Source: Paractinoplanes lichenicola (GTDB lineage Bacteria; Actinomycetota; Actinomycetes; Mycobacteriales; Micromonosporaceae). Taken from it: a stretch of DNA of 64,000 nt. Position 1 is the stretch's first letter, and every line of letters starts with the position of its first letter. A program made the position numbers and the translations under genes. Location: assembly GCF_016785085.1 (NCBI RefSeq), contig NZ_JAENHO010000020.1, positions 1 to 64,000 of the forward strand. The letters are read 5' to 3'. Under the pieces are notes generated by a model. It was given only the letters and a program-made list of their open reading frames with translations. It was not told the DNA's origin and did no database searches. Shown piece by piece: positions 1 to 64,000 of this stretch.

Positions 1-121
1 GAGGTATCCCACCACCTTGAGTGGGTAAGGCTCCCAAGAGACTATTGGGTTGATAGGCCGGAGATGTAAGCCAGGTAACTGGTTCAGTCGACCGGTACTA
101 ATAGGCCGAGGGCTTAACCAC
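1..121 (+). rRNA. 23S ribosomal RNA, 3' end (partial)
   Basis: The sequence from the left edge has the conserved 3' terminal region of bacterial 23S rRNA, including the tracts around GACTATTGGGTTGATAGGCC and the closing stem ending GGGCTTAACCA. Only the last ~120 bases are present; the rest of the rrn operon lies to the left. The exact 3' end (about 118-122) is estimated from the family. It is followed about 110 bp later by 5S rRNA, the usual 23S-5S order. Confidence 0.93.
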
Positions 122-231
122 CCTAAACTTATGAGCGCGTCCACTGTGTGATTCACAGCAAACGAACAACCGGTTGGCAGCAGCCCGGAAGGGCCGGCTG
201 GATAACAACCTGGATTGTTCCGCTGAATGCT

Positions 232-350
232 GTTTCGGTGGTCATAGCGGAGGGGAAACGCCCGGTCTCATTCCGAACCCGGAAGCTAAGCCCTCCAGCG
301 CCGATGGTACTGCACTCGGGAGGGTGTGGGAGAGTAGGACGCCGCCGGAC
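232..350 (+). rRNA. rrf: 5S ribosomal RNA
   Basis: About 118 bases starting GTTTCGGTGGTCATAGC and ending near GACGCCGCCGGAC, with the conserved internal CCGAACCCGGAAGCTAAG and the GTAGGACGCCGCC end typical of actinobacterial 5S rRNA. It is the last gene of the rrn operon and is followed directly by an intrinsic terminator. The ends are accurate to a few bases. Confidence 0.95.
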
Positions 351-360
351 TTAACGTCAC

Positions 361-404
361 AGCCGAGGGCCACCCCGACCGGGGTCGGCCCTCGGCTGCT
401 TTTC
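361..404 (+). terminator. Intrinsic terminator of the rrn operon
   Basis: An 11-bp GC-rich stem (arms 361-371 and 387-397, AGCCGAGGGCC and its complement), extended inward by an ACCCC/GGGGT pairing, is followed by GCTTTTC. Position directly after 5S rRNA fits the rrn terminator. Confidence 0.9.
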
Positions 405-483
405 TATGTCTGCCCCCGAGTACTTTTGAACGTTGAGGCGAGCCCGCCAACCCGAGGGCCGGCCGTACCGGAAGGATTGATCC

Positions 484-3111
484 GTGACTACTGGACCCCA
501 GGACGACGGCGGCTCCGGCCCCCGCGACAACGAGCGGCAAGGCGGCCGCGGTCGCGACGGTGACCGTGGCGGTTTCCGGGGCGACCGGGACCGCGGAGAC
601 CGGGACGGCAACCGCGGCGGCGACCGTGATCGAGGCGGCTATCGCGGCGGCAGCGACCGCGGCGGTTACTCCGGTGGCGACCGAGGCGGCTTCCGGGGCG
701 GCGACCGTGACCGCGGTGGCTACTCCGGTGGTGACCGTGGGGGCTATCGGGGTGGCGACCGTGACCGTGGCGGCTACCGGGGCGGCGGCGACCGTCCCCA
801 GGGTGGCGGCTTCCGGGGCGGCGACCGCGACCGTGGCGGCTATTCCGGTGGCGACCGCGACCGCGGTGGTTACCAGGGCGGCTATCAGAGCGGCGAGCGC
901 CGTGGCGTGTCGGGCGGCGGCGACCGTGACCGGGGCGGCTTCCGAGGCGGCGACCGTGACCGCGGTGGCTACTCCGGTGGCGACCGTGGCGGTTTCCGCG
1001 GCGGCGACCGTCCGCAGGGTGGCGGCTACCGCGGCAGCGGCGACCGGCCTCAGGGCGGCTATCGGGCCGGCGGCGACCGCCCGCAGACCGGCGGCTACCG
1101 CAGCGGCGGCGACCGTCCCCAGGGTGGCGGCTTCCGCGACCGCGACCGCGGTGGCTATCAGGACCGTGGCGGCGACCGCGGCGGGTTCCGGGGCGGCGAC
1201 CGTGACCGTGGCGGCTTCCAGGACCGTGGCGACCGTCCGCAGGGTGGTGGCTTCCGTGGCGGCGACCGTCCGCAGGGTGGCGGCTACCGCGGCGGCAGCG
1301 ACCGTCCCCAGGGTGGCGGCTACCGCGGCGACCGTCCGCAGGGCGGCGGCGGCTTCCGAGGCGGCGACCGTGACCGCGGCGGCTACCAGGACCGTGGCGA
1401 CCGTCCCCAGGGCGGCGGCTTCCGAGGCGGCGACCGTGACCGTGGCGGCTACCAGAACCGGGACGACCGTCCGCAGGGCGGATATCGGGGCGACCGCGAG
1501 TCCGGCGGCCCGCGCGGCAGCTACCAGGGCGACCGGGGCGGCTTCCGCGGGGGCTATCAGGACCGGGGCGGCTATCAGGACCGCGGCGGCGACCGTGGCG
1601 GCTTCCGCGACCGCCCCCAGGGCGACCGGCCCGGCAACCGTGGCGGCAGCGGCTTCCGTGACCGTCCGCAGGGTGACCGGCCGTATCGTGACCGTCCCCA
1701 GGGTGACCGTCCGCAGGGCGGGTACCGCGGCGGCGATCGTGACCGCGGCGGCTATCAGGACCGTGGCGGCTACCAGGATCGCGGTCCGCGCCAGGGTGGC
1801 TTCCGTGACCGGGACGACCGTGGCCCCCGCGACGGCGGCTTCCGCAACCGCGACGACCGCGGTGGCTTCCGCGACCGCGACGACCGCGGCCCCCGCGACG
1901 GTGGCTTCCGTGACCGCGACGAGCGTCCGCGGGTCCGCGACGACCGGGACGAGCGCCGTCACCCGGGCCAGGACGAGCGGGACGAGGCGCAGACGTTCCA
2001 CGCGCCCGAGATCCCTGAGGAGATCGAGGCGGCCGACCTCGACAAGGAGGTCCGTTCCGAGCTGCTGACGCTGTCGCGGGACGTCGCCGACAAGGTCGCC
2101 CGGCATCTCGTCGCGGCCGGCCAGGTCATCGACGAGGACTCCGAGCTCGCGCTGCAGCACGCCATCGCGGCCCGGCGGCTCGCGTCGCGGATCGCCGTCG
2201 TGCGTGAGGCCGTGGGCCTGGCGGCGTACGCGGCGGGGGACTGGACGACCGCGATCGCCGAGCTGCGCACCTACCACCGGATGACCGGGCGGCAGACGCA
2301 CCTGGCCGAGCTGGCCGACTGCGAGCGTGCGCTGGGCCGCCCGGAGCGGGCGATCGACCTGTTCCGCGGGGCCGACGTCGAGAAGATGGACAAGAGCGGC
2401 GCGATCGAGCTGCTGATCGTGGCGGCCGGCGCCCGGGGCGACCTGGGCCAGCACGAGGCGGCCGTGGCGATGCTGCAGGTTCGCGAGCTGACGGCCGACG
2501 AGGACGCCGAGTGGGCGGCCCGCCTGCGCTACGCGTACGCGGATGCGCTGCTCGCCGCCGGCCGCCGCGACGAGGCGCGGGAGTGGTTCACCCGGGCCGC
2601 TACTGCCGACGACGAGGGCCTGACCGACGCGGCCGAGCGCCTGCTCGAGCTGGACGGCGTCACGATCGCGGACGAGGACCACGAGCCCTCCGGCGGCGAC
2701 GCGCGCACCGGCACGACGCCCGACGAGGAGGACGGCGAGTTCGACGGCGACGACGAGCCGCGGGCCGGCCTCGACGACGACGAGGACGACGAGTTCGACG
2801 ACGACGAGGACGACCTCGACGACGAGGACGACGAGCCCCGCGCGGCCCGCGACGACCTCGACGACCTCGACGATGAGGACGACGACGAGGACGACGAGCC
2901 GGTGGCCGTGGCGGACACCGACGTCAACACCGACCCGGTCGCCGTCGAGGACGTGGCCGAGGAGCTCGAGGCCGACGCCGAGGACCTCGAGGAGGAGCGG
3001 GCCGCGCGGGCGAAGGCCGACGAGCCGGCGCAGGCGGACGTGGACGAGAAGGCCGCCGGCGACGAGTTCACCAGCGAGCCCAAGGACGACCGGAAGAACA
3101 CCCAGGCGTGA
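484..3111 (+). CDS. RGG-repeat / TPR / acidic-tail protein (Rv1691-type TPR protein with large N-terminal repeat domain)
   Basis: An 875-residue protein in three parts. Residues ~20-490 are a low-complexity array of [17 protein letters not shown] and DRPQGG units, similar in composition to eukaryotic RGG boxes. Residues ~505-735 form a globular helical domain with TPR-like helices (for example around [15 protein letters not shown] and [18 protein letters not shown]). Residues ~737-875 are a very acidic Asp/Glu tail. GTG start at 484 has GGAAGGA upstream. The conserved TPR part corresponds to the gene upstream of the HAD phosphatase in actinobacteria (Rv1691 position). The repeat domain probably binds RNA; this is inference. 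The stop overlaps the next start by 4 bp (GTGA), so the two are co-translated. The molecular role is unknown. Confidence 0.85.
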
Positions 3112-4115
3112 GCGCCGACGATCTGGCGGGCGGCTACGACCTGGTCGTCTTCGACCTCGACGGGGTCGTCTACCTGATCGACAAGCCGATCGCCGGCGCG
3201 CCCGAGGCGATCGAGCAGCTGCGCGGGCGGGGCACCGGGGTGGCGTACGCGACCAACAACGCGTCGCGGCGCTCCCCGGACGTCGCCGGCCTGCTCACCG
3301 GCATGGGTGTGCCGGCCGAGCCGGCCGAGGTGCTCACCTCGGCCGGCGCCACCGCCACCGTGCTCGCCGAGAAGCTCCCGGTCGGCGCGCCGGTGCTGGT
3401 GGTGGGCGCGGACGCGCTGCGGGCCGAGCTCACCGAGGCCGGCCTGACCCTGGTCGAGTCGGCGGACGACAAGCCGGCGGCGGTCGTGCAGGGTTACGGC
3501 CCCGAGGTGGGCTGGCGCATCCTGGCCGAGGCGTCGCTGGCCGTGCGGGGCGGCGCGATGTGGGTGGCCACGAACACCGACCGCACGCTGCCCAGCCCGC
3601 GCGGCCCGCTGCCCGGCAACGGGTCGCTGGTCGCCGTGCTGCGCACCGCCCTCGACCGCGAGCCCGACCTGGTGGTCGGCAAGCCGGAGCCGGCCCTGTT
3701 CACCACCGCGGCCTCGCTGTCGCAGGCCGAGCGGCCGCTGGTCGTCGGTGATCGGCTCGACACCGACATCCAGGGCGCCGTCACCGCGGGCATGGACAGC
3801 CTGCTGGTGCTGACCGGCGTCAGCGGCCCGGCCGACCTGCTGGCCGCCGAGCCGGCCCGGCGGCCCACGTTCGTGGCGGCCGACCTGTCTGGCCTGTTCC
3901 GCCCGGCCGCGGAGGCCGCCGTACCGTTGCGAGCGGACGAGGCCGGCGGCTGGCGGGTGTCCCGCGACGGCGACTCGGCGACCCTGGACGGCTCGGGCGA
4001 CCCGGTGGTGGCGTTGCGGCTGCTCTGCGCGGTCACCTGGGACGGCGTTCCGGTGACGGCCGTCGATGGCGCGTCGGATCAGGCCCGCGACCTGCTGGCG
4101 GCCTGGAAGCTGTAG
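3108..4115 (+). CDS. HAD-IIA family sugar-phosphate phosphatase (NagD/PGP-like)
   Basis: A 335-residue haloacid dehalogenase-type hydrolase. Motif I is [10 protein letters not shown] near the N-terminus (two catalytic Asp). The TNNASRR segment matches motif II of the NagD branch, and [12 protein letters not shown] near residue 215 is the acidic motif that holds Mg2+. Family members dephosphorylate small phosphoesters such as nucleotides, phosphoglycolate or sugar phosphates; the substrate here cannot be read. An additional ~80 residues follow the HAD core. GTG start overlaps the stop of the upstream TPR gene by 4 bp, the same pair as Rv1691-Rv1692. Confidence 0.9.
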
Positions 4116-4158
4116 AACTGCCTCGACGCCGGGCCGTTCGAGTCCGTACGATCCGGCC

Positions 4159-6744
4159 ATGAGCGGCGCTCCCGCCGACCCGGGCCGAAGTCAGGGCGGT
4201 GATCCCGCCGACCCGGGCCGGGCTCGCACCCTCGACGACCTGATCGAGGCCTTGCGGTCGCTGAAGGTCTGGGCCGGCGACCCGTCGTACGACGCGATCA
4301 CCACCCGGGTCAACGCGGCGTGGGTGGCCGCGGGCCGTCCCGCGGGCGAGCTCACCCGCAAGTCCACGCTGGTCGACTGTTTCAAGCTGGGCCGCCGCCG
4401 GCTGAACACCGATCTGGTGCTGGCCGTCGTGCACGCGCTGCACCCGGACGAGGGATATGTGACCCAGTGGCGGCAGGCGCTGCGGGTCATCTCGGGCGAG
4501 ACCGAGGCGGCCGGGCAGGTTCGCGTGCAGGATTTTCTGCCGCCGCCGCTGGCCGGGTTCACCGGGCGGGGCGCCGAGCTCGAGCGGCTGCGCCGGGCCG
4601 CGCCGGGGGAGCGGTCCGACGGCGACGCCGTGCTGATCTCGGCGGTCGAGGGCATGGCGGGCGTCGGCAAGACCCAGCTCGCCGTCCACCTCGGACACCA
4701 GTTGCGCCGGGAACGTTCGTACGAGCGGGTGTTGTTCGTGAATCTGCGCGGGTTCCACCCCGATCCGGCGCAGCCCCCGGCCGACCCGTCGGCGGTGCTG
4801 GACGGCTTCCTGCGCCTGCTCGGGGTGCCGGGCCAGCAGATTCCGCACGAGCTGGCCGACCGTCGCGCCCTCTATCGCGACCGGCTGGCCGGCACCCGCG
4901 CGCTGGTGGTGCTGGACAACGCGGCCACCACCGAGCAGGTGCGCCCGCTGCTGCCGGAGACTTCCGGGTGCCTGGCCGTGGTCACGAGCCGCCGCAGCTT
5001 GACCGGCCTGCGCCCGGCGACCCGGCTCAACCTCGACGTCTTCACTCCGGACGAGGCCGTGTCGTTCCTTTTCGACGCGGTGCCGGATGTGCCGGTCGGG
5101 CCGGACGCCGACGCCGCCGCCCGCATCGCTCGCCGGTGCGGGCATCTGCCGCTCGCGCTGGGCCTGATCGCCGCGCACATCCGGAGCACGCCGGGATGGA
5201 CGCTGACCGACCACGCCGAACGGCTCGACGAGCGGCACCGCGACCGGCGCCTGGACGACGGTGTCGAGCTCGCCCTCGACCTGTCCTACCGGCACCTGCC
5301 CGCCGAGCAGCGCCGGCTGCTGCGACTGGCCGCCCTGCACCCGGGTCACGACCTCGACCCGTACGCGGTCGCGGCTCTGACCGGCGCCGACGACGGCTCG
5401 GCCCGGGCCGGCCTGGACGCGTTGCGGGCCGACCACCTGCTGCAGCAGGCCGCCCCGGGCCGGTACACGTTCCACGACCTCGTCCGGGCCTACGCGACCG
5501 TGCGGGCCGTCGAGGAGGAGCGCCCGGCCGAGCGGCGAGCCGCCCTGACCCGACTGTTCGACTACTACCTGGCGGCCGCGGGCACCGCCCTGGACGCGGT
5601 GCACCCCGGCGACGCGCACCGGCGGCCGCCGATCCCGCCGATCGGCACGCCGCTGCCCGCCCTGGCCGGGGAGGGCGCCGCCGTGGCCTGGCTCGACGCC
5701 GAACGGCCGACGCTGGTCGCCATGGCCGCGCACACCGCTGCCCAGGGCTGGCCCGGCCACGCCGTCCGGATGGCCCGGGCGCTGTTCCGCTATCTCGACG
5801 GCGGCTACTACAACGACGGATTCGTCCTGCACGAGCGGGCCGTGCACGCCGCCCGCCTGACCGCCGACGACGTGGGTGAGGCCCACGCCCTGGCCAACCT
5901 GGCCATCGCCTGCATGCGGCTGGGCCGCTACCGGCCGGCGGCCGAACACTCCCGGAAGGCCCTGGAGCTGTTCCGGCGGGCCGGAGACGCCGAGGGGCAG
6001 GCCCGCGTGGTGAGCAACCTGGGGATCATCGCGAAGCGGGCCGGCGACTATCCGGCCGCGACCGATTACCACCGGCAGGGCCTGGCGCTGTACCGGCAGG
6101 TCGGCGATCGGATCGGGGAGGCGAGCCAGCTGGGCAGCCTCGGCCTGCTGGCGCAACGGTCGGGCCGCTACGACGAGGCGGTCGAGCACTACGCGCGGGC
6201 GCTGCCGCTGTGCCGTGAGGTCGGCGACCGGATCGGCGAGGCCCACATGCTGCACGGCCTGGGCGTGGTCGAGGCCAAGGCAGGCGGGTACGGGCCGGCG
6301 GGCGAGCACCTGCGCCAGGCGCTGACTCTGCACCGGCATCTCGGCAACCGCGGCGGGGAGGGCGGCGTGCTCGACGAGCTCGGCTCGTTGCACCTGCGCA
6401 TGGGCGAGCCGGCGCGGGCGGCCGAGCACCACGAGCAGGCGTTGAGCATCTTCCGCGAGCTGGGCGACACCGACAGCGAAGCGTGGGCGCGCAACGGGCT
6501 CGGCGAGGCCGCGCGGGTCACGGGCCGTCCGGCCGAGGCGGTCGCCCACCACACTGCAGCCCACGCCATCGCCGTCGAGATCGGCATGCCGGATCAGCAC
6601 GCCCGCGCCCACGCCGGCCTGGGGCGGGCCCATCGGGCGCTCGGCGATCCCGGCACCGCGCGCCCGCACTACGACCGGGCGGCCGTCCTCTACGGCGAGC
6701 TGGGCTGGCCGGAGGCCGACGAACTGCGGGCCGAACTGGGCTGA
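4159..6744 (+). CDS. STAND-type NB-ARC ATPase with C-terminal TPR repeats
   Basis: An 861-residue signal-transduction ATPase. An N-terminal ~90 residues (TLDDLIEALRSLKVWAGDPS and following) is the helical HTH-like leader common in actinobacterial STAND proteins. The NB-ARC core has Walker A GMAGVGKT at residues 165-172 and Walker B-like ALVVLDNA near 248-254. The C-terminal third is a series of about eight TPR units (repeated A.. LG..Y..A..H...AL). ATG 4159 is chosen over the upstream ATG at 4066 because the earlier start would overlap the HAD gene and add arginine-rich non-conserved residues. Such proteins act as ATP-dependent molecular switches, often regulators of secondary metabolism; the inducer and target are unknown. 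It is not part of the Rv1691-1713 order, so it is a lineage insertion. Confidence 0.85.
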   Translation: MSGAPADPGRSQGGDPADPGRARTLDDLIEALRSLKVWAGDPSYDAITTRVNAAWVAAGRPAGELTRKSTLVDCFKLGRRRLNTDLVLAVVHALHPDEGYVTQWRQALRVISGETEAAGQVRVQDFLPPPLAGFTGRGAELERLRRAAPGERSDGDAVLISAVEGMAGVGKTQLAVHLGHQLRRERSYERVLFVNLRGFHPDPAQPPADPSAVLDGFLRLLGVPGQQIPHELADRRALYRDRLAGTRALVVLDNAATTEQVRPLLPETSGCLAVVTSRRSLTGLRPATRLNLDVFTPDEAVSFLFDAVPDVPVGPDADAAARIARRCGHLPLALGLIAAHIRSTPGWTLTDHAERLDERHRDRRLDDGVELALDLSYRHLPAEQRRLLRLAALHPGHDLDPYAVAALTGADDGSARAGLDALRADHLLQQAAPGRYTFHDLVRAYATVRAVEEERPAERRAALTRLFDYYLAAAGTALDAVHPGDAHRRPPIPPIGTPLPALAGEGAAVAWLDAERPTLVAMAAHTAAQGWPGHAVRMARALFRYLDGGYYNDGFVLHERAVHAARLTADDVGEAHALANLAIACMRLGRYRPAAEHSRKALELFRRAGDAEGQARVVSNLGIIAKRAGDYPAATDYHRQGLALYRQVGDRIGEASQLGSLGLLAQRSGRYDEAVEHYARALPLCREVGDRIGEAHMLHGLGVVEAKAGGYGPAGEHLRQALTLHRHLGNRGGEGGVLDELGSLHLRMGEPARAAEHHEQALSIFRELGDTDSEAWARNGLGEAARVTGRPAEAVAHHTAAHAIAVEIGMPDQHARAHAGLGRAHRALGDPGTARPHYDRAAVLYGELGWPEADELRAELG

Positions 6745-6844
6745 GGCGCGGGTCCGAGCCGCCCGGGACGCGACGTCCGAAAGACGCCAGCGCCGGCCGG
6801 GGGCCGCGGGCGAGCATGGAGCCTCACCCGACGAGAGGCTCACG

Positions 6845-7501
6845 ATGCACGTCGTACCCGGTCTGAAAGTTCTCTACTTCGGCACGCCCGTGGTGCTGCT
6901 CAGCACGGTCAACGAGGACGGGACGGCCAACCTGGCGCCGATGTCGTCCGCGTGGTGGCTCGGGCAGACCGCGATCCTGGGGATGGGCGACCGCAGCCGG
7001 ACGGCGGCCAACCTGCTGCGCGAGCGCGAGGTGGTGCTCAACCTGCCGTCGTCGGCGCTGGCGGCCGCGGTCGACCGGATCGCCATGACGACCGGGCGGC
7101 CGGACGTGCCGGCGGGCAAGGCGGCGCAGGGCTATCGCCACGTGGCCGACAAGTTCGCGCTCGGCGGGCTCACCGAGCAGGCGTCCGACCTGGTCACGCC
7201 GCCGCGGGTGGCCGAGTGCCCGATCCAGCTCGAGGGCCGGGTCGCGGGCACGCATCGGCTCGCCTCCGGCGGCGCCACCACGTACGAGATCGAGGTCTTG
7301 CGCACGCACGTGGAGGAGGACCTGCTCGTGCCGGGCACGGTCCACATCGACCCGCTGCGCTGGGACCCGCTCGTCATGAAGTTCTGCGAGTTCTTCGGGG
7401 GCGGGGTCAACGTGCACCCGTCGCGGCTCGCGGAGGGCTGGCAGCTGCCCGCCCTCAGAGCAGCTTGCGCAGTTTCAACAGGTCGAACGGGTTCGCCTTG
7501 A
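6845..7501 (+). CDS. Flavin reductase family protein (FMN-binding split barrel)
   Basis: A 218-residue protein with the split-barrel flavin-binding fold: STVNEDGTANLAPMSSAWW near the N-terminus is the typical flavin-contacting strand-turn, followed by SRTAANLLRERE and VVLNLPSS. Family members reduce or bind FMN/FAD and supply flavin to partner oxygenases, or have uncharacterised oxidoreductase activity. ATG 6845 follows GAGAGGCTCACG. The 3' end overlaps the convergent SCP2 gene by 47 bp, so the last ~15 residues share DNA with that gene. Confidence 0.85.
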   Translation: MHVVPGLKVLYFGTPVVLLSTVNEDGTANLAPMSSAWWLGQTAILGMGDRSRTAANLLREREVVLNLPSSALAAAVDRIAMTTGRPDVPAGKAAQGYRHVADKFALGGLTEQASDLVTPPRVAECPIQLEGRVAGTHRLASGGATTYEIEVLRTHVEEDLLVPGTVHIDPLRWDPLVMKFCEFFGGGVNVHPSRLAEGWQLPALRAACAVSTGRTGSP

Positions 7502-7790
7502 TCTTCACCTGGCCGCTGGTGACCGCGCGGGTGACGTCGAGCCGGCCCCCGACCAGGGCGATCAGGTCGTCGCTGTTCGCGATCAGGGCGATCTTGGCCT
7601 TGGGGTCGTCGCCGTCGGCGATGCCGGTCAGCAACCCGTCCGCAAGCCGGCCGTGGAAGGCCGTCTCGAGATCGGGCACGCGGCAGGCCAGCGAGCGGTC
7701 GAAGTCGAGCTTGCCGCGCGTCTCGGCATTCCTCTCGAGGCGTGCGGCAAGGTCGTGCAGCGCCTGCCGGCACTCGTCCACGGTGGCCAT
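7455..7790 (-). CDS. SCP2 sterol-binding domain protein
   Basis: A 111-residue single-domain protein. LETAFHGRLADGLL and the C-terminal GQVKIKANPFDLLKLRKLL pattern match the SCP2 fold, which binds lipids in a hydrophobic tunnel. ATG at 7790 is chosen because AAGGAG lies at the correct distance just upstream (7795-7800 on this strand); an upstream in-frame start would add only arginine-rich residues. The ligand is unknown. Convergent with, and overlapping the end of, the flavin reductase gene. Confidence 0.85.
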   Translation of the reverse strand: MATVDECRQALHDLAARLERNAETRGKLDFDRSLACRVPDLETAFHGRLADGLLTGIADGDDPKAKIALIANSDDLIALVGGRLDVTRAVTSGQVKIKANPFDLLKLRKLL

Positions 7791-7897
7791 CGGACTCCTT
7801 CTTCGCGACATGCGGTCGGCGTACCGCACCGTACCTCACGATCTGGTGTCGACCGCCCGGTAGCGTGGCACCCGACGAGCCGCGAGAGGAGCGGAAC

Positions 7898-8698
7898 ATG
7901 CCGGACGCATGGCGGGCGTATCTGGAGATGGCGCTCGGACTGACCGAAGCACCGCGTAAGCGCGCCCAGAAGGTGGCGGGCGAGCTGGTGAACCGGGGCG
8001 GGGCCACGGCCACGCAGCTGCAGGGACTGGTCGACGATCTGCTGTCGGCCGGCATGGCCAATCGTGAGGCGCTCACCAACATCGTGCGCTACGAGGTCGA
8101 CAAGGCGCTCGGCGTGGTCGGGCTGGCCACCGCGGAGGAGGTCACCGAGCTGACCGGCCGCGTACGGGATCTGGAACGGCAGCTGCGCGAGGCCGAGTCG
8201 CGCGCGCAGGGCGGCCCGGCGGTCGACGCGCCCAGCGAGGGTGTCGGTGGCACGCGGATCGACGAGCCGGCGCCGCTGCCGCGCAAGGCCGTGAAGAAGG
8301 CGGTGGCCAAGAAGGCCGCGCCCAACAAGATGCCGTCGGCGGGCACCGTCCCGGCCACCCCGCCGGCCAACACCGCGCCCGGCCCGACGCCGCCGGCGAA
8401 GAAGGCCGTGGCCAAGAAGGCGGTCGCCAAGAAGGCGCCGGCCAAGGCCGTGCCGCCGCCCACCGAGGTGCTGCCCGACGAGGTGAAGGCGACCGCGAAG
8501 GCGGCCCCGGCCACCAAGCGGGCCGAGGCCCAGGGCGCGGGCCCGGCCAAGAAGACGGCGGCGAAGAAGGCGCTGGCCAAGAAGGCCGCCGCGAAGAAGA
8601 CGACGCCGCCCGCGCCGGCCGGCACCGCCGACGCGCCCACCGCCGGTGTTCGCGAGGCCGCGGCGGCCACCGAGCTGCCGGCCACCGGGGAGGCGTGA
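7898..8698 (+). CDS. Coiled-coil (phasin-like) protein with Lys/Ala-rich histone H1-like tail
   Basis: A 266-residue protein. Residues ~1-105 are helical (MPDAWRAYLEMALGLTEAPR, then a segment ending ELTGRVRDLERQLREAE) and resemble the phasin-like/PHA-regulator coiled coil. From ~125 on, the chain is a low-complexity run of AKKA, KKAVAKKA and PPA units, like the tails of bacterial histone H1-like and HupS proteins that bind nucleic acid. ATG 7898 follows GAGAGGAGCGGAAC. It heads a tight run with the next small gene, tlyA and the NAD kinase. DNA or RNA binding of the tail is inferred from composition only. Confidence 0.8.
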   Translation: MPDAWRAYLEMALGLTEAPRKRAQKVAGELVNRGGATATQLQGLVDDLLSAGMANREALTNIVRYEVDKALGVVGLATAEEVTELTGRVRDLERQLREAESRAQGGPAVDAPSEGVGGTRIDEPAPLPRKAVKKAVAKKAAPNKMPSAGTVPATPPANTAPGPTPPAKKAVAKKAVAKKAPAKAVPPPTEVLPDEVKATAKAAPATKRAEAQGAGPAKKTAAKKALAKKAAAKKTTPPAPAGTADAPTAGVREAAAATELPATGEA

Positions 8699-8702
8699 GC
8701 CG

Positions 8703-8987
8703 ATGACGTTTCCCAAGCCCGGCCCGATGCCCGGCGGTTTCCGTCCCGGGCCGCCGCCGCGCCCGCCGCTGCACCCCCAGGGCGCACCCGGCGCGGGCCC
8801 GGTCAGCCTGCCCCCGGCGGTCGACGAGGCCACCGGGCGGATCGTCGAGCAGACCGGCCACCCGGCGGTCGACGAGGTGCTGCGCTCGCTGGCGAACGCC
8901 GCCCGCCTCGCCCCGGCCGAGCAGATCGCCGAATACGAGGCGGCGCACCAGGTTCTCCAGGAGACCCTGGCGAGCATCGACCGGTGA
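8703..8987 (+). CDS. Conserved small protein upstream of tlyA (Rv1693-like position)
   Basis: A 94-residue protein with a Pro/Gly-rich N-terminus (~1-40) and a short helical C-terminal part (residues ~45-94, DEATGRIVEQTGHPAVDEVL). No catalytic motif is visible. ATG 8703 lies 2 bp after the previous stop and the stop is 7 bp before tlyA, so the genes are translated together. The position matches the small protein before tlyA in other actinobacteria. The function is unknown. Confidence 0.8.
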   Translation: MTFPKPGPMPGGFRPGPPPRPPLHPQGAPGAGPVSLPPAVDEATGRIVEQTGHPAVDEVLRSLANAARLAPAEQIAEYEAAHQVLQETLASIDR

Positions 8988-8994
8988 GGCGCTG

Positions 8995-9855
8995 ATGGCC
9001 CGTCGTGCCCGTCTCGACGCCGAGCTGGTGCGGCGCAAGCTGGCCCGCTCGCGCGAGCAGGCCGCCGCGCTGGTCGAGGCCGGCCGCGTGCAGGTGCGCG
9101 GCACGGTGGCCCGCAAGGTGGCCGCGATGATCGACCCGGCCGACCCGGTGCTGGTCACCGGCGAGGACCCGGCGACCGACTACGTCTCGCGGGGCGGCCA
9201 CAAGCTGGCCGGCGCGCTGGCCGCCTTCGGGTCGCGGGGGCTCGCCGTGACCGGCCGGCGCTGCCTGGACGCGGGCGCCTCGACCGGGGGCTTCACCGAC
9301 GTGCTGCTGCGCGCCGGCGCCCGCCAGGTGGTCGCGGTCGACGTCGGTTACGGCCAGCTGGCCTGGCCGATCCGCACCGACGAGCGGGTCGTGGTGTTCG
9401 AGCGCACGAACGTCCGGGCGATCACGCCGGAGTCGATCGGCGGTCTCGTCGACCTGACTGTGGCGGATCTCTCGTTCATCTCGTTGCGGCTGGTGCTGCC
9501 CGCCCTCGCGGCCTGCACCGACGCCGCCGGCGACCTCGCGCTGATGGTCAAGCCGCAGTTCGAGGTGGGCAAGGAACGGGTCGGCGCGGGCGGCGTCGTC
9601 CGGGATTGGCAGTTGCGGGCCGAGGCGGTGCTCGACGTCGCGCAGGCCGCCGCCGAGCTGGGCCTAGGCGTGGCTCAGGTGGCCGCCAGCCCGTTGCCGG
9701 GGCCGAGCGGCAACGTCGAGTTCTTCGTCTGGTTCCGCCGGGACGCGCCCGCCGCCGATCGGGCGGAGATCGAAGAAGTGGTCGCCGCCGGGCCCGCGGC
9801 CAAGGTAGCTTCTGCCGGGCCGGAGCAGCCGGCCGCCCCCTTGGAGGACACATGA
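8995..9855 (+). CDS. tlyA: 16S/23S rRNA 2'-O-ribose methyltransferase TlyA
   Basis: A 286-residue protein. The N-terminal S4 RNA-binding domain (residues ~1-60; RLDAELVRRKLARSREQA) is followed by an FtsJ/RrmJ-type SAM methyltransferase domain starting at the LDAGASTGGFTDVLL motif (SAM-binding loop). TlyA in mycobacteria methylates 16S C1409 and 23S C1920 and gives capreomycin sensitivity. Full length for the family. The TGA stop overlaps the ATG of the NAD kinase (ATGA). Confidence 0.95.
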   Translation: MARRARLDAELVRRKLARSREQAAALVEAGRVQVRGTVARKVAAMIDPADPVLVTGEDPATDYVSRGGHKLAGALAAFGSRGLAVTGRRCLDAGASTGGFTDVLLRAGARQVVAVDVGYGQLAWPIRTDERVVVFERTNVRAITPESIGGLVDLTVADLSFISLRLVLPALAACTDAAGDLALMVKPQFEVGKERVGAGGVVRDWQLRAEAVLDVAQAAAELGLGVAQVAASPLPGPSGNVEFFVWFRRDAPAADRAEIEEVVAAGPAAKVASAGPEQPAAPLEDT

Positions 9856-10745
9856 CGCGCTCGGCCCTGCTGGTCACGCACACCGGCCGGCGGCAGAGCA
9901 CCCAGCACGCCCGTACGGTGGCTCAGGATCTGCTGGCGGCCGGTTTCGAGGTGCGGGTCATCGCCGAGGAGGTGGCCGATCTCGACCTGCCGCCCGAGGT
10001 GACCACGGTGGAGGGCCCCTCGCCGTCCGCGGCCGAGGGTGTCGAGATCGTGCTGGCGATGGGCGGCGACGGCACGTTCCTGCGCGCCGCCGAGCTGGCC
10101 CGCCCGGTCAAGGCGCCGCTGCTGGGCATCAACCTGGGCAAGGTCGGCTTCCTGGCCGAGGCCGAGATCGACCACCTCGACCAGGCCGTCAAGGACGTCG
10201 TCGACGGCTCGTACAAGGTGGACGAGCGGCTGACGCTGGACGTGCGCGCGGAGTACGGCGGCCGGGTGATCGCCGAGTCGTGGGCGCTCAACGAGGTCAG
10301 CGTCGAGAAGGGGCAGCGGGCCCAGATGCTCGAGCTGCTGGTCGACGTGGACGGGCGCCCGCTCGCGCGCTACGGCTGCGACGGCGTGGTCTGCGCGACG
10401 CCGACCGGCTCCACGGCGTACGCGTTCTCGGCCGGCGGCCCGGTGGTCTGGCCCGAGGTCGAGGCGCTGCTGCTGGTCCCGATCAGCGCGCACGCCCTGT
10501 TCAGCAAGCCGCTGGTGACCGCGCCGACGTCGTCGTTCGCGCTGACCGTCGACCCTTACACCTCGTTCGCGGTGCTCTGCTGTGACGGACGCCGCACCTG
10601 GGACCTGCCGCCGGGCGCCAAGGTCACCGTCGAGCGCGGTCAGCTGCCCGTACGGCTGGTTCGCCTGCAGCCGCGGCCATTCACCGACGTGCTCGTGGCC
10701 AAGTTCGCCCTGCCGGTCGAGGGGTGGCGCGGCAGCAAGCGCTGA
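9852..10745 (+). CDS. nadK: NAD kinase
   Basis: A 297-residue inorganic polyphosphate/ATP-NAD kinase that makes NADP. The GGDGTFLRAAE motif is at residues 71-81, NLGKVGFL follows, and ATPTGSTAYAFSAGGP is the second conserved signature. ATG 9852 overlaps the tlyA stop by 4 bp, which fixes the start. Order tlyA-nadK-recN is conserved in actinobacteria. Confidence 0.95.
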   Translation: MTRSALLVTHTGRRQSTQHARTVAQDLLAAGFEVRVIAEEVADLDLPPEVTTVEGPSPSAAEGVEIVLAMGGDGTFLRAAELARPVKAPLLGINLGKVGFLAEAEIDHLDQAVKDVVDGSYKVDERLTLDVRAEYGGRVIAESWALNEVSVEKGQRAQMLELLVDVDGRPLARYGCDGVVCATPTGSTAYAFSAGGPVVWPEVEALLLVPISAHALFSKPLVTAPTSSFALTVDPYTSFAVLCCDGRRTWDLPPGAKVTVERGQLPVRLVRLQPRPFTDVLVAKFALPVEGWRGSKR

Positions 10746-10801
10746 CCGGTGGTGCAACCCGCGGTGGGCAAATGTCGGGGGGCACCGATACTGTCTGCCC
10801 T

Positions 10802-12532
10802 GTGCTGGAGGAACTGCGCATCACCGGGCTCGGCGTCATCGACGACACGACGCTGCGGCTGACGGCGGGCATGAACGTCATCACCGGTGAGACCGGTGCC
10901 GGAAAGACCATGGTGGTGACCGGTCTGGGCCTGCTCTTCGGCGGCCGGGCCGACGCCGGGCGGGTGCGCGCCGATCCGGGCCGGGCGGTGGTCGAGGGCC
11001 GGCTGCGCCTCGGCGGCAAGCTGGCCGGCGAGGTGTCGACCCGCGTGTCCGAGGCCGGCGGCGAGGTCGACGACGACGGCACGGTCCTGCTGAGCCGCAC
11101 GGTCACTATCGAGGGCCGCTCCCGGGCGCACGTGGGCGGCCGCAGCATGCCGGTGTCGATGCTGACCGACCTCGGCGAGCGCGTGCTGGCGGTGCACGGC
11201 CAGTCCGACCAGCTGCGCCTGCTGCGCCCGGCCGAGCAGCGGGCCTCGCTCGACCGGTTCGCCGGCCCCGAGCACGAGAAGCTCCTGGAGACCTATCGCG
11301 AGGCGTACGTGCGCTGGCGGGCGGTGACCGACGACCTGGCCGACCGCCGCCGCAACGCCCGCGCCCGCTCGCAGGAGGCCGACCTGCTCAAGCTCGGCCT
11401 CGACGAGATCAGCCGGGTCGACCCCCAGCCGGGGGAGGACGACGACCTGCGGGCCGAGGTGCAGCGTCTCGAGCACGCCGAGGGCCTGCGGGTCGCCGCG
11501 TCGCTGGCCGCCCAGGCGCTGGCCGGCGGGGTCGAGGTGACCGAGGAGACGCCCGACGCCACCCAGCTGCTGGGCACGGCCCGGCGCACCCTCGAGGCGC
11601 AGGCCCAGGTCGACCCGATGCTGGGCGAGCTGGCCGGCCGCATCGAGGAGGCGGCGACCCTGGTCGGTGACGTCTCGGCCGAGCTGTCGGCCTATCTGGG
11701 CGGCCTCGACGCCGACCCGGCCCGCCTCGAGCAGATCTACGAGCGCCGCACCGAGCTGCGCGCGCTCACCCGCAAGTACGCCGATGACGTCGAGGGTGTC
11801 ATCGCCTGGGCCGAGGAGGCGCGCACCAAGCTGGCCGCGCTCGACTCGTCCGACGAGCTGCTCGACGAGCTCGACAAGGAACGCCAGCGGCTCGAGGCCC
11901 AGGTGACCGAGCTGGCCACCCGCCTGACCGAGGCGCGCACCGAGGCCGCGGTCCGCTTCAGCGACGCGGTCAGCGTCGAGCTGGCCGGCCTGGCCATGCC
12001 GCACGCCCGGGTCGAGGTGGCCGTGGTGCCGCGCGCGGTCGGCAAGGACGAGCCGGCGCTCGGCCCCGACGGCGCCGACGAGGTCGAGCTGCGGCTGGTG
12101 GCCCACCCCGGCGCGCCGTCGCTGCCGCTGCAGAAGGGCGCGTCCGGCGGCGAGTTGTCCCGGGTGATGCTGGCCATCGAGGTCGTGTTCGCCGGGGCCG
12201 GCGGCCCCGAGACGCTGGTCTTCGACGAGGTCGACTCGGGGGTCGGCGGCACCGCCGCGGTCGAGATCGGCAAGCGGCTGGCCCGCCTCGCCCGCACCCA
12301 TCAGGTGCTGGTGGTGACCCACCTGCCGCAGGTGGCCGCGTTCGCCGACCGGCACCTGGTCGTGGCCAAGGACACCGGCGGCGCGATCACCACCAGCGGG
12401 GTGCGCGTCGTCGAGGAGACCGAGCGGGCGCGCGAGCTGTCCCGCATGCTGGCCGGATTGCCCGATTCCGATCTGGGCATCGCGCACGCGGAGGAGTTGC
12501 TGGCCGTCGCGGGCCGCGAGAAAAGGGCCTGA
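10802..12532 (+). CDS. recN: DNA repair protein RecN
   Basis: A 576-residue SMC-like ATPase for double-strand-break repair. Walker A is GETGAGKT at residues 29-36. Long coiled-coil arms occupy the middle. The C-terminal half has the ABC signature KGASGGELSRVMLAIE and Walker B LVFDEVDSGVGG, then VLVVTHLPQVAAFAD. GTG 10802 is chosen because the family begins MLxELRI; an upstream ATG at 10772 would add ten residues and cannot be excluded, since neither has a good Shine-Dalgarno sequence. Confidence 0.93.
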   Translation: MLEELRITGLGVIDDTTLRLTAGMNVITGETGAGKTMVVTGLGLLFGGRADAGRVRADPGRAVVEGRLRLGGKLAGEVSTRVSEAGGEVDDDGTVLLSRTVTIEGRSRAHVGGRSMPVSMLTDLGERVLAVHGQSDQLRLLRPAEQRASLDRFAGPEHEKLLETYREAYVRWRAVTDDLADRRRNARARSQEADLLKLGLDEISRVDPQPGEDDDLRAEVQRLEHAEGLRVAASLAAQALAGGVEVTEETPDATQLLGTARRTLEAQAQVDPMLGELAGRIEEAATLVGDVSAELSAYLGGLDADPARLEQIYERRTELRALTRKYADDVEGVIAWAEEARTKLAALDSSDELLDELDKERQRLEAQVTELATRLTEARTEAAVRFSDAVSVELAGLAMPHARVEVAVVPRAVGKDEPALGPDGADEVELRLVAHPGAPSLPLQKGASGGELSRVMLAIEVVFAGAGGPETLVFDEVDSGVGGTAAVEIGKRLARLARTHQVLVVTHLPQVAAFADRHLVVAKDTGGAITTSGVRVVEETERARELSRMLAGLPDSDLGIAHAEELLAVAGREKRA

Positions 12533-12544
12533 GCAGGGCGTTCG

Positions 12545-12588
12545 GTCATGGCACCATGACTGAGAGGGACGAGCGGGGCAAATGCCCC
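12545..12588 (+). promoter_or_regulatory. Two inverted repeats between recN and steA
   Basis: 12545-12560 is a perfect 7-2-7 palindrome (GTCATGGCACCATGAC). 12575-12588 is a GGGGCA-AA-TGCCCC hairpin followed by TTTAG. The first looks like a protein operator; the second like a weak terminator or attenuator after recN. Confidence 0.45.
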
Positions 12589-12653
12589 TTTAGTGGGTGA
12601 GATCGCGCATGTCGCGTGCCAGGCGCGTGATACGGCATGTCAGGATGGCCGTG

Positions 12654-13832
12654 ATGCGACTTCCCACCTTGCGCCGCGCGCGGAGCACCGATCCCGATGC
12701 CCTCGCCGGCACCGCACGCCTCGACCGCCGGACCAAGCGTCTGACCGGCCGGCTGCGCCCCGGCGAGATCGCCGTGATCGACCACGTCGACATCGACCGG
12801 GTGGCCGCCGACGCGCTGGTCGCCGTCGGGGTCGCCGCGGTGCTCAACGCGAAGCCGTCGATCTCGGGCCGCTATCCGAATCTCGGCCCCGAGGTGCTGA
12901 TCAAAAACGGCATCGTGCTGATCGACGACCTCGGCGAGGAGATCTTCGAGCGGCTGCGCGAGGGCGACTCGGTGGTCATCGAGGGCGACAGCGTGCTGCT
13001 CGACGGCGAGCCGGTCGGCTCGGGCGTCCGGCAGGATGCCGAGACCGTGGCCCGGTCGATGGCCGACGCCCGCGAGGGCCTGTCGGTGCAGCTCGAGGCG
13101 TTCGCCGCGAACACCATGGATTACCTCAAGCAGGAGCGGGAGCTGCTGCTCGACGGCGTCGGCGTGCCCGACGTGCGCACCCAGATCGCCGGCCGGCACG
13201 TGCTGATCGTGGTCCGGGGTTACGACTACAAGGACGACCTCGACGTCCTGCGGCCCTACATCCACGAATACAAGCCGGTGCTGATCGGCGTCGACGGCGG
13301 CGCCGACGCATTGGTCGAGTCCGGCTACACGCCCGACATGATCATCGGCGACATGGATTCGGTCACCGACGACGTGCTGCGCTGCGGGGCCGAGGTCGTG
13401 GTGCACGCCTATCCGGACGGCCGCGCCCCCGGTCTCGAGCGGGTGCACAAGCTCGACGTGGCCGCGCTGACCTTCCCGGCCGCCGCCACGAGCGAAGACC
13501 TGGCCATGCTGCTCGCCGACGACAAGGGCGCGACCCTGATCGTGGCCGTGGGCACGCACGCCAACCTGGTCGAGTTCCTCGACAAGGGCCGCGGCGGCAT
13601 GGCCTCGACGTTCCTGACCCGGCTCAAGGTCGGCGGCAAGCTGGTCGACGCCAAGGGGGTGAGCCGGCTCTACAAGCAGAACATCTCCGGGTCGGCCCTG
13701 CTGCTGCTCGTGCTCTCGGCGACCGCGGCGATGGCGTCCGCGGTGGCGGTGTCCACGGTCGGCAAGGCGTACCTGACCGTGGTTTCCGAGTGGTGGGACA
13801 ATCTGGTCTTCCAGCTCGGCCATCTTTTCTAA
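12654..13832 (+). CDS. steA: SteA-like cell-division/cytokinetic ring protein
   Basis: A 392-residue protein homologous in layout to corynebacterial SteA and Rv1697. The middle part has a thiamin-pyrophosphokinase-like fold signature (VLIGVDGGADALVESG, DMIIGDMDSVTDDVL), and a single hydrophobic segment near the C-terminus (SALLLLVLSATAAMASAVAV, ~350-370) anchors it to the membrane. SteA works with SteB at the septum in corynebacteria. ATG 12654 has AGGA eight bases upstream; ATG 12645 is an alternative. It lies 13 bp from steB, so the two are cotranscribed. Confidence 0.88.
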   Translation: MRLPTLRRARSTDPDALAGTARLDRRTKRLTGRLRPGEIAVIDHVDIDRVAADALVAVGVAAVLNAKPSISGRYPNLGPEVLIKNGIVLIDDLGEEIFERLREGDSVVIEGDSVLLDGEPVGSGVRQDAETVARSMADAREGLSVQLEAFAANTMDYLKQERELLLDGVGVPDVRTQIAGRHVLIVVRGYDYKDDLDVLRPYIHEYKPVLIGVDGGADALVESGYTPDMIIGDMDSVTDDVLRCGAEVVVHAYPDGRAPGLERVHKLDVAALTFPAAATSEDLAMLLADDKGATLIVAVGTHANLVEFLDKGRGGMASTFLTRLKVGGKLVDAKGVSRLYKQNISGSALLLLVLSATAAMASAVAVSTVGKAYLTVVSEWWDNLVFQLGHLF

Positions 13833-13845
13833 CGGGGCTCTCGTC

Positions 13846-14799
13846 GTGATCAATTTCCGGTACCACGTGGTGTCGCTCACCGCCGTCTTCCTGGCCCTGG
13901 CCATCGGCCTGGTCGTGGGCACGGCCGCGCTCAACGGTCCGGTCGCCGACAACCTCAAGAGCCAGATCACCGCGCTCAACAAGGACCTGTCGAACAAGCG
14001 CGACGAGATCAACCAGTATCGCGAGGAGATCAACCGCAGCCAGGAGTTCGCCACCGAGATCGCCCCGGCCCTGCTCGACGGCAAGCTGGCCGGGCGCAAG
14101 CTGGCCGTGGTGGCGCTGCCCGGCACGGATCAGTACGCCGACAAGGTGATCCAGATGCTGGCGATCACCGGCGTCACGGTCACGGCCAAGGTCACCGTGC
14201 AGGACAAGTTCTTCGACCCCGCGGTCGAGCTCGAGCTGCTCGACCTGGCCAGCGTGACGTCGCAGCCGACGATCAGCACGGCCGACCTGCCGGTCAACAG
14301 CAACGGCGTCGAGACGGCCAGCGCGCAGCTCGCCCTGGCGCTGCTGCAGCGGCCCTCGGTCGCCGGCGCGGCCCCGGTCACGCAGCCGTCGGCGGCCGAC
14401 GTGACCGCGGTCCTTACGGCGTACACCAAGGCGAGCTACATCGCGGTCGAGGACGACGCCGTCGGCGGGGCCGAGGCCACCTTGATCATCACCGGCGCCC
14501 CCGCCGTCGACAAGGACGCCGCGAAGAAGGCGCAGTCGCTGGTCAGCATGGCCGAGCAGTTCAGCGACGAGCGCCGGCTGATCGTGGCCGGGGTCGGCGT
14601 GGGCGAGGGCAACCTCATCTCGGCCGTGCGCGGCGACCCGACGCTCAACAAAAAGATCTCCACGGTGGACAACGTGAGCACGACCGACGGCCAGGTCGCC
14701 TCGGCGATGGCGACCGTCGAGCGGGTGGTCGACGACAAGACCGGCCACTACGGCCTGGCCGCGGGCGCCGCGTCGCTGGTGCCCAAGGCCGCGTCGTAG
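13846..14799 (+). CDS. steB: SteB/MctB-family membrane-anchored protein
   Basis: A 317-residue protein with an N-terminal membrane anchor (residues ~9-28, LTAVFLALAIGLVVGTAAL), an adjacent coiled coil (~35-70) and an extracytoplasmic domain. The family is annotated as copper transporter MctB (Rv1698) in mycobacteria and as SteB, the partner of SteA, in corynebacteria. GTG start at 13846. The gene order steA-steB supports the envelope/septum role. Confidence 0.88.
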   Translation: MINFRYHVVSLTAVFLALAIGLVVGTAALNGPVADNLKSQITALNKDLSNKRDEINQYREEINRSQEFATEIAPALLDGKLAGRKLAVVALPGTDQYADKVIQMLAITGVTVTAKVTVQDKFFDPAVELELLDLASVTSQPTISTADLPVNSNGVETASAQLALALLQRPSVAGAAPVTQPSAADVTAVLTAYTKASYIAVEDDAVGGAEATLIITGAPAVDKDAAKKAQSLVSMAEQFSDERRLIVAGVGVGEGNLISAVRGDPTLNKKISTVDNVSTTDGQVASAMATVERVVDDKTGHYGLAAGAASLVPKAAS

Positions 14800-14824
14800 C
14801 GGCGGGTCTCTAGACTTCCTGCCC

Positions 14825-15679
14825 ATGGCAACCCTCCGCTCGCTGGTCGCCGGCGCGGCCGTCGCCCGGGCCGCGCTCGCCTGGATCCGGCGCGACCAGC
14901 ACGCCGGCGCGCTCGAGCGCACCAACTTCCACGGCCGCACGGTCACCCTGGCCGGCGGTCCGGCGCTCGCCCTCGGCGCGAGCACGGCCGCGGCGCTCGG
15001 CGCGGGCAGCGGCCGGCTGGCCGCCGCCGCGGTCACCGCCGGGGCGGTCTCGGGCGCGGTCGGCCTCTACGACGACGTCGCCGGCAACCGGCCCGAGCAG
15101 AAGGCGGCCAAGGGCTTCGCCGGGCACCTGGGCGCGCTGCGCGAGGGCCGGGTCACCAGCGGCCTGGTCAAGATCGCCGGGGTGGGCGCGGCCGGGCTGG
15201 TGGCCAGCGCGCTGATCGGCAGCACGCGGCCGAGCCGGGCCGGGCGGGCCGCCGACGTGCTGCTGGGCGCGGGTGTCATCGCCGGCCTGGCCAATGTGGT
15301 CAACCTGCTCGACCTGCGCCCCGGGCGGGCTCTCAAAGCGGGCGCGCTCATCGGCGCCCCGCTGGCCCTGGGCCGCTCGGGCGGGGTCGCGGCGGGCACG
15401 CTGGGCGCCTCGGCCGCGCTGCTCCCCGACGATCTGGGCGAAGAGATCATGCTGGGCGACTCGGGGGCCAACGCGCTGGGCGCGCTGCTCGGCGTGGCCC
15501 TGGTGGCCCGCAGCGGCCCGGCCGGGCGGCTGGCCGCGCTGACCGTGCTGGGCGCGCTCACCGCGGCCAGCGAAAAGGTCAGCTTCACCAAGGTCATCCA
15601 GGACACGCCGTGGTTGCGCCGCGTCGACGAGCTGGGCCGGCGGGGGCCGACCGGGAGCGTCAGCCGGGGCACGGTTTGA
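14825..15679 (+). CDS. PNPT-like (MraY/WecA-type) phosphosugar transferase homologue
   Basis: A 284-residue very hydrophobic protein. GLYDDVAGN matches the first Asp-rich motif of polyprenol-phosphate phospho-sugar transferases, NVVNLLDLRPGRALK corresponds to the NLxDGxxG segment, and MLGDSGANALGALLG to the MLGDxGA motif. Fewer transmembrane segments are visible than in MraY, so it is a shorter variant. It probably attaches a sugar phosphate to a polyprenyl carrier. The stop overlaps the next start (TTGA). Confidence 0.75.
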   Translation: MATLRSLVAGAAVARAALAWIRRDQHAGALERTNFHGRTVTLAGGPALALGASTAAALGAGSGRLAAAAVTAGAVSGAVGLYDDVAGNRPEQKAAKGFAGHLGALREGRVTSGLVKIAGVGAAGLVASALIGSTRPSRAGRAADVLLGAGVIAGLANVVNLLDLRPGRALKAGALIGAPLALGRSGGVAAGTLGASAALLPDDLGEEIMLGDSGANALGALLGVALVARSGPAGRLAALTVLGALTAASEKVSFTKVIQDTPWLRRVDELGRRGPTGSVSRGTV

Positions 15680-17244
15680 CGAAGGCCCCCGCGGTCAAGA
15701 TCGCCGGGGCCGCGGCGCTGATCACCGTGCTGACGGTGGTGGCGCGGCTGGCCGGGTTCGGCCGCACGTTCGTCTTCCTCAACACGGTCGGGCCCACCAA
15801 CCTGGGCGACGTCTACAACGCCGCCAACACGATCCCCAACATCGTCTTCGAGCTCGTTGCCGGGGGCGCCCTGGCCAGCCTGGTCGTGCCGCTGCTGGCC
15901 GGCGCGGTGGCCAACGGGGACCGTGAGCGGGTCGACGCGGTGTCCTCGGCCCTGCTGACCTGGGTGCTGGTTCTGCTCGTGCCGCTGGCCGGGCTGGTCG
16001 CCCTGCTGGCCGGCCCGATCGCGAGCCTGCTCGACCTGCCGGCCGCTCACCAGGAGACCGCCGCGAGCATGCTGCGGGTCTTCGCACCCCAGCTCCCCCT
16101 GTACGGCGTGGGAATCGTGCTCACCGGCGTGCTCCAGGCCCACCACCGCTTCGCCTGGCCGGTGATCGCTCCGCTGCTGTCCAGCGTCACCGTGATGGGC
16201 GCCTACCTGTCCTACGCGGTGATCGACGGAACCAAGACCGGCCTGGGCGGGCTGACCCGCACCGGGGAGTTGTTCCTCTCGGTCGGCACCACGTGCGGGG
16301 TCGTGGTGCTCGCGCTGTGCCTTTTCATTCCGTTGCGGCGGCTGCGCCTGCGGCTGCGGCCGAGCCTGCGGTTCCCGGGCGACGAGGGTCGTCAGGCGGT
16401 GCGGCTGGGCTGGGCCGGCGCGGTGACGGTGGGCTCGCAGCAACTGATCACGCTGGCCGCGATCGTGCTGCTGACCGGCGACGGCGACCTCTCGCTCTAC
16501 AACGCGGCGCAGACGGTCTTCCTGCTGCCCTGGGCGGTGCTGGCCGTGCCGGTGGCGACCGCCGTCTACCCGTCCCTGTCGGCCGCCGCGAGCCGGGGCG
16601 ACGACGAGGCGTACCGGCAAGCTTTGTCGGGCACCGCGAGGTCGGTCATGCTGCTGGCCGGGCTCGGAGTGGCCGTGTTGATCGCCGTGGCCGGTCCGGC
16701 CGCCTTCCTGATCGCCGCCGGCCCCGCCTCGTCGGGCATCGTCGGGTTCGCGCCGGGGCTGCTCGGTTACGCCCTTTTCGCCCTGCTGTCCCGGGCTCTC
16801 TACGCCCGCGGCGCCACTTCCGCGGCGGCCTTCTCGACAGCGGTCGGCTGGGTCGTCGCGGCCGGTTCCGCGCTGGCCCTGACGGTGCTGGGGGACAACC
16901 GCCAGGTGCTGGCGCTCAGCCTGGCCAACGCGATCGGCATGTCGGTCATCGGACTCTTGCTCGTGCTGGCCGTCCGCCGGCACGCCGGAGCGGCCGCGCT
17001 GGCCGGCCTGGGCCGCACCACGCTGGTCACAGTGCTCGCGGCCGGCCTCGCCGCGCTCGCCGGGTGGGGCGTGGTGGCCGGGCTGGGCGGCCTGTTCGGC
17101 CCGACCCCCCAGGTTCTCGGCAGCATTGTGCAAGGCATATTGGGTGGGCTCGCCGTGCTGGTGGTCTTCGTGGGCGTCGTCTACCCACTGGCCCGGCACG
17201 ACCTGGCGCCGCTGGCCCGCCGGCTGCGGCGCCGCTCGGCCTAG
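15676..17244 (+). CDS. MurJ/MviN-family lipid-linked oligosaccharide flippase
   Basis: A 522-residue polytopic membrane protein of the MOP superfamily. The N-terminus (VVARLAGFGRTFVFLNTVG, then GDVYNAANTIPNIVFELVAGG) matches MurJ-type flippases. TTG start at 15676 overlaps the upstream stop by 4 bp. Its neighbours, a PNPT-like transferase and a GT4 glycosyltransferase, suggest it flips a lipid-linked glycan other than, or in addition to, lipid II. It is probably a paralogue and not the main MurJ, which in actinobacteria sits elsewhere; this is inference. Confidence 0.85.
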   Translation: MTKAPAVKIAGAAALITVLTVVARLAGFGRTFVFLNTVGPTNLGDVYNAANTIPNIVFELVAGGALASLVVPLLAGAVANGDRERVDAVSSALLTWVLVLLVPLAGLVALLAGPIASLLDLPAAHQETAASMLRVFAPQLPLYGVGIVLTGVLQAHHRFAWPVIAPLLSSVTVMGAYLSYAVIDGTKTGLGGLTRTGELFLSVGTTCGVVVLALCLFIPLRRLRLRLRPSLRFPGDEGRQAVRLGWAGAVTVGSQQLITLAAIVLLTGDGDLSLYNAAQTVFLLPWAVLAVPVATAVYPSLSAAASRGDDEAYRQALSGTARSVMLLAGLGVAVLIAVAGPAAFLIAAGPASSGIVGFAPGLLGYALFALLSRALYARGATSAAAFSTAVGWVVAAGSALALTVLGDNRQVLALSLANAIGMSVIGLLLVLAVRRHAGAAALAGLGRTTLVTVLAAGLAALAGWGVVAGLGGLFGPTPQVLGSIVQGILGGLAVLVVFVGVVYPLARHDLAPLARRLRRRSA

Positions 17245-17255
17245 AAGGAGAATTC

Positions 17256-18356
17256 GTGGGCGACGACTGGCGTGGTTCGGTGGCTCTGGTGCTGGCGTCC
17301 AGCACCGGCGGGGTCGGCCAGCACGTCGCGTCGCTGGCCCGCGGCCTGGTCGCGGCCGGCTGCGACGTGCTCGTCTGCGGCCCCGCGGCCACCGACGAGC
17401 TGTTCGGCTTCACCGCCGCGGGGGCCACCTTCGCCGCCGTCGAGATCCCGGCCAGTCCCGGCCCGCAGGACGCGGGGGCCGTCCGCCAGCTGCGCAGCGC
17501 CCTGGCCGCCCGCGGGCCCGACGTCGTGCACGCCCACGGCTTCCGGGCCGGGTTCGTCGCCCAGCTCGCCCGCGCGGGCGCGCCGCTGGTCGTCACCTGG
17601 CACAACGCCGTGCTGGTCCGCGGCCTGCGCGGGCAGGTTGCGGCCCTGGTCGAGCGGGTGGTCGCCCGCAGCGCCACGCTCACCCTGGGCGCCTCGGAAG
17701 ACCTCGTGGAGCGGGCGACCACGCTGGGCGCCCGCCGGGCTCGGCTCGGGGCGGTCGCCGCGCCGACCCTGCCCAACCCGCGGCGCACCCGTTCGGCCGT
17801 GCGCGCCGAGTTCCGGCTGCCGCCGCGGACCCCGCTGATCCTCTCGGTCGGCCGGCTGCACCCGCAGAAGCGCTACGACCTGCTCGTCGAGGCGTCCGCC
17901 CGCTGGCGTGAGCTCGACCCGGCGCCGGTGGTCGTGGTGGCCGGCTCCGGCCCCAGCTACATGGAGCTGGCCCAGCTCGCCTCGCAGAAACGCGCCCCGT
18001 TCCACCTGCTGGGCCGGCGCAACGACGTGGCCGACCTGCTGCTCGGGGCCGACCTGGCCGTGATCACCAGCGACTGGGAGGCCCGGCAGCTGTTCGCCCA
18101 GGAGGCGCTCGAGGCGGGCGTGCCGCTGATCAGCACGGCCGTGGGCGGGCTGCCCGGCCTGGTCGGCGACGCGGCCATGCTGATCCCGCCGGACGACGTG
18201 GACGCGCTCGACAACGCCGTCCGGGCGATGCTGGCCGACCCCGAGCTGCGGGCCGACTACGCCGCCCGGGGGCCCGAGCAGGCCGCGACCTGGCCCGGGG
18301 AGTCCGACACGGTGGCCGACGTCCTGGCCGCGTACGGGGAAGTGACGAGCTCTTGA
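17256..18356 (+). CDS. Family 4 glycosyltransferase (GT-B)
   Basis: A 366-residue GT-B fold enzyme. The N-terminal domain has the glycine loop SSTGGVGQHV and HAHGFRAGFVAQLAR; the C-terminal nucleotide-sugar domain has LSVGRLHPQKRYD and the EALEAGVPLISTAVGGLPG segment with the E-x7-E-like signature. GTG 17256 has AAGGAG five bases upstream. It acts in the cytoplasm and adds a sugar from an NDP-sugar to the glycan of this module; the donor is unknown. Its stop overlaps the next start (TTGA). Confidence 0.88.
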   Translation: MGDDWRGSVALVLASSTGGVGQHVASLARGLVAAGCDVLVCGPAATDELFGFTAAGATFAAVEIPASPGPQDAGAVRQLRSALAARGPDVVHAHGFRAGFVAQLARAGAPLVVTWHNAVLVRGLRGQVAALVERVVARSATLTLGASEDLVERATTLGARRARLGAVAAPTLPNPRRTRSAVRAEFRLPPRTPLILSVGRLHPQKRYDLLVEASARWRELDPAPVVVVAGSGPSYMELAQLASQKRAPFHLLGRRNDVADLLLGADLAVITSDWEARQLFAQEALEAGVPLISTAVGGLPGLVGDAAMLIPPDDVDALDNAVRAMLADPELRADYAARGPEQAATWPGESDTVADVLAAYGEVTSS

Positions 18357-20533
18357 TCCTCGACCGGTTGCGCCGGCGCGCGCGCTGGCTCCCCTATCTC
18401 GCGGTGGCCCTGATCGCGGTGGCCGGGCTGGCCGGGCTGGCGATCCGGCCCGACAGCCAGACCAACCCGGGCAGCGCCGACTACGTGATCGTGGCCGGGT
18501 CGGCCGGGCTGCGCTGGGACGATCTCGACCCGCAGCGCACACCCACCCTGTGGCAGGAGGCGACGAAGGGCTCGATCGGCTGGCTGTCGGTGCGCTCGGC
18601 GATGCGGGTGACGTGTCCCTCCGACGGGTGGCTCACGCTCGGCGCCGGCAACTACGCGGCCTGGCCCCGGCACACCACCGGCAGCGTCTGCGAGCCCGCC
18701 CAGCCCGCCCTGACCAGGCCCGACGACATCGGCGCCAGCCTCACCGAACAGCGCTCGGTCGTCCAGAACAATCAAGACCGGCTCCCGTACGGGGCCGTGC
18801 CCGGCGCCCTGGCCGAGTCGGTGCGCTGCACGTACGCCTTCGGGGCGGGCGCGGCGATGGCGGCCGCGCGCCCGTTCGGCCGGGTCGACAAATACCAGCC
18901 CGAGTTCCCGGCCGACGGCGGCGGGCTGCTCTCCGAGTGCAACCTGAGCGTGGTCGACTTGGGCGCCGTGTCCGGCTCCGGCGAGCAGCGCCGCCAGCAG
19001 GTGCGGGTGGCCGACGCAACGCTGGCCCGGGTGCTGGCCGCCCGGCCGCAGCGCTCGCTGCTGATCGTGGCCGGCGTCTCGGACACCGAGCGCTCCAACC
19101 GGCTGCACGTGGCGATCGCCGAGGGCGAGGGCTGGAACGGCGGCTGGCTGACCTCGGCCGGCACCGGCCGCGAAGGTTATCTGCAACTGATCGACCTCGC
19201 CCCGACGGTGCTGACCGCGCTGGGCAAGGCCTCGCCCGACAAGCTGTTCGCCGGGCGCAGCGTCACCGTGGTCGAGGACAGGCCGGCCGACGTCACCGAC
19301 GCGATGCTGGGCGTGCACAACGCCGACCAGCGCTCGGTCGCCCAGAACGCGGTGGCCGAGATCTTCTTCCGGGTCCTGGCCGGCCTCCAGATTCTGCTGT
19401 TCCTGCTGGCCATCCCGGTGATGGTGCGCGCCCGCAGGCACGCCGGCCCGCGCGGGCCCGCCCTGCCGCCGCGGCGCGTGGTGGCCGCGCTCGAGCTCGC
19501 GCTGATCGCCGCCGCGCTGGCCATCCCGGCCGCGCTGGTCGCCGACGCCACCCCGTGGTGGCGCAACTCCCACCCGGCCTGGGTCTTCGGCACCGTGACG
19601 GCCCTGTTCATCGCGATCGGCACCGCGCTCGTCCGGTTCGCCCCGCGCTGGCCGCACCGGCTCTGGCCGCTCGGCGCGACCTCGGTCATCGCCACCGTCG
19701 TGGTCGGCTTCGACCTCCTCACCGGGGCCCAGCTGCAGCTCAACGGCGTGGCCGGCTATTCGGCGGTGCACGGCGGACGCTACGCCGGGGTCGGCGGCGT
19801 CGGCCTCGGCGTCTTCGTGGCCGGGCTGCTCGTGCTGGCCGGGGCGTCGGTCAAATGGATCGACAAGCGCTGGCGCCCGGTGCTGGTGGTGCTGCTCGGC
19901 GCCGTCGGCGTGGTGATGGTCGGCAGCCCCTATCTGGGGGCCGACCCGGTCGGCGCGATCGCCCTGACCGCCGGGGTGTGCGTGGCCGCGGCGATCACCA
20001 CCGGCGGCTGGCTGACCTTCCCGCGCTTCGCCTGGGCCGCGCTCTCCGGCCTCGGTGTCACGATCGCGTTCGCGCTGGTCGACGTGCGCCGCCCGGCGTC
20101 CGACCAGAGCATCCTGGGCCGGGTGCTGACCGAGCTGCTCAACGGCACCGCCGGGCCGGCCATGTCACGCAACGCCGCCGCCAACGGGCAGGCCCTGCTC
20201 GACAGCCCGCTGACGATCCTGGCCGTGGCCGGGGTGCTGATGCTGGCGTTCTGCCAGTTCTCGCCGTGGGGCGGGCTCAACCGGCTGTTCGGGCTGCACC
20301 CGGCGCTGCGGGCGGCCGGGGCCGGGGTGACCGTGGTGACGCTGCTCGCGGGCGTGCTCAACGGGTCGGCGCTGACCGTGGCCGGTGCGGCCGCGGCCAC
20401 CGCGGTGCCGACCGCCGTGCTGACCGCGCTGCGGGTGCTGTTGCACGCGGCCGACCGCACCCGCCCGGAAGGGGAGACCGACGGGCCGGGTGGGCCTTTG
20501 ATGCGTGATGATCCCTCTTTGGCTTCTCGCTGA
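18353..20533 (+). CDS. Large membrane protein with extracytoplasmic alkaline-phosphatase-like domain
   Basis: A 726-residue protein. An N-terminal signal anchor (~14-32) is followed by a ~300-residue exposed domain whose layout (VIVAGSAGLRWDDL, PTLWQEA, LLIVAGVSD, LQLIDLAPTVLTALG) resembles alkaline-phosphatase-superfamily folds such as phosphoethanolamine or glycerol transferases. The metal ligands are not convincing. The C-terminal half has about nine to ten membrane segments. TTG start overlaps the GT4 stop by 4 bp, so it belongs to the same envelope-polymer operon. The function is unknown. Confidence 0.75.
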   Translation: MILDRLRRRARWLPYLAVALIAVAGLAGLAIRPDSQTNPGSADYVIVAGSAGLRWDDLDPQRTPTLWQEATKGSIGWLSVRSAMRVTCPSDGWLTLGAGNYAAWPRHTTGSVCEPAQPALTRPDDIGASLTEQRSVVQNNQDRLPYGAVPGALAESVRCTYAFGAGAAMAAARPFGRVDKYQPEFPADGGGLLSECNLSVVDLGAVSGSGEQRRQQVRVADATLARVLAARPQRSLLIVAGVSDTERSNRLHVAIAEGEGWNGGWLTSAGTGREGYLQLIDLAPTVLTALGKASPDKLFAGRSVTVVEDRPADVTDAMLGVHNADQRSVAQNAVAEIFFRVLAGLQILLFLLAIPVMVRARRHAGPRGPALPPRRVVAALELALIAAALAIPAALVADATPWWRNSHPAWVFGTVTALFIAIGTALVRFAPRWPHRLWPLGATSVIATVVVGFDLLTGAQLQLNGVAGYSAVHGGRYAGVGGVGLGVFVAGLLVLAGASVKWIDKRWRPVLVVLLGAVGVVMVGSPYLGADPVGAIALTAGVCVAAAITTGGWLTFPRFAWAALSGLGVTIAFALVDVRRPASDQSILGRVLTELLNGTAGPAMSRNAAANGQALLDSPLTILAVAGVLMLAFCQFSPWGGLNRLFGLHPALRAAGAGVTVVTLLAGVLNGSALTVAGAAAATAVPTAVLTALRVLLHAADRTRPEGETDGPGGPLMRDDPSLASR

Positions 20534-20633
20534 CGCGCGTCGCCACCAGCCCCTACGTGCGGGGGCGGCGGCAGGTGTTACGGTGGACTCCCGTGGATGG
20601 GGCTCTTCTGGACCCGGTTCGCACGTCGGTTAA

Positions 20634-22909
<2,276 letters not shown>

Positions 22910-22917
22910 CCCCGGGC

Positions 22918-22949
22918 GAACGCGGGCCGGCCGCCACCGGCCCGCGTTC
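22918..22949 (+). terminator. GC-rich hairpin after the NUDIX gene
   Basis: A perfect 13-bp stem (22918-22930 with 22937-22949, GAACGCGGGCCGG and complement) with a 6-base loop, 8 bases after the stop codon. There is no clear T-run, as is common in high-GC actinobacteria. Confidence 0.75.
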
Positions 22950-23995
22950 GCCGCCATTTATCGGCGCACCCCCAGCCGGCGCCGATAACCATTCCTGTTT
23001 CCCTTCCGGACCGTCGTGTTTCCCCCACGACCACCCGAAAACCCTTGCCAGGAAACGTTTCTCGCCACCACCACAGTGGACTGACGGGAATCATGGTCTC
23101 CCGCGTTCCTGATCACGGCAATCTCCCTTTTCGGGTGCTGTTTCTGACCATTCGGGTGAACCATTCCGCGTTTCCTGGGGGTCGCTCACCGCCGGCCCTG
23201 GCCGCCGTTACCGCCGCGCTCGTCCGGCCCGGCCCGCCTGTCGCCGCCGGGCTCACCGCCCCTTCGCCTACCGTTTCCTCGGCCGTGCCTCTCTTGGCCG
23301 CCCGCTGCCGGAACCGTCCCACCTCGCCCGCTCTTTGCCGCCGGACACGTCCGCATGTCGCGCCGGGTTCGTCCGCTCCGCCGTCGCTGGGCTCGTCTGC
23401 CCGTCCGCGCTCGGCTCCTCCGCCTGTCGCCGCCGGGCTCACCGCGCTTGGCGGCGAGACCCGTCCGCCTCCGCGCTTCGCCGCCGAGACCGTCTTCAGC
23501 CCTCCCGTCGCCCTGTCGAGCCTGTCGCTGCCGCAAGGGCAACCACCGTCCGTCTTTGCCCCGCCGCCGGGCCGATCCGGTGCTCCCGCCCCGGATGCCC
23601 TGCCGCGTCTGCCCCTGCCGCAGGAGCCGTCGCCGTCCGTCTCTGCTCCCGCGGGCGAGGCCGACCCCCTGCCCCTCCCATCCCCGTCCTTTCCCGCGCC
23701 TGCCCCGCCCTCCCGGCCCCAAGTTGCCGGGACCGTCCGGTCCTGCCCCGCCGCCGGGACTAACCCATGCCCTCCCGCCGCCGGGATTGCTTTCGCCTTC
23801 TCGCCGGAGTCGTCCGGATCGGTGGATTGGGGCTAATTTTCAAGATTTTCTAGCAGGGCTCTGAGCTGGGGTTTTGTTGTTGCGGGGGCGTTGTTTCGGG
23901 GGTGTGGGGCGGGGAGCGGTTGAACCGGGCGGCGGTCGGGGGCCGTACTGGCCCGCAGCACCGGTGACATCGACGTCCAACGACGAGGAGTGGTC
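22950..23995. other. Long intergenic stretch, C-rich on the + strand
   Basis: About 1 kb without a gene I can support. From ~23170 to ~23830 the + strand is strongly C-rich and G-poor relative to its surroundings (repeated CCGCCGGGCTCACCGC, CCTGCCGC, CCGTCCG tracts). Open frames on both strands translate to Pro/Ser/Arg low complexity without start signals or domains. Another segment, 23830-23990, is T/G-rich (TTTTCAAGATTTTCTAGC, GGGGTTTTGTTGTTGC) and probably holds the promoter of the gene at 23996. Confidence 0.5.
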
Positions 23996-24913
23996 ATGAG
24001 GTCCCGCAAGTACCGACGTCCCAGCGAGGGAAACCGGCGGAAGACGATCGGCGCGATCGCAGTGGCCGGCGTGGTCGTCGCCTTGGGCGTGACCGGGGTT
24101 CAGCTGGCCAACGCGAGCACCGAGACCAAGGCCGTCGACCTGGTGACGGTGGACGGTCAGCAGTTCGACGTCTCGAACTGCGCCGACGTTCAGGTCAACG
24201 CGGGCGCCGTGGTGTGCGACGGCGAGGAGTTGGCGCCCGTCGAGCAGCAGGCCCCCGGCGACGCGGCGGCCGCTTCGGCGGTGGCGCTCGAGGCAGCCTG
24301 CGACACGTTCGCGGCCGACCTGGCGGCGGCCGAGGGCGGCGCCGGTGAAGCGGGCGACGAGGCCGGTGCCGGCGACCAGGCGGGCAACGAGGCCGGCGCG
24401 GGCGGGGAAGCGGCGCCCGGTTCGCCGGCGGCCAAGGCCGAGAACAAGGCGCTGGCCAAGAAGTGGGTCAAGACCCTGCGCAAGGCGAAGGCCAAGGCCG
24501 AAGCCGAGAAGGCCGGCAAGGCGGGCGCCGCGGGCAAGGGCAAGGGCGAGGAGGCCGGCGCGGGCCAGGAGGCCGGCGCTGGTGAAGAGGCTGGGGCCGG
24601 CGAAGAGGCCGGGCAGGGCGAGGACGCCGGGGCCGGCAACGCCGCCGCCGACGCCGCGGCCAAGGCCGTGACCTCCGCTCAGCAGAGCCTGCTGCAGGCT
24701 TGCCTGACGCTGGCCGACGCCAAGGCCGTGGTGGCCGGGGCCGGCGGCGACGCGGGCCAGGGCGAGGACGCGGGCCAGGGCCAGGGCGAGGAAGCCGGCC
24801 AGGGCGGCGAGGACGCCGGTGCCGGCGAGGAAGCGGGCGCGGGCGACGAGGCCGGAGCCGGCGAAGAGGCAGGCGCGGGCGCTGAGGAGAAGGCTCCCGC
24901 AGCCAAGAAGTAG
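23996..24913 (+). CDS. Secreted or membrane-anchored repetitive Ala/Gly/Glu protein
   Basis: A 305-residue protein. A basic N-terminus and a hydrophobic segment (residues 18-36) ending in LANAS predict a signal peptide with cleavage after Ala40. Two low-complexity blocks follow (~115-220 and ~250-300), made of GEEAGAGEEAG, GDEAGAG and GQGEDAGQG units, separated by a Lys/Ala-rich helical segment (KWVKTLRKAKAKAEAEKAGK) and an amphipathic helix with a Cys. Four cysteines lie outside the repeats. ATG 23996 has GAGGAG at 23985-23990. No homologous family is recognised; a cell-surface or extracellular structural role is possible. A strong terminator follows. Confidence 0.75.
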   Translation: MRSRKYRRPSEGNRRKTIGAIAVAGVVVALGVTGVQLANASTETKAVDLVTVDGQQFDVSNCADVQVNAGAVVCDGEELAPVEQQAPGDAAAASAVALEAACDTFAADLAAAEGGAGEAGDEAGAGDQAGNEAGAGGEAAPGSPAAKAENKALAKKWVKTLRKAKAKAEAEKAGKAGAAGKGKGEEAGAGQEAGAGEEAGAGEEAGQGEDAGAGNAAADAAAKAVTSAQQSLLQACLTLADAKAVVAGAGGDAGQGEDAGQGQGEEAGQGGEDAGAGEEAGAGDEAGAGEEAGAGAEEKAPAAKK

Positions 24914-24927
24914 CGCCATCACGAACG

Positions 24928-24969
24928 GCGGCGGTGTGGGGGCGATCCCGGCCCACACCGCCGCTTTTT
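24928..24969 (+). terminator. Intrinsic terminator
   Basis: A perfect 13-bp stem (24928-24940 with 24952-24964, GCGGCGGTGTGGG and complement), an 11-base loop, then TTTTT at 24965-24969. It terminates the repetitive secreted protein gene. Confidence 0.92.
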
Positions 24970-24978
24970 GTATGCCCG

Positions 24979-25148
24979 CCTTCCGCTTCGCCCCGCCTTC
25001 CGCTTCGCCCCGCCATTCGCCCCGCTCCGCCTTCCGCTCCGCTCCGCCTTCCGCTTCGCCCCGCCTTCCGCCCCGCTCCGCCTTCCGCTCCGCTCCGCCT
25101 TCCGCTTCGCCCCGCCTTCCGCTCCGCCTCGCCTTCCGCTCCGCCTCG
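24979..25148. repeat. Ten-copy 17-bp tandem repeat
   Basis: Ten contiguous 17-bp units with consensus CCTTCCGCTYCGCYCCG fill 24979-25148 exactly. All but the third unit begin CCTTCCG; variants differ at unit positions 10, 14 and 15, and some variant orders recur (units 4-5 and 7-8 are the same pair). The period is not a multiple of 3 and no start precedes it, so it is a noncoding minisatellite. It begins 9 bp after the upstream terminator. Confidence 0.92.
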
Positions 25149-25196
25149 CCCCGCCTTACGTCAGGGCGGAGGTTGGGCGGGCGTCGTGGGATGGGG

Positions 25197-25566
25197 GCGT
25201 CGTTGTTGGGGCGCCGTGGGCGAAGGAACTGGCTGTAAGTGCGGTGGAGTGGTGGCGCGGCTCCTGCGGCGAGGGGACGTGCTAATCGGGGTTTCGCTGT
25301 TCCGTGTGACGCGATGGAGGCGTCGTTGTTGGGGGCGTCGTGGGGAAAGGGGCTGGCTGTGAGTGCGGTGGGGTGGCGGTGCGGCTTCAGCGGTGAGGGG
25401 ACGTATTAGTCGGGGTTTCGCTGTTCCGTGTGACGCCAGTGGAGGCGTCGTTGTTGGGGGCGTCGTGGGCGAAGGGGCTGGCTGTGAGTGCGGTGGAGTG
25501 GCGGTGCGGCTCTCGTGGCGAGGGGACGTGCTAGTCGGGGTTTCGCTGTTTCGTGTGATGCGAGCG
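25197..25566. repeat. Three tandem copies of a ~124-bp repeat
   Basis: Copies begin with GCGTCGTTGTTGGG at 25197, 25320 and 25445 (periods 123 and 125). Each contains GGCTGTRAGTGCGGTGGRGTGG and ends with CGGGGTTTCGCTGTTCCGTGTGAC or close variants. Copies differ by scattered substitutions and 1-2 base indels. No coding signal is convincing; reading frames on either strand are Pro/Arg-rich. Confidence 0.88.
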
Positions 25567-25571
25567 GACAT

Positions 25572-25591
25572 CTTGAGATGGCCGTCTCAAG
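25572..25591. promoter_or_regulatory. Inverted repeat upstream of the cutinase gene
   Basis: CTTGAGA (25572-25578) and TCTCAAG (25585-25591) flank TGGCCG, giving a 7-bp perfect stem about 130 bp before the cutinase start. It could be an operator or hairpin; nothing else fixes its role. Confidence 0.4.
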
Positions 25592-25722
25592 GCTCTGACC
25601 TGCGGAGATGGCAGTCGGGAGCGAGCTTCGGGAATCCGCACCGTCAGTGCTAGAACCCGGCATGGCCGGGCGCCGTACCTGCTCATAGGAAGCACGTTCC
25701 ATGAGTTAAGGGGATGGTGGGA

Positions 25723-26508
25723 ATGACTAAGCGACGCGTGGGGGCGACGGGGCGCCGGGGGCGGCGTCTTGTGCTGGTCGGGATCAGTGCGGTTGTGGTG
25801 GCCGCGGGTGCGATGGTGGCGCCGTCGGCGTTCGCGGGGACTGCGGGGAGCAGCGCGGCCAGCAGTAACGGCTCGTTCTTCCAGCGGCTGCGGGAGCGGT
25901 TCGCGCAGAACGACGGTCAGAACGGCGGGCAGGCCGGGGGCGGCAACGCGGCCGGGTGTTCGGACGTCGAGCTGGTGTTCGCGCGGGGCACCGGCGAGCC
26001 GCAGGGGCTGGGCATCGTGGGACGGCCGCTGGCTCAGGCCCTGGCCGCCGAGCTTCCCGGGCGTACGGTGGGCTCTTTTGCCGTGGTTTATGCCGCCGCC
26101 TCCAATCAGCGTAGTGCCGGGCCCGGCGCGACCAACATGACCGAGCACATCGAGCAGGTCGCGCAGAATTGTCCGGAGACGCAGTTCGTGATCGGCGGGT
26201 ATTCGCAGGGCGCGTCGGTGACCGACATCGCGATCGGCATCCGGGGCGCCGGCACCGCGGGCAAGGCCATCCCGGCCGACCTGCGGGGTCAGGTGGCGGC
26301 CGTCGTGGTCTACGGCAACCCGCTGGGGTTGCGGCGGCAGACGATCGCGCAGGCCGCGCCGGAGTTCGCGGACAAGGCGGTCGAGTTCTGCAACAACGGT
26401 GACCCGGTGTGCGGCGGCGGCAACAACTTCGCGGCGCACCTCGCCTACAACCGGAACGGCACCGTGGGGCGCGGCGCCGAGTTCGCGGCCGGGAAGATCG
26501 GCGGCTGA
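25723..26508 (+). CDS. Secreted cutinase-family serine esterase
   Basis: A 261-residue secreted alpha/beta hydrolase. A signal peptide with basic start and hydrophobic core ends at SAFA-G (cleavage after ~38). The catalytic triad is Ser161 in GGYSQGAS, Asp227 in CNNGDPVC and His239 in FAAHLAY. Cysteines 79/150 and 223/230 match the two disulfides of the cutinase fold. ATG 25723 is chosen because AAGGGG lies nine bases upstream; ATG 25714 would place it too close. Substrates may be cutin-like polyesters, lipids or esters; actinobacterial members are often phospholipases or lipases. Confidence 0.92.
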   Translation: MTKRRVGATGRRGRRLVLVGISAVVVAAGAMVAPSAFAGTAGSSAASSNGSFFQRLRERFAQNDGQNGGQAGGGNAAGCSDVELVFARGTGEPQGLGIVGRPLAQALAAELPGRTVGSFAVVYAAASNQRSAGPGATNMTEHIEQVAQNCPETQFVIGGYSQGASVTDIAIGIRGAGTAGKAIPADLRGQVAAVVVYGNPLGLRRQTIAQAAPEFADKAVEFCNNGDPVCGGGNNFAAHLAYNRNGTVGRGAEFAAGKIGG

Positions 26509-26550
26509 CGACCGTACGGGGTCCGCGCCGCCACGCGGGCCCTGGAACAC

Positions 26551-27321
26551 ATGCTCTACCTTGACGGCGTGATGGCCGTCGCGACTGTGGCGTACTGCTT
26601 GGGGGGCCTGCTGATCGGCGGCTCCGGCATCTTCTTCCTGCTGAATCTCGGGGATCTGCGGGCGTTGCGCACCATGCGGCGGGTGCCCGTGATCCCGGCC
26701 GCGACCCAGCAGCGGAGTGGGCGGGTGGCTCTCGAGGGCCGCACCGAATACGGCCCGGCCGGTCGGCAGCGGGCACCAGTGAGCGGCGAGGATTCCGCGT
26801 GGTTCCACGTACGGCTCATTCGCGAGCCCTCGCGGCATTACGCGGGCTCGGACGATCCCGACGAGGACGTGCTGCTCGACTTCTCGTCGCCGGACGGGTT
26901 CGCCCTCGCCGATCACAGTGGACGCGTCCCGGTCGATCCGGCGATCTTCGGCTACCCGTTCATCGTCGAGCCCCGCGTGCCAGTGGTGACCACCATCGTG
27001 CACAAACGATCGGCCCCGCGCAGTTTGCCGCCGGTCGTGCCGCGCGCGATAGCCGACGATGTGCGCAAGAACGAACGTCTGACGCTCACCGAGACCCGGG
27101 TGCCGCGCGGCGTGGCGGTGTACGCGCTCGGGCGGCTCAGCGGCGGAACGCTCACCAGAAGCCGTACGGGATTGACCGTTTTCTCGACCGACAACCGTGA
27201 TCAGGTGATCGCCGCGCGCCGGGACAGCATCGCGCTCGGCACGAAGATGACCGTCTGGTTCGCGGTGGCGGGCCTGCTGCTGGCGGGCGGCGGCGTGGGC
27301 TACCTGACGACGCTGGCCTGA
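26551..27321 (+). CDS. Membrane protein with GIDE-like domain
   Basis: A 256-residue protein with membrane segments at ~10-32 and near the C-terminus (VWFAVAGLLLAGGGVGYL). Between them, GRVALEGRTEYG, APVSGEDSAWFHVRLIRE, FALADHSGRVPVDPA and ETRVPRGVAVYALGRL follow the layout of the GIDE domain found between the two membrane helices of mitochondrial E3 ligase MUL1/GIDE and in many bacterial proteins. The bacterial form has no RING finger, so ligase activity is not expected. ATG 26551; an alternative is 26572. The role is unknown. Confidence 0.75.
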   Translation: MLYLDGVMAVATVAYCLGGLLIGGSGIFFLLNLGDLRALRTMRRVPVIPAATQQRSGRVALEGRTEYGPAGRQRAPVSGEDSAWFHVRLIREPSRHYAGSDDPDEDVLLDFSSPDGFALADHSGRVPVDPAIFGYPFIVEPRVPVVTTIVHKRSAPRSLPPVVPRAIADDVRKNERLTLTETRVPRGVAVYALGRLSGGTLTRSRTGLTVFSTDNRDQVIAARRDSIALGTKMTVWFAVAGLLLAGGGVGYLTTLA

Positions 27322-27324
27322 GCA

Positions 27325-27354
27325 CGCGGGTGACAGCGCGCGCTGTCACCCGCG
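27325..27354. terminator. Bidirectional hairpin between convergent genes
   Basis: A perfect 14-bp palindromic stem (CGCGGGTGACAGCG, 2-base centre, complement) between the GIDE-like gene and the convergent M28 peptidase gene. It lacks T-runs but its position suits a two-way terminator. Confidence 0.8.
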
Positions 27355-27361
27355 TACGGGG

Positions 27362-28939
<1,578 letters not shown>

Positions 28940-28958
28940 TCATCCCAATCAATACATA

Positions 28959-29633
28959 TCAGGGGCGCCTGCCGAACGGTCCGCTCAGGGCGGCCCACTG
29001 CAGCAGCATGATCGTTTTCGCGTCGGCGATGTGGCCGTCGGCGATCGCGGCCAGGGCGTCGTCGAAGTCGAGCTCGACGGCCTCGATCTCCTCGCCCTCG
29101 TCGGCCACCCCACCACCAGGGCCCGTACGGTCGGCGGCCGTGTACGGCGCGGCGTAGAAGTGCAGGCGCTCGGTGACCGAACCCGGGCTCATCCAGACGC
29201 CGAACACGTGCTCCAGCTCGCCGACCGTGACACCCAGCTCCTCCGCCGTCTCGCGCCGGATCGCGCTGGCCGGATCGTCGTCGTCGAGCAGGCCCGCGGC
29301 GGCCTCGACGAGCATGCCGTCGGGGTGGCCGTTGACGTAGGCGGGATAGCGGAACTGCCGGGTCAGCAGCACCGTGCGGCGGGCCACGTCATACAGCAGG
29401 ATCGTCGCGCCGTCGCCGCGGTCGTACGTCTCGCGCTGCTGCGTGCTCCAGCGGCCGTCTCGGTGGCGGTAGTCATACGTCGTGCGGCGGAGGACGTGCC
29501 ACGCCGTCGCGAGCAGCTCGACGTCGCGGATCACCACGTCGGGGTTGCCGGTGAGATCGCGGCCCGCCTGGTCGAGGCCGGTGCGGCCGCGGTGATCGGG
29601 CAGGTCGAGGCCGGGGGTGCCGAGGTCGGTCAT
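28959..29633 (-). CDS. NUDIX hydrolase, NudK-like
   Basis: A 224-residue NUDIX protein. RETYDRGDGATILLYD and VLLTRQFRYPAYVNGHPDGM match the segment typical of GDP-mannose pyrophosphatase NudK, and the box AAAGLLDDDDPASAIRRETA followed by EELG carries the catalytic Glu residues. ATG at 29633 gives the family N-terminus; a longer reading from 29798 would overlap the divergent regulator and looks non-native. It may cleave GDP-mannose or a related NDP-sugar. Divergent from a DeoR-type regulator, 58 bp apart. Confidence 0.85.
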   Translation of the reverse strand: MTDLGTPGLDLPDHRGRTGLDQAGRDLTGNPDVVIRDVELLATAWHVLRRTTYDYRHRDGRWSTQQRETYDRGDGATILLYDVARRTVLLTRQFRYPAYVNGHPDGMLVEAAAGLLDDDDPASAIRRETAEELGVTVGELEHVFGVWMSPGSVTERLHFYAAPYTAADRTGPGGGVADEGEEIEAVELDFDDALAAIADGHIADAKTIMLLQWAALSGPFGRRP

Positions 29634-29691
29634 GGCCGGTACGCTACTCATCAAACGCGCAACAGTCGACAACAATGAGGAGAAACACGTA

Positions 29692-30429
29692 ATGCTCCCC
29701 GCCGAGCGCCGCGACTTCCTGCTCGAGCGGCTGCACGCCGAGGGCAAGCTCGTGGTCACCGACATCGCCTTCGAGCTGGGCCTGGCCGAGGACAACATCC
29801 GCCGCGACCTGCGCGAGCTCGCCGCCGCCGGGCTGCTGCAGCGGGTTTACGGGGGAGCGCTGCCGCCGGCCCCCGCGGCCGCCGACTACGCGACCCGCAC
29901 CACGGTCTCGCCCGACAGCAAACGCCGGGTCGCCGCCGCGGCCGCCGCCCTGATCCAGCCCGGCGCGACCGTGCTGCTCGACGGTGGCACGACCGCGCTG
30001 GCCGTGGTCAACGCCCTGCCACCCGATCTCGAGGCCACGATCGTCACTCACAGCGTCACTGTCGCCGCCGCGCTGGTCCCGCACCCGACGGTCGACGTGC
30101 TGGTGCTCGGCGGCCGCCTGTTCAAGCACTCGGCGGTCACCTCGGGCGCGATCACGGCCGAGGCCGCCCGCGGCGTGCACGCCGACCTGTTCCTGCTCGG
30201 CGTCACTGGCGTCCACGCGAAAGCGGGCCTGACCACCGGCGACCCTGATGAGGCGGCGATGAAACGCACCCTCGCGAGCCGCGCCGCCGAGACTTATGTG
30301 ATGGCCAGCGCGGAAAAGATCAACACCGCTTCCCCGTACGTGGTCCTGCCGCTGACCGAGGTGAGCGGCGTGATCACCGACTCCGCGGACACGGACGACC
30401 TCGGCGTGCCGATCCTCGCGGCGACTTAG
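29692..30429 (+). CDS. DeoR/GlpR-family transcriptional regulator
   Basis: A 245-residue repressor. The N-terminal winged helix-turn-helix (residues ~3-55; RDFLLERLHAEGKLVVTDIA, then DNIRRDLRELAAAGLLQRVYGGA) is followed by the DeoR sensor domain, which binds a phosphorylated sugar (LLDGGTTALAVVNALP, LGGRLFKHSAVTSG). ATG 29692 has GAGGAG nine bases upstream. It is divergent from the NudK-like gene and is likely to control it and itself through the 58-bp intergenic region, which contains CAAACGCGCAACAGTCGACAAC. Confidence 0.88.
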   Translation: MLPAERRDFLLERLHAEGKLVVTDIAFELGLAEDNIRRDLRELAAAGLLQRVYGGALPPAPAAADYATRTTVSPDSKRRVAAAAAALIQPGATVLLDGGTTALAVVNALPPDLEATIVTHSVTVAAALVPHPTVDVLVLGGRLFKHSAVTSGAITAEAARGVHADLFLLGVTGVHAKAGLTTGDPDEAAMKRTLASRAAETYVMASAEKINTASPYVVLPLTEVSGVITDSADTDDLGVPILAAT

Positions 30430-30476
30430 GGGGCGTCCTGGATGCGCCGGGCCGCCGGGTTCGGCAGGTTGGAGTC

Positions 30477-31526
30477 ATGAGCGTCCTCACCGTTGCCGTC
30501 ACCGCCGCGTCGTTGCTCGTGGCGCCGACCGTCACGCTGGAGCTGCCCGCGCCCACCGGTCCGTACGAGGTCGGTGTGGTCAACCGGCACCTCGTCGACC
30601 GGAGCCGCGCCGATCCCTGGGTGCCGGAACGCCGTCGCGAGCTCATGGTGTCCCTTTGGTATCCGGCGCTGCGCGGGACCGGCCCGGCTGCGCGCTATGT
30701 GACACCCGAGGAGTCCGCGCTCATCCTCGAGGCGCAGAACGTCACCGGCGTGCCGTCCGAGATCCTCAGCACCACCGTCACGCACTCCAGGGCCGGCGCC
30801 GTCCCGCTGCCGCACCAGAACCGGCGGCCACTGGTCGTGCTGTCGCCCGGCTTCACGTTGCCGCGCTCGTCGCTCACCGGCCTCGCCGAGGACTTGGCCA
30901 GCCGGGGTTACGTGGTCGCGGGCATCGACCACACCTACGAGTCGGCCGCGGTCACCTTCCCCGACGGCCGGATCGCCGAGTGCCTTATGTGCGGGCGCGC
31001 CGACGGTCCCAAGGTGACAGCCTCCCGCGTACGGGATGTGCAGTTCGTTCTTGACTCATTGCGCGGGGGTTATGACGCTCGCCGGGTCGCCATGGTCGGT
31101 CACTCGCTCGGCGGGTCGGCCGCGTCGGCCGCGATGGTCGCCGATCCGCGCATCGACGTGGGGGTGAACCTGGACGGGACCGTGCAGGTCGACCTGCCGG
31201 CGCGTGGACTGGACCGTCCGTTCGTGCTCATCGGCAACGCCAAGCACGGCGTGCCCGGCGACGACAAGACGTGGACCGACGCCTGGTCGCGGCTGACTGG
31301 CTGGAAACGCTGGCTGTCGGTCACCGGAACCACGCATCTTTCGTTCACCGACTTCGCGCCGCTGGGTGATCAGGCGGGGCTGCCCATTCAGCCGCTCGGG
31401 GGCACGCGGAGCATGCAGATCACCCGGGCGTACGTGGCCGCGACGCTCGACAAGCACTTGCGGGCGGCGCCTGGGCCGTTGCCGCGCTATCCCGAGGCGG
31501 TCTTCCAGAACCCGGTCAACCGCTAG
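30477..31526 (+). CDS. Alpha/beta hydrolase, PAF-acetylhydrolase-like lipase
   Basis: A 349-residue hydrolase. The N-terminus is weakly hydrophobic (LTVAVTAASLLVAPTVTLEL) and could be a signal sequence. RRELMVSLWYPA, VVLSPGFTLPRSSL and the nucleophile elbow MVGHSLGGSAA follow platelet-activating-factor acetylhydrolase family members; a His in TGTTHLSFTDF is a candidate triad residue. Probably cleaves acyl esters. ATG 30477 has GGAG two bases upstream, so translation initiation may be weak. It follows the DeoR gene by 47 bp. Confidence 0.85.
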   Translation: MSVLTVAVTAASLLVAPTVTLELPAPTGPYEVGVVNRHLVDRSRADPWVPERRRELMVSLWYPALRGTGPAARYVTPEESALILEAQNVTGVPSEILSTTVTHSRAGAVPLPHQNRRPLVVLSPGFTLPRSSLTGLAEDLASRGYVVAGIDHTYESAAVTFPDGRIAECLMCGRADGPKVTASRVRDVQFVLDSLRGGYDARRVAMVGHSLGGSAASAAMVADPRIDVGVNLDGTVQVDLPARGLDRPFVLIGNAKHGVPGDDKTWTDAWSRLTGWKRWLSVTGTTHLSFTDFAPLGDQAGLPIQPLGGTRSMQITRAYVAATLDKHLRAAPGPLPRYPEAVFQNPVNR

Positions 31527-31648
31527 CTCGCCGAGTCCCGCGCTCGCGCGTGTCTGGCCGTCAACAGAGGCCCGCCCTACCGGGGGACCCCCGCCCTCCG
31601 CCATTTTATCGGGCTGGAGCGATCTTGGGGTCGGGGCCGGGCCGCCGC

Positions 31649-31674
31649 TGTGGACAACCCGGAATTGTGGATAA
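31649..31674. promoter_or_regulatory. Pair of DnaA-box sequences
   Basis: TGTGGACAA (31649-31657) and TGTGGATAA (31666-31674) are the complements of TTGTCCACA, the actinobacterial DnaA-box consensus, and TTATCCACA. They have the same orientation and are 17 bp apart, in the space between convergent genes. No AT-rich unwinding region or dnaA/dnaN is nearby, so this is not an origin. Confidence 0.5.
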
Positions 31675-31698
31675 CTCAGTTGATCAGTCGGGCGGGGG

Positions 31699-32010
31699 CT
31701 AACTTAGGCCTCGTTCCCGGGCCATGCGCTCCACGGCGTTCTTGGCCTCCGCCAGTCCCGCACCCGTCCGCTCGCGATAGACCTTGATCGCCTGGATCTT
31801 CTCGCCCCTCATCAGGTGGGCGAGCACCTCCGGGTCCTCGGTCGTCGCGGGCTCCTCGATGCCGAGGTGATTCATGATGGTGTCCAGTTTTCGTTCGATC
31901 GCCGCCAGCCGGGCCGTCTCGTGGCTGTTGCGCTGGGCTCGGTTCGACGCCACGACCAGGCCGAAACCGACCAAGGCGATGATGATGGCGACGACGTAGG
32001 CAAAGTCCAT
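31699..32010 (-). CDS. Small membrane protein with L7/L12 C-terminal-like domain
   Basis: A 103-residue protein. A membrane anchor (VVAIIIALVGFGLVVAS, ~6-22) is followed by a short coiled coil and a C-terminal part (LMRGEKIQAIKVYRERTGAG, then LAEAKNAVERM) that copies the ribosomal protein L7/L12 C-terminal pattern K-I-x-x-I-K-x-x-R-x-x-T-G-x-G-L-x-E-A-K. Such proteins are widespread in actinobacteria; their role is unknown. Confidence 0.82.
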   Translation of the reverse strand: MDFAYVVAIIIALVGFGLVVASNRAQRNSHETARLAAIERKLDTIMNHLGIEEPATTEDPEVLAHLMRGEKIQAIKVYRERTGAGLAEAKNAVERMARERGLS

Positions 32011-32043
32011 ACGGCCATCGAATCAGTTGCCCGCCACGAGGGC

Positions 32044-32490
32044 TCAGAGAGTGTCCGCGGGGGCTTTGAGGGCAGCCACGCAAGAGCGCAGCAGCCGGCG
32101 CAGCTGCTCCTGGTCGGCGGCCGACATCCCGGTCAGCATGGCGTCCTCGACGGCCCGCACGGCCCCGCTGGCCGTGGCCAGCTGGCGGCGGCCCTTCGGG
32201 GTCAGCGTGGTGGGCAGCACCCGTCCCGACGGCGCGCGTTCGGGCCGGGCGACCAGCCCGTCGCGTTCCAGGGCCTGCAGCAGCACGTTCATCGATTGGC
32301 GGGTCACGAACGTGCCCCGGGCCAGCTCGGAATTCGACAGCCCGGGCCGCTGGGAGAGCAGCTCCAGGCACGAGTAATGCGTGATCGTCATGCCGAGCGG
32401 CCGCAGCACCGCCTCCATCGCGCCGTGCAGGCTGCTCGACGCCATCTTCAGCAGGTAGCCCACCGATGTGTCCAGCTCGACTTGACTCAT
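32044..32490 (-). CDS. MarR-family transcriptional regulator
   Basis: A 148-residue winged-helix repressor. The recognition helix region is NSELARGTFVTRQSMNVLLQ with the wing DGLVARPERAPSGRV. ATG at 32490 lies inside the first of two near-identical palindromes, so the regulator very probably represses itself and the divergent VOC gene. The ligand is unknown. Confidence 0.9.
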   Translation of the reverse strand: MSQVELDTSVGYLLKMASSSLHGAMEAVLRPLGMTITHYSCLELLSQRPGLSNSELARGTFVTRQSMNVLLQALERDGLVARPERAPSGRVLPTTLTPKGRRQLATASGAVRAVEDAMLTGMSAADQEQLRRLLRSCVAALKAPADTL

Positions 32491-32534
32491 GTCAGCATAC
32501 TGACATACCTTGGAGAATGTCAGCTAACTGACAT
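32489..32534. promoter_or_regulatory. Two matching palindromic operators for the MarR protein
   Basis: ATGTCAGCATACTGACAT (32489-32506) and ATGTCAGCTAACTGACAT (32517-32534) have identical arms ATGTCAG/CTGACAT and 4-base centres, with centres 28 bp apart. They fill the divergent region between the MarR and VOC genes; the first covers the MarR start codon. A possible -35 (TTGACT, 32482) for the VOC gene overlaps them. Confidence 0.88.
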
Positions 32535-32554
32535 CCAACGAACCAGGAGTGATC

Positions 32555-32908
32555 ATGGCAGTCACCGGACCCGACTTCATCTCCCTGCAGGTGAGCGACA
32601 TCGAGCGTTCCGCCGCCTTCTACGAGAAGCACCTGGGCCTGCGCCGCCGGCAGGGCCCGCCGCACGCCGTCGTCTTCGACACCGCGCCGATCGCCTTCGC
32701 CGTGCGCTCGCTCGTCGACGGCGCGATCGCCGAGCCCGGCCGCGGCGTGGCCCTGTGGCTGCACGCCCACGACACCCAGCAGATCCACGACGACCTGGCC
32801 GCCGCCGGGGTGCCGATCGTCTCCGAGCCCATCGACGGCCCGTTCGGCCGCACGTTCACGTTCGCCGACCCCGACGGTTACCAGGTGACCCTGCATGACC
32901 GCGCCTGA
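32555..32908 (+). CDS. VOC-superfamily (glyoxalase/dioxygenase) protein
   Basis: A 117-residue single-chain vicinal-oxygen-chelate protein. FISLQVSDIERSAAFYEKHL at the N-terminus and RTFTFADPDGYQVTLHD at the C-terminus are the paired beta-alpha-beta signatures; the usual metal ligands are not all obvious (no early His, no late Glu), so it could be a binding/resistance protein and not an enzyme. ATG 32555 has AGGAG five bases upstream. Divergent from the MarR gene, which is its likely regulator. Confidence 0.88.
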   Translation: MAVTGPDFISLQVSDIERSAAFYEKHLGLRRRQGPPHAVVFDTAPIAFAVRSLVDGAIAEPGRGVALWLHAHDTQQIHDDLAAAGVPIVSEPIDGPFGRTFTFADPDGYQVTLHDRA

Positions 32909-33311
32909 GCGGTTCTGGGTCAGCGCGGTCAGCCTCGATCACGTCGAGGCGGCCGCCGCTGGCGGGTTCACGCAGGCCGATCACGGTGCGAACACTCGCC
33001 TGCGGCGGCTGCGGCCCGGCGACCGCATCGTCTTCTATTCGCCGCGCACGACGATGCTCGGCGGCGACCCCGTACGGCGGTTCACCGCTCTCGCCACTGT
33101 CACCGGCGCCGAGCCGTATCAGGCGCCGAGCGGGCATTGGCGCCTCGCCTGTGAATTCGAGCCGGCGGCCGCGATCGAGGTCAAACCGCTCGCCGGTGAG
33201 CTGTCGTTCATTTCCGACCCCGCGCACTGGGGCCTGCCCTTTCGGCGCGGGCTGTTCACCATTCCCGAGGACGATTTTCGATTCATCGCCAGCCGAATGC
33301 GTACGGGGTGA
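32895..33311 (+). CDS. EVE-domain protein (UPF0310-type)
   Basis: A 138-residue protein: RFWVSAVSLDHVEAAAAGGF, RLRRLRPGDRIVFYSPRT and FTALATVTGAEPYQ match the EVE/PUA-like domain, a fold that binds modified bases in DNA or RNA. The start overlaps the VOC stop by 14 bp, so the two are cotranslated and share the MarR-controlled promoter. Confidence 0.85.
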   Translation: MTAPERFWVSAVSLDHVEAAAAGGFTQADHGANTRLRRLRPGDRIVFYSPRTTMLGGDPVRRFTALATVTGAEPYQAPSGHWRLACEFEPAAAIEVKPLAGELSFISDPAHWGLPFRRGLFTIPEDDFRFIASRMRTG

Positions 33312-33344
33312 GGTCGGCAATCGTTGATATAGCAGCATAAAAGG

Positions 33345-33758
33345 ATGAGTTTCACCGAGTCCGAGATCGCGTATCTGTCCGGTCAGCACCTGGGCCGCCT
33401 GGCCACCCTGCGCGCCGACGGCACCCTGCAGAACAGTCCGGTCGGGTTCCGTTACAACCAGCGCACCGGCACGATCGACATCGCCGGGCAGCACATGGCC
33501 GGCAGCCGCAAGTTCCGCAACGTCGCGGCCACCGGCGAGGTCGCCTTCGTGATCGACGACGTGCCCTCGATCGAGCCGTTGCAGGTGCGCTGTCTCGAGA
33601 TCCGGGGCGCCGCCGAGGCGCTCGAGGAAGCGGCCGACTCCGGTTACGGCCCCGATGCGCCGATCATCCGGATCCACCCGCGGCGGATCGTCAGCTTCGG
33701 CCTGGGCGAGCCCGACGCGGACGCCCGCACGCCGGTCGTGCAGGCCCGCAACGTATGA
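33345..33758 (+). CDS. PPOX-class F420-dependent oxidoreductase
   Basis: A 137-residue split-barrel protein. GRLATLRADGTLQNSPVGFR and IDIAGQHMAGSRKFRNVAAT match F420-dependent members of the pyridoxamine-phosphate-oxidase-like family in actinobacteria. The last 44 bp, including the stop codon, are perfectly duplicated in tandem immediately downstream; the protein itself is not changed because the stop is inside the first copy. Confidence 0.88.
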   Translation: MSFTESEIAYLSGQHLGRLATLRADGTLQNSPVGFRYNQRTGTIDIAGQHMAGSRKFRNVAATGEVAFVIDDVPSIEPLQVRCLEIRGAAEALEEAADSGYGPDAPIIRIHPRRIVSFGLGEPDADARTPVVQARNV

Positions 33759-33802
33759 ACGCGGACGCCCGCACGCCGGTCGTGCAGGCCCGCAACGTAT
33801 GA
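33715..33802. repeat. Perfect 44-bp tandem duplication at a gene end
   Basis: 33715-33758 and 33759-33802 are identical 44-bp copies (start ACGCGGACGCCCGC, end CGCAACGTATGA). The first contains the last codons and TGA of the F420/PPOX gene. The perfect identity indicates a very recent duplication. Confidence 0.95.
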
Positions 33803-33942
33803 GCAGCGCCGGCAGAAACGGCACCGCAAAGGAAGCGGACATATAAGACATCGAACGGGGTAGTCTTCGTCGGGGCGGGCCCGGCGAAGAAGGGGCCGGC
33901 CTGGGACGTCACTCAGCGTTGAGAAAGGACGGTGTCGGCTCG

Positions 33943-35058
<1,116 letters not shown>

Positions 35059-35069
35059 CAGCACTGACG

Positions 35070-35975
35070 GTGCAGCGCGTAATCCAGGCCTATCTCGACC
35101 ACCTCACCGTCGAGCGTGGGCTGTCGCGCAACACCCTCGCGTCGTATCGGCGCGACCTCGAACGGTATGCGCAGGCGCTCGCCGCGGACGGGATCGACGA
35201 TCTCGCCGCGGTGAGCGCCGCCCAGGTCACCGGGCATCTGGCCGCCCTGCGCGCCGACGGGCTGGCCTCCGCGTCGGCCGCCCGGGCCATCAGCGCCGTA
35301 CGGGGTCTGCACAAGTTCGCCGTCCGCGAGGGGCTGGTCGGCACCGACGTCGCCGCCGAGGTCCGCCCGCCCTCGCCCGCCAAGCGGCTGCCCAAGGCGC
35401 TCGACGTCGACCAGGTCACCCGTTTACTCGCCGTGGCCGACGACACCCCGCTCGGCCTGCGCGACAAGGCCCTGCTCGAGTTTCTCTACGGCACCGGCGC
35501 GCGCATCTCCGAGGCCGTCGGCGCCGCCGTAGACGATCTGGAGCTGGGCGACGAGCCGGCCGCCATCCTGCACGGCAAGGGCGGCCGCACCCGGCTGGTG
35601 CCGGTCGGCGGGTTCGCCAAGGCCGCTCTGGACGCCTATCTCGTACGGGGGAGGCCCGCGCTCGCCGCGAACGGCCAGGGCACGCCGGCCGTCTTCCTCA
35701 ACGCGCGCGGCGGACGGTTGTCCCGGCAGAGCGCGTGGACGATTCTGCACCGCGCGGCCGAGGCTGCCGGGCTGCCCGTCGAGGGACCGCACGCGGTGAG
35801 CCCGCACACGTTGCGCCACTCGTACGCCACCCATCTGCTCGACGGCGGCGCCGACGTCCGGGTCGTCCAGGAGCTGCTCGGGCACGCCTCGGTGACCACG
35901 ACGCAGGTGTACACCCTGGTCACCGTGGATCGGCTGCGCGAGGTCTACGCGACCGCACACCCTCGCGCTCGTTAG
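35070..35975 (+). CDS. xerD: Site-specific tyrosine recombinase XerD
   Basis: A 301-residue recombinase for chromosome-dimer resolution at dif. The N-terminal SAM-like core-binding domain ([20 protein letters not shown]) and the catalytic domain with Arg in GTGARISE, Lys in [21 protein letters not shown] (HxxR), LGHAS and the nucleophile Tyr in TQVYT are all present. GTG 35070 is used; a CTG at 35055, overlapping the ald stop and with GAGGTG five bases upstream, is a serious alternative. Matches Rv1701. Confidence 0.92.
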
Positions 35976-36089
35976 AGACTGCGCACCCATAGATAGCGAC
36001 ACGCCGACAGCTCACGGGGGAACGACGGCGGTCGTGGCGTAGAGTCGGGCATCGGCTCCGGCTGCGCGAGTCGGAAGGGGGCGAGGGTC

Positions 36090-37022
36090 ATGGCGGGCAA
36101 CGGCGATCGGGCAGAGGCCTGGACCTCTGCGCTCCGGGAGCAGCAGGGTTCCATGGACCTGGGCGCTGACCTGGGCCCGGCCGACCCGACGGCGTACACG
36201 ATGCGCCGTCCGATCCCCGAGCCGATGCCGACCGATCGGCACGGTCCGGCCCGCATCATCGCCCTGGCCAACCAGAAGGGCGGCGTCGGTAAGACCACCA
36301 CGACGATCAACCTGGGCGCCGCGCTGGCCGAATACGGCCGCAAGGTGCTGCTCGTCGACTTCGACCCGCAGGGCGCCTGCTCGGTCGGCCTGGGGGTCAA
36401 CCCGCACAACCTCGACCTGAGCATCTACAACCTGCTCATGCAGGACGACGTCACCGCCGAGGACGTCATCATCAAGACCGATGTGGCCGGCCTGCACCTG
36501 CTGCCCGCCAACATCGACCTCTCGGCGGCCGAGATCCAGCTGGTCAACGAGGTCGCCCGCGAGATGGCGCTGGCCCGTGTGCTGCGCTCGGTCCGCAAGG
36601 AATACGACTTCATCCTGATCGACTGCCAGCCCTCGCTGGGCCTGCTGGCGATCAACGCGCTCACGATCGCGCACGGCGTGCTCATCCCGCTCGAGTGCGA
36701 GTTCTTTTCGCTGCGCGGTGTGGCCCTGCTGCTCGACACGATCGACAAGGTGCGCGAGCGGCTCAATTTCGACCTCGAGCTCGAGGGCATCCTGGCCACC
36801 ATGTACGACTCGCGCACCACCCACTGCCGCCAGGTGCTGCAGCGCGTGGTCGAGGCGTTCGGCGACAAGGTCTACCAGACCGTCATCACCAAGACCGTCA
36901 AGTTCCCCGAGTCCACCGTGGCCGGCGCGCCCATCCTGACGCTTGACCCCGCGTCGTCCGGCGCTCGCAACTATCGGCAGCTCGCCCGCGAGGTCATCGC
37001 CGCCAAGGCCGAGCGCGGCTGA
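36090..37022 (+). CDS. ParA-family ATPase (Rv1708-type)
   Basis: A 310-residue P-loop ATPase. After a ~50-residue leader, NQKGGVGKTT (deviant Walker A with Lys63) is at residues 61-70, then LLVDFDPQG and IDCQPSLGLLAINAL. This is the second ParA-like protein of actinobacteria, encoded beside scpA/scpB and distinct from the chromosomal parAB near the origin. It probably takes part in chromosome or complex positioning. Confidence 0.92.
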   Translation: MAGNGDRAEAWTSALREQQGSMDLGADLGPADPTAYTMRRPIPEPMPTDRHGPARIIALANQKGGVGKTTTTINLGAALAEYGRKVLLVDFDPQGACSVGLGVNPHNLDLSIYNLLMQDDVTAEDVIIKTDVAGLHLLPANIDLSAAEIQLVNEVAREMALARVLRSVRKEYDFILIDCQPSLGLLAINALTIAHGVLIPLECEFFSLRGVALLLDTIDKVRERLNFDLELEGILATMYDSRTTHCRQVLQRVVEAFGDKVYQTVITKTVKFPESTVAGAPILTLDPASSGARNYRQLAREVIAAKAERG

Positions 37023-37026
37023 CCCC

Positions 37027-37695
37027 TTGCTCTACGCTCTCGGTGAGCCGGTGGCGTTCGTCGCCCTGGTCGTCTCGTTCCTGCTCGCGATCGTGCTGCG
37101 CGCCGTCGCCATCCGCTTGACCGCGCGCAGCCTCGGCCTGGCCGAACGCCGCGATTCGATCGCCCCGCGCCTGCGAGAGGACGTCGACCCGTTCGGCGGT
37201 GTCGCGGCCGCGATCGGCGGCATGGGCTGGGGCAAGATGCTCTCGGTGGACGAGGTGCCCCGTTATCAGGGCCGCGGCAAAGCCATCGCCGTTTTCGCGG
37301 CCGGCCCGGTCGTCTGCATCGTCGTGTCCCAGTTGCTGATGCTCACGTACGCGCTGGCCTACCCGGAGAATGTGCTGTCGATTATCGGACCGGCCGATGT
37401 GCTGCTCGGCATCGGCCTGCCGATAGCGCATCAGGTGCTGCTGTCGCTGGCCGTCGGGCTGCTCTGCTTCGGCATCCTGGCCCTGATCCCGATCCCGCCG
37501 CTCGACGGCTTCGGCATCCTCTACAACGCCGTCCGGCGGCCCGGCCAGGGGCTTCAGTGGATGCGACTGTGGTTCGAGGAGAAAAACATCGGCATTCTGG
37601 TGCTGCTGATCCTCTGCATCTTCCCGTTCGGAACGCCGTTCCTGCTGCAGATCTTGAATGTCCTCGGATTGGTGTTCGTGCGCGTCTGGGGGTAA
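37027..37695 (+). CDS. Site-2-protease-like membrane protein lacking the zinc motif
   Basis: A 222-residue polytopic protein with about five membrane segments. The IPIPPLDGFGILYNAV segment matches the second S2P motif (N/PxxPxxDG), but no HExxH zinc motif is visible anywhere, so it is probably a pseudoprotease. TTG 37027, five bases after the parA stop, is chosen by frame; GTG 37051 is an alternative. Located between parA and scpA. Confidence 0.75.
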   Translation: MLYALGEPVAFVALVVSFLLAIVLRAVAIRLTARSLGLAERRDSIAPRLREDVDPFGGVAAAIGGMGWGKMLSVDEVPRYQGRGKAIAVFAAGPVVCIVVSQLLMLTYALAYPENVLSIIGPADVLLGIGLPIAHQVLLSLAVGLLCFGILALIPIPPLDGFGILYNAVRRPGQGLQWMRLWFEEKNIGILVLLILCIFPFGTPFLLQILNVLGLVFVRVWG

Positions 37696-37817
37696 CCCCT
37701 ATGACCCCGGATTCGTGCCTTAAGGGGGAAACCTGGAGGCGATCTATAGCGCACGAGGCGCACTCTGAACGCATCAGTTCATTCGCTTCGTTCGTTCCGC
37801 TTCCGGAGATGATCGAG

Positions 37818-38078
37818 ATGCGCAGCCAATTGCTCGCCGCCCGCGCCGCCGCCCTGTTCGCCAGCGACCTTCCGGCCGGTTCCCGGCCCAGCGCCGCTCT
37901 CGTCGAGGCCACGATCGCCGCGTCCGTCCGCACCTGCGGCGGCACCCGCGGTTGTGTGGCCGCCCTCGCCGCCGCGTACGGCGACTACCCGGAGACCGCC
38001 GTCGCCCGCATGCGCTGGGCGCGGAGTGTGGTCCAGGGTGTTTATGAACCCTCGCCCGACATGGTCTTGGCCGCTTGA
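37818..38078 (+). CDS. Small hypothetical protein
   Basis: An 86-residue Ala-rich helical protein with two cysteines in VRTCGGTRGCVAA. ATG 37818 has GGAG nine bases upstream; ATG 37809 is in the same frame. No family is recognised. Codon use looks native and the frame is followed closely by the GyrI-like gene, so it is likely real. Confidence 0.6.
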   Translation: MRSQLLAARAAALFASDLPAGSRPSAALVEATIAASVRTCGGTRGCVAALAAAYGDYPETAVARMRWARSVVQGVYEPSPDMVLAA

Positions 38079-38104
38079 CCTCGTGGCCATGGCAGGATCG
38101 CGGC

Positions 38105-38695
38105 ATGGCGGATCCCGGCAAGGTCGACTTCAAGAAAACGATCGCTGCTTACCGTGCTCGTCGCGCGTTCGAGATCGTGGACGTTCCCGAGCTGCAATAC
38201 CTGATGGTCGACGGGCACGGGGATCCGAACACCTCGGTCTTCACCGACGCGGTCGAGGCGCTCTATCCGATCGCGTACAAGCTGAAATTCGCCAGTAAGA
38301 AATCGCTCGGCCGGGACTATGTGGTGATGCCGCTGGAAGGCTTGTGGTGGGCCGACGACATGGCCACTTTCACCGCCGCCCGCGACAAGTCCCGCTGGGA
38401 CTGGACCCTCATGATCATGGTGCCGGAGTGGATCTCAGCGGAGATGTTCGCCGAGGTCGCGCCGCCGGAGTCGCCGGTTCGCCTGGAGTCGCTGGCCGAG
38501 GGCAAATGCGTGCAGACGCTGCATGTCGGGTCCTTCGACGACGAGGCCGGCGTGCTCGACGAAATGCACAATTCCTTCATTCCCTCGTACGGGATGAAGG
38601 TGACCGGCAAGCACCATGAGATCTATCTGAGTGACCGTCGCAAAACCGAACCGGCCAAGCTCCGTACGATCCTCAGGCAGCCTGTTCTCGAGTGA
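38105..38695 (+). CDS. GyrI-like small-molecule-binding protein
   Basis: A 196-residue protein of the stand-alone GyrI-like branch: VPELQYLMVDGHGDPNTSVF, EALYPIAYKLKF and PLEGLWWADD are typical, with LHVGSFDDEAGVLDEMHNSF later. The fold is the effector domain of SoxR/BmrR-type regulators and binds hydrophobic ligands; some members hydrolyse cyclopropane-containing toxins. ATG 38105. Its 3' end overlaps the convergent GNAT gene by 23 bp. Confidence 0.88.
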   Translation: MADPGKVDFKKTIAAYRARRAFEIVDVPELQYLMVDGHGDPNTSVFTDAVEALYPIAYKLKFASKKSLGRDYVVMPLEGLWWADDMATFTAARDKSRWDWTLMIMVPEWISAEMFAEVAPPESPVRLESLAEGKCVQTLHVGSFDDEAGVLDEMHNSFIPSYGMKVTGKHHEIYLSDRRKTEPAKLRTILRQPVLE

Positions 38696-39194
38696 TCGCG
38701 TGCACGGCGACGGGCTGCTCGAAGCCCGGCACCACGGTGTCGAACTCGTGGTGCAGGCCCAGCTTCTCCATGACCCGCCGGGATCGTTCGTTCGCCACGT
38801 GCCGGATGCTGACCAGGCGATCCAGGCCGAGCTCGTCGAAGCCGAACCGCAGCGACGACGCGGCCGCCTCGGTAGCGTAACCCTGTCCCCAGTGCCGCCG
38901 GTCGACGCGCCAGCCGATCTCCACCGCGGGCAGGATCTCGGGCAGGAAGTCGGGGATCGCCAGCCCGGCCCAGCCGATCAGCGAGCCGTCCTTCTCGATC
39001 GCGAACTGGCCGAAGCCGTGCTGCTGCCAGGAGCGCATCATCCTCCGCAGGCCCGCGGCGGTCTGCTCACGATCACGCACCGAACCGTCCATGATGTAGC
39101 GCATGACCTCGGGGTCGGCGTTGATCTCGGCCAGCGTGTCGAGGTCGTCCTCTCGCCATTCGCGCAGCAGCAGGCGTTCGGTCCGGCGGATCAC
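38673..39194 (-). CDS. GNAT-family N-acetyltransferase (RimJ/L type)
   Basis: A 173-residue acetyltransferase. RTERLLLREWREDDLDTLAE, VEIGWRVDRRHWGQGYATEA (acetyl-CoA loop) and IRHVANERSRRVMEKLGLHH are standard motifs of the RimJ/RimL branch that acetylates N-termini or small amines. GTG 39194 overlaps the upstream MarR stop by 4 bp, so it is the second gene of that transcript. Confidence 0.9.
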   Translation of the reverse strand: MIRRTERLLLREWREDDLDTLAEINADPEVMRYIMDGSVRDREQTAAGLRRMMRSWQQHGFGQFAIEKDGSLIGWAGLAIPDFLPEILPAVEIGWRVDRRHWGQGYATEAAASSLRFGFDELGLDRLVSIRHVANERSRRVMEKLGLHHEFDTVVPGFEQPVAVHAITREQAA

Positions 39195-39646
39195 TTCGCG
39201 TCCTCCAGGTAGGCGTTGATCGTTGAGCGCAGCCGGTTGACGGTGGTCTCGATGAGGTCGAGCTCGGCCGGCGAATGGTCGTGGAGCACGGCGTCGAGCC
39301 GGCGGGCGAGCGGCTCGTAGTATTCGTCGGCGTCGGCCTGGATGCCCGGCGTGGAGTGCAGGGTGACGATCCGGCGATCGCTGTTCTCCCTGGTCCGGAC
39401 GATGCGCCCGGCCTCCTCGAGCCGATTCAGCAGGATCGAGGTGGCGCCCGTCGTGAGCCCGATCCGCTCGGCGAGCCGGGCCGGGGTGAGCGGCCGGCCG
39501 TGCTCCTCGGCGCTGATGATCTCGACGATCGCGGCCGCGTCGGTGGCGTGCATCTGCCGGCTCCGGGCGTATTGCCGCCCCAGCTCGCTCTGAATGGCGG
39601 CAAGGTCCCGCAGGCCGTCGAGGACCCGTTGCCGCTGCTGGTCCAC
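39191..39646 (-). CDS. MarR-family transcriptional regulator
   Basis: A 151-residue winged-helix regulator: TPARLAERIGLTTGATSILL is the recognition helix region and RTRENSDRRIVTLH the wing. GTG start at 39646. It is divergent from the alpha/beta hydrolase gene at 39738, with direct repeats in the 91-bp gap, and cotranscribed with the GNAT gene. Confidence 0.88.
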   Translation of the reverse strand: MDQQRQRVLDGLRDLAAIQSELGRQYARSRQMHATDAAAIVEIISAEEHGRPLTPARLAERIGLTTGATSILLNRLEEAGRIVRTRENSDRRIVTLHSTPGIQADADEYYEPLARRLDAVLHDHSPAELDLIETTVNRLRSTINAYLEDAK

Positions 39647-39687
39647 CGTGACATCAGTCCCTTCGATTCTTGTTGCAACTTAGCAGA

Positions 39688-39712
39688 CCCGCAAAGTATC
39701 TTTCCCGCAAAG
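39688..39712. promoter_or_regulatory. Direct repeats in the MarR/hydrolase divergent region
   Basis: CCCGCAAAG occurs at 39688-39696 and 39704-39712, 16 bp apart, and CTTTC/GAAAG inverted arms flank the second copy. Likely binding sites for the adjacent MarR protein. Confidence 0.5.
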
Positions 39713-39737
39713 CTACTTCGCGAGAAAGGGGTGTGGC

Positions 39738-40550
39738 ATGGACGGCTTCGTGACCTCCCGTGACGGCACCAAAATCGGGTACAGGCGCTGCGGTGAGGGG
39801 CCCGGTCTGGTTCTGATCCAGGGCGCGATGGGGACCGCCGACACCTATCGCGACCTCGCGGAAGCGCTGTCGACCGACTTCACCGTCTGGACACCCGATC
39901 GCCGGGGGCGGGGAATGAGCCCCAAGCCGTACGACGGAGGCCACAGCATCGCCCGGGACGTGGCGGACGTGGACGCGCTGCTGGCCGAGGCGGGCGCCGG
40001 ATACGTCTTCGGCCTCAGCTCCGGCGCCGTGATCACCCTCGAAGCAGCCCGTACGCTGCCCCGAGTCACCCGGGCGGCGGTCTACGAGCCGCCGTTCTAC
40101 GCCGACGGCATCTCTCACGACGGCATCCGGCAGCTGAACGCCGAGATCGAACAGGGTCGCCTGCCGGCCGCGCTCGTCAGCTCGCTCCGCACCGCCGGAA
40201 CCGCCCCGGCGCCATTGCGGATGCTGCCCGGACCGGTCGCCCGCCTGCTCGCCGCGGCCGTGCTCAAGGCCGACCCGGGCATGCGCGACCTGCTCCCCGG
40301 CATCCGGTACGACTTCAACGTCGTCGGCGGTATGGACGGCAAAATGACGGATTTCGCGCACCTCGACAAGCCGATGTTGCTGCTCAGCGGCACCAAGAGC
40401 CCAGCCTTTCTCCGTACGGCGATTCGCGAGCTCGCCGGCGTGCTGCCCCGGGCCACGCACGTCGAGTTCGACGGGCTCGACCATGCCGGCCCGTGGAACA
40501 GCGGCCGGCCCGATCTGGTCGCGGCGGCGCTGCGTGAGTTCTTCCTCTGA
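39738..40550 (+). CDS. Alpha/beta-fold hydrolase
   Basis: A 270-residue hydrolase. RDGTKIGYRRCGEGPGLVLI leads to the oxyanion strand, YVFGLSSGAVITLEAA holds the nucleophile Ser, and GLDHAGPWN near the end has the catalytic His. Such proteins include esterases and epoxide or ester hydrolases; the substrate is unknown. ATG 39738 has AAAGGGG upstream. Likely controlled by the divergent MarR regulator. Confidence 0.88.
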   Translation: MDGFVTSRDGTKIGYRRCGEGPGLVLIQGAMGTADTYRDLAEALSTDFTVWTPDRRGRGMSPKPYDGGHSIARDVADVDALLAEAGAGYVFGLSSGAVITLEAARTLPRVTRAAVYEPPFYADGISHDGIRQLNAEIEQGRLPAALVSSLRTAGTAPAPLRMLPGPVARLLAAAVLKADPGMRDLLPGIRYDFNVVGGMDGKMTDFAHLDKPMLLLSGTKSPAFLRTAIRELAGVLPRATHVEFDGLDHAGPWNSGRPDLVAAALREFFL

Positions 40551-40932
40551 TTGCGGCGGCGCCGCCGATTACGTCCGCTCCTATCTGCAGGCGCCGTTTC
40601 TCGCCGACGAGGCCCGCCGGTTGCGCGCGCTGGAGATCGTCCGGGCGGGCGGCCGGGTCGTCGTCGGCGGGATGATCTCGGCGGACCGCTGGGAACTGCG
40701 CGACTGGCTGACCGATGAGCTGGTCCGGGAGGGTTCCGCCGGTCCCGTCAGCCTGCTCGGCCTGTGCCATGCCGACACCCTGTACGCCGATGGTCCGGAG
40801 CCCGAGGTCGAAACCGTTCCGCTCTCGCTGCGCCGTGCCCTGGAGGATTGGGTCTGTGAGCCGGCGACCCCGGATGAGGACATCGCCGCGTTCGTCGGCT
40901 GGCCGGTGGGGCGAGTGCGGGAGCTGCGGTGA
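40534..40932 (+). CDS. Hypothetical protein
   Basis: A 132-residue protein read from GTG 40534, overlapping the hydrolase gene by 17 bp. It contains RALEIVRAGGRVVVGGMIS and DRWELRDWLTDELVREGSAG; the C-terminus (PATPDEDIAAFVGWPVGRVR) looks like a helical regulatory tail. No family is recognised. The overlap suggests co-translation with the hydrolase. Confidence 0.6.
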   Translation: MSSSSDCGGAADYVRSYLQAPFLADEARRLRALEIVRAGGRVVVGGMISADRWELRDWLTDELVREGSAGPVSLLGLCHADTLYADGPEPEVETVPLSLRRALEDWVCEPATPDEDIAAFVGWPVGRVRELR

Positions 40933-40983
40933 TCGTCCGATATGTACCCATTTAGGGTGAGTCACTTGACGCCGGGTCGGGCG

Positions 40984-41014
40984 TTGATCATCAGGACTCG
41001 TACGTCTTGATCAT
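40984..41014. promoter_or_regulatory. Repeated TTGATCAT upstream of scpA
   Basis: TTGATCAT is present at 40984-40991 and again at 41007-41014, 23 bp apart, just before the scpA ribosome-binding site (GGGAG). They may be a regulator site or promoter elements. Confidence 0.35.
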
Positions 41015-41034
41015 GTCGGCGATGGGAGTGACCT

Positions 41035-42552
41035 GTGAGGCGGGAGCAGGTTGTCGGAGGCGTGGTCTACGGTCAGTTCGTGCCTGAAGAGTCGACCCAC
41101 CCGCCCGCGCCTTCCCCGGCCCCTGAGGTGTCATCCGCCTTCGGTGCTGCCGCCGGCGAGCCCGAGCGTGCCGACGCCGACGGGGTCACGGTCAACGCCG
41201 ACGGGGTCACGGTCAACGGCGACGGGGTCATGCTCGACGTCGACGAGGTCACGGTCAATGCCGACGGCGTGCCGGTCGATGCCGAGGGCAACTCGGTCGA
41301 CGACGGCAAGTTCCTCGTCCGGCTCGACAACTTCACCGGCCCGTTCGACCTGCTGCTGCAGCTGATCGGCAAGCACAAGCTCGACGTCACCGAGGTCGCG
41401 CTGCATCAGGTCACCGACGACTTCATCGCGTACATCCGCGCCATGGGCGACGACTGGGATCTCGACGAGGCGAGCGAGTTCCTGCTGGTCGCGGCCACCC
41501 TGCTCGACCTCAAGGCGGCCCGCCTGCTGCCCGCGGCCGACGTCGAGGACGAGGAAGACCTGGCCCTGCTCGAGGCGCGCGACCTGCTCTTCGCCCGCCT
41601 GCTGCAATACAAGGCGTACAAGGAGGCCGCGGCCCACATCATGGAGCTCGAGGGCACCGGCATGCGCCGCTGGCCCCGCATGGTGACGATGGAGCCGCGC
41701 TACGCCGAGGCGCTGCCCGACCTGGTGCTCGGCATCGGCCCCGAGCGGCTGTTCAAGCTGGCCCTCAAGCAGTTCGCCCCGAAACCGGGCCCGCCGCAGG
41801 TGTCGATCGCGCACATCCACCAGGTGCGGGTCAGCGTCCGCGAACATGCGACCCTGCTGCGCGACCGCCTGCGCCGGGCCGGGCAGGCTACGTTCAGCCT
41901 GCTGGTCGCCGACTGCGACAACACGCTCGAGGTGGTGGCTCGGTTCCTGGCTTTGCTCGAGCTCTATCGCGAGGGGCTGATCGATTTCGAGCAGCCGGTG
42001 TCGCTGGACGAGCTGACGGTCCGCTGGATCGGCGGCGACGCCCCGGATGCCGACTTCGAGATCGACGACTACGAGGGCAGCAAACCCGAGGTCGACACGG
42101 CGGCGTCCGAGCCGGGCGACGAGCCGGCGGCCGACTCCGACTCTGCCGACTACGACTCCGCCGACTCCGCCGTCGCTCTTGCCGGCGATCTTGATGATGG
42201 CGACGAGGAAGACGAGGACAGCGACCTCGACGACTTCGACTTCGAGCTGATCGAGGAGCCGCCCGGCGTGGGCGTCGGCGGCGCTGCGGATGTGCGCGGG
42301 GCTGTCGCTGATGCGGCGACGCTTGACGATCTCGATGGTGACGGCGGCGAATCCGGTTCTGGGGCCGCGCGGCTCGACCGGGACGAGGATGAGGCCGGGG
42401 GTTCCGCGGATCCAGGCAGCCGGCCCGCGAGTAGCGACGTGCCGGAATCGGGTAGTCGTGGGCTCGAGTCGGGGGATCGGGGGGTCTTCGCCCGGCTTGA
42501 CGAGCGTGATGATCTTGGCGGGGAAGACGACGACGCGGAGGAACGATCGTGA
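41035..42552 (+). CDS. scpA: Segregation and condensation protein A with acidic tail
   Basis: A 505-residue kleisin of the Smc-ScpAB condensin. Residues ~49-88 hold six DGVTVNA-like repeats; the ScpA core runs ~91-335 (FLVRLDNFTGPFDLLLQLIG at its start, SLDELTVRWIGG at its end). The remaining ~165 residues are a disordered Asp/Glu/Gly tail (DGDEEDEDSDLDDFDFELIE). Typical ScpA is ~250 residues, so the core is doubled by added regions. GTG 41035 has GGGAG seven bases upstream. The stop overlaps scpB by 4 bp. Confidence 0.93.
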   Translation: MRREQVVGGVVYGQFVPEESTHPPAPSPAPEVSSAFGAAAGEPERADADGVTVNADGVTVNGDGVMLDVDEVTVNADGVPVDAEGNSVDDGKFLVRLDNFTGPFDLLLQLIGKHKLDVTEVALHQVTDDFIAYIRAMGDDWDLDEASEFLLVAATLLDLKAARLLPAADVEDEEDLALLEARDLLFARLLQYKAYKEAAAHIMELEGTGMRRWPRMVTMEPRYAEALPDLVLGIGPERLFKLALKQFAPKPGPPQVSIAHIHQVRVSVREHATLLRDRLRRAGQATFSLLVADCDNTLEVVARFLALLELYREGLIDFEQPVSLDELTVRWIGGDAPDADFEIDDYEGSKPEVDTAASEPGDEPAADSDSADYDSADSAVALAGDLDDGDEEDEDSDLDDFDFELIEEPPGVGVGGAADVRGAVADAATLDDLDGDGGESGSGAARLDRDEDEAGGSADPGSRPASSDVPESGSRGLESGDRGVFARLDERDDLGGEDDDAEERS

Positions 42553-44126
42553 GCAGCGACGAGCGGCAGGACTCACTTGCGGCGCAGGCGGCCGCCTGGG
42601 TGCCACCGTGGGAGCGTGCACCGCGGCCGCCGGATCGGGAGTTTCAGCAGAAGGCCGAGGCTGACGCGCGGGAATCGGAGCTCGCCGGGCCTGAGGACGG
42701 GGAGTCGCTCGACGAGGCCGGGCTCTCCGATGACGACGACGACTTCGACCCTGCGTTCGAGGGGCCAAACCCGGCAGCGGGTCGGGACGAGCCGGTCGTG
42801 GCGCAGGCATCGGTCGCTGACGACGGGGCCGCTGTTGAAGAGCCGGCCCTGGGGGAGCCGGGGGACGAGCGCGCGGGTGTCGACGCGGCGGTTGACGAGC
42901 CGGAGCGGGAGCCTGTCGAGGTTTCGCCAGGGCCGGAACTGCCGTTGCCTGAGTCGATCGAGCAAGCCGTCGACGCCGCGGATGCCGATGAGCCTGGCAC
43001 GCCGGTGGATGCGCCGTTGCCTCCGGAGGGGGACGACGCGGGGGACGTGTTCGACGCGGCGGCCGACGACGACGTGAGCGATGACGGCGAGATGGATCTG
43101 CCGTTCGCGGACGAGGTGCCGGCGTCGAGCAACGACTACGACGACGATGACGACGTCAGCGATCTCGACGAGGACGATGACAACGTTGCTACGGCGGTCG
43201 CGGGCGGGGCGGCCGCAGTCGCGGGCGGTGACGACGAGGCGGGCTTGTCGGCGGACGGCGATGGCAGCGCCGAAAAAGTGGACAAAACGGCTGTCAGTGC
43301 GGGCGGTTCGGCAACCGAGCTGGATGTAGCGGCGGCGGGTGCGGACGTCACGGAGACCGGGCCGGATGTAACGGCGGACGGGGCAGGCAAGCCGGCGGGT
43401 AAGGCGAGGGCTCGTAAAAGCAGGGCCGGTGACGCGGGTAAGGACAGCGCGGCCCCGGCTGCGTCCGGGGGGAAGCCTGCTGCTGTGCCGGGGCAGAAGC
43501 GCCGGGCCGGCGAGCCCCTCGGGACGGGCGATGAGCCGACGACTCGTACGGAAGACGAATTTGATCTTCCGGGGTTGACTGAGGATGCGGAGCTGGCGGG
43601 GGCCCTGGAGGCGATCATGCTGGTCGTCGACGAGCCGGTGGCGGAGTTGCAGCTGGCGCAGATCCTGGAGCAGCCGACCGAGCGGATCGCGGCGATGCTC
43701 GACAATCTGTCGGCGCGATACACGGCGGCCGGGCACGGTTTTGACCTGCGCAGGGTGGCGGGTGGCTGGCGTCTCTACACGCGGCCGGAATACGCGGCGT
43801 ACGTGGAGCGGTTCGTTCTCGACGGGCAGTCTGTGCGGCTGACCCAGGCGGCGCTGGAGACACTGGCCGTGGTCGCGTACAAGCAGCCGGTGACTCGTTC
43901 GCGCATCAGCGCCATCCGCGGTGTGAACTGCGACGGCGTCATGCGTACGCTTGCTACCCGCGGCCTGATCGAGGAATGCGGCACCGAGAGCGAAACCGGG
44001 GCACACCTGTATCGCACGACGGGGCTGTTCCTCGAGAAGCTCGGCCTCAACTCGGTCGATCAGCTGCCGCCGCTCGCCCCGTTCCTGCCCGACGATGTGG
44101 AAGAAGTGCTTGATGCCACAGGCTGA
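42549..44126 (+). CDS. scpB: Segregation and condensation protein B with ~335-residue acidic N-terminal extension
   Basis: A 525-residue protein. Residues 1-~335 are acidic low complexity (DDDDDFDPAFEG, SNDYDDDDDVSDLDEDDDN), ending in a basic patch (KARARKSRAGDAGK). From ~336 the winged-helix ScpB core starts (DAELAGALEAIMLVVDEPVA) and continues to KQPVTRSRISAIRGVNCDGV. GTG 42549 overlaps the scpA stop. The core is full length (~190 residues). Confidence 0.92.
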   Translation: MSSDERQDSLAAQAAAWVPPWERAPRPPDREFQQKAEADARESELAGPEDGESLDEAGLSDDDDDFDPAFEGPNPAAGRDEPVVAQASVADDGAAVEEPALGEPGDERAGVDAAVDEPEREPVEVSPGPELPLPESIEQAVDAADADEPGTPVDAPLPPEGDDAGDVFDAAADDDVSDDGEMDLPFADEVPASSNDYDDDDDVSDLDEDDDNVATAVAGGAAAVAGGDDEAGLSADGDGSAEKVDKTAVSAGGSATELDVAAAGADVTETGPDVTADGAGKPAGKARARKSRAGDAGKDSAAPAASGGKPAAVPGQKRRAGEPLGTGDEPTTRTEDEFDLPGLTEDAELAGALEAIMLVVDEPVAELQLAQILEQPTERIAAMLDNLSARYTAAGHGFDLRRVAGGWRLYTRPEYAAYVERFVLDGQSVRLTQAALETLAVVAYKQPVTRSRISAIRGVNCDGVMRTLATRGLIEECGTESETGAHLYRTTGLFLEKLGLNSVDQLPPLAPFLPDDVEEVLDATG

Positions 44127-44850
44127 CACCGCCGAACGCCTCCAGAAAGTCCTGGCGGCGGCCGGTGTTGGATCCCGGCGCGCCTGCGAAGACCTGATCT
44201 TCCGGCGGCGCGTCACGGTCAACGGCAAGGTCGCCAAGCTCGGCGACAAGGTCGACCCCACCACTGCCGAGATCCTCGTCGACGGGCAGCGGGTGATCAC
44301 CAACACCAAGCTCGTCTACCTGGCGCTCAACAAGCCGCGCGGCGTCGTCTCCTCGCTCGACGACGAGAAGGGCCGCACCGAGCTGGCGGATTTCGTCGGC
44401 CAGTTCGACGTGCGGCTGCACCACGTGGGCCGGCTCGACGCCGACTCCGAGGGCCTGCTGCTGATCACCAACGACGGCGAGCTCACCAACAAGCTGACGC
44501 ACCCGCGTTACGAGATCCAGAAGACGTACGTGGCCGAGGTCATCAACGGCCCGCTGCCCCGCAACGTCGGCCGTCAGCTGCTCGCCGGCGTCGAGCTCGA
44601 GGACGGCCCGGCCAAGGCCGACTCGTTCAAGCTGCTCGGCGCGCTCGGCAAGACCGCGCAGGTCGAGATCGTGCTGCACGAGGGCCGCAAGCACATCGTG
44701 CGCCGCATGCTCGAAGAGGTCGGCCACCCGGTCACGCGCCTGATCCGCACCGCCGTCGGCCCCGTGCGCCTCGGTGACCTGCGCCCGGGCGGCTTCCGTC
44801 ACCTGTCGCCGGCCGAGATCGCGGCTCTGTTCAAGGCCGCCGGCGACTAA
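44113..44850 (+). CDS. rluB: 23S rRNA pseudouridine synthase RluB-type
   Basis: A 245-residue enzyme. An N-terminal S4 domain (ERLQKVLAAAGVGSRRACED) precedes the pseudouridine-synthase domain, with catalytic Asp109 in HHVGRLDADSEGLLL and the ITNDGELTNKLTHP and EGRKHIVRRMLEEVGHPVTR motifs. ATG 44113 has GGAAG upstream and overlaps scpB by 14 bp. The scpA-scpB-rluB-cmk-der order is conserved in actinobacteria, but here 3.3 kb of other genes split rluB from cmk. Confidence 0.93.
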   Translation: MPQADTAERLQKVLAAAGVGSRRACEDLIFRRRVTVNGKVAKLGDKVDPTTAEILVDGQRVITNTKLVYLALNKPRGVVSSLDDEKGRTELADFVGQFDVRLHHVGRLDADSEGLLLITNDGELTNKLTHPRYEIQKTYVAEVINGPLPRNVGRQLLAGVELEDGPAKADSFKLLGALGKTAQVEIVLHEGRKHIVRRMLEEVGHPVTRLIRTAVGPVRLGDLRPGGFRHLSPAEIAALFKAAGD

Positions 44851-44870
44851 ACCCTTTTCCGTACGCCTCG

Positions 44871-44898
44871 TCGGCCCCGACAAAAGCATCGGGGCCGA
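44871..44898. terminator. Bidirectional hairpin after rluB
   Basis: A 10-bp perfect stem (44871-44880 with 44889-44898, TCGGCCCCGA and complement) with an 8-base A-rich loop between convergent rluB and the oxidoreductase gene. Confidence 0.8.
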
Positions 44899-44960
44899 AC
44901 CGGGGGCGCCTCGCGGCCGGGTGCCAGGAAAGGCCGTAGCGCGGGCTCCGGCCGTGGCGT

Positions 44961-45902
44961 TTACTCGAGCACGACCACGAGCTTGCCGACCGTATGGTTT
45001 CGCGCGAAGTCCGTCAGAGCCCGCACGGCGTCGTCGATCGGATAGGTCGCGGCGACGGTCGGCCGCAGTGACGCCACCTCGGCCATGCCACCGAACCGCC
45101 CGTCCAGGTCGAGCACCAGCTCGAACCGGATGTCGTCGCGCCCGATCATCTCGGGCCGCGGCGGCGGGAACGTGATCGTGAACAGCCGCCCACCCGGACG
45201 CATCGCCGTCGCCGCCCGCTGCAGCCGGTCGGTGGGCAGCACCAGGTTGAGCCCCAGGTCCACGTCGGCCGGGTAGGCGTCGTTGTAGCCGATCACCGTC
45301 TTGGCCCCGAGCTCGTGCAGCAGGTCGCGGTCGCCCGCGTGCCCGGTGGCGATGACGTTGGTGTGCCGGAGCAGCGGCAGGACGGTTGTCCCGACGCCGC
45401 CGGTCGCCCCGATCACCAGGACGGTCTCGCCCTCTTTGGGCTGCGCGCCGGCGATCAGGGCATGCGCGGTGAGCCCCGCCGTGGGCAGCGCGGCGGCGTC
45501 GATCGGGCTCAACTCGGCCGGCCGGTGCGCGATGAACGGCGTACCGGCCTCGAAGACCGCGTATTCGGCCATCGCCCCGCTCGTCATGGACGGGTTGGCG
45601 CCGGCCATCGCCTTGAGCGCCCGCGGCACGGCATGACCGAAGACCTCGTCACCTTCCGCGTAGCGATCGACCCCGTCCCCGACCTTGGTGACCGTGCCCG
45701 CGAAGTCGTTCCCGACCGTGTGCGGAAACGTGAGTGGCGTCTGCTCCCGGTAGGCGCCGCTCGGAATGACGATGTCACCCGGGTTGATCGAGGCGGCGGC
45801 GATGCGAACCTGGATCTGGCCGGGCCCCGGCTCGGGGACGGGCAGGTCGGCCAGGGCGTAGCTCTCGGGCGGGCCGTAATTGTGGGCGACGACTGCCTTC
45901 AT
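44961..45902 (-). CDS. Zinc-independent NADP-dependent quinone oxidoreductase (MDR family)
   Basis: A 313-residue medium-chain dehydrogenase. VGNDFAGTVTKVGDGVDRYA and the nucleotide-binding loop VLVIGATGGVGTTVLPLL are clear, and the structural-zinc Cys cluster is absent, as in quinone-oxidoreductase-like members. The start ATG 45902 is divergent from a TetR gene. Likely substrate: a quinone or alkenal. The operator pair upstream indicates TetR control. Confidence 0.9.
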   Translation of the reverse strand: MKAVVAHNYGPPESYALADLPVPEPGPGQIQVRIAAASINPGDIVIPSGAYREQTPLTFPHTVGNDFAGTVTKVGDGVDRYAEGDEVFGHAVPRALKAMAGANPSMTSGAMAEYAVFEAGTPFIAHRPAELSPIDAAALPTAGLTAHALIAGAQPKEGETVLVIGATGGVGTTVLPLLRHTNVIATGHAGDRDLLHELGAKTVIGYNDAYPADVDLGLNLVLPTDRLQRAATAMRPGGRLFTITFPPPRPEMIGRDDIRFELVLDLDGRFGGMAEVASLRPTVAATYPIDDAVRALTDFARNHTVGKLVVVLE

Positions 45903-45925
45903 GGCATTCCTCCGGGCTCTAAGCG

Positions 45926-45965
45926 GACCGTGCGGTCACGTTAGAGCTAAACGGACCGGGCGGTC
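45926..45965. promoter_or_regulatory. Two TetR-type operators
   Basis: GACCGTGCGGTC (45926-45937) and GACCGGGCGGTC (45954-45965) are palindromes with arms GACCG/CGGTC and 2-base centres, 28 bp apart centre to centre. They lie between the divergent oxidoreductase and TetR genes, each in a longer shared context CGGACCGNGCGGTCA. Confidence 0.85.
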
Positions 45966-45985
45966 AACTTGTTAGTCTTCGGCCC

Positions 45986-46567
45986 GTGACCACCGACCGT
46001 CCGCTGCGGGCCGACGCCGCCCGCAACCGCGCCTCCTTACTGGCCGCGGCGACCGCCGAGTTCGCCGAGCGGGGATTCGACGCGTCAGTGGCCGACATCG
46101 CGCGCCGCGCCGGCATCGGCAAGGGCACCGTCTTCCGGCACTTCCCGACCAAGGACGACCTGCTGGCCGCCGTCGTGCTCGACCGCATCGACGGCCTGGC
46201 CGCGCTGGCCCGCGAGCTGATCGAGGCGCCGTCGCCGGGTCCGGCGCTGCGGCAGTTGATGGAGGCCGCGGCCGGACAGCAGCGGCAGCTCGACCTGTCG
46301 TTCCTGCGCGAGGCCGGTGGCGTCAACGCCCGCCTGGACGACGCCCGCACCGACCTGTTCGCGTCGATCACCGCGCTGGTCGAGCGGGCCCAGGCCGCCG
46401 GTGCGATCCGCCCCGACATCTCGGGCCTGGACGTCATCCTGCTCATGTGCGCGCCGAACTACGTGGTCAGCTACGTGCCCGACCCCGCCCCCGACCTGTG
46501 GCGGCGCTATCTGGCGATCATTTTTGACGGCCTGAGCCCGGACGGCGCCGGGCCGCTTCCCGCTTAA
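45986..46567 (+). CDS. TetR-family transcriptional regulator
   Basis: A 193-residue regulator. The N-terminal HTH is ASVADIARRAGIGKGTVFRH followed by FPTKDDLLAAV; the rest is a ligand-binding helical domain. GTG at 45986. The divergent MDR oxidoreductase is the likely target through the two palindromes between them. The stop is six bases from the convergent ATPase gene stop. Confidence 0.92.
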   Translation: MTTDRPLRADAARNRASLLAAATAEFAERGFDASVADIARRAGIGKGTVFRHFPTKDDLLAAVVLDRIDGLAALARELIEAPSPGPALRQLMEAAAGQQRQLDLSFLREAGGVNARLDDARTDLFASITALVERAQAAGAIRPDISGLDVILLMCAPNYVVSYVPDPAPDLWRRYLAIIFDGLSPDGAGPLPA

Positions 46568-46573
46568 GTCGTT

Positions 46574-47356
46574 TCAGCGACGGCGCCACGGCATGATCGT
46601 CGCCCAGACCGCCTTGCCCGCCCCGGAGGGCATCGCGCCCCACAGGGTGGCGGCCGCGTGCACGGCGTGCAGGCCGCTTCCGCGCCGGGCGAACTGCACG
46701 ACGGCGCTCATCTGGGGCAGGCGCGGATCGTTGTCGCAGACGGCCAGGTGCACGCCGTTGCCGCGGCGCGAGATGACCACGGTGATCGGCGGCCGGGCGT
46801 GCTCGACCGCGTTCGTCACCAGCTCGGAGACGATCAGCCGGCACCGGTCGACCAGGTCGGGCAGCCGCCAGGCCTCGCACGCCTCGGAGACCACCGCCCG
46901 GGCCGTCGCCGCGGCCGCGGGGTCGGGGGACAGGCCGAGATCGAACCGCCCGGTCAGCCGGCGCGCGGCCGCGTCGCGAGTGGCTGCGAGGCTCGGGAAG
47001 ACGTGCAGGCTCCGGAGCGCGCCGGTGCGGTGCAGCCGGACGGCGAGGCCGGTGTCGCCGGGCACGTGGAGCAACACCCGTACGGGTGGCTCGATCGCGT
47101 CGGCCGCGCGGTCGGCCCGCACCCAGGTCGCGGCGCTGTCACCGCCGCTGTCGACCAGGTGCGCGGTGTCGATGAGGAGTGCGGACGGGCGCTCGGCCAG
47201 GCATTTCTCGACGGCGCAGTCGGTCGCCCGGCGCAGCCGGCGTCCCCAGATGCCGTGCGGAGCGACGGTGACCGTGGACGACGGCGCGTTCAAGCTCACC
47301 GCGATCCCGTCACCCTGCCCCGGCTCGAAGCGTTCCCACAGAAAGGGCGGACCCAT
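46574..47356 (-). CDS. Anti-sigma/HATPase-domain regulator with N-terminal STAS-like part
   Basis: A 260-residue protein. Residues ~15-130 resemble a STAS-like domain; residues ~145-255 are an RsbW-type GHKL ATPase domain: N-box ELVTNAVEHA (178-187), the Asp208 region VCDNDPRLP, and the GSGLHAV loop (226-232). It probably binds a sigma factor or an anti-sigma antagonist in stress signalling. GTG/ATG start near 47356 is not supported by a strong Shine-Dalgarno sequence. Confidence 0.82.
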   Translation of the reverse strand: MGPPFLWERFEPGQGDGIAVSLNAPSSTVTVAPHGIWGRRLRRATDCAVEKCLAERPSALLIDTAHLVDSGGDSAATWVRADRAADAIEPPVRVLLHVPGDTGLAVRLHRTGALRSLHVFPSLAATRDAAARRLTGRFDLGLSPDPAAAATARAVVSEACEAWRLPDLVDRCRLIVSELVTNAVEHARPPITVVISRRGNGVHLAVCDNDPRLPQMSAVVQFARRGSGLHAVHAAATLWGAMPSGAGKAVWATIMPWRRR

Positions 47357-47441
47357 GACGGACCCAACGAGCCGGATTACGCGGAGAGAACGCCACCAAG
47401 CGCATGCATTCGCGTTTCGCCAACTGCGACAAAGCGCCCGT

Positions 47442-48101
47442 CTAGTCCAGCGTGCGCAGCGCCTCGACCACCGGGGCGTACAGGCGGCTCTTGATCGTCT
47501 TGAGCGTGGGGCCGGCCTTGGCGACGTGGGCGGCGGCCAGCTCGACGGCGGTGCTGACGACCTCGGACTCGGGCAGCGCCTGGTCGACGATCTGCCGGCC
47601 CGCGGCCTCGGTGCCGCCGAAGCGACGGGCCAGCACCATGGCCTCGTGCGCGGTCTGCGGGTTGAGACGCGACTGGATGAGAGCGGACATTCCCGGCGTG
47701 AACGGGATGTTGATGTCGGCCTCGGGCAGGCACCAGAAGCCGCGATCGGCGCGCATGATGCGGACGTCGTGGGCGAGCGAGAGCATGGCGCCGGCGGCGA
47801 ACGTGTGGCCCTGCAGGGCGGCGACGGTCACGAAGGGCGCGGTCAGCATGCGGATGAGCAGGGCCTGCACGCGTACGCCGTAATCGGTGTACTGCTCCGG
47901 GTGGGCCATGAGCCACTCGAGGTCGAGGCCGTTCGACCAGATCTTGCCGGTCGCCTTCGTCACGAGAGCGCGCGGTTCGTCGCTTTTCTCGACCTCGTCA
48001 AGAAGGGACTCGACCTCGGTCAGCCAGTCGGGATGGAAGCGGTTCTCGCCGTCGCCGAGATCGAGGACGTAGACCGATTCGTGGCGTTCGAGCGCAGGCA
48101 T
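47442..48101 (-). CDS. Enoyl-CoA hydratase/isomerase family protein
   Basis: A 219-residue crotonase-fold protein. TGKIWSNGLDLEWL and GHTFAAGAMLSLAHDVRIMR are the oxyanion and acyl-CoA binding segments; ADINIPFTPGMSALIQSRLN follows. The catalytic Glu pair of bona fide hydratases is not fully seen (a Glu is in LPEADI), so it may be an isomerase. ATG 48101 has GAGGAG at the correct distance. Confidence 0.88.
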   Translation of the reverse strand: MPALERHESVYVLDLGDGENRFHPDWLTEVESLLDEVEKSDEPRALVTKATGKIWSNGLDLEWLMAHPEQYTDYGVRVQALLIRMLTAPFVTVAALQGHTFAAGAMLSLAHDVRIMRADRGFWCLPEADINIPFTPGMSALIQSRLNPQTAHEAMVLARRFGGTEAAGRQIVDQALPESEVVSTAVELAAAHVAKAGPTLKTIKSRLYAPVVEALRTLD

Positions 48102-48208
48102 GGCAGCTCCTCTGAGGTTACTGCTCGGTAACATACCCTAGTTCGTCGCTCATCGGTGCGACGGGCACAATGGGAGGGTTGGTCGGGCGGGCAAACCTTG
48201 GAGGAACG

Positions 48209-48889
48209 GTGGCGGAAGCAGCACGGCCGGAGAAGTGCGTGGTCGCGGTCGACGGCCCGTCCGGTTCCGGCAAGTCCACCGTGTCCCGGCGGCTGGCCGC
48301 CCAGGTCGACGGCGTCTATCTCGACACCGGCGCCATGTACAGGGCCGTGACCTGGTCGGTTCTGCAGGCCGGGGTCGACCTCAGCGACCCCGACGCCATC
48401 GCGAAGATCGCGCTCGAGACCGAGCTGTCGATCGGCACCGACCCCAAGGCGCCGAGCTTCGCGGCCAACGGCACCAACGTCGACGAGCCCATCCGCGGCG
48501 TCGAGGTCACCCAGGCCGTGTCGGCCGTCGCCGCCGTGCCCGCCGTCCGCAAGCACCTCGTCGCGCTGCAGCAGGCGATCATCGCCGGCCACCCGCGCAT
48601 CATCGTCGAGGGCCGCGACATCGCCTCGGTCGTCGCGCCCGACGCCGACCTCAAGGTCTATCTGACCGCCTCCTCGGCCGCCCGGGCCGCGCGCCGCAGC
48701 GCCGAGGACTCCGCCGACGTCAAGGCGACCGAGGCCGACCTGGCCCGCCGCGACAAGCTCGACTCGACCCGCAAGACCGACCCGCTCAAGCTGGCCGACG
48801 ACGCGATCGAGGTCGACACGACCGGCATCGGCATCGACGAGGTCGTCGCGTACGTCCTGAATCTTCTGAACAGCAAGGTGAAATCGTGA
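48209..48889 (+). CDS. cmk: Cytidylate kinase
   Basis: A 226-residue CMP/dCMP kinase. P-loop GPSGSGKST at residues 16-24, [13 protein letters not shown] and the [20 protein letters not shown] segment are standard. GTG 48209 has GGAGGA four to five bases upstream. The stop overlaps der by 4 bp. Confidence 0.95.
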
Positions 48890-50271
48890 GTGAAGTCCCT
48901 TTGGACGTTCTGTCCGAGGACTCCGACACCGGCCCGGCCCCCGTCGTGGCCGTGGTCGGCCGCCCCAACGTGGGCAAATCCACCCTGGTCAACCGCATCA
49001 TCGGCCGCCGCCAAGCGGTAGTCGAGGACGTCCCCGGCGTCACCCGCGACCGCGTCCCCTACGACGCGCAATGGAATGGTCGCCGCTTCACCGTGGTCGA
49101 CACCGGCGGCTGGGAACCCGACGCCCGCGACCGCGCCGCGGCCATCGCGGCCCAGGCCGAGATCGCCGTCCAGACCGCCGACGTGGTCGTCTTCGTAGTC
49201 GACGTCTCGGTCGGCGCCACGGACGTCGACGAGGCCGCGGTCAAGATGCTGCGCCGCTCGCACAAGCCGGTCATCCTCGTCGCCAACAAAGCCGACAACA
49301 ACTCGCTCGAGCTGGAGGCTGTCTCGCTCTGGTCCCTGGGCCTGGGCGAACCCCACCCGATCTCGGCCCTGCACGGCCGCGGCTCGGGCGACCTGCTCGA
49401 CGACATCCTCAACGCCCTCCCCGAACCCCCGCCGATCGTCGAGGACGGCCCCCGCGGCCCCCGTCGTGTCGCGCTGGTCGGCCGCCCCAACGTCGGCAAG
49501 TCGTCCCTGCTCAACCGCGTGTCCAAGGAGGAGCGGGCAGTCGTCGACTCGGTCGCCGGCACCACCGTCGACCCGGTGGACAGCCTGGTCGAGATGGACG
49601 GCGAAACCTGGCAGTTCGTCGACACCGCAGGCCTGCGCAAACGAGTGAACCAGGCCTCCGGCACGGAGTACTACGCGTCCCTCCGCACGGCCGGCGCCGT
49701 GGAAGCGGCCGAGGTCGCCGTAGTGCTGCTCGACTCCGCCGAGACCATCTCCGAGCAGGACCAACGCGTGCTGACCCAGGTCGTCGAGGCCGGCAAGGCG
49801 TTGGTGATCGCCTTCAACAAGTGGGACCTGGTCGACGCCGACCGCCGCATCTATCTGGACAAGGAAATCGAGCGCGAACTCAAGCGCATCCCGTGGGCGA
49901 TCCGCGTCAACATCTCGGCCAAGACCGGCCGGGCCGTCGACAAGCTCGCCCCTGCTCTGCGCCGCGCTTTGGCTTCGTGGGAGCAGCGGGTGCCTACTGG
50001 TGCCCTCAACCAGTGGCTCACGGCTTTGACCCAGGCCACCCCCCACCCCGTACGAGGGGGTCGCGCCCCTCGGATTTTGTTCGCCACCCAGGCTGGGGTG
50101 GCGCCGCCGCGGTTTGTGCTCTTCACTACTGGGCCGCTCGACGCCGGCTACCAGCGCTTCGTAGAGCGGAAGCTCCGCGAGGAGTTCGGCTTCGAGGGCT
50201 CACCCATCGAGGTCTCGGTCAAACCCCGCAAGAAGACAGGCCCGGGGGGTCGGGGCAAGGCCCACGGGTAG
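48886..50271 (+). CDS. der: Ribosome biogenesis GTPase Der (EngA)
   Basis: A 461-residue tandem GTPase. The first P-loop GRPNVGKS is at residues 25-32, the second at ~199-206; NKAD and NKWD give the two G4 motifs, and a C-terminal KH-like domain ends with a basic tail ([16 protein letters not shown]). Acts in 50S assembly. GTG 48886 overlaps the cmk stop. Confidence 0.97.
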
Positions 50272-50321
50272 GACTTGCTAAGCTTTCCGAGTTGCCGCGC
50301 GGTGTTAGTGCCGGGCGGCGG

Positions 50322-50395
<74 letters not shown>

Positions 50396-50400
50396 CATGG

Positions 50401-50427
50401 AAAAAGGCCAGCTTAGCTGGCCTTTTT
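50401..50427 (+). terminator. Intrinsic terminator after tRNA-Pro
   Basis: AAAAAGGCCAGC and its complement GCTGGCCTTTTT with a 3-base loop form a 12-bp stem ending in T5, five bases after the tRNA. Confidence 0.92.
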
Positions 50428-51002
50428 CATTTGCCAGCGTAACTGCCTTCCGATCTCCGTGACACGCATTTTTGCCCGAACGCGCGTACGGTTTACGCGT
50501 CTGTTGTTGATCGGCTCCTCCTTTCCTACCCGTGGCGCGGTGCTGCTTCGGGCACCGCTGTGGTCCTGCTCTCCTGGAATGTGGCGCTGAGCTGGTGAAA
50601 CGTGTCCGGAGGCGCCTGGCTTTCAGGACTTAGGCGGTCGCCGTGGTTGCCGGCGTCTGTCGATGTCTACTGTGGATTATCGTGACACCTGAGTGACACG
50701 AACGCTCGTACGGTGATCTTTGCTTGGTGCTTTGGCCGGGCCGGTGAATCCATGATTGCGCTTGGCGGCGAGGTGCGGGTTGTCGGCCGTGGGAGAGTTT
50801 GTCGGTGCCGACCGTGCACGTAGAGCGATAGCGGGTGGCTATCGCAAGGGGTAGGCCGTAGCGCGGCATGCTTGCCGCCGCTGTCGTCGACGCGGCCACG
50901 GTGCCCGGTGCGTAAGCCGGGCACTGCCGCCCCGCGGATCTACCCGCGTGCCGTCGTCGCGGCGGACGCCGAGACTTGACCGTCGTTGCGACACTTCACT
51001 CG
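50428..51002. other. Gene-poor stretch at the start of the accessory region
   Basis: About 575 bp with no supported gene. It contains two similar words, GACACGCATTTTTGCCCGAACG (50461) and GACACGAACGCTCGTACGGTG (50695), each near CGTACGGT. Short open frames on the minus strand are low complexity. It may contain the remains of an integration event next to the tRNA, but no copy of the tRNA 3' end is seen. Confidence 0.4.
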
Positions 51003-52502
51003 ATGGATCCGCTGAGAGATTTTGGGCGCAACGACCCGTGTTGGTGTGGTGCGGCCCGCAAGTACAAGGCTTGTCACGGACGGCATCAACCGCCGTCCGT
51101 TCCCGGTCAACCGATCGTGCATCCTGACGACGCAGACCGCGTGTGGTTGTCGCCGACCACTTCAATGACCCGTGACGCCCTCCGGCGTCCCGATGCCGGT
51201 GTCCCTCTGGTCCTGCCGCTCGGGCGGCCACAGAGCCGCCCGGTCGACATCGACCCCGCCGTTCAGGTGCTGCTGGACGCGCCCCGGTACACCACGCAAC
51301 CGCTTCCGGTTCTGGGTAAACAACGCTTCGAGGTTTTCGACCACACGCAGCACGACCGTGATGCCCTGGCCGACGGCGTCGCCGATATCGCCGTTGCTGT
51401 TTCTCAAGCTCTTGGCGAGCTGGACCTTCGGCCCGGGGGCCGGCCGACGATCCTCTGGAACGACGAGGTCGATGCCGCCCGGTTCGTAGGTCAGACCCTG
51501 CTGTTCGCCGATCATGTCTGCGTCCCCGACCGAGTCTTCGCCGCTCTCATCGACGACCGAGACGACGATACGGTCCGCGAAGCGATCGCCGAACAGCGCC
51601 GTCTTCGCCCGCTTATCGAAGCCGGCGTCGTCGTGCCTGTCCCCGAAGCGCTCGGCGTCGCCGCTCAAGCCGGGGCTGTCGACGCGATGACCCAACGCGA
51701 CCTGCGGCGTCGCGATCTCACCGATTGGGTGCGCAGCCAGCTCATCGTCGAAGGCCCCACCGCCCGCGAGGCGATGTTCATCAACGCGATCGACGACTTC
51801 GACTCCGGGCAGATGTGGCTGCTGTCGCGGCGCACCGTCGTCAACGAGCAGCCCGACGGCCGGAACGCTTTCACCGCCGATCTCCTCGGCAACTACGACC
51901 CCGCCCACGACTACGACCCTTGGAAACAGCAGAACCTCGACAAGGCCGTCGGCGAGTACCTGCGGCATGCCAACGAACGACTCATCGCCGGTAAAGTCTT
52001 CGCTGCCGACTACCTCACCACCTCGCCCTTCCGGGCTCGGCTTCTCGCCCGCAAGGGCGCACTGCCCGATCAACCGATCCACTCTGCGGTCTGGGCTGAC
52101 ATCCCCATCCTGCCCGGCGCCGATCCCGCCACCGTGGCCCGCGCTGCCGCTGAGGATGAAGCCGTCGAGGATCTTCGCCAGAAGGTCCGCAACGCTCTGC
52201 GCGGCGCTCGTGACCTCGGCGCCGGCGCTGACGCCCTTACCGGGCTCGGTGACGAACTCGCCCACGCCAGCCGCAAACTTCAAGCCGCTGTCCACACCGA
52301 GCGCCGCTGGAAAGTCCTCGTCCCCGCCCTTGCCGGACTCGGCGCCATCGCCCTGGGCGCGGCGGGCCCCGCGGCCATCGTTGGTGGCGTCCTGAGCGTG
52401 GTCGGCGGGCTTGTGCCGAACTTGGCCGACAGCGCGGCGCGACGGCGCGAGGCAGCCTACCTGTTCTATCTGGCCAACCGGACCCCTCGACTCCGGCGTT
52501 GA
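51003..52502 (+). CDS. SEC-C motif protein with C-terminal membrane hairpin
   Basis: A 499-residue protein. At the extreme N-terminus, GRNDPCWCGAARKYKACHG (residues 8-26) is the SEC-C zinc knuckle (C13, C15, C24, H25) known from the SecA tail. The ~400-residue central part is unrecognised. Residues ~439-473 (VPALAGLGAIALGAAGPAAI and following) form hydrophobic helices. ATG 51003 is preferred to TTG 50976 because the knuckle then lies at the N-terminus; neither has a Shine-Dalgarno sequence. Stand-alone SEC-C proteins occur in defence islands, but the role is unknown. Confidence 0.75.
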   Translation: MDPLRDFGRNDPCWCGAARKYKACHGRHQPPSVPGQPIVHPDDADRVWLSPTTSMTRDALRRPDAGVPLVLPLGRPQSRPVDIDPAVQVLLDAPRYTTQPLPVLGKQRFEVFDHTQHDRDALADGVADIAVAVSQALGELDLRPGGRPTILWNDEVDAARFVGQTLLFADHVCVPDRVFAALIDDRDDDTVREAIAEQRRLRPLIEAGVVVPVPEALGVAAQAGAVDAMTQRDLRRRDLTDWVRSQLIVEGPTAREAMFINAIDDFDSGQMWLLSRRTVVNEQPDGRNAFTADLLGNYDPAHDYDPWKQQNLDKAVGEYLRHANERLIAGKVFAADYLTTSPFRARLLARKGALPDQPIHSAVWADIPILPGADPATVARAAAEDEAVEDLRQKVRNALRGARDLGAGADALTGLGDELAHASRKLQAAVHTERRWKVLVPALAGLGAIALGAAGPAAIVGGVLSVVGGLVPNLADSAARRREAAYLFYLANRTPRLRR

Positions 52503-53036
52503 AGCGCCCGGTCCCACGGCGACCGGGTGCCTCGGCCGCCGGCAGGCGGAGCTGGCGAGCCGTGAGGACCGTGTGCGCCCTCAGCGCCGCTGTGCAAACC
52601 CGTGGCCAGGACTGTGCTTCAGAGTCGGTCCTGTGACGGCGCGGGACGCTTGCCGTGGGAAGACCGGTTCCCGTCCGTCAGCCTGCAGCGAGCCACCAGC
52701 GGTCAACCGGCGATGGAAGTGTCGACGTCCACGTGTTGCCGGGCGGCGGGATGACTAGGCGGGCGTTGTTATCCTTGACAGTTCACTGATGACGTGTTGC
52801 TGGACGCTGGCTGGCTGGAGGTCACTACGCAACCCAGGCCGCAAGGCCGCAGCACGGGGATCGGCGTTGACATCAGTCCAGCCACGTCCTGATCCGGCTC
52901 AACCAGATCATGCCCGGCCCGGCATACCTGATCAGTCCCCTTGATCGGAAGGCGACGACGTTGTCGCGGTGACGACACCTCGGCGATCATCGATCGATGT
53001 TTATGATGTTACCGTAGGTCGATAAAAGAACTACAT
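52503..53036. other. Intergenic region before the DUF262 operon
   Basis: About 530 bp without a convincing gene. A TTGACA hexamer occurs at 52775. Just before the next gene, GTTACC (53008-53013) and GGTAAC (53039-53044) form an interrupted inverted repeat enclosing AT-rich DNA, a possible operator or promoter region. Confidence 0.4.
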
Positions 53037-53744
53037 TTGGTAACTGCCCAGCCGACGGTGAAGGTGGACGGCGTGGCTCTGCTCGATCGATTCGACAAAG
53101 ACGCGGAATCCGTGTTCGCGGAAATAATCGAACGCGCCGGACACCCGGTTCAGCTCCGCGATGTCCGCGACGTGATCGTCCGCGCGGGTGCCGATCCTGC
53201 CACCGTGAACCGCCGATGGAAGTCGACGCAGAAAAGGCTCGCCGAGCATCCACAGATCGTCCGGCCGGACAAGACTCATTACGAATGGTCGCCCGTCACA
53301 GTCACCTCGGGACAAGCGCTGACCGAGCTGACCGGCCTGGCCCTGAAATCCAGCCGCAGCTGGATCGTGCAACCGTATGTCAAGGCGATCAAGAATGTGC
53401 TGGCCGCCGTCGAGAACTCGGGTCCTAGAGCCAGGCCCGATTGGACTGAGCAGAGCACACGGGAGAAGGTCACACTGCTGGCCGACGTCGTGGCAGGCGC
53501 CGACCAGCTCGCCGCCGAGGACCAGAAGGCCCCCGAGATCGTGGCATGGCTGATGCGTGAAGCCCAGGACAATCGGCTGGACGTAATCGGTCCCGTCGGT
53601 GCCACCGTGGACTTCACCACCGAGCGGCACGAAGGAAATGCCCGCGCCGGAGAGCGCGTCAGAATCAGGCGCTGCGGATTCATCTGGACCGGAATAGGCA
53701 AACCGATCGTCGTCCTCAAGGCGCAGGCCGAACCGGTTTCCTGA
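53037..53744 (+). CDS. Hypothetical protein upstream of the DUF262 gene
   Basis: A 235-residue protein. The N-terminal part (AESVFAEIIERAGHPVQLRD through NRRWKSTQKRL) looks like a winged helix-turn-helix; the middle has two helices (ELTGLALKSSRSWIVQPYVK); the C-terminus is beta-rich. The start is uncertain: TTG 53037, GTG 53058, or GTG 53073, the last with AAGGTGGA four bases upstream. It ends 17 bp before the DUF262 gene and probably works with it. No family is recognised. Confidence 0.65.
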   Translation: MVTAQPTVKVDGVALLDRFDKDAESVFAEIIERAGHPVQLRDVRDVIVRAGADPATVNRRWKSTQKRLAEHPQIVRPDKTHYEWSPVTVTSGQALTELTGLALKSSRSWIVQPYVKAIKNVLAAVENSGPRARPDWTEQSTREKVTLLADVVAGADQLAAEDQKAPEIVAWLMREAQDNRLDVIGPVGATVDFTTERHEGNARAGERVRIRRCGFIWTGIGKPIVVLKAQAEPVS

Positions 53745-53761
53745 GTTCGCTGGGGGACGTC

Positions 53762-55924
53762 ATGTCCGGATCATCACATCCGAAGAAGATCGTGCAGGCC
53801 GGACCCGCGACAGTGCGCATGCTTTTCGAGGGAAATGCTTACGGTCTTGGCTATTTCCAGCGCCGCTACGCCTGGGAGAGACTCCAGGTCGAAAAACTGA
53901 TGCTCGACCTGGTCAAGAAATTTGAGCGGGAATGGCAACAGAACCACCAGGTTGCCGACGCCATGACCTACGAGCCCTATTTTCTCGGCTCGGTCATCAC
54001 CTATCGCCGCGCCGACGGGAAATACCTGGCCGATGGGCAACAACGGGTAGTCACCCTCCTGCTTTTGCTGATCCGGCTCTACCACCTGACGTCGTCGCGC
54101 GAGGACACCAGGGACCAGAGCGCTCACCTGCGGACGCTGATTCTCGGCGGCGACCCCGTCAGACGACAGTTCACTATCACCGACATCGGTTATCGTGCCT
54201 GCTTTAACGACCTACTTAACGGAAAGGAGTTCGGCGCGTACGGCGGCCCGGACGTCGTCCGGGTGTTCCAGGCCTACCAGGACGTCACCCAGTTCTGTCT
54301 GCAGAACCTGCCAGGCGAGGCGCTACCGAACTTCGTCACCTGGCTGCTCGAACGGGTATCACTCGTCGAACTCGACGCCGGCGACCCCGACCGCGCACTC
54401 GAGATGTTCGTGGCGATGAACGACCGCGGCGTCCGACTCACCCCACTCGACCTGCTGAAACAGTACCTGCTCAGCGACGCGCTACCCGATCCGGGCGTGC
54501 ACGACGCCGGCTGGCAGTCCATGCAGGCCACCCTCGACGCCGTGGCGAAGGACGCGACGCTCGACTTCGTACGCGGCGTACTGCGAGCGCACTACTTCCA
54601 CCTGCACCCCGACGACGGTGACGGCATCACCCTCGACGAGGCACCGCACGAATGGCTCGTGCGGCACGAGGACGCGATCTGGCCGCGCTACAAGACAGGC
54701 GACCACGCCACGCTCTTCACCGAGGAACTGCAGCCGCTCTACCCGTTCTACGCGGATCTGCTGCGCTGGGCCGCCGCACCGGTAGACGGTCACCTCGGCA
54801 CCTGGTTCAACACCTCCAATGGCATCATCCGGCAGTTCGACCTCACGATGGCCGCCATCCGATCTGGCGACGACGAGGACGTCATGCACCGGAAGGCCAC
54901 CCTGGTCGCCAACTTCCTCGACCTGTTCGTCGTCACCCGTGGCCTGGTCGCAGAGAACTACGGGCAGGCCGAGATCGACGAACTGGTCGGCGAACTGCGG
55001 CCGGCGGTGCGCGAATCCCGGACGGTGCATGACCTCGCCGTCGCCCTGGGAAAAGCCGCAGCCGAGTGGTACCCGCGTTTTGGCGGCGTGCTGACGCTGC
55101 GCTACCGCGAGCGCGGAAACAGGCCTTTCGTCGTCTATTTCCTCGCCCGGCTGACCGCCTGGTTGGAATCACGCACAGGCCGCGGCGACCGCGCCGTGCA
55201 CATGCTTAGCCATATCGACGGCCGAGGCCACGAGGTCGAACATCTCTTCACCAGTAGGCACGCCGAATACCGCGACCCACTCCCCGACGGCGACGCCTAC
55301 TCTCGCCAGCGCAGCCGGCTGGGCGCCCTGGTTTTGCTGGAAGGCTCGGACAATGCGAGCCTCGGTGCCCTGCGCCTTGCCGACAAGCTCAGTGCATACC
55401 GCAGCCATTACCTGCTGGCCGGCTCGCTGCACCCCGACAGCTACGGGCGTGGTGAAGTACGGTTCCGCCGGTTCCGGGAGGACGAGAACCTCGACTTCCG
55501 CGCCTACGACGAAACCGTGCCCATTCCCGAGTTCGTGGAATCCCGTAGCCGGTTGTTCAAGGCCATGGCCGAGAAGATCTGGGCGGCGGACCGGCTCGGC
55601 CTTATCCTCCCTACAGAACCGGCCGCCGCGTCAAGGGCCAGGCCGCGGAGAAGGTCGCGCGTCACCCTCGCCGAACTCATCCGAGAAGGCATGCTCGCTC
55701 CCGAGACGGGCCTTGCAGGCATGCGTAACCGAAAAATGTTCCGCGCGACGCTGCTCGGCGACGGCAGAATCCGCACCGCGAGCGGCGAACCTTTCCCTTC
55801 CCCTACCGCCGCGGCCGAAGCGGTCCTCGACGGAAAATCCGCAAACGGCTGGACCTTCTGGCGCATCGGTGAGGGGAAGGAAACTCTCGCCGAGGTGCGG
55901 ACGAGATACGAGCGCCGTCGCTGA
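53762..55924 (+). CDS. DUF262-DUF1524 (GmrSD-like) protein with C-terminal RAMA-like domain
   Basis: A 720-residue putative modification-dependent restriction enzyme. The N-terminal DUF262 (GmrS) domain has YFQRRYAW (Q33-W38) and the DGQQR motif (91-95), the NTP-binding ParB-like core. The GmrD part (DUF1524) has the HNH-like motif HEVEH at 490-494 followed by an Asn/Lys-rich end. Residues ~634-720 (VTLAELIREGMLAPETGLAG, ending NGWTFWRIGEG) match the RAMA domain found in restriction/methylase-linked proteins, which binds modified bases. A GmrSD-RAMA fusion in one chain points to a Type IV restriction function. ATG 53762 with GGGGGA upstream. Confidence 0.82.
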   Translation: MSGSSHPKKIVQAGPATVRMLFEGNAYGLGYFQRRYAWERLQVEKLMLDLVKKFEREWQQNHQVADAMTYEPYFLGSVITYRRADGKYLADGQQRVVTLLLLLIRLYHLTSSREDTRDQSAHLRTLILGGDPVRRQFTITDIGYRACFNDLLNGKEFGAYGGPDVVRVFQAYQDVTQFCLQNLPGEALPNFVTWLLERVSLVELDAGDPDRALEMFVAMNDRGVRLTPLDLLKQYLLSDALPDPGVHDAGWQSMQATLDAVAKDATLDFVRGVLRAHYFHLHPDDGDGITLDEAPHEWLVRHEDAIWPRYKTGDHATLFTEELQPLYPFYADLLRWAAAPVDGHLGTWFNTSNGIIRQFDLTMAAIRSGDDEDVMHRKATLVANFLDLFVVTRGLVAENYGQAEIDELVGELRPAVRESRTVHDLAVALGKAAAEWYPRFGGVLTLRYRERGNRPFVVYFLARLTAWLESRTGRGDRAVHMLSHIDGRGHEVEHLFTSRHAEYRDPLPDGDAYSRQRSRLGALVLLEGSDNASLGALRLADKLSAYRSHYLLAGSLHPDSYGRGEVRFRRFREDENLDFRAYDETVPIPEFVESRSRLFKAMAEKIWAADRLGLILPTEPAAASRARPRRRSRVTLAELIREGMLAPETGLAGMRNRKMFRATLLGDGRIRTASGEPFPSPTAAAEAVLDGKSANGWTFWRIGEGKETLAEVRTRYERRR

Positions 55925-56025
55925 CACCGGAGAAGAACCTATCGGCCCGCTCGAGCGTGAGCATCCTGCGCCTGCTGGAGACGACAGGAGTTTGCTCGCG
56001 CGCCAATACAAATTCGCGGGCGACG

Positions 56026-56613
56026 TCACTTATGTGGGGTGGCCGCTGCGAGCTTGGGCAGGACGTAGGTGAACTCTTTTCCGCCGCGTTCAGCGACACC
56101 GTGCTGGCGGATGAGTGCGCGGGCGCTTACGAGTTTTTTGAGGCGGTTATTTGCGTTAGGCGCGCTGATATTAAGCTGTGAGGCGGCGTTCATGGCTGTG
56201 AAGGCGCCGACCCTGCGTGCGAGTTCCTGTGCGAGTTCGAACGTTTCGGTAATGACGTTCGATGCGGCGAGCAGTGTGACGGCGCCCAATCGTTCTTCAG
56301 CGGCGATGAGGTCTCGGCGTTGGAGGCATATGTCGATGGTCTCGCGCAGTTCTTCGTGGAGCCCGGTGAGCGCAACGACTGCGGGGAGAGCGTCGCGGCC
56401 AGCGAGCGCGCTGTAGTACTCGCCGAGAAACTCGTCAGCGAAGCTGATGGTCATGGCGACGACGCCGTCGAAGTCGATGATGACGGTCTCTGTGTTCTCT
56501 GGCGTCTCGTCCTGCAGATCGCGCAAAGTGCGCTTGGCGAGGTCGCGCGTGGTCAGGAAGTCCTTGACCTTCGCGACGGGGAACGTGAACGGTGCGGCGG
56601 GTTCCGGTTTCAC
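56026..56613 (-). CDS. STAS-like (DUF4325) and winged-helix protein
   Basis: A 195-residue protein. TVIIDFDGVVAMTISFADEF matches the DUF4325 STAS-like domain (DF-G-V...SFADE). A second part (AFTAMNAASQLNISAPNANN, then RLKKLVSARALIRQHG) looks like a helix-turn-helix. GTG at 56613. It follows the GHKL ATPase gene by 28 bp on the same strand, a pairing seen in phage/defence contexts. It may transduce the ATPase state to DNA binding. Confidence 0.78.
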   Translation of the reverse strand: MKPEPAAPFTFPVAKVKDFLTTRDLAKRTLRDLQDETPENTETVIIDFDGVVAMTISFADEFLGEYYSALAGRDALPAVVALTGLHEELRETIDICLQRRDLIAAEERLGAVTLLAASNVITETFELAQELARRVGAFTAMNAASQLNISAPNANNRLKKLVSARALIRQHGVAERGGKEFTYVLPKLAAATPHK

Positions 56614-56641
56614 TTGACAGATTGAAACACGATACGCACGG

Positions 56642-57541
56642 CTATGGAAGGTGGACGCGCAGCGACGCCCAGGTGCCGTCCAGTTGGGTGGCCACTGAGT
56701 TGCACAGGGTGGGGCGATTGCCGTCTAGTTCGACAACCGCTACGGCGCCGCTACTGCGAAGCGTGAGACGGCCGCCTCCGCCGCGCGTGGCGTAGTGGCC
56801 AAGGTTGCCGAGTCCGTTGCCCCTCCCTCCGACTGAGTCGATTTCGCTCGAGGTCAACGCTCGCTCGAGGGCGCGTTCCAGTGCGGAGGGGCCGTCATTG
56901 ATGTTTTGGTGGCGTGCGCTGGTCCTGAGGTGTTCGAGGACGCCAACGCCTGAGTCGCAGACGGCCACCTCCAGGCCTGGCCTTCCGCTCGTAGCGCCGG
57001 AGTACAGCTGAGCTGCCACGAAGGCGTCAGCGCTGCTGAGGCCGTGCGTGGTGGCATTGAGGATGAGCTCGCCCACGCTCTGGTAGACGGCGGTGCCGAT
57101 GCGCATACCAAATTTCCTGATCGCCACTTGACCCAGGGCTCGCGCAACATCGTCAGCGTTACTCGGCGTCACCTTGGTGACCTCAAGCAGTGTTTCCGAC
57201 CGGTCCTTCCGGTTCTGCAAGACCTGGGGGCCCTCGACCTTCGCCACCGTGCCGAGGTGTTCGGTCACGTTCATTCGGGTCAGGTACGACGCGACGTTCT
57301 GGTCGTAGGGCGGGAAGAGGGTTACTTTGCGATTCTGGTACGCCGCCCAGGTGCCCATGCTGACCATCGCGGCGAGTTCCAGCGGTCCGGCGTGCTGAAG
57401 GCACGCAGCGTCCAGCACGAGGGTGTTCTGATCGTCGACATAGTCGGCCTGCAACTCGGCGCGCAGCAGCGGTTTGCGACCAGACAGCCGAATGAGCACG
57501 ACATCCAGCATCTCAGGCCGGCGACCGATCGCCAACTTCAC
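56642..57541 (-). CDS. GHKL-type ATPase with N-terminal STAS-like domain
   Basis: A 299-residue protein. Residues ~10-100 resemble a STAS domain (TLVLDAACLQHAGPLELAAM). The GHKL ATPase has N-box ELILNATTHG (158-167), G1 CDSGVG (195-200) and G2 GGRGNGLGNL (238-247). There is no phosphoacceptor His or kinase dimerisation domain, so it is an ATPase or sensor and not a classic histidine kinase. GTG at 57541. Head-to-head with the ubiquitin-like operon. Confidence 0.82.
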   Translation of the reverse strand: MKLAIGRRPEMLDVVLIRLSGRKPLLRAELQADYVDDQNTLVLDAACLQHAGPLELAAMVSMGTWAAYQNRKVTLFPPYDQNVASYLTRMNVTEHLGTVAKVEGPQVLQNRKDRSETLLEVTKVTPSNADDVARALGQVAIRKFGMRIGTAVYQSVGELILNATTHGLSSADAFVAAQLYSGATSGRPGLEVAVCDSGVGVLEHLRTSARHQNINDGPSALERALERALTSSEIDSVGGRGNGLGNLGHYATRGGGGRLTLRSSGAVAVVELDGNRPTLCNSVATQLDGTWASLRVHLP

Positions 57542-57560
57542 GGCGTGATGAGCGAAGGGG

Positions 57561-57589
57561 TTGACAGCAAGCCTTCAGCGGTTTAAATT
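57561..57589 (+). promoter_or_regulatory. Sigma-70-like promoter of the ubiquitin-like operon
   Basis: TTGACA at 57561-57566, 17 bp, then TAAATT at 57584-57589. The AT-rich -10 stands out in this GC-rich genome. Transcription would begin near 57596, leaving a ~60-base leader with AAGGAG at 57644-57649 before the ATG at 57656. Confidence 0.75.
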
Positions 57590-57655
57590 TTCCAAATGAA
57601 ACCGCCGCCCGGCGGGATTTACCGGGCGAGAGCCCTTGTCTCTAAGGAGTGCCCG

Positions 57656-57937
57656 ATGGTACTGCCAACGCAAACCGACGCGGACCGTCACGGCGGTCAC
57701 GATCACGACCGGCCGATCACCCTCAAGGTCGACGGGGAACGGATCACGGTCCGCGTCGACCGGATTACCCCGAACGAGATCCTCGTGAGGGCGGGGATCG
57801 ACCCGGCCTCTCATTACCTGGTGGAGGTCAAAGGCCGCGAGTAGACGTCCTACGAGGGGCGCGGAGACACCGCCATCCGGGTCCACGACGGAGACAAGTT
57901 TGTGTCGGTCTCGACCGGCCCGACCCCGACGTCATGA
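57656..57937 (+). pseudogene. Ubiquitin-like (multiubiquitin-domain type) protein with an in-frame amber codon
   Basis: ATG 57656 has a near-perfect AAGGAG six bases upstream. The first 62 codons read a His/Asp-rich leader and a beta-grasp half (ITLKVDGERITVRVDRITPN, then ASHYLVEVKGRE). TAG is at 57842-57844. The same frame then continues for 30 codons with TSYEGRGDTAIRVHDGDKFV and STGPTPTS, matching the second half of the multiubiquitin family, and stops at TGA 57935-57937, forming an ATGA overlap with the E2 gene. With the TAG read as Gln (CAG, one base away) the protein would be 93 residues. Interpreted as a nonsense mutation, read-through site or error. There is no terminal Gly-Gly. Confidence 0.82.
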
Positions 57938-58299
57938 CGATTACCGAGCCGAATGTGGGCGCGGCGGGCTTCGTCGCCGCTCTCACGGCCTCTGGCCTTT
58001 GCGCGAGCGAGCGAATCGCCGAAGGACGCACGTTCGCGGTCTTCCTCTACACGATCGAGGTCGGCTCCCGCGCGGGCGAGGAGATCGAGGTCGGCCTGGA
58101 GATCCCAGGCGACTGGCCGATGTCACCGCCGTCCGGCCCACATCTGCGGCCCAGCCTTGACCACCCGCACGGCGCCGTCCATCCCTCCCCGCTCGGGCCG
58201 GACTGGGCGTACTGGAGCCGACCGGCCTACCAGTGGCCAGCTGACCGGACCGTCCGCGGATATCTGCGCCACCTGCGCACCCTTGTTTCCCAGATTTAG
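57934..58299 (+). CDS. E2/UBC-like protein of a prokaryotic ubiquitin-like system
   Basis: A 121-residue UBC-fold candidate. The beta-meander (TFAVFLYTIEVGSRAGEEIE) leads to EIPGDWPMSPPSGPHLRPSL, the Pro-rich turn of E2 proteins, then GAVHPSPLGPDWAYWSRPAY and a terminal helix (TVRGYLRHLRTLV). The only Cys is residue 23, before the core; no Cys is at the usual active-site position, so thioester transfer by the normal route is doubtful. ATG 57934 overlaps the TGA of the ubiquitin-like frame. The next gene follows by nine bases. Confidence 0.8.
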   Translation: MTITEPNVGAAGFVAALTASGLCASERIAEGRTFAVFLYTIEVGSRAGEEIEVGLEIPGDWPMSPPSGPHLRPSLDHPHGAVHPSPLGPDWAYWSRPAYQWPADRTVRGYLRHLRTLVSQI

Positions 58300-58308
58300 G
58301 AGATAGAC

Positions 58309-59850
58309 ATGTCGACCATGACGAGCGCCGTGCCGGTCGATACGGCGTTCGGTGGGCCGGCGCGGACCTGGTCGGTGGTCATGACCACCGACCTCGCCGC
58401 CAGCCTGACCGAACACCTGCACCGACACGACGGCCAGGAGGATCTCTGCTTCCTGCTCTGGCGGCCCAGCACCGGCGCCACCCGCTCCACCGCGATCATC
58501 ACCGAGATCGTTCCACCCGGAGACGGCGACCGTCAGGTGCACGGCAACGTCTCCTTCAACGCGCCATACTTTCTCCGCGCCGCCGCGCGCGCCTCCGAAA
58601 CGGGCTGCGGCCTCGCGCTGATCCACACCCACCCCCGCGGACGCGGCTGGCAGGATCTCAGCCCCGACGACCACGCCGCTGAGGCCGGCCACGCTGGGCA
58701 GACCACCGCTATCACTGGCCTACCCTTGCTCGGCCTCACCTTCGCCAGTGACGACCACAGTTTCAGCGGCAGATTCTGGCAACGTGCCGGTCGCCGTCGA
58801 TACGAGCCCGCGTGGTGCGACAACGTCCGACTTGTCGGCGACCGAATCGCGGTCACCTGGAACGACCGTGCACGACAAGTACCTCGTTCGAGTAGCCGAC
58901 AGGCCCGCACCATCTCCGCCTGGGGGCCAGACGTGCAGGCCGGACTCGCTCGGCTTCACATCGGTGTCGTAGGCGCGGGCAGCGTCGGCGTACTCGTCGC
59001 CGAGGCTCTCGCTCGAGTCGGGGTCGAGCGGGTCACGCTGCTCGATTTCGACACCGTCGAAATGCTCAACCTCGACCGGCTGCTGCATGCCCGCCAGCGC
59101 GATGCCGTCCTCGCCCGGGCCAAAGTTGATGTCCTTGCTCGCGCGCTACGGCACTCCGCCACCGCCGAACGAGCGCAGATCCGCGGCCTTGACCTCTCGG
59201 TCGTCGAACCCGCAGGCCTTGCCCAGGTACTCGACTGCGACGTGGTGTTCTCGTGTGTCGACCGGCCCTGGCCACGCTCGGTACTCAACCTCGTCGCCTA
59301 CGCCCACCTCATCCCGGTCATCGACGGCGGCATCCTCATCCGCGCCGGAAAACACGGCCTGAACGGCGCCGAGTGGCGCGCGCACCTTGTCGCGCCCGGC
59401 CGACGCTGTATGGAGTGCCTCGGGCAGTACGACCCGGCTCTCGTTGGCGCCGAACGTACCGGCATGCTCGACGAGCCTGCCTACATCACCGGCCTCGACC
59501 CTGACCACCCGCTACGCCGCAACGAGAACGTCTTCCCGTTCTCAATGGCTGCCGCCAGCAACGAGGTCTCGCAACTTCTCACCGCAGTTATTGCGCCGAG
59601 CGGGATCGGCGACGTCGGTGCGCACCTTCACCACTTCACTACCGGTGTGCTCGATCGTGACACTAAGAACTGCGAGCCCGGGTGTCCCTACAGCACAACC
59701 CTTCAGGCCACCGGCGACCATCACGGCCTCACTGTCACCGGCCGGCACCGAGCTGCCGAGCAGGCCCGCGTACTCCGCAACGACGCAGGGCGTCGACTCC
59801 GTGTCCGCCTCGGGCGATACCTCGACGATCACCTCACGAGGATGCTGTAG
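58309..59850 (+). CDS. JAB-E1 fusion: JAMM isopeptidase domain plus ThiF/E1 adenylyltransferase
   Basis: A 513-residue fusion. The N-terminal JAB/JAMM domain (~20-150) has the zinc motif LIHTHP (His106, His108) followed by LSPDD (Ser118, Asp121). The E1/ThiF domain starts at ~215 with GAGSVG (222-227), VTLLDFDTVEMLNLDR and the Arg/Lys adenylation residues. Two Cys pairs, CMEC (367/370) and CEPGC (455/459), form the usual zinc knuckle of E1-like enzymes. Predicted to activate the ubiquitin-like protein at its C-terminus and to trim or remove it. ATG 58309 has AGGAG upstream. It occurs in defence-associated ubiquitin-like operons. Confidence 0.9.
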   Translation: MSTMTSAVPVDTAFGGPARTWSVVMTTDLAASLTEHLHRHDGQEDLCFLLWRPSTGATRSTAIITEIVPPGDGDRQVHGNVSFNAPYFLRAAARASETGCGLALIHTHPRGRGWQDLSPDDHAAEAGHAGQTTAITGLPLLGLTFASDDHSFSGRFWQRAGRRRYEPAWCDNVRLVGDRIAVTWNDRARQVPRSSSRQARTISAWGPDVQAGLARLHIGVVGAGSVGVLVAEALARVGVERVTLLDFDTVEMLNLDRLLHARQRDAVLARAKVDVLARALRHSATAERAQIRGLDLSVVEPAGLAQVLDCDVVFSCVDRPWPRSVLNLVAYAHLIPVIDGGILIRAGKHGLNGAEWRAHLVAPGRRCMECLGQYDPALVGAERTGMLDEPAYITGLDPDHPLRRNENVFPFSMAAASNEVSQLLTAVIAPSGIGDVGAHLHHFTTGVLDRDTKNCEPGCPYSTTLQATGDHHGLTVTGRHRAAEQARVLRNDAGRRLRVRLGRYLDDHLTRML

Positions 59851-59995
59851 CGACTGCACTGATGCAGGGCGCTCCTACGGGGAGCAACACAGCGAGACCT
59901 ATGAGCCTTGATTGGCTGTCGGCTGCAGGGCGGTGGTCGGTTCGCCGAATCGAGTAACGTCGTGGATCGACAACGGTCTGACGCCGTCGTCCAAC

Positions 59996-61969
59996 ATGGC
60001 TATCACTAGCAGGAGCGTGGTCTTGCCGTACATGTGCCGAGTCACCATTGCTGGTCCTGAAGCTGACGATGGCGGCGTTTCCACGTTGATCGATGCAGTT
60101 GCTGATGCTGTCAAGAACGGTTGGGACGCGCCGCTGGTTTACGACGACGAGTCCGACGATGAAATGGGCGATGAAGAGTCTTCTGGCGGGGAGGTCCTCG
60201 ATCATCGGATCCTGGGGTATCCGGGAGGCGCGATCGTCCTGGTGGTCTTGGACTGCGACGACTTCATGCAGGCGTCGGTCGTCATTGCCGCGCTGGCGCG
60301 GCATCTCACCAGTTGGAGCCCGGCTTTACTTGAATACGCTCCGAGCGGGCTTGAGATCTCTCCACTCGACAAGCCCTATGACGAGGACAACTGGCTTCCC
60401 CCGATAGCCGACGAGGAATCCGACCCGCGACCACGCTGGCCCCTGTCGGCGCTGCTCGACGAAAACGTGAAGGAGCTGGCAGGGCAGTACTTGCTGGCCG
60501 CCGCCATCCGAGCGATCTGGCATCCCACCGAACGCGCGCATCGTGACCCGACTGACGATATCGTCGCCGGATCCGTTGAGTATCCCTGGGGAACCGTACT
60601 GTCTCGTGCGCTCGGCATTCTGCTCATCCGTGCCGCCAGGTTTGAGAGTCAGCGAGGCTCACAAGCCAAACTGATCGTCCACGGCTCGGGCGACCTCGCC
60701 CTGGCAAACGATCTACTTCAGCGGGCGCGACAGACCGGCGACGAGGACGACGACGGAGATGATTTCGACGAAGAAGAGTTAACAGACGACGCGATGCGCG
60801 GGCACGTTCTCGTCGAGGACTTCATGGAGGCGCACGACCTCCAATGGAACCGTGTCGCCGATGACGAAAGATCCGAGGAACCTGAGGCACGCAGTAACCG
60901 CCAGCTGAGGATCTTGCTGTGGGCTGGGCTTCGGGCAGCAGCCACGTTGTGCGTGCCGCTCGCCTCCCTCAGCGGGCCTTGGCAGGTCCTAGACCAGCTC
61001 GGCGACGACGAGGTTGTCTCCCTTTACGCCGAGCAGGAAGAGGAAGACAACGAGACAGCCGCGAAAGACGACGACGCCGACGTGTATTCCGCCAGCGCGG
61101 CGCATGTCCTTGTATGGCTGGCGATCCGCCATCCTGACCTGCTCGAAAGCCGAGCCGCCGGAACCCTGATCGCGGATACCGCCGACGATGTCACCGCCTT
61201 TCACCAAGTCTTCAACGCCACCATGGTGATGGCGGGCTATGAATCCCTGAAGACAGCGCTGGCGCAGCAGCGGATCCCTGCCCGCCTGCGCCCCGGCATC
61301 GACACTTACGCCGCGGCGCTGTCGGAAACCGAACGGGACGACCCCGACGAAGACGCGGATGCCTACAACGACATGCACCTGGCTTTAGAAGCGGTGCTCG
61401 CAGGCGGCCCCGGTATGGCCAAACGCATTCGGTTCCTGCTCACCGTCCTCGGGGCGGCGGTACGGACAGCCGATTCTGGCTCGCGCTCCACGGATGGAAC
61501 CCCAGCGTCAACACCGCGTTCGATCACCTACTACTTGCTGATCGAGCCGTCCATGCATTCGGCAACGGTCCTGCACCGAGACAACGACGACGCCGCGATC
61601 CGCGCCGCCATGCTCGGCTTGGCCGCGCAAGTATCGCCCCTCGCGGCGGCAGGCCTGATCGCAGAGCTACCTGGATTGACCGGAGACGACCCTCGCCTAG
61701 AACCCGCCGCACTCACCAGAGCCACAACCTGGGTACAAGAGGCCGTGCAAGTCGCTCAGCAGCACGGCTACCCTGTAGACGCCATCGACAACGGCACGGG
61801 ACAGGCTGCTGACGCGCAGGAAGTGATCAATGCGATCTCCGTGCATGGGTGTCTACCGCCGGAGTGGCCCGTGCACCGGGTCGTCCCCGCGGCTGCCTAC
61901 GCGGCCGCCGCAATCTTGCATGCATCCGAGACTGTCGGCCGGGCTGGCGAAGTCTTCACCGAAAATTGA
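59996..61969 (+). CDS. Large acidic protein of unknown function
   Basis: A 657-residue protein, mostly helical, with several acidic linkers (GDEDDDGDDFDEEELTDDA near 250, QEEEDNETAAKDDDADV near 350). It has no signal peptide or recognised motif. The start is uncertain: ATG 59996 lacks a Shine-Dalgarno sequence; ATG 60032 is the next. It lies 145 bp after the JAB-E1 gene on the same strand and could be the substrate, effector or an unrelated cargo gene. Codon use is less GC-biased than the backbone. Confidence 0.7.
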   Translation: MAITSRSVVLPYMCRVTIAGPEADDGGVSTLIDAVADAVKNGWDAPLVYDDESDDEMGDEESSGGEVLDHRILGYPGGAIVLVVLDCDDFMQASVVIAALARHLTSWSPALLEYAPSGLEISPLDKPYDEDNWLPPIADEESDPRPRWPLSALLDENVKELAGQYLLAAAIRAIWHPTERAHRDPTDDIVAGSVEYPWGTVLSRALGILLIRAARFESQRGSQAKLIVHGSGDLALANDLLQRARQTGDEDDDGDDFDEEELTDDAMRGHVLVEDFMEAHDLQWNRVADDERSEEPEARSNRQLRILLWAGLRAAATLCVPLASLSGPWQVLDQLGDDEVVSLYAEQEEEDNETAAKDDDADVYSASAAHVLVWLAIRHPDLLESRAAGTLIADTADDVTAFHQVFNATMVMAGYESLKTALAQQRIPARLRPGIDTYAAALSETERDDPDEDADAYNDMHLALEAVLAGGPGMAKRIRFLLTVLGAAVRTADSGSRSTDGTPASTPRSITYYLLIEPSMHSATVLHRDNDDAAIRAAMLGLAAQVSPLAAAGLIAELPGLTGDDPRLEPAALTRATTWVQEAVQVAQQHGYPVDAIDNGTGQAADAQEVINAISVHGCLPPEWPVHRVVPAAAYAAAAILHASETVGRAGEVFTEN

Positions 61970-62106
61970 CGTCTGCATCGTCGACAGAGCACTCCGGTCA
62001 ATGTGGTTCTGGTCCTCTCCCGATCGAGTGACATCGGCGCGCCCGTGGGTTGCCGATCCTTGATCGGCTCGTTGGTCAAGGTGAAGGTTCCTCTTATCTG
62101 GGAGCC

Positions 62107-63261
62107 ATGACTGGAGCGGAGGTGCGGGCCGTGTCCGATACCGAAGCGATTGTTCAAGACCCGGTGACAGGGCTGTTCGGGTTCCGGCTGGAGATGGGCC
62201 GTGACAACGAAGGGACTCGGGTGCAGGCCCGGCGGTCCGGCTTCACCACGGCGAAGGCGGCGAAAACTGAATATGAGCGGCTGTGCCGGCAGCGGGACGC
62301 GCAGCACCCGAAGCCACGACTGAGTGACAGTGTGCAGACCGTTTGTGAGAGCTGGGTGCTGTCCCGGGAGCAGGAGCTTGAGCCGAACACGGTATACGGC
62401 TACCGGTGGCTGTTCGGTCTGATCTACCCGTACGTGGGTGGCGTGCGCGCCGGACGGCTCAGTGCCCGGATGGTCGAGCGTGCCTATCGGGAGTTGGAAG
62501 GCTGCGGTTACTCCCGTACCACCCTGCGGACGCTGAATCTGGTGTTGTCGAAGGCGTTCGTGGAGCAGGTCGGCCGGACCTTGGGTGCGCGTATGCCGCG
62601 CGAGAGCGACAAAGAGCGACCGGTGTGGTCGCTCGACGAGGCGCGGCGTTTCGGAGACCACGTCGCGGATGACCGTCAGTATCCGTTGTGGCGACTGCTG
62701 CTGGTGGCGGGGCTACGGCGCGGTGAACTGTGCGGTCTACGCTGCGGTGACCTCGAGCCGCTGCAAGGCACCCTGACCGTGCGGCGGCAGCTGGTGGTCG
62801 AAGATCCCCGAAGCCGACTTCGGGTGAAGCCGCCGAAGTCGCACAACGGTGTACGAACGCTGGTCCTCGATCCGGGGACACTCGAATTGCTCGGGCCGCT
62901 CGCAGCGGGGCCGGCGTCGCGATATGTGTTCGCCGGCCGCTGGGGTCAGCCGATCCGCCCGGACAACCTCACCGACCGGTTCAACCAGCTGGCCGCAGCC
63001 GCGAAGGTCCGGCCGATCGGCCCGCACCAGATCCGGCACCTGATCGCATCGACGCTGCTTGACGCCGGCTACGGCGTCCACGAAGTCGCTGAGCGCCTCG
63101 GCCACGATCCGACCACCCTCATGCGCTACTACACCCGAGTCAACGCGGCCAGGCGCCTGCAGGCCACGGACCGGATCGCTGAGCTGATGACAGCATCCAA
63201 AATCTCACCGAGGCCGCCGCGGAACTGGGCTAACGGCGCCACGAGCCTTCTCCTCACGTAA
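62107..63261 (+). CDS. Phage-type tyrosine integrase
   Basis: A 384-residue integrase. The N-terminal arm-binding-like domain (GLFGFRLEMGRDNEGTRVQA) and SAM-like core-binding domain (~75-165) precede the catalytic domain with Arg204 in AGLRRGEL, Lys in KPPKSHNGVRTL, His307/Arg310 in HQIRHL, His333 in LGHDPTT and Tyr342 in RYYTRV. All catalytic residues are present, so it is probably active. ATG 62107 has GGGAG upstream; a longer reading from 62050 is less likely. It suggests that the flanking 50-64 kb region is, or was, an integrative element. Confidence 0.92.
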   Translation: MTGAEVRAVSDTEAIVQDPVTGLFGFRLEMGRDNEGTRVQARRSGFTTAKAAKTEYERLCRQRDAQHPKPRLSDSVQTVCESWVLSREQELEPNTVYGYRWLFGLIYPYVGGVRAGRLSARMVERAYRELEGCGYSRTTLRTLNLVLSKAFVEQVGRTLGARMPRESDKERPVWSLDEARRFGDHVADDRQYPLWRLLLVAGLRRGELCGLRCGDLEPLQGTLTVRRQLVVEDPRSRLRVKPPKSHNGVRTLVLDPGTLELLGPLAAGPASRYVFAGRWGQPIRPDNLTDRFNQLAAAAKVRPIGPHQIRHLIASTLLDAGYGVHEVAERLGHDPTTLMRYYTRVNAARRLQATDRIAELMTASKISPRPPRNWANGATSLLLT

Positions 63262-63285
63262 GCAGATCCGTGGAGAACCGCGCCA

Positions 63286-63303
63286 GCTAAAGCCGCCTTT
63301 AGC
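63286..63303. terminator. Small hairpin after the integrase gene
   Basis: GCTAAAG (63286-63292) and CTTTAGC (63297-63303) form a 7-bp stem with loop CCGC, 25 bp after the integrase stop. No T-run; may be a terminator or part of an attachment site. Confidence 0.4.
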
Positions 63304-63396
63304 CCCGCCGTGGGTTCCAGCCCTGAGCACTGCGGCGGCCCCTCCGCTCCACCATACGAATTGATCATGCGGCCGTCGGCATGTCGATGTTGCTGA

Positions 63397-64000
63397 TCAG
63401 TCGTCGTCCTCATCCGCTTCCGCACGAAGCTGAGCGGCGTGGGTTGCTGCCCACGACTCGGCGGCCGTGAATGCTGCCTTCAAGTCCGGATCCGTCTCGG
63501 TGGCCGCTGCTTCGGCGGCGGCCACGCGAGCCTTATTGAGCTCGTCGGACACGCCGTTCGTGAAACCCCAACAGCTGAGCGTCATGGCGCCTGAGACGCC
63601 GGCAAGCACACGCACCGCCCGGTCGTCGAACTGGCGTGCCCGAATAAGGAGGCTTCTGGCCAGGTCGGGATGCTGCAAAGGCCACGTGCCGACGTCTCGC
63701 AGGGCGTTCGCCGTTCCCTCAACTGCGGCACCGTCGAACTTATCAACGGCTGCGGCTAGATGCTGCGCCTGAGCGGTCGTCATGCCGCTCCTCATGGCGA
63801 TCGACACGACAATCGACACGTTGTCGCCTTCGCCTCGATGAACGCGATCGACCACCCACCTCGCCAGCGCCTCGGCTTTGCGATCGAAGGCGTCCGCGAA
63901 GCCGTCAACCTCCGTCGGCGAGCGGACGCCGTCGTCGTGCAGGGCTTGAAGGTGGTCGAGGACCAGGCGCGGACGGGTGAGCGCTATGCCCGCGGCGATT
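63397..64000 (-). CDS. Hypothetical protein, 5' end beyond the window
   Basis: A reading frame open to the right edge; at least ~200 residues. The visible N-terminal part continues past a GTG at 63855 with protein-like sequence (DHLQALHDDGVRSPTEVDGF), so the gene starts beyond 64000. The protein is helical and ends with acidic LRAEADEDDD. It contains MTTAQAQHLAAAVDKFDGAA. No family is recognised. It is convergent with the integrase. Confidence 0.65.
   Translation of the reverse strand, partial: IAAGIALTRPRLVLDHLQALHDDGVRSPTEVDGFADAFDRKAEALARWVVDRVHRGEGDNVSIVVSIAMRSGMTTAQAQHLAAAVDKFDGAAVEGTANALRDVGTWPLQHPDLARSLLIRARQFDDRAVRVLAGVSGAMTLSCWGFTNGVSDELNKARVAAAEAAATETDPDLKAAFTAAESWAATHAAQLRAEADEDDD

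What the first reader, a model, noticed from the sequence alone, without database searches (positions are those of the whole stretch)
57561..59850. Complete-looking bacterial ubiquitin-like conjugation operon with its own promoter
Three consecutive genes encode a beta-grasp ubiquitin-like protein, an E2/UBC-like protein and a JAB-E1 fusion, behind a clear TTGACA-17-TAAATT promoter, with ATGA overlap and nine-base spacing. Comparative genomics (the prokaryotic Ub-like systems described by Iyer, Burroughs and Aravind) has linked such operons to defence. The context here (DUF262-HNH-RAMA, SEC-C, GHKL/STAS pair, tRNA, integrase) supports this.
Basis: partly seen in the sequence, partly recalled or inferred. 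Interest (0 to 1): 0.9.

Follow-up and report, generated by a model that had tools for sequence, protein, structure and literature searches.

The report
Bub ubiquitin-like operon with interrupted modifier
An Actinoplanes-like bacterium carries, on a mobile element with other defence-type genes, a known kind of bacterial ubiquitin-like operon whose small modifier gene is cut short by a stop codon as sequenced, next to an oppositely facing two-gene switch with its own pair of DNA sites that is also found beside other immune operons.

Summary
The three genes, promoter hexamers, ATGA overlap and nine-base gap are there. But the first gene is not open: the Ub-like (UBL) frame 57656-57937 has an in-frame TAG at 57842-57844 (62 of 93 residues; strand b5 and C-terminus lost). 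Of 81 loci compared, only the window has a stop in this domain; no second UBL and, by pattern scan, no amber-suppressor tRNA were found. The operon is a Bub operon (type 6e of Iyer 2006; JAB-E1 matches Citrobacter BubCD, the E2-like protein matches BubB and has no conserved cysteine): a new member of a known kind and, as sequenced, probably inactive. The more interesting part is its control. The STAS-wHTH and GHKL genes are CapS-like and CapK-like, but the kinase lacks the N-terminal HTH and the pair is divergent from the operon. A palindrome, GTTTMA-N10-TGAAAC, lies on the operon's -10 and on the capS start, and nowhere else in the 10.67-Mb genome. Six family relatives have the same pair of sites beside divergent Bub-, Bil- or CBASS-like operons. 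All lies in a 17.5-kb tRNA-Pro element. Damage induction and conjugation are inferred from published relatives; Bub has not been shown to protect against phage.

The parts
50354..50396 (+). attL: 3' 43 bp of tRNA-Pro(GGG) 50322-50396; perfect copy at contig position 67793-67835 (attR, outside the window)
50976..52502 (+). SEC-C motif protein (context, inside the element)
   Evidence: Pfam SEC-C 1.3e-08
53762..55924 (+). DUF262/GmrSD_N - RAMA protein, type IV restriction-like (context)
   Evidence: Pfam RAMA 5.4e-22, GmrSD_N 2e-20; PADLOC HEC-06 3.4e-25
56026..56613 (-). CapS-like repressor: STAS (DUF4325) + winged HTH, conserved Ser57
   Evidence: Pfam DUF4325 1.3e-05; PDB 9z71 3.5e-06 and 9z72 9.3e-04, which are E. 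roggenkampii and V. cholerae CapS; alignment A5
56642..57541 (-). CapK-like GHKL protein (no N-terminal HTH), divergent from the operon
   Evidence: alignment A4 with invariant E158/N162 in 5 of 5; Pfam HATPase_c_2 only 0.028, below cut-off
57561..57589 (+). promoter hexamers TTGACA-17-TAAATT
57581..57602 (.). predicted operator 2, GTTTAA-N10-TGAAAC, overlapping the -10 hexamer
57656..57937 (+). bubA-like UBL frame, interrupted by TAG at 57842-57844 (62 of 93 residues translated)
57934..58299 (+). bubB-like E2/RWD-fold protein without a conserved cysteine
58309..59850 (+). bubCD-like JAB-E1 (JAMM-like HxHP..S..D; ThiF-type adenylation domain)
62050..63261 (+). tyrosine integrase of the element
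   Evidence: Pfam Phage_integrase 1.7e-17
63397..64000 (-). C-terminal part of a 1365-aa Mrr - nSTAND protein (contig 63397-67494), inside the element

Best explanation
This is a Bub (bacterial ubiquitination-like) operon, bubA-bubB-bubCD, carried with other defence-type genes on a 17.5-kb integrative element in tRNA-Pro of an Actinoplanes-like actinobacterium. An intact operon would then make BubA, adenylate its C-terminus with the E1 part of BubCD, and with the cysteine-less BubB attach it to targets, the JAB part trimming or removing it. In this genome as sequenced the modifier is truncated by a recent nonsense codon, so the switch and the enzymes remain but conjugation should be blocked. 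Shown here: gene content, homologies, the stop, the pair of sites and the element. Inferred: repression, the signal, conjugation, and loss of function.
For: JAB-E1 matches Citrobacter BubCD over residues 23-423 of 513 (5.2e-24); the E2-like profile matches BubB (0.0059) and its model (pLDDT 93) has BubB 9eae_C as best fold hit (prob 0.99, TMq 0.59, but Foldseek E 0.058); the UBL model matches 8u38 bacterial multi-ubiquitin (3.4e-4) and BubA 9ea8_B (E 3.9e-3, TMt 0.72). Profiles for UBL, E2-like and E1 each hit 81 of 81 loci, chosen by their E1; gene order matches type 6e (PMC1779556 section 14). In-frame stop in the UBL domain: 1 of 81, the window; one UBL in the genome. The frame after the stop is still conserved against L016 (dN 0.09, dS 0.59), so the stop is recent. 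Operator pair: 2 sites in 64 kb (0.32 expected), the only 2 places in 10.67 Mb with reversed-pattern control 0, 0 in 824 kb of 80 Bub loci, two each in L114-L117, L119, L120; arms 0.94 and 1.0 identical over four loci against flanks 0.33 and 0.51. The STAS-wHTH protein matches solved CapS (9z71, 3.5e-06). Published CapK/CapS: PMC13373217.
Against: The UBL profile did not find BubA in the PDB by sequence (22 hits, all TAL effectors, spurious). The E2 fold match is above E 0.001. The kinase is below the Pfam cut-off, finds no convincing PDB chain, and lacks the published N-terminal HTH; its STAS part was not tested, and the residue W68 that the published CapK needs for ssDNA could not be placed. 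The sites differ from the published TTAA sites. Of the 80 Bub loci only L028 has the pair, and there it is co-directional. L125 has one site only. A wrong base in the assembly cannot be excluded.
Confidence: 0.77

Rival explanations
1. The TAG is a sequencing or assembly error; the living strain has an intact, working Bub operon under the same switch.
For: Single base; the frame beyond it is conserved with dN/dS about 0.15; E2-like and JAB-E1 frames are open; one assembly only.
Against: Isolated substitution errors are uncommon in such assemblies (general knowledge); no reads were available.
Confidence: 0.17
2. The TAG is read through (near-cognate decoding or a suppressor), giving a low or conditional supply of full-length Ubl.
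For: Frame conserved on both sides of the stop and to the ATGA overlap.
Against: TAG in 1 of 81 loci only; L016-L024 have a Gln codon there; none of 7 pattern matches for a CUA-anticodon tRNA was one by ARAGORN (a pattern scan, not a full tRNA scan of the genome).
Confidence: 0.04
3. Sulfur-carrier (ThiS/MoaD-like) pathway, not conjugation.
For: E1 domain is ThiF-like (NCBIfam ThiF 3.3e-18, far below its cut-off).
Against: JAB fusion and E2/RWD-fold partner; read-through UBL ends in TPTS, not GG; BubCD is the best solved match; no NCBIfam cut-off reached among the 25 shown of 38 families.
Confidence: 0.02

Closest known systems
Bub operon (Citrobacter BubA/BubB/BubCD; PDB 9ea4, 9ea5, 9ea8, 9eae, 9eav) = type 6e of Iyer 2006 (PMC1779556)
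   Same: Ubl, cysteine-less E2-fold protein and JAB-E1 fusion in this order; JAB-E1 similar to BubCD over 400 of 513 residues
   Different: Single Ub-like domain, interrupted by a stop; JAB-E1 keeps a CxxC (C367/C370) where the aligned BubCD stretch has none. That Bub equals 6e is my inference from the matching layout
CapK + CapS (Enterobacter roggenkampii; PMC13373217)
   Same: STAS-wHTH protein with conserved Ser next to a GHKL protein beside an immune operon; two palindromic sites, one at capS and one on the operon's -10; half-sites 10 bp apart as in its wide site
   Different: Kinase without N-terminal HTH; pair divergent from the operon; half-site GTTTMA/TGAAAC instead of TTAA
VapKSC (PMC13373217)
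   Same: GHKL kinase described without an HTH
   Different: [quoted passage not shown] no VapC seen next to the pair here
Bil (BilABCD) and type II CBASS Cap2/Cap3
   Same: Ubl/E2/E1/JAB themes; relatives of the same control pair sit beside Bil- and CBASS-type operons
   Different: Separate JAB and E1 genes (Bil) or E2-E1 fusion with a cyclase (CBASS) (recalled)

Membership tests
Bub / operon type 6e | E1-like enzyme with JAB at its N-terminus | tested here: met
   BubCD match over 23-423; ThiF 5.4e-27, Prok-JAB 0.014 below cut-off; H106, H108, S118, D121 invariant in A1, 5 of 5
Bub / operon type 6e | gene for 1-3 Ub-like domains in the first position | tested here: met
   homologous frame with 1 domain, but interrupted
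Bub / operon type 6e | E2/RWD-fold protein without catalytic cysteine between them | tested here: met
   46 of 80 relatives have no Cys in this domain at all
Functional Bub pathway | intact Ubl open reading frame | tested here: not met
   TAG 57842-57844
Functional Bub pathway | Ubl conjugation to targets | not testable with these tools
   needs biochemistry
CapK + CapS | STAS-wHTH protein with conserved serine | tested here: met
   Ser57 invariant in 5 of 5 and aligned with a Ser of 9z71 at chain position 56 (published number 54; the shift may be a tag, not checked)
CapK + CapS | capK immediately followed by capS | tested here: met
   56642-57541 then 56026-56613, both on the minus strand
CapK + CapS | CapK = HTH-STAS-GHKL | tested here: not met
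   the longest ORF adds only about 16 residues before the start shared by L114, L115 and L120; L117's longest ORF runs further, across the site; Pfam shows no HTH and GHKL only below cut-off. Therefore called CapK-like
CapK + CapS | immune operon downstream, same direction | tested here: not met
   divergent
CapK + CapS | TTAA half-sites in both promoters | tested here: not met
   GTTTMA-N10-TGAAAC instead
CapK + CapS | ssDNA-activated kinase | not testable with these tools
   needs biochemistry
Bil | separate E2, JAB and E1 genes (BilB/C/D models) | tested here: not met
   no PADLOC family for the E2-like protein; JAB and E1 fused; the 25 shown of 33 PADLOC hits for JAB-E1 are all E1-E2 models

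The most novel reading that the evidence does not exclude
A portable, divergent immune switch: an HTH-less CapK-like kinase plus a CapS-like repressor with two GTTTMA-N10-TGAAAC operators, exchanged as a cassette between Bub, Bil and CBASS operons in actinobacteria and recognising a different operator from the published CapS. Here it still guards a Bub operon whose modifier has recently been knocked out, so the strain may keep a damage-inducible BubB/BubCD pair without its Ubl.
Probability: 0.65. Interest if true: 0.6.

Novelty: new variant of a known kind. Interest (0 to 1): 0.5.

Why it matters
It moves the finding from 'complete ubiquitin operon' to a Bub operon with an interrupted modifier, which matters for anyone choosing it for experiments. 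It also gives a precise, testable operator and a divergent layout for CapS-type control across three immune operon types, so that one reporter could test whether different Ub-like systems answer the same signal.

Tried and rejected
Sulfur-carrier reading: rejected. Conserved or programmed amber: rejected, 1 of 81. Suppressor tRNA: a first pattern was too strict; a wider one gave 7 places, of which ARAGORN calls one a tRNA-Gln(TTG) and none of the other 6 a tRNA. Second UBL gene in the genome: none. BubA by sequence in the PDB: none, only spurious TAL-effector hits. GHKL protein in the PDB: nothing better than E 0.61. Window neighbours around the 80 other Bub loci: STAS in 1 (L028), GHKL-like in 1 after profile search (L028), DUF262, SEC-C, ORF53037 and ORF59912 in none, integrase in 3. 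Virus contigs: 1 weak partial match. tRNA end repeated inside the window: none; the copy lies at contig 67793. The Bub papers Ye 2026 and Gong 2025 are not held; I saw only their references and what PMC13373217 says of them. Rows dropped: only the best 80 of 184 confirmed genome contigs relatives were held and compared; L118 (broken capS, no capK, no sites), L121 and L124 (partial CapS matches) are not counted as intact pairs; L125 has one site with one mismatch. In one search six E1 rows show a stop: two lie well inside (L041, L091), four at the end of the aligned stretch, which I took for the gene's own stop (L028, L040, L072, L075).

Full report
What is there. The host genome has 10.67 Mb in 35 contigs. 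A genome of the same genus (G258) carries L004 on a contig of the same length, 23647 bases, as the one that genome contigs names Paractinoplanes rishiriensis (L087), so I take the host as Actinoplanes-like. Close relatives of this JAB-E1 are uncommon nearby: 3 of 67 genomes of the genus at E 1e-40 and 13 of 300 of the family at 1e-20, the host included in both.

The modifier gene is interrupted. The Ub-like frame from ATG 57656 runs to TGA 57935-57937, but codon 63 is TAG (57842-57844). A profile search with stops read as X found UBL, E2-like protein and E1 in 81 of 81 loci (window plus 80 relatives picked by their E1); a stop inside the UBL domain occurs in 1 of 81, the window. For comparison, 2 of 81 E1 frames have a stop well inside (L041, L091), and four more show one at the end of the aligned stretch, probably the gene's own. 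L016 (by alignment) and L017-L024 (by motif) have a Gln codon at this place. Against L016 the 30 codons after the stop show dN 0.09 and dS 0.59, the 57 before it dN 0.48 and dS 0.69: the part beyond the stop was under constraint until recently. The predicted fold (read through; pLDDT 79, pTM 0.59) has the b-grasp order of strands, with the stop in strand 62-65, so strand 80-86 and the tail are lost. The genome has no other UBL of this family, and no amber-suppressor tRNA was found by pattern.

What the operon is. JAB-E1 matches Citrobacter BubCD over residues 23-423 of 513; the E2-like protein matches BubB by profile (0.0059) and by fold (first of 128 hits, prob 0.99, E 0.058); the UBL matches a bacterial multi-ubiquitin structure (8u38) and BubA by fold though not by sequence. 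Iyer and colleagues described this layout in 2006 as their fifth type, 6e: one to three Ub-like domains, an RWD-like E2 fold without the cysteine, fused or standing between the two other genes, and a JAB-E1 protein (PMC1779556; section 14 and passages seen). 8 of 80 relatives have UBL and E2-like in one frame, and 46 of 80 E2-like domains have no cysteine at all. 39 of 80 UBLs end in TPVS, TTVS or TPTA, 44 with the fused ones at the same point, and none of the 80 in Gly-Gly.

The switch. The minus-strand pair upstream is CapS-like (9z71, 3.5e-06, and 9z72; these are E. roggenkampii and V. cholerae CapS) and CapK-like. CapK and CapS were reported in 2026 as an ssDNA-activated kinase and a repressor of Bub, CBASS and other operons: 443 capK, all followed by capS, 231 with Bub (PMC13373217; abstract, sections 7, 9, 14 and passages seen). 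The words 'divergent', 'bidirectional', 'orientation', 'inverted' and 'TTTCA' do not occur in its main text; its datasets and figures were not seen. In the window the pair is divergent from the operon and the kinase has no N-terminal HTH. The inverted repeat GTTTCA-N10-TGAAAC occurs twice in 64 kb with up to two mismatches, at 56607-56628 (capS start) and 57581-57602 (on the -10), against 0.32 expected; 3 of 100 shuffles reach two matches. In the whole genome the pattern GTTTMA-N10-TGAAAC is found at these two places only, with 0 for the reversed control.

Relatives of the switch. Of 300 family genomes 9 have a CapS match, the host included. Of the 8 others, 6 have an intact capK-capS pair (L114-L117, L119, L120), all 6 divergent from an immune-type operon and all 6 with exactly two sites in about 12 kb, at capS and before the divergent operon. 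L118 has a broken capS and no sites; L121 is a partial match without sites. The divergent operons: Bil in L115 (BilB 3.5e-49, BilD 1.7e-130; its JAB was not scanned), with similar ORFs in L116 and L119, these two not scanned; Bil-like in L114 (BilB 6.9e-4, BilC 2e-8, BilD 3e-10); Bub-like in L117 (UBL 9.1e-5, JAB-E1 2.8e-39 by profile, an unlabelled 128-aa ORF between); CBASS in L120 (cyclase 8.4e-109, HORMA 6.9e-71, TRIP13 6.4e-115). L115, L116, L117 and L119 share nearly the same sites and capS start, so with the window there are about four independent lineages. Over W, L114, L115 and L120 the arms are 0.94 and 1.0 identical, the spacers 0.35 and 0.58, the flanks 0.33 and 0.51. The strict pattern has 0 hits in 824,396 bases of the 80 Bub loci, so the sites follow the switch and not the operon. 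Of 394 class genomes 3 match, the host included: L125, from another family, is divergent from a Bil-like operon (BilC 1e-10, BilD 7.3e-7) with one site (one mismatch); L124 is partial, without capK. L028, the only one of 80 Bub loci with the pair, is co-directional, and its printed capS-bub spacer shows ATTTCA-N10-TGAAAT (read by eye).

The element. The last 43 bp of tRNA-Pro (50354-50396) are repeated without a change at contig 67793-67835: a 17.5-kb element with SEC-C, DUF262-RAMA, the switch, the Bub operon, ORF 59912-61969, an integrase and an Mrr-nSTAND protein; JetC2 and JetD2 (Wadjet) genes lie beyond it.

Mechanism, shown and inferred. Shown: sequence, homology, predicted fold, stop, sites, element. 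Inferred from the published relatives: CapS represses both promoters, the kinase relieves it by phosphorylating Ser57, Bub conjugates its Ubl. That the truncated Ubl cannot be conjugated is inferred from loss of its C-terminus. Whether Bub is antiviral is open: the authors of PMC13373217 write that protection has not been demonstrated.

Novelty. The Bub operon is a new member of a known kind. The divergent, HTH-less, differently addressed CapK/CapS-like switch is a variant that I did not see in the parts of PMC13373217 that I read. A search of the held library for CapK, CapS, STAS, Bub operon and CBASS (at least three of them) lists that paper alone; most subscription papers and preprints are not held, so a description elsewhere cannot be excluded.

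Noticed in passing
G000:C12:63397-67494 (window 63397-64000 in part): 1365-aa Mrr_cat + nSTAND NTPase protein inside the same element; no PADLOC family.
   Followed up: partly
G000:C12:67994-75876: Wadjet type II JetD2 and JetC2 genes outside attR, after ORFs that read like a tyrosine recombinase (by eye, not scanned).
   Followed up: partly
tRNA-Pro in genus genomes, e.g. G164:C9:69818-69862, G240:C31:61365-61408: Copies of the tRNA-Pro 3' end downstream of the tRNA in other genomes of the genus: a likely recurrent integration site.
   Followed up: no
L012 2600-3200: Repeats that look CRISPR-like directly after a distant UBL/E2/JAB/E1 cluster (seen only as repeated peptides in ORF translations).
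   Followed up: no
window 53037-53744: 235-aa ORF without Pfam family; weak PADLOC Cas11 match (0.0039), probably chance.
   Followed up: no
window 59912-61969: 650-685 aa ORF rich in acidic residues, without a Pfam, PADLOC or NCBIfam match, between the Bub operon and the integrase.
   Followed up: no
L118 3213-3881: capS split by a stop, no capK and no operator sites: a decayed copy of the switch.
   Followed up: partly
L039, L040, L041, L042, L052, L060, L072, L075: UBL fused in frame to the E2-like domain, so the UBL C-terminus is not free unless it is cut.
   Followed up: partly
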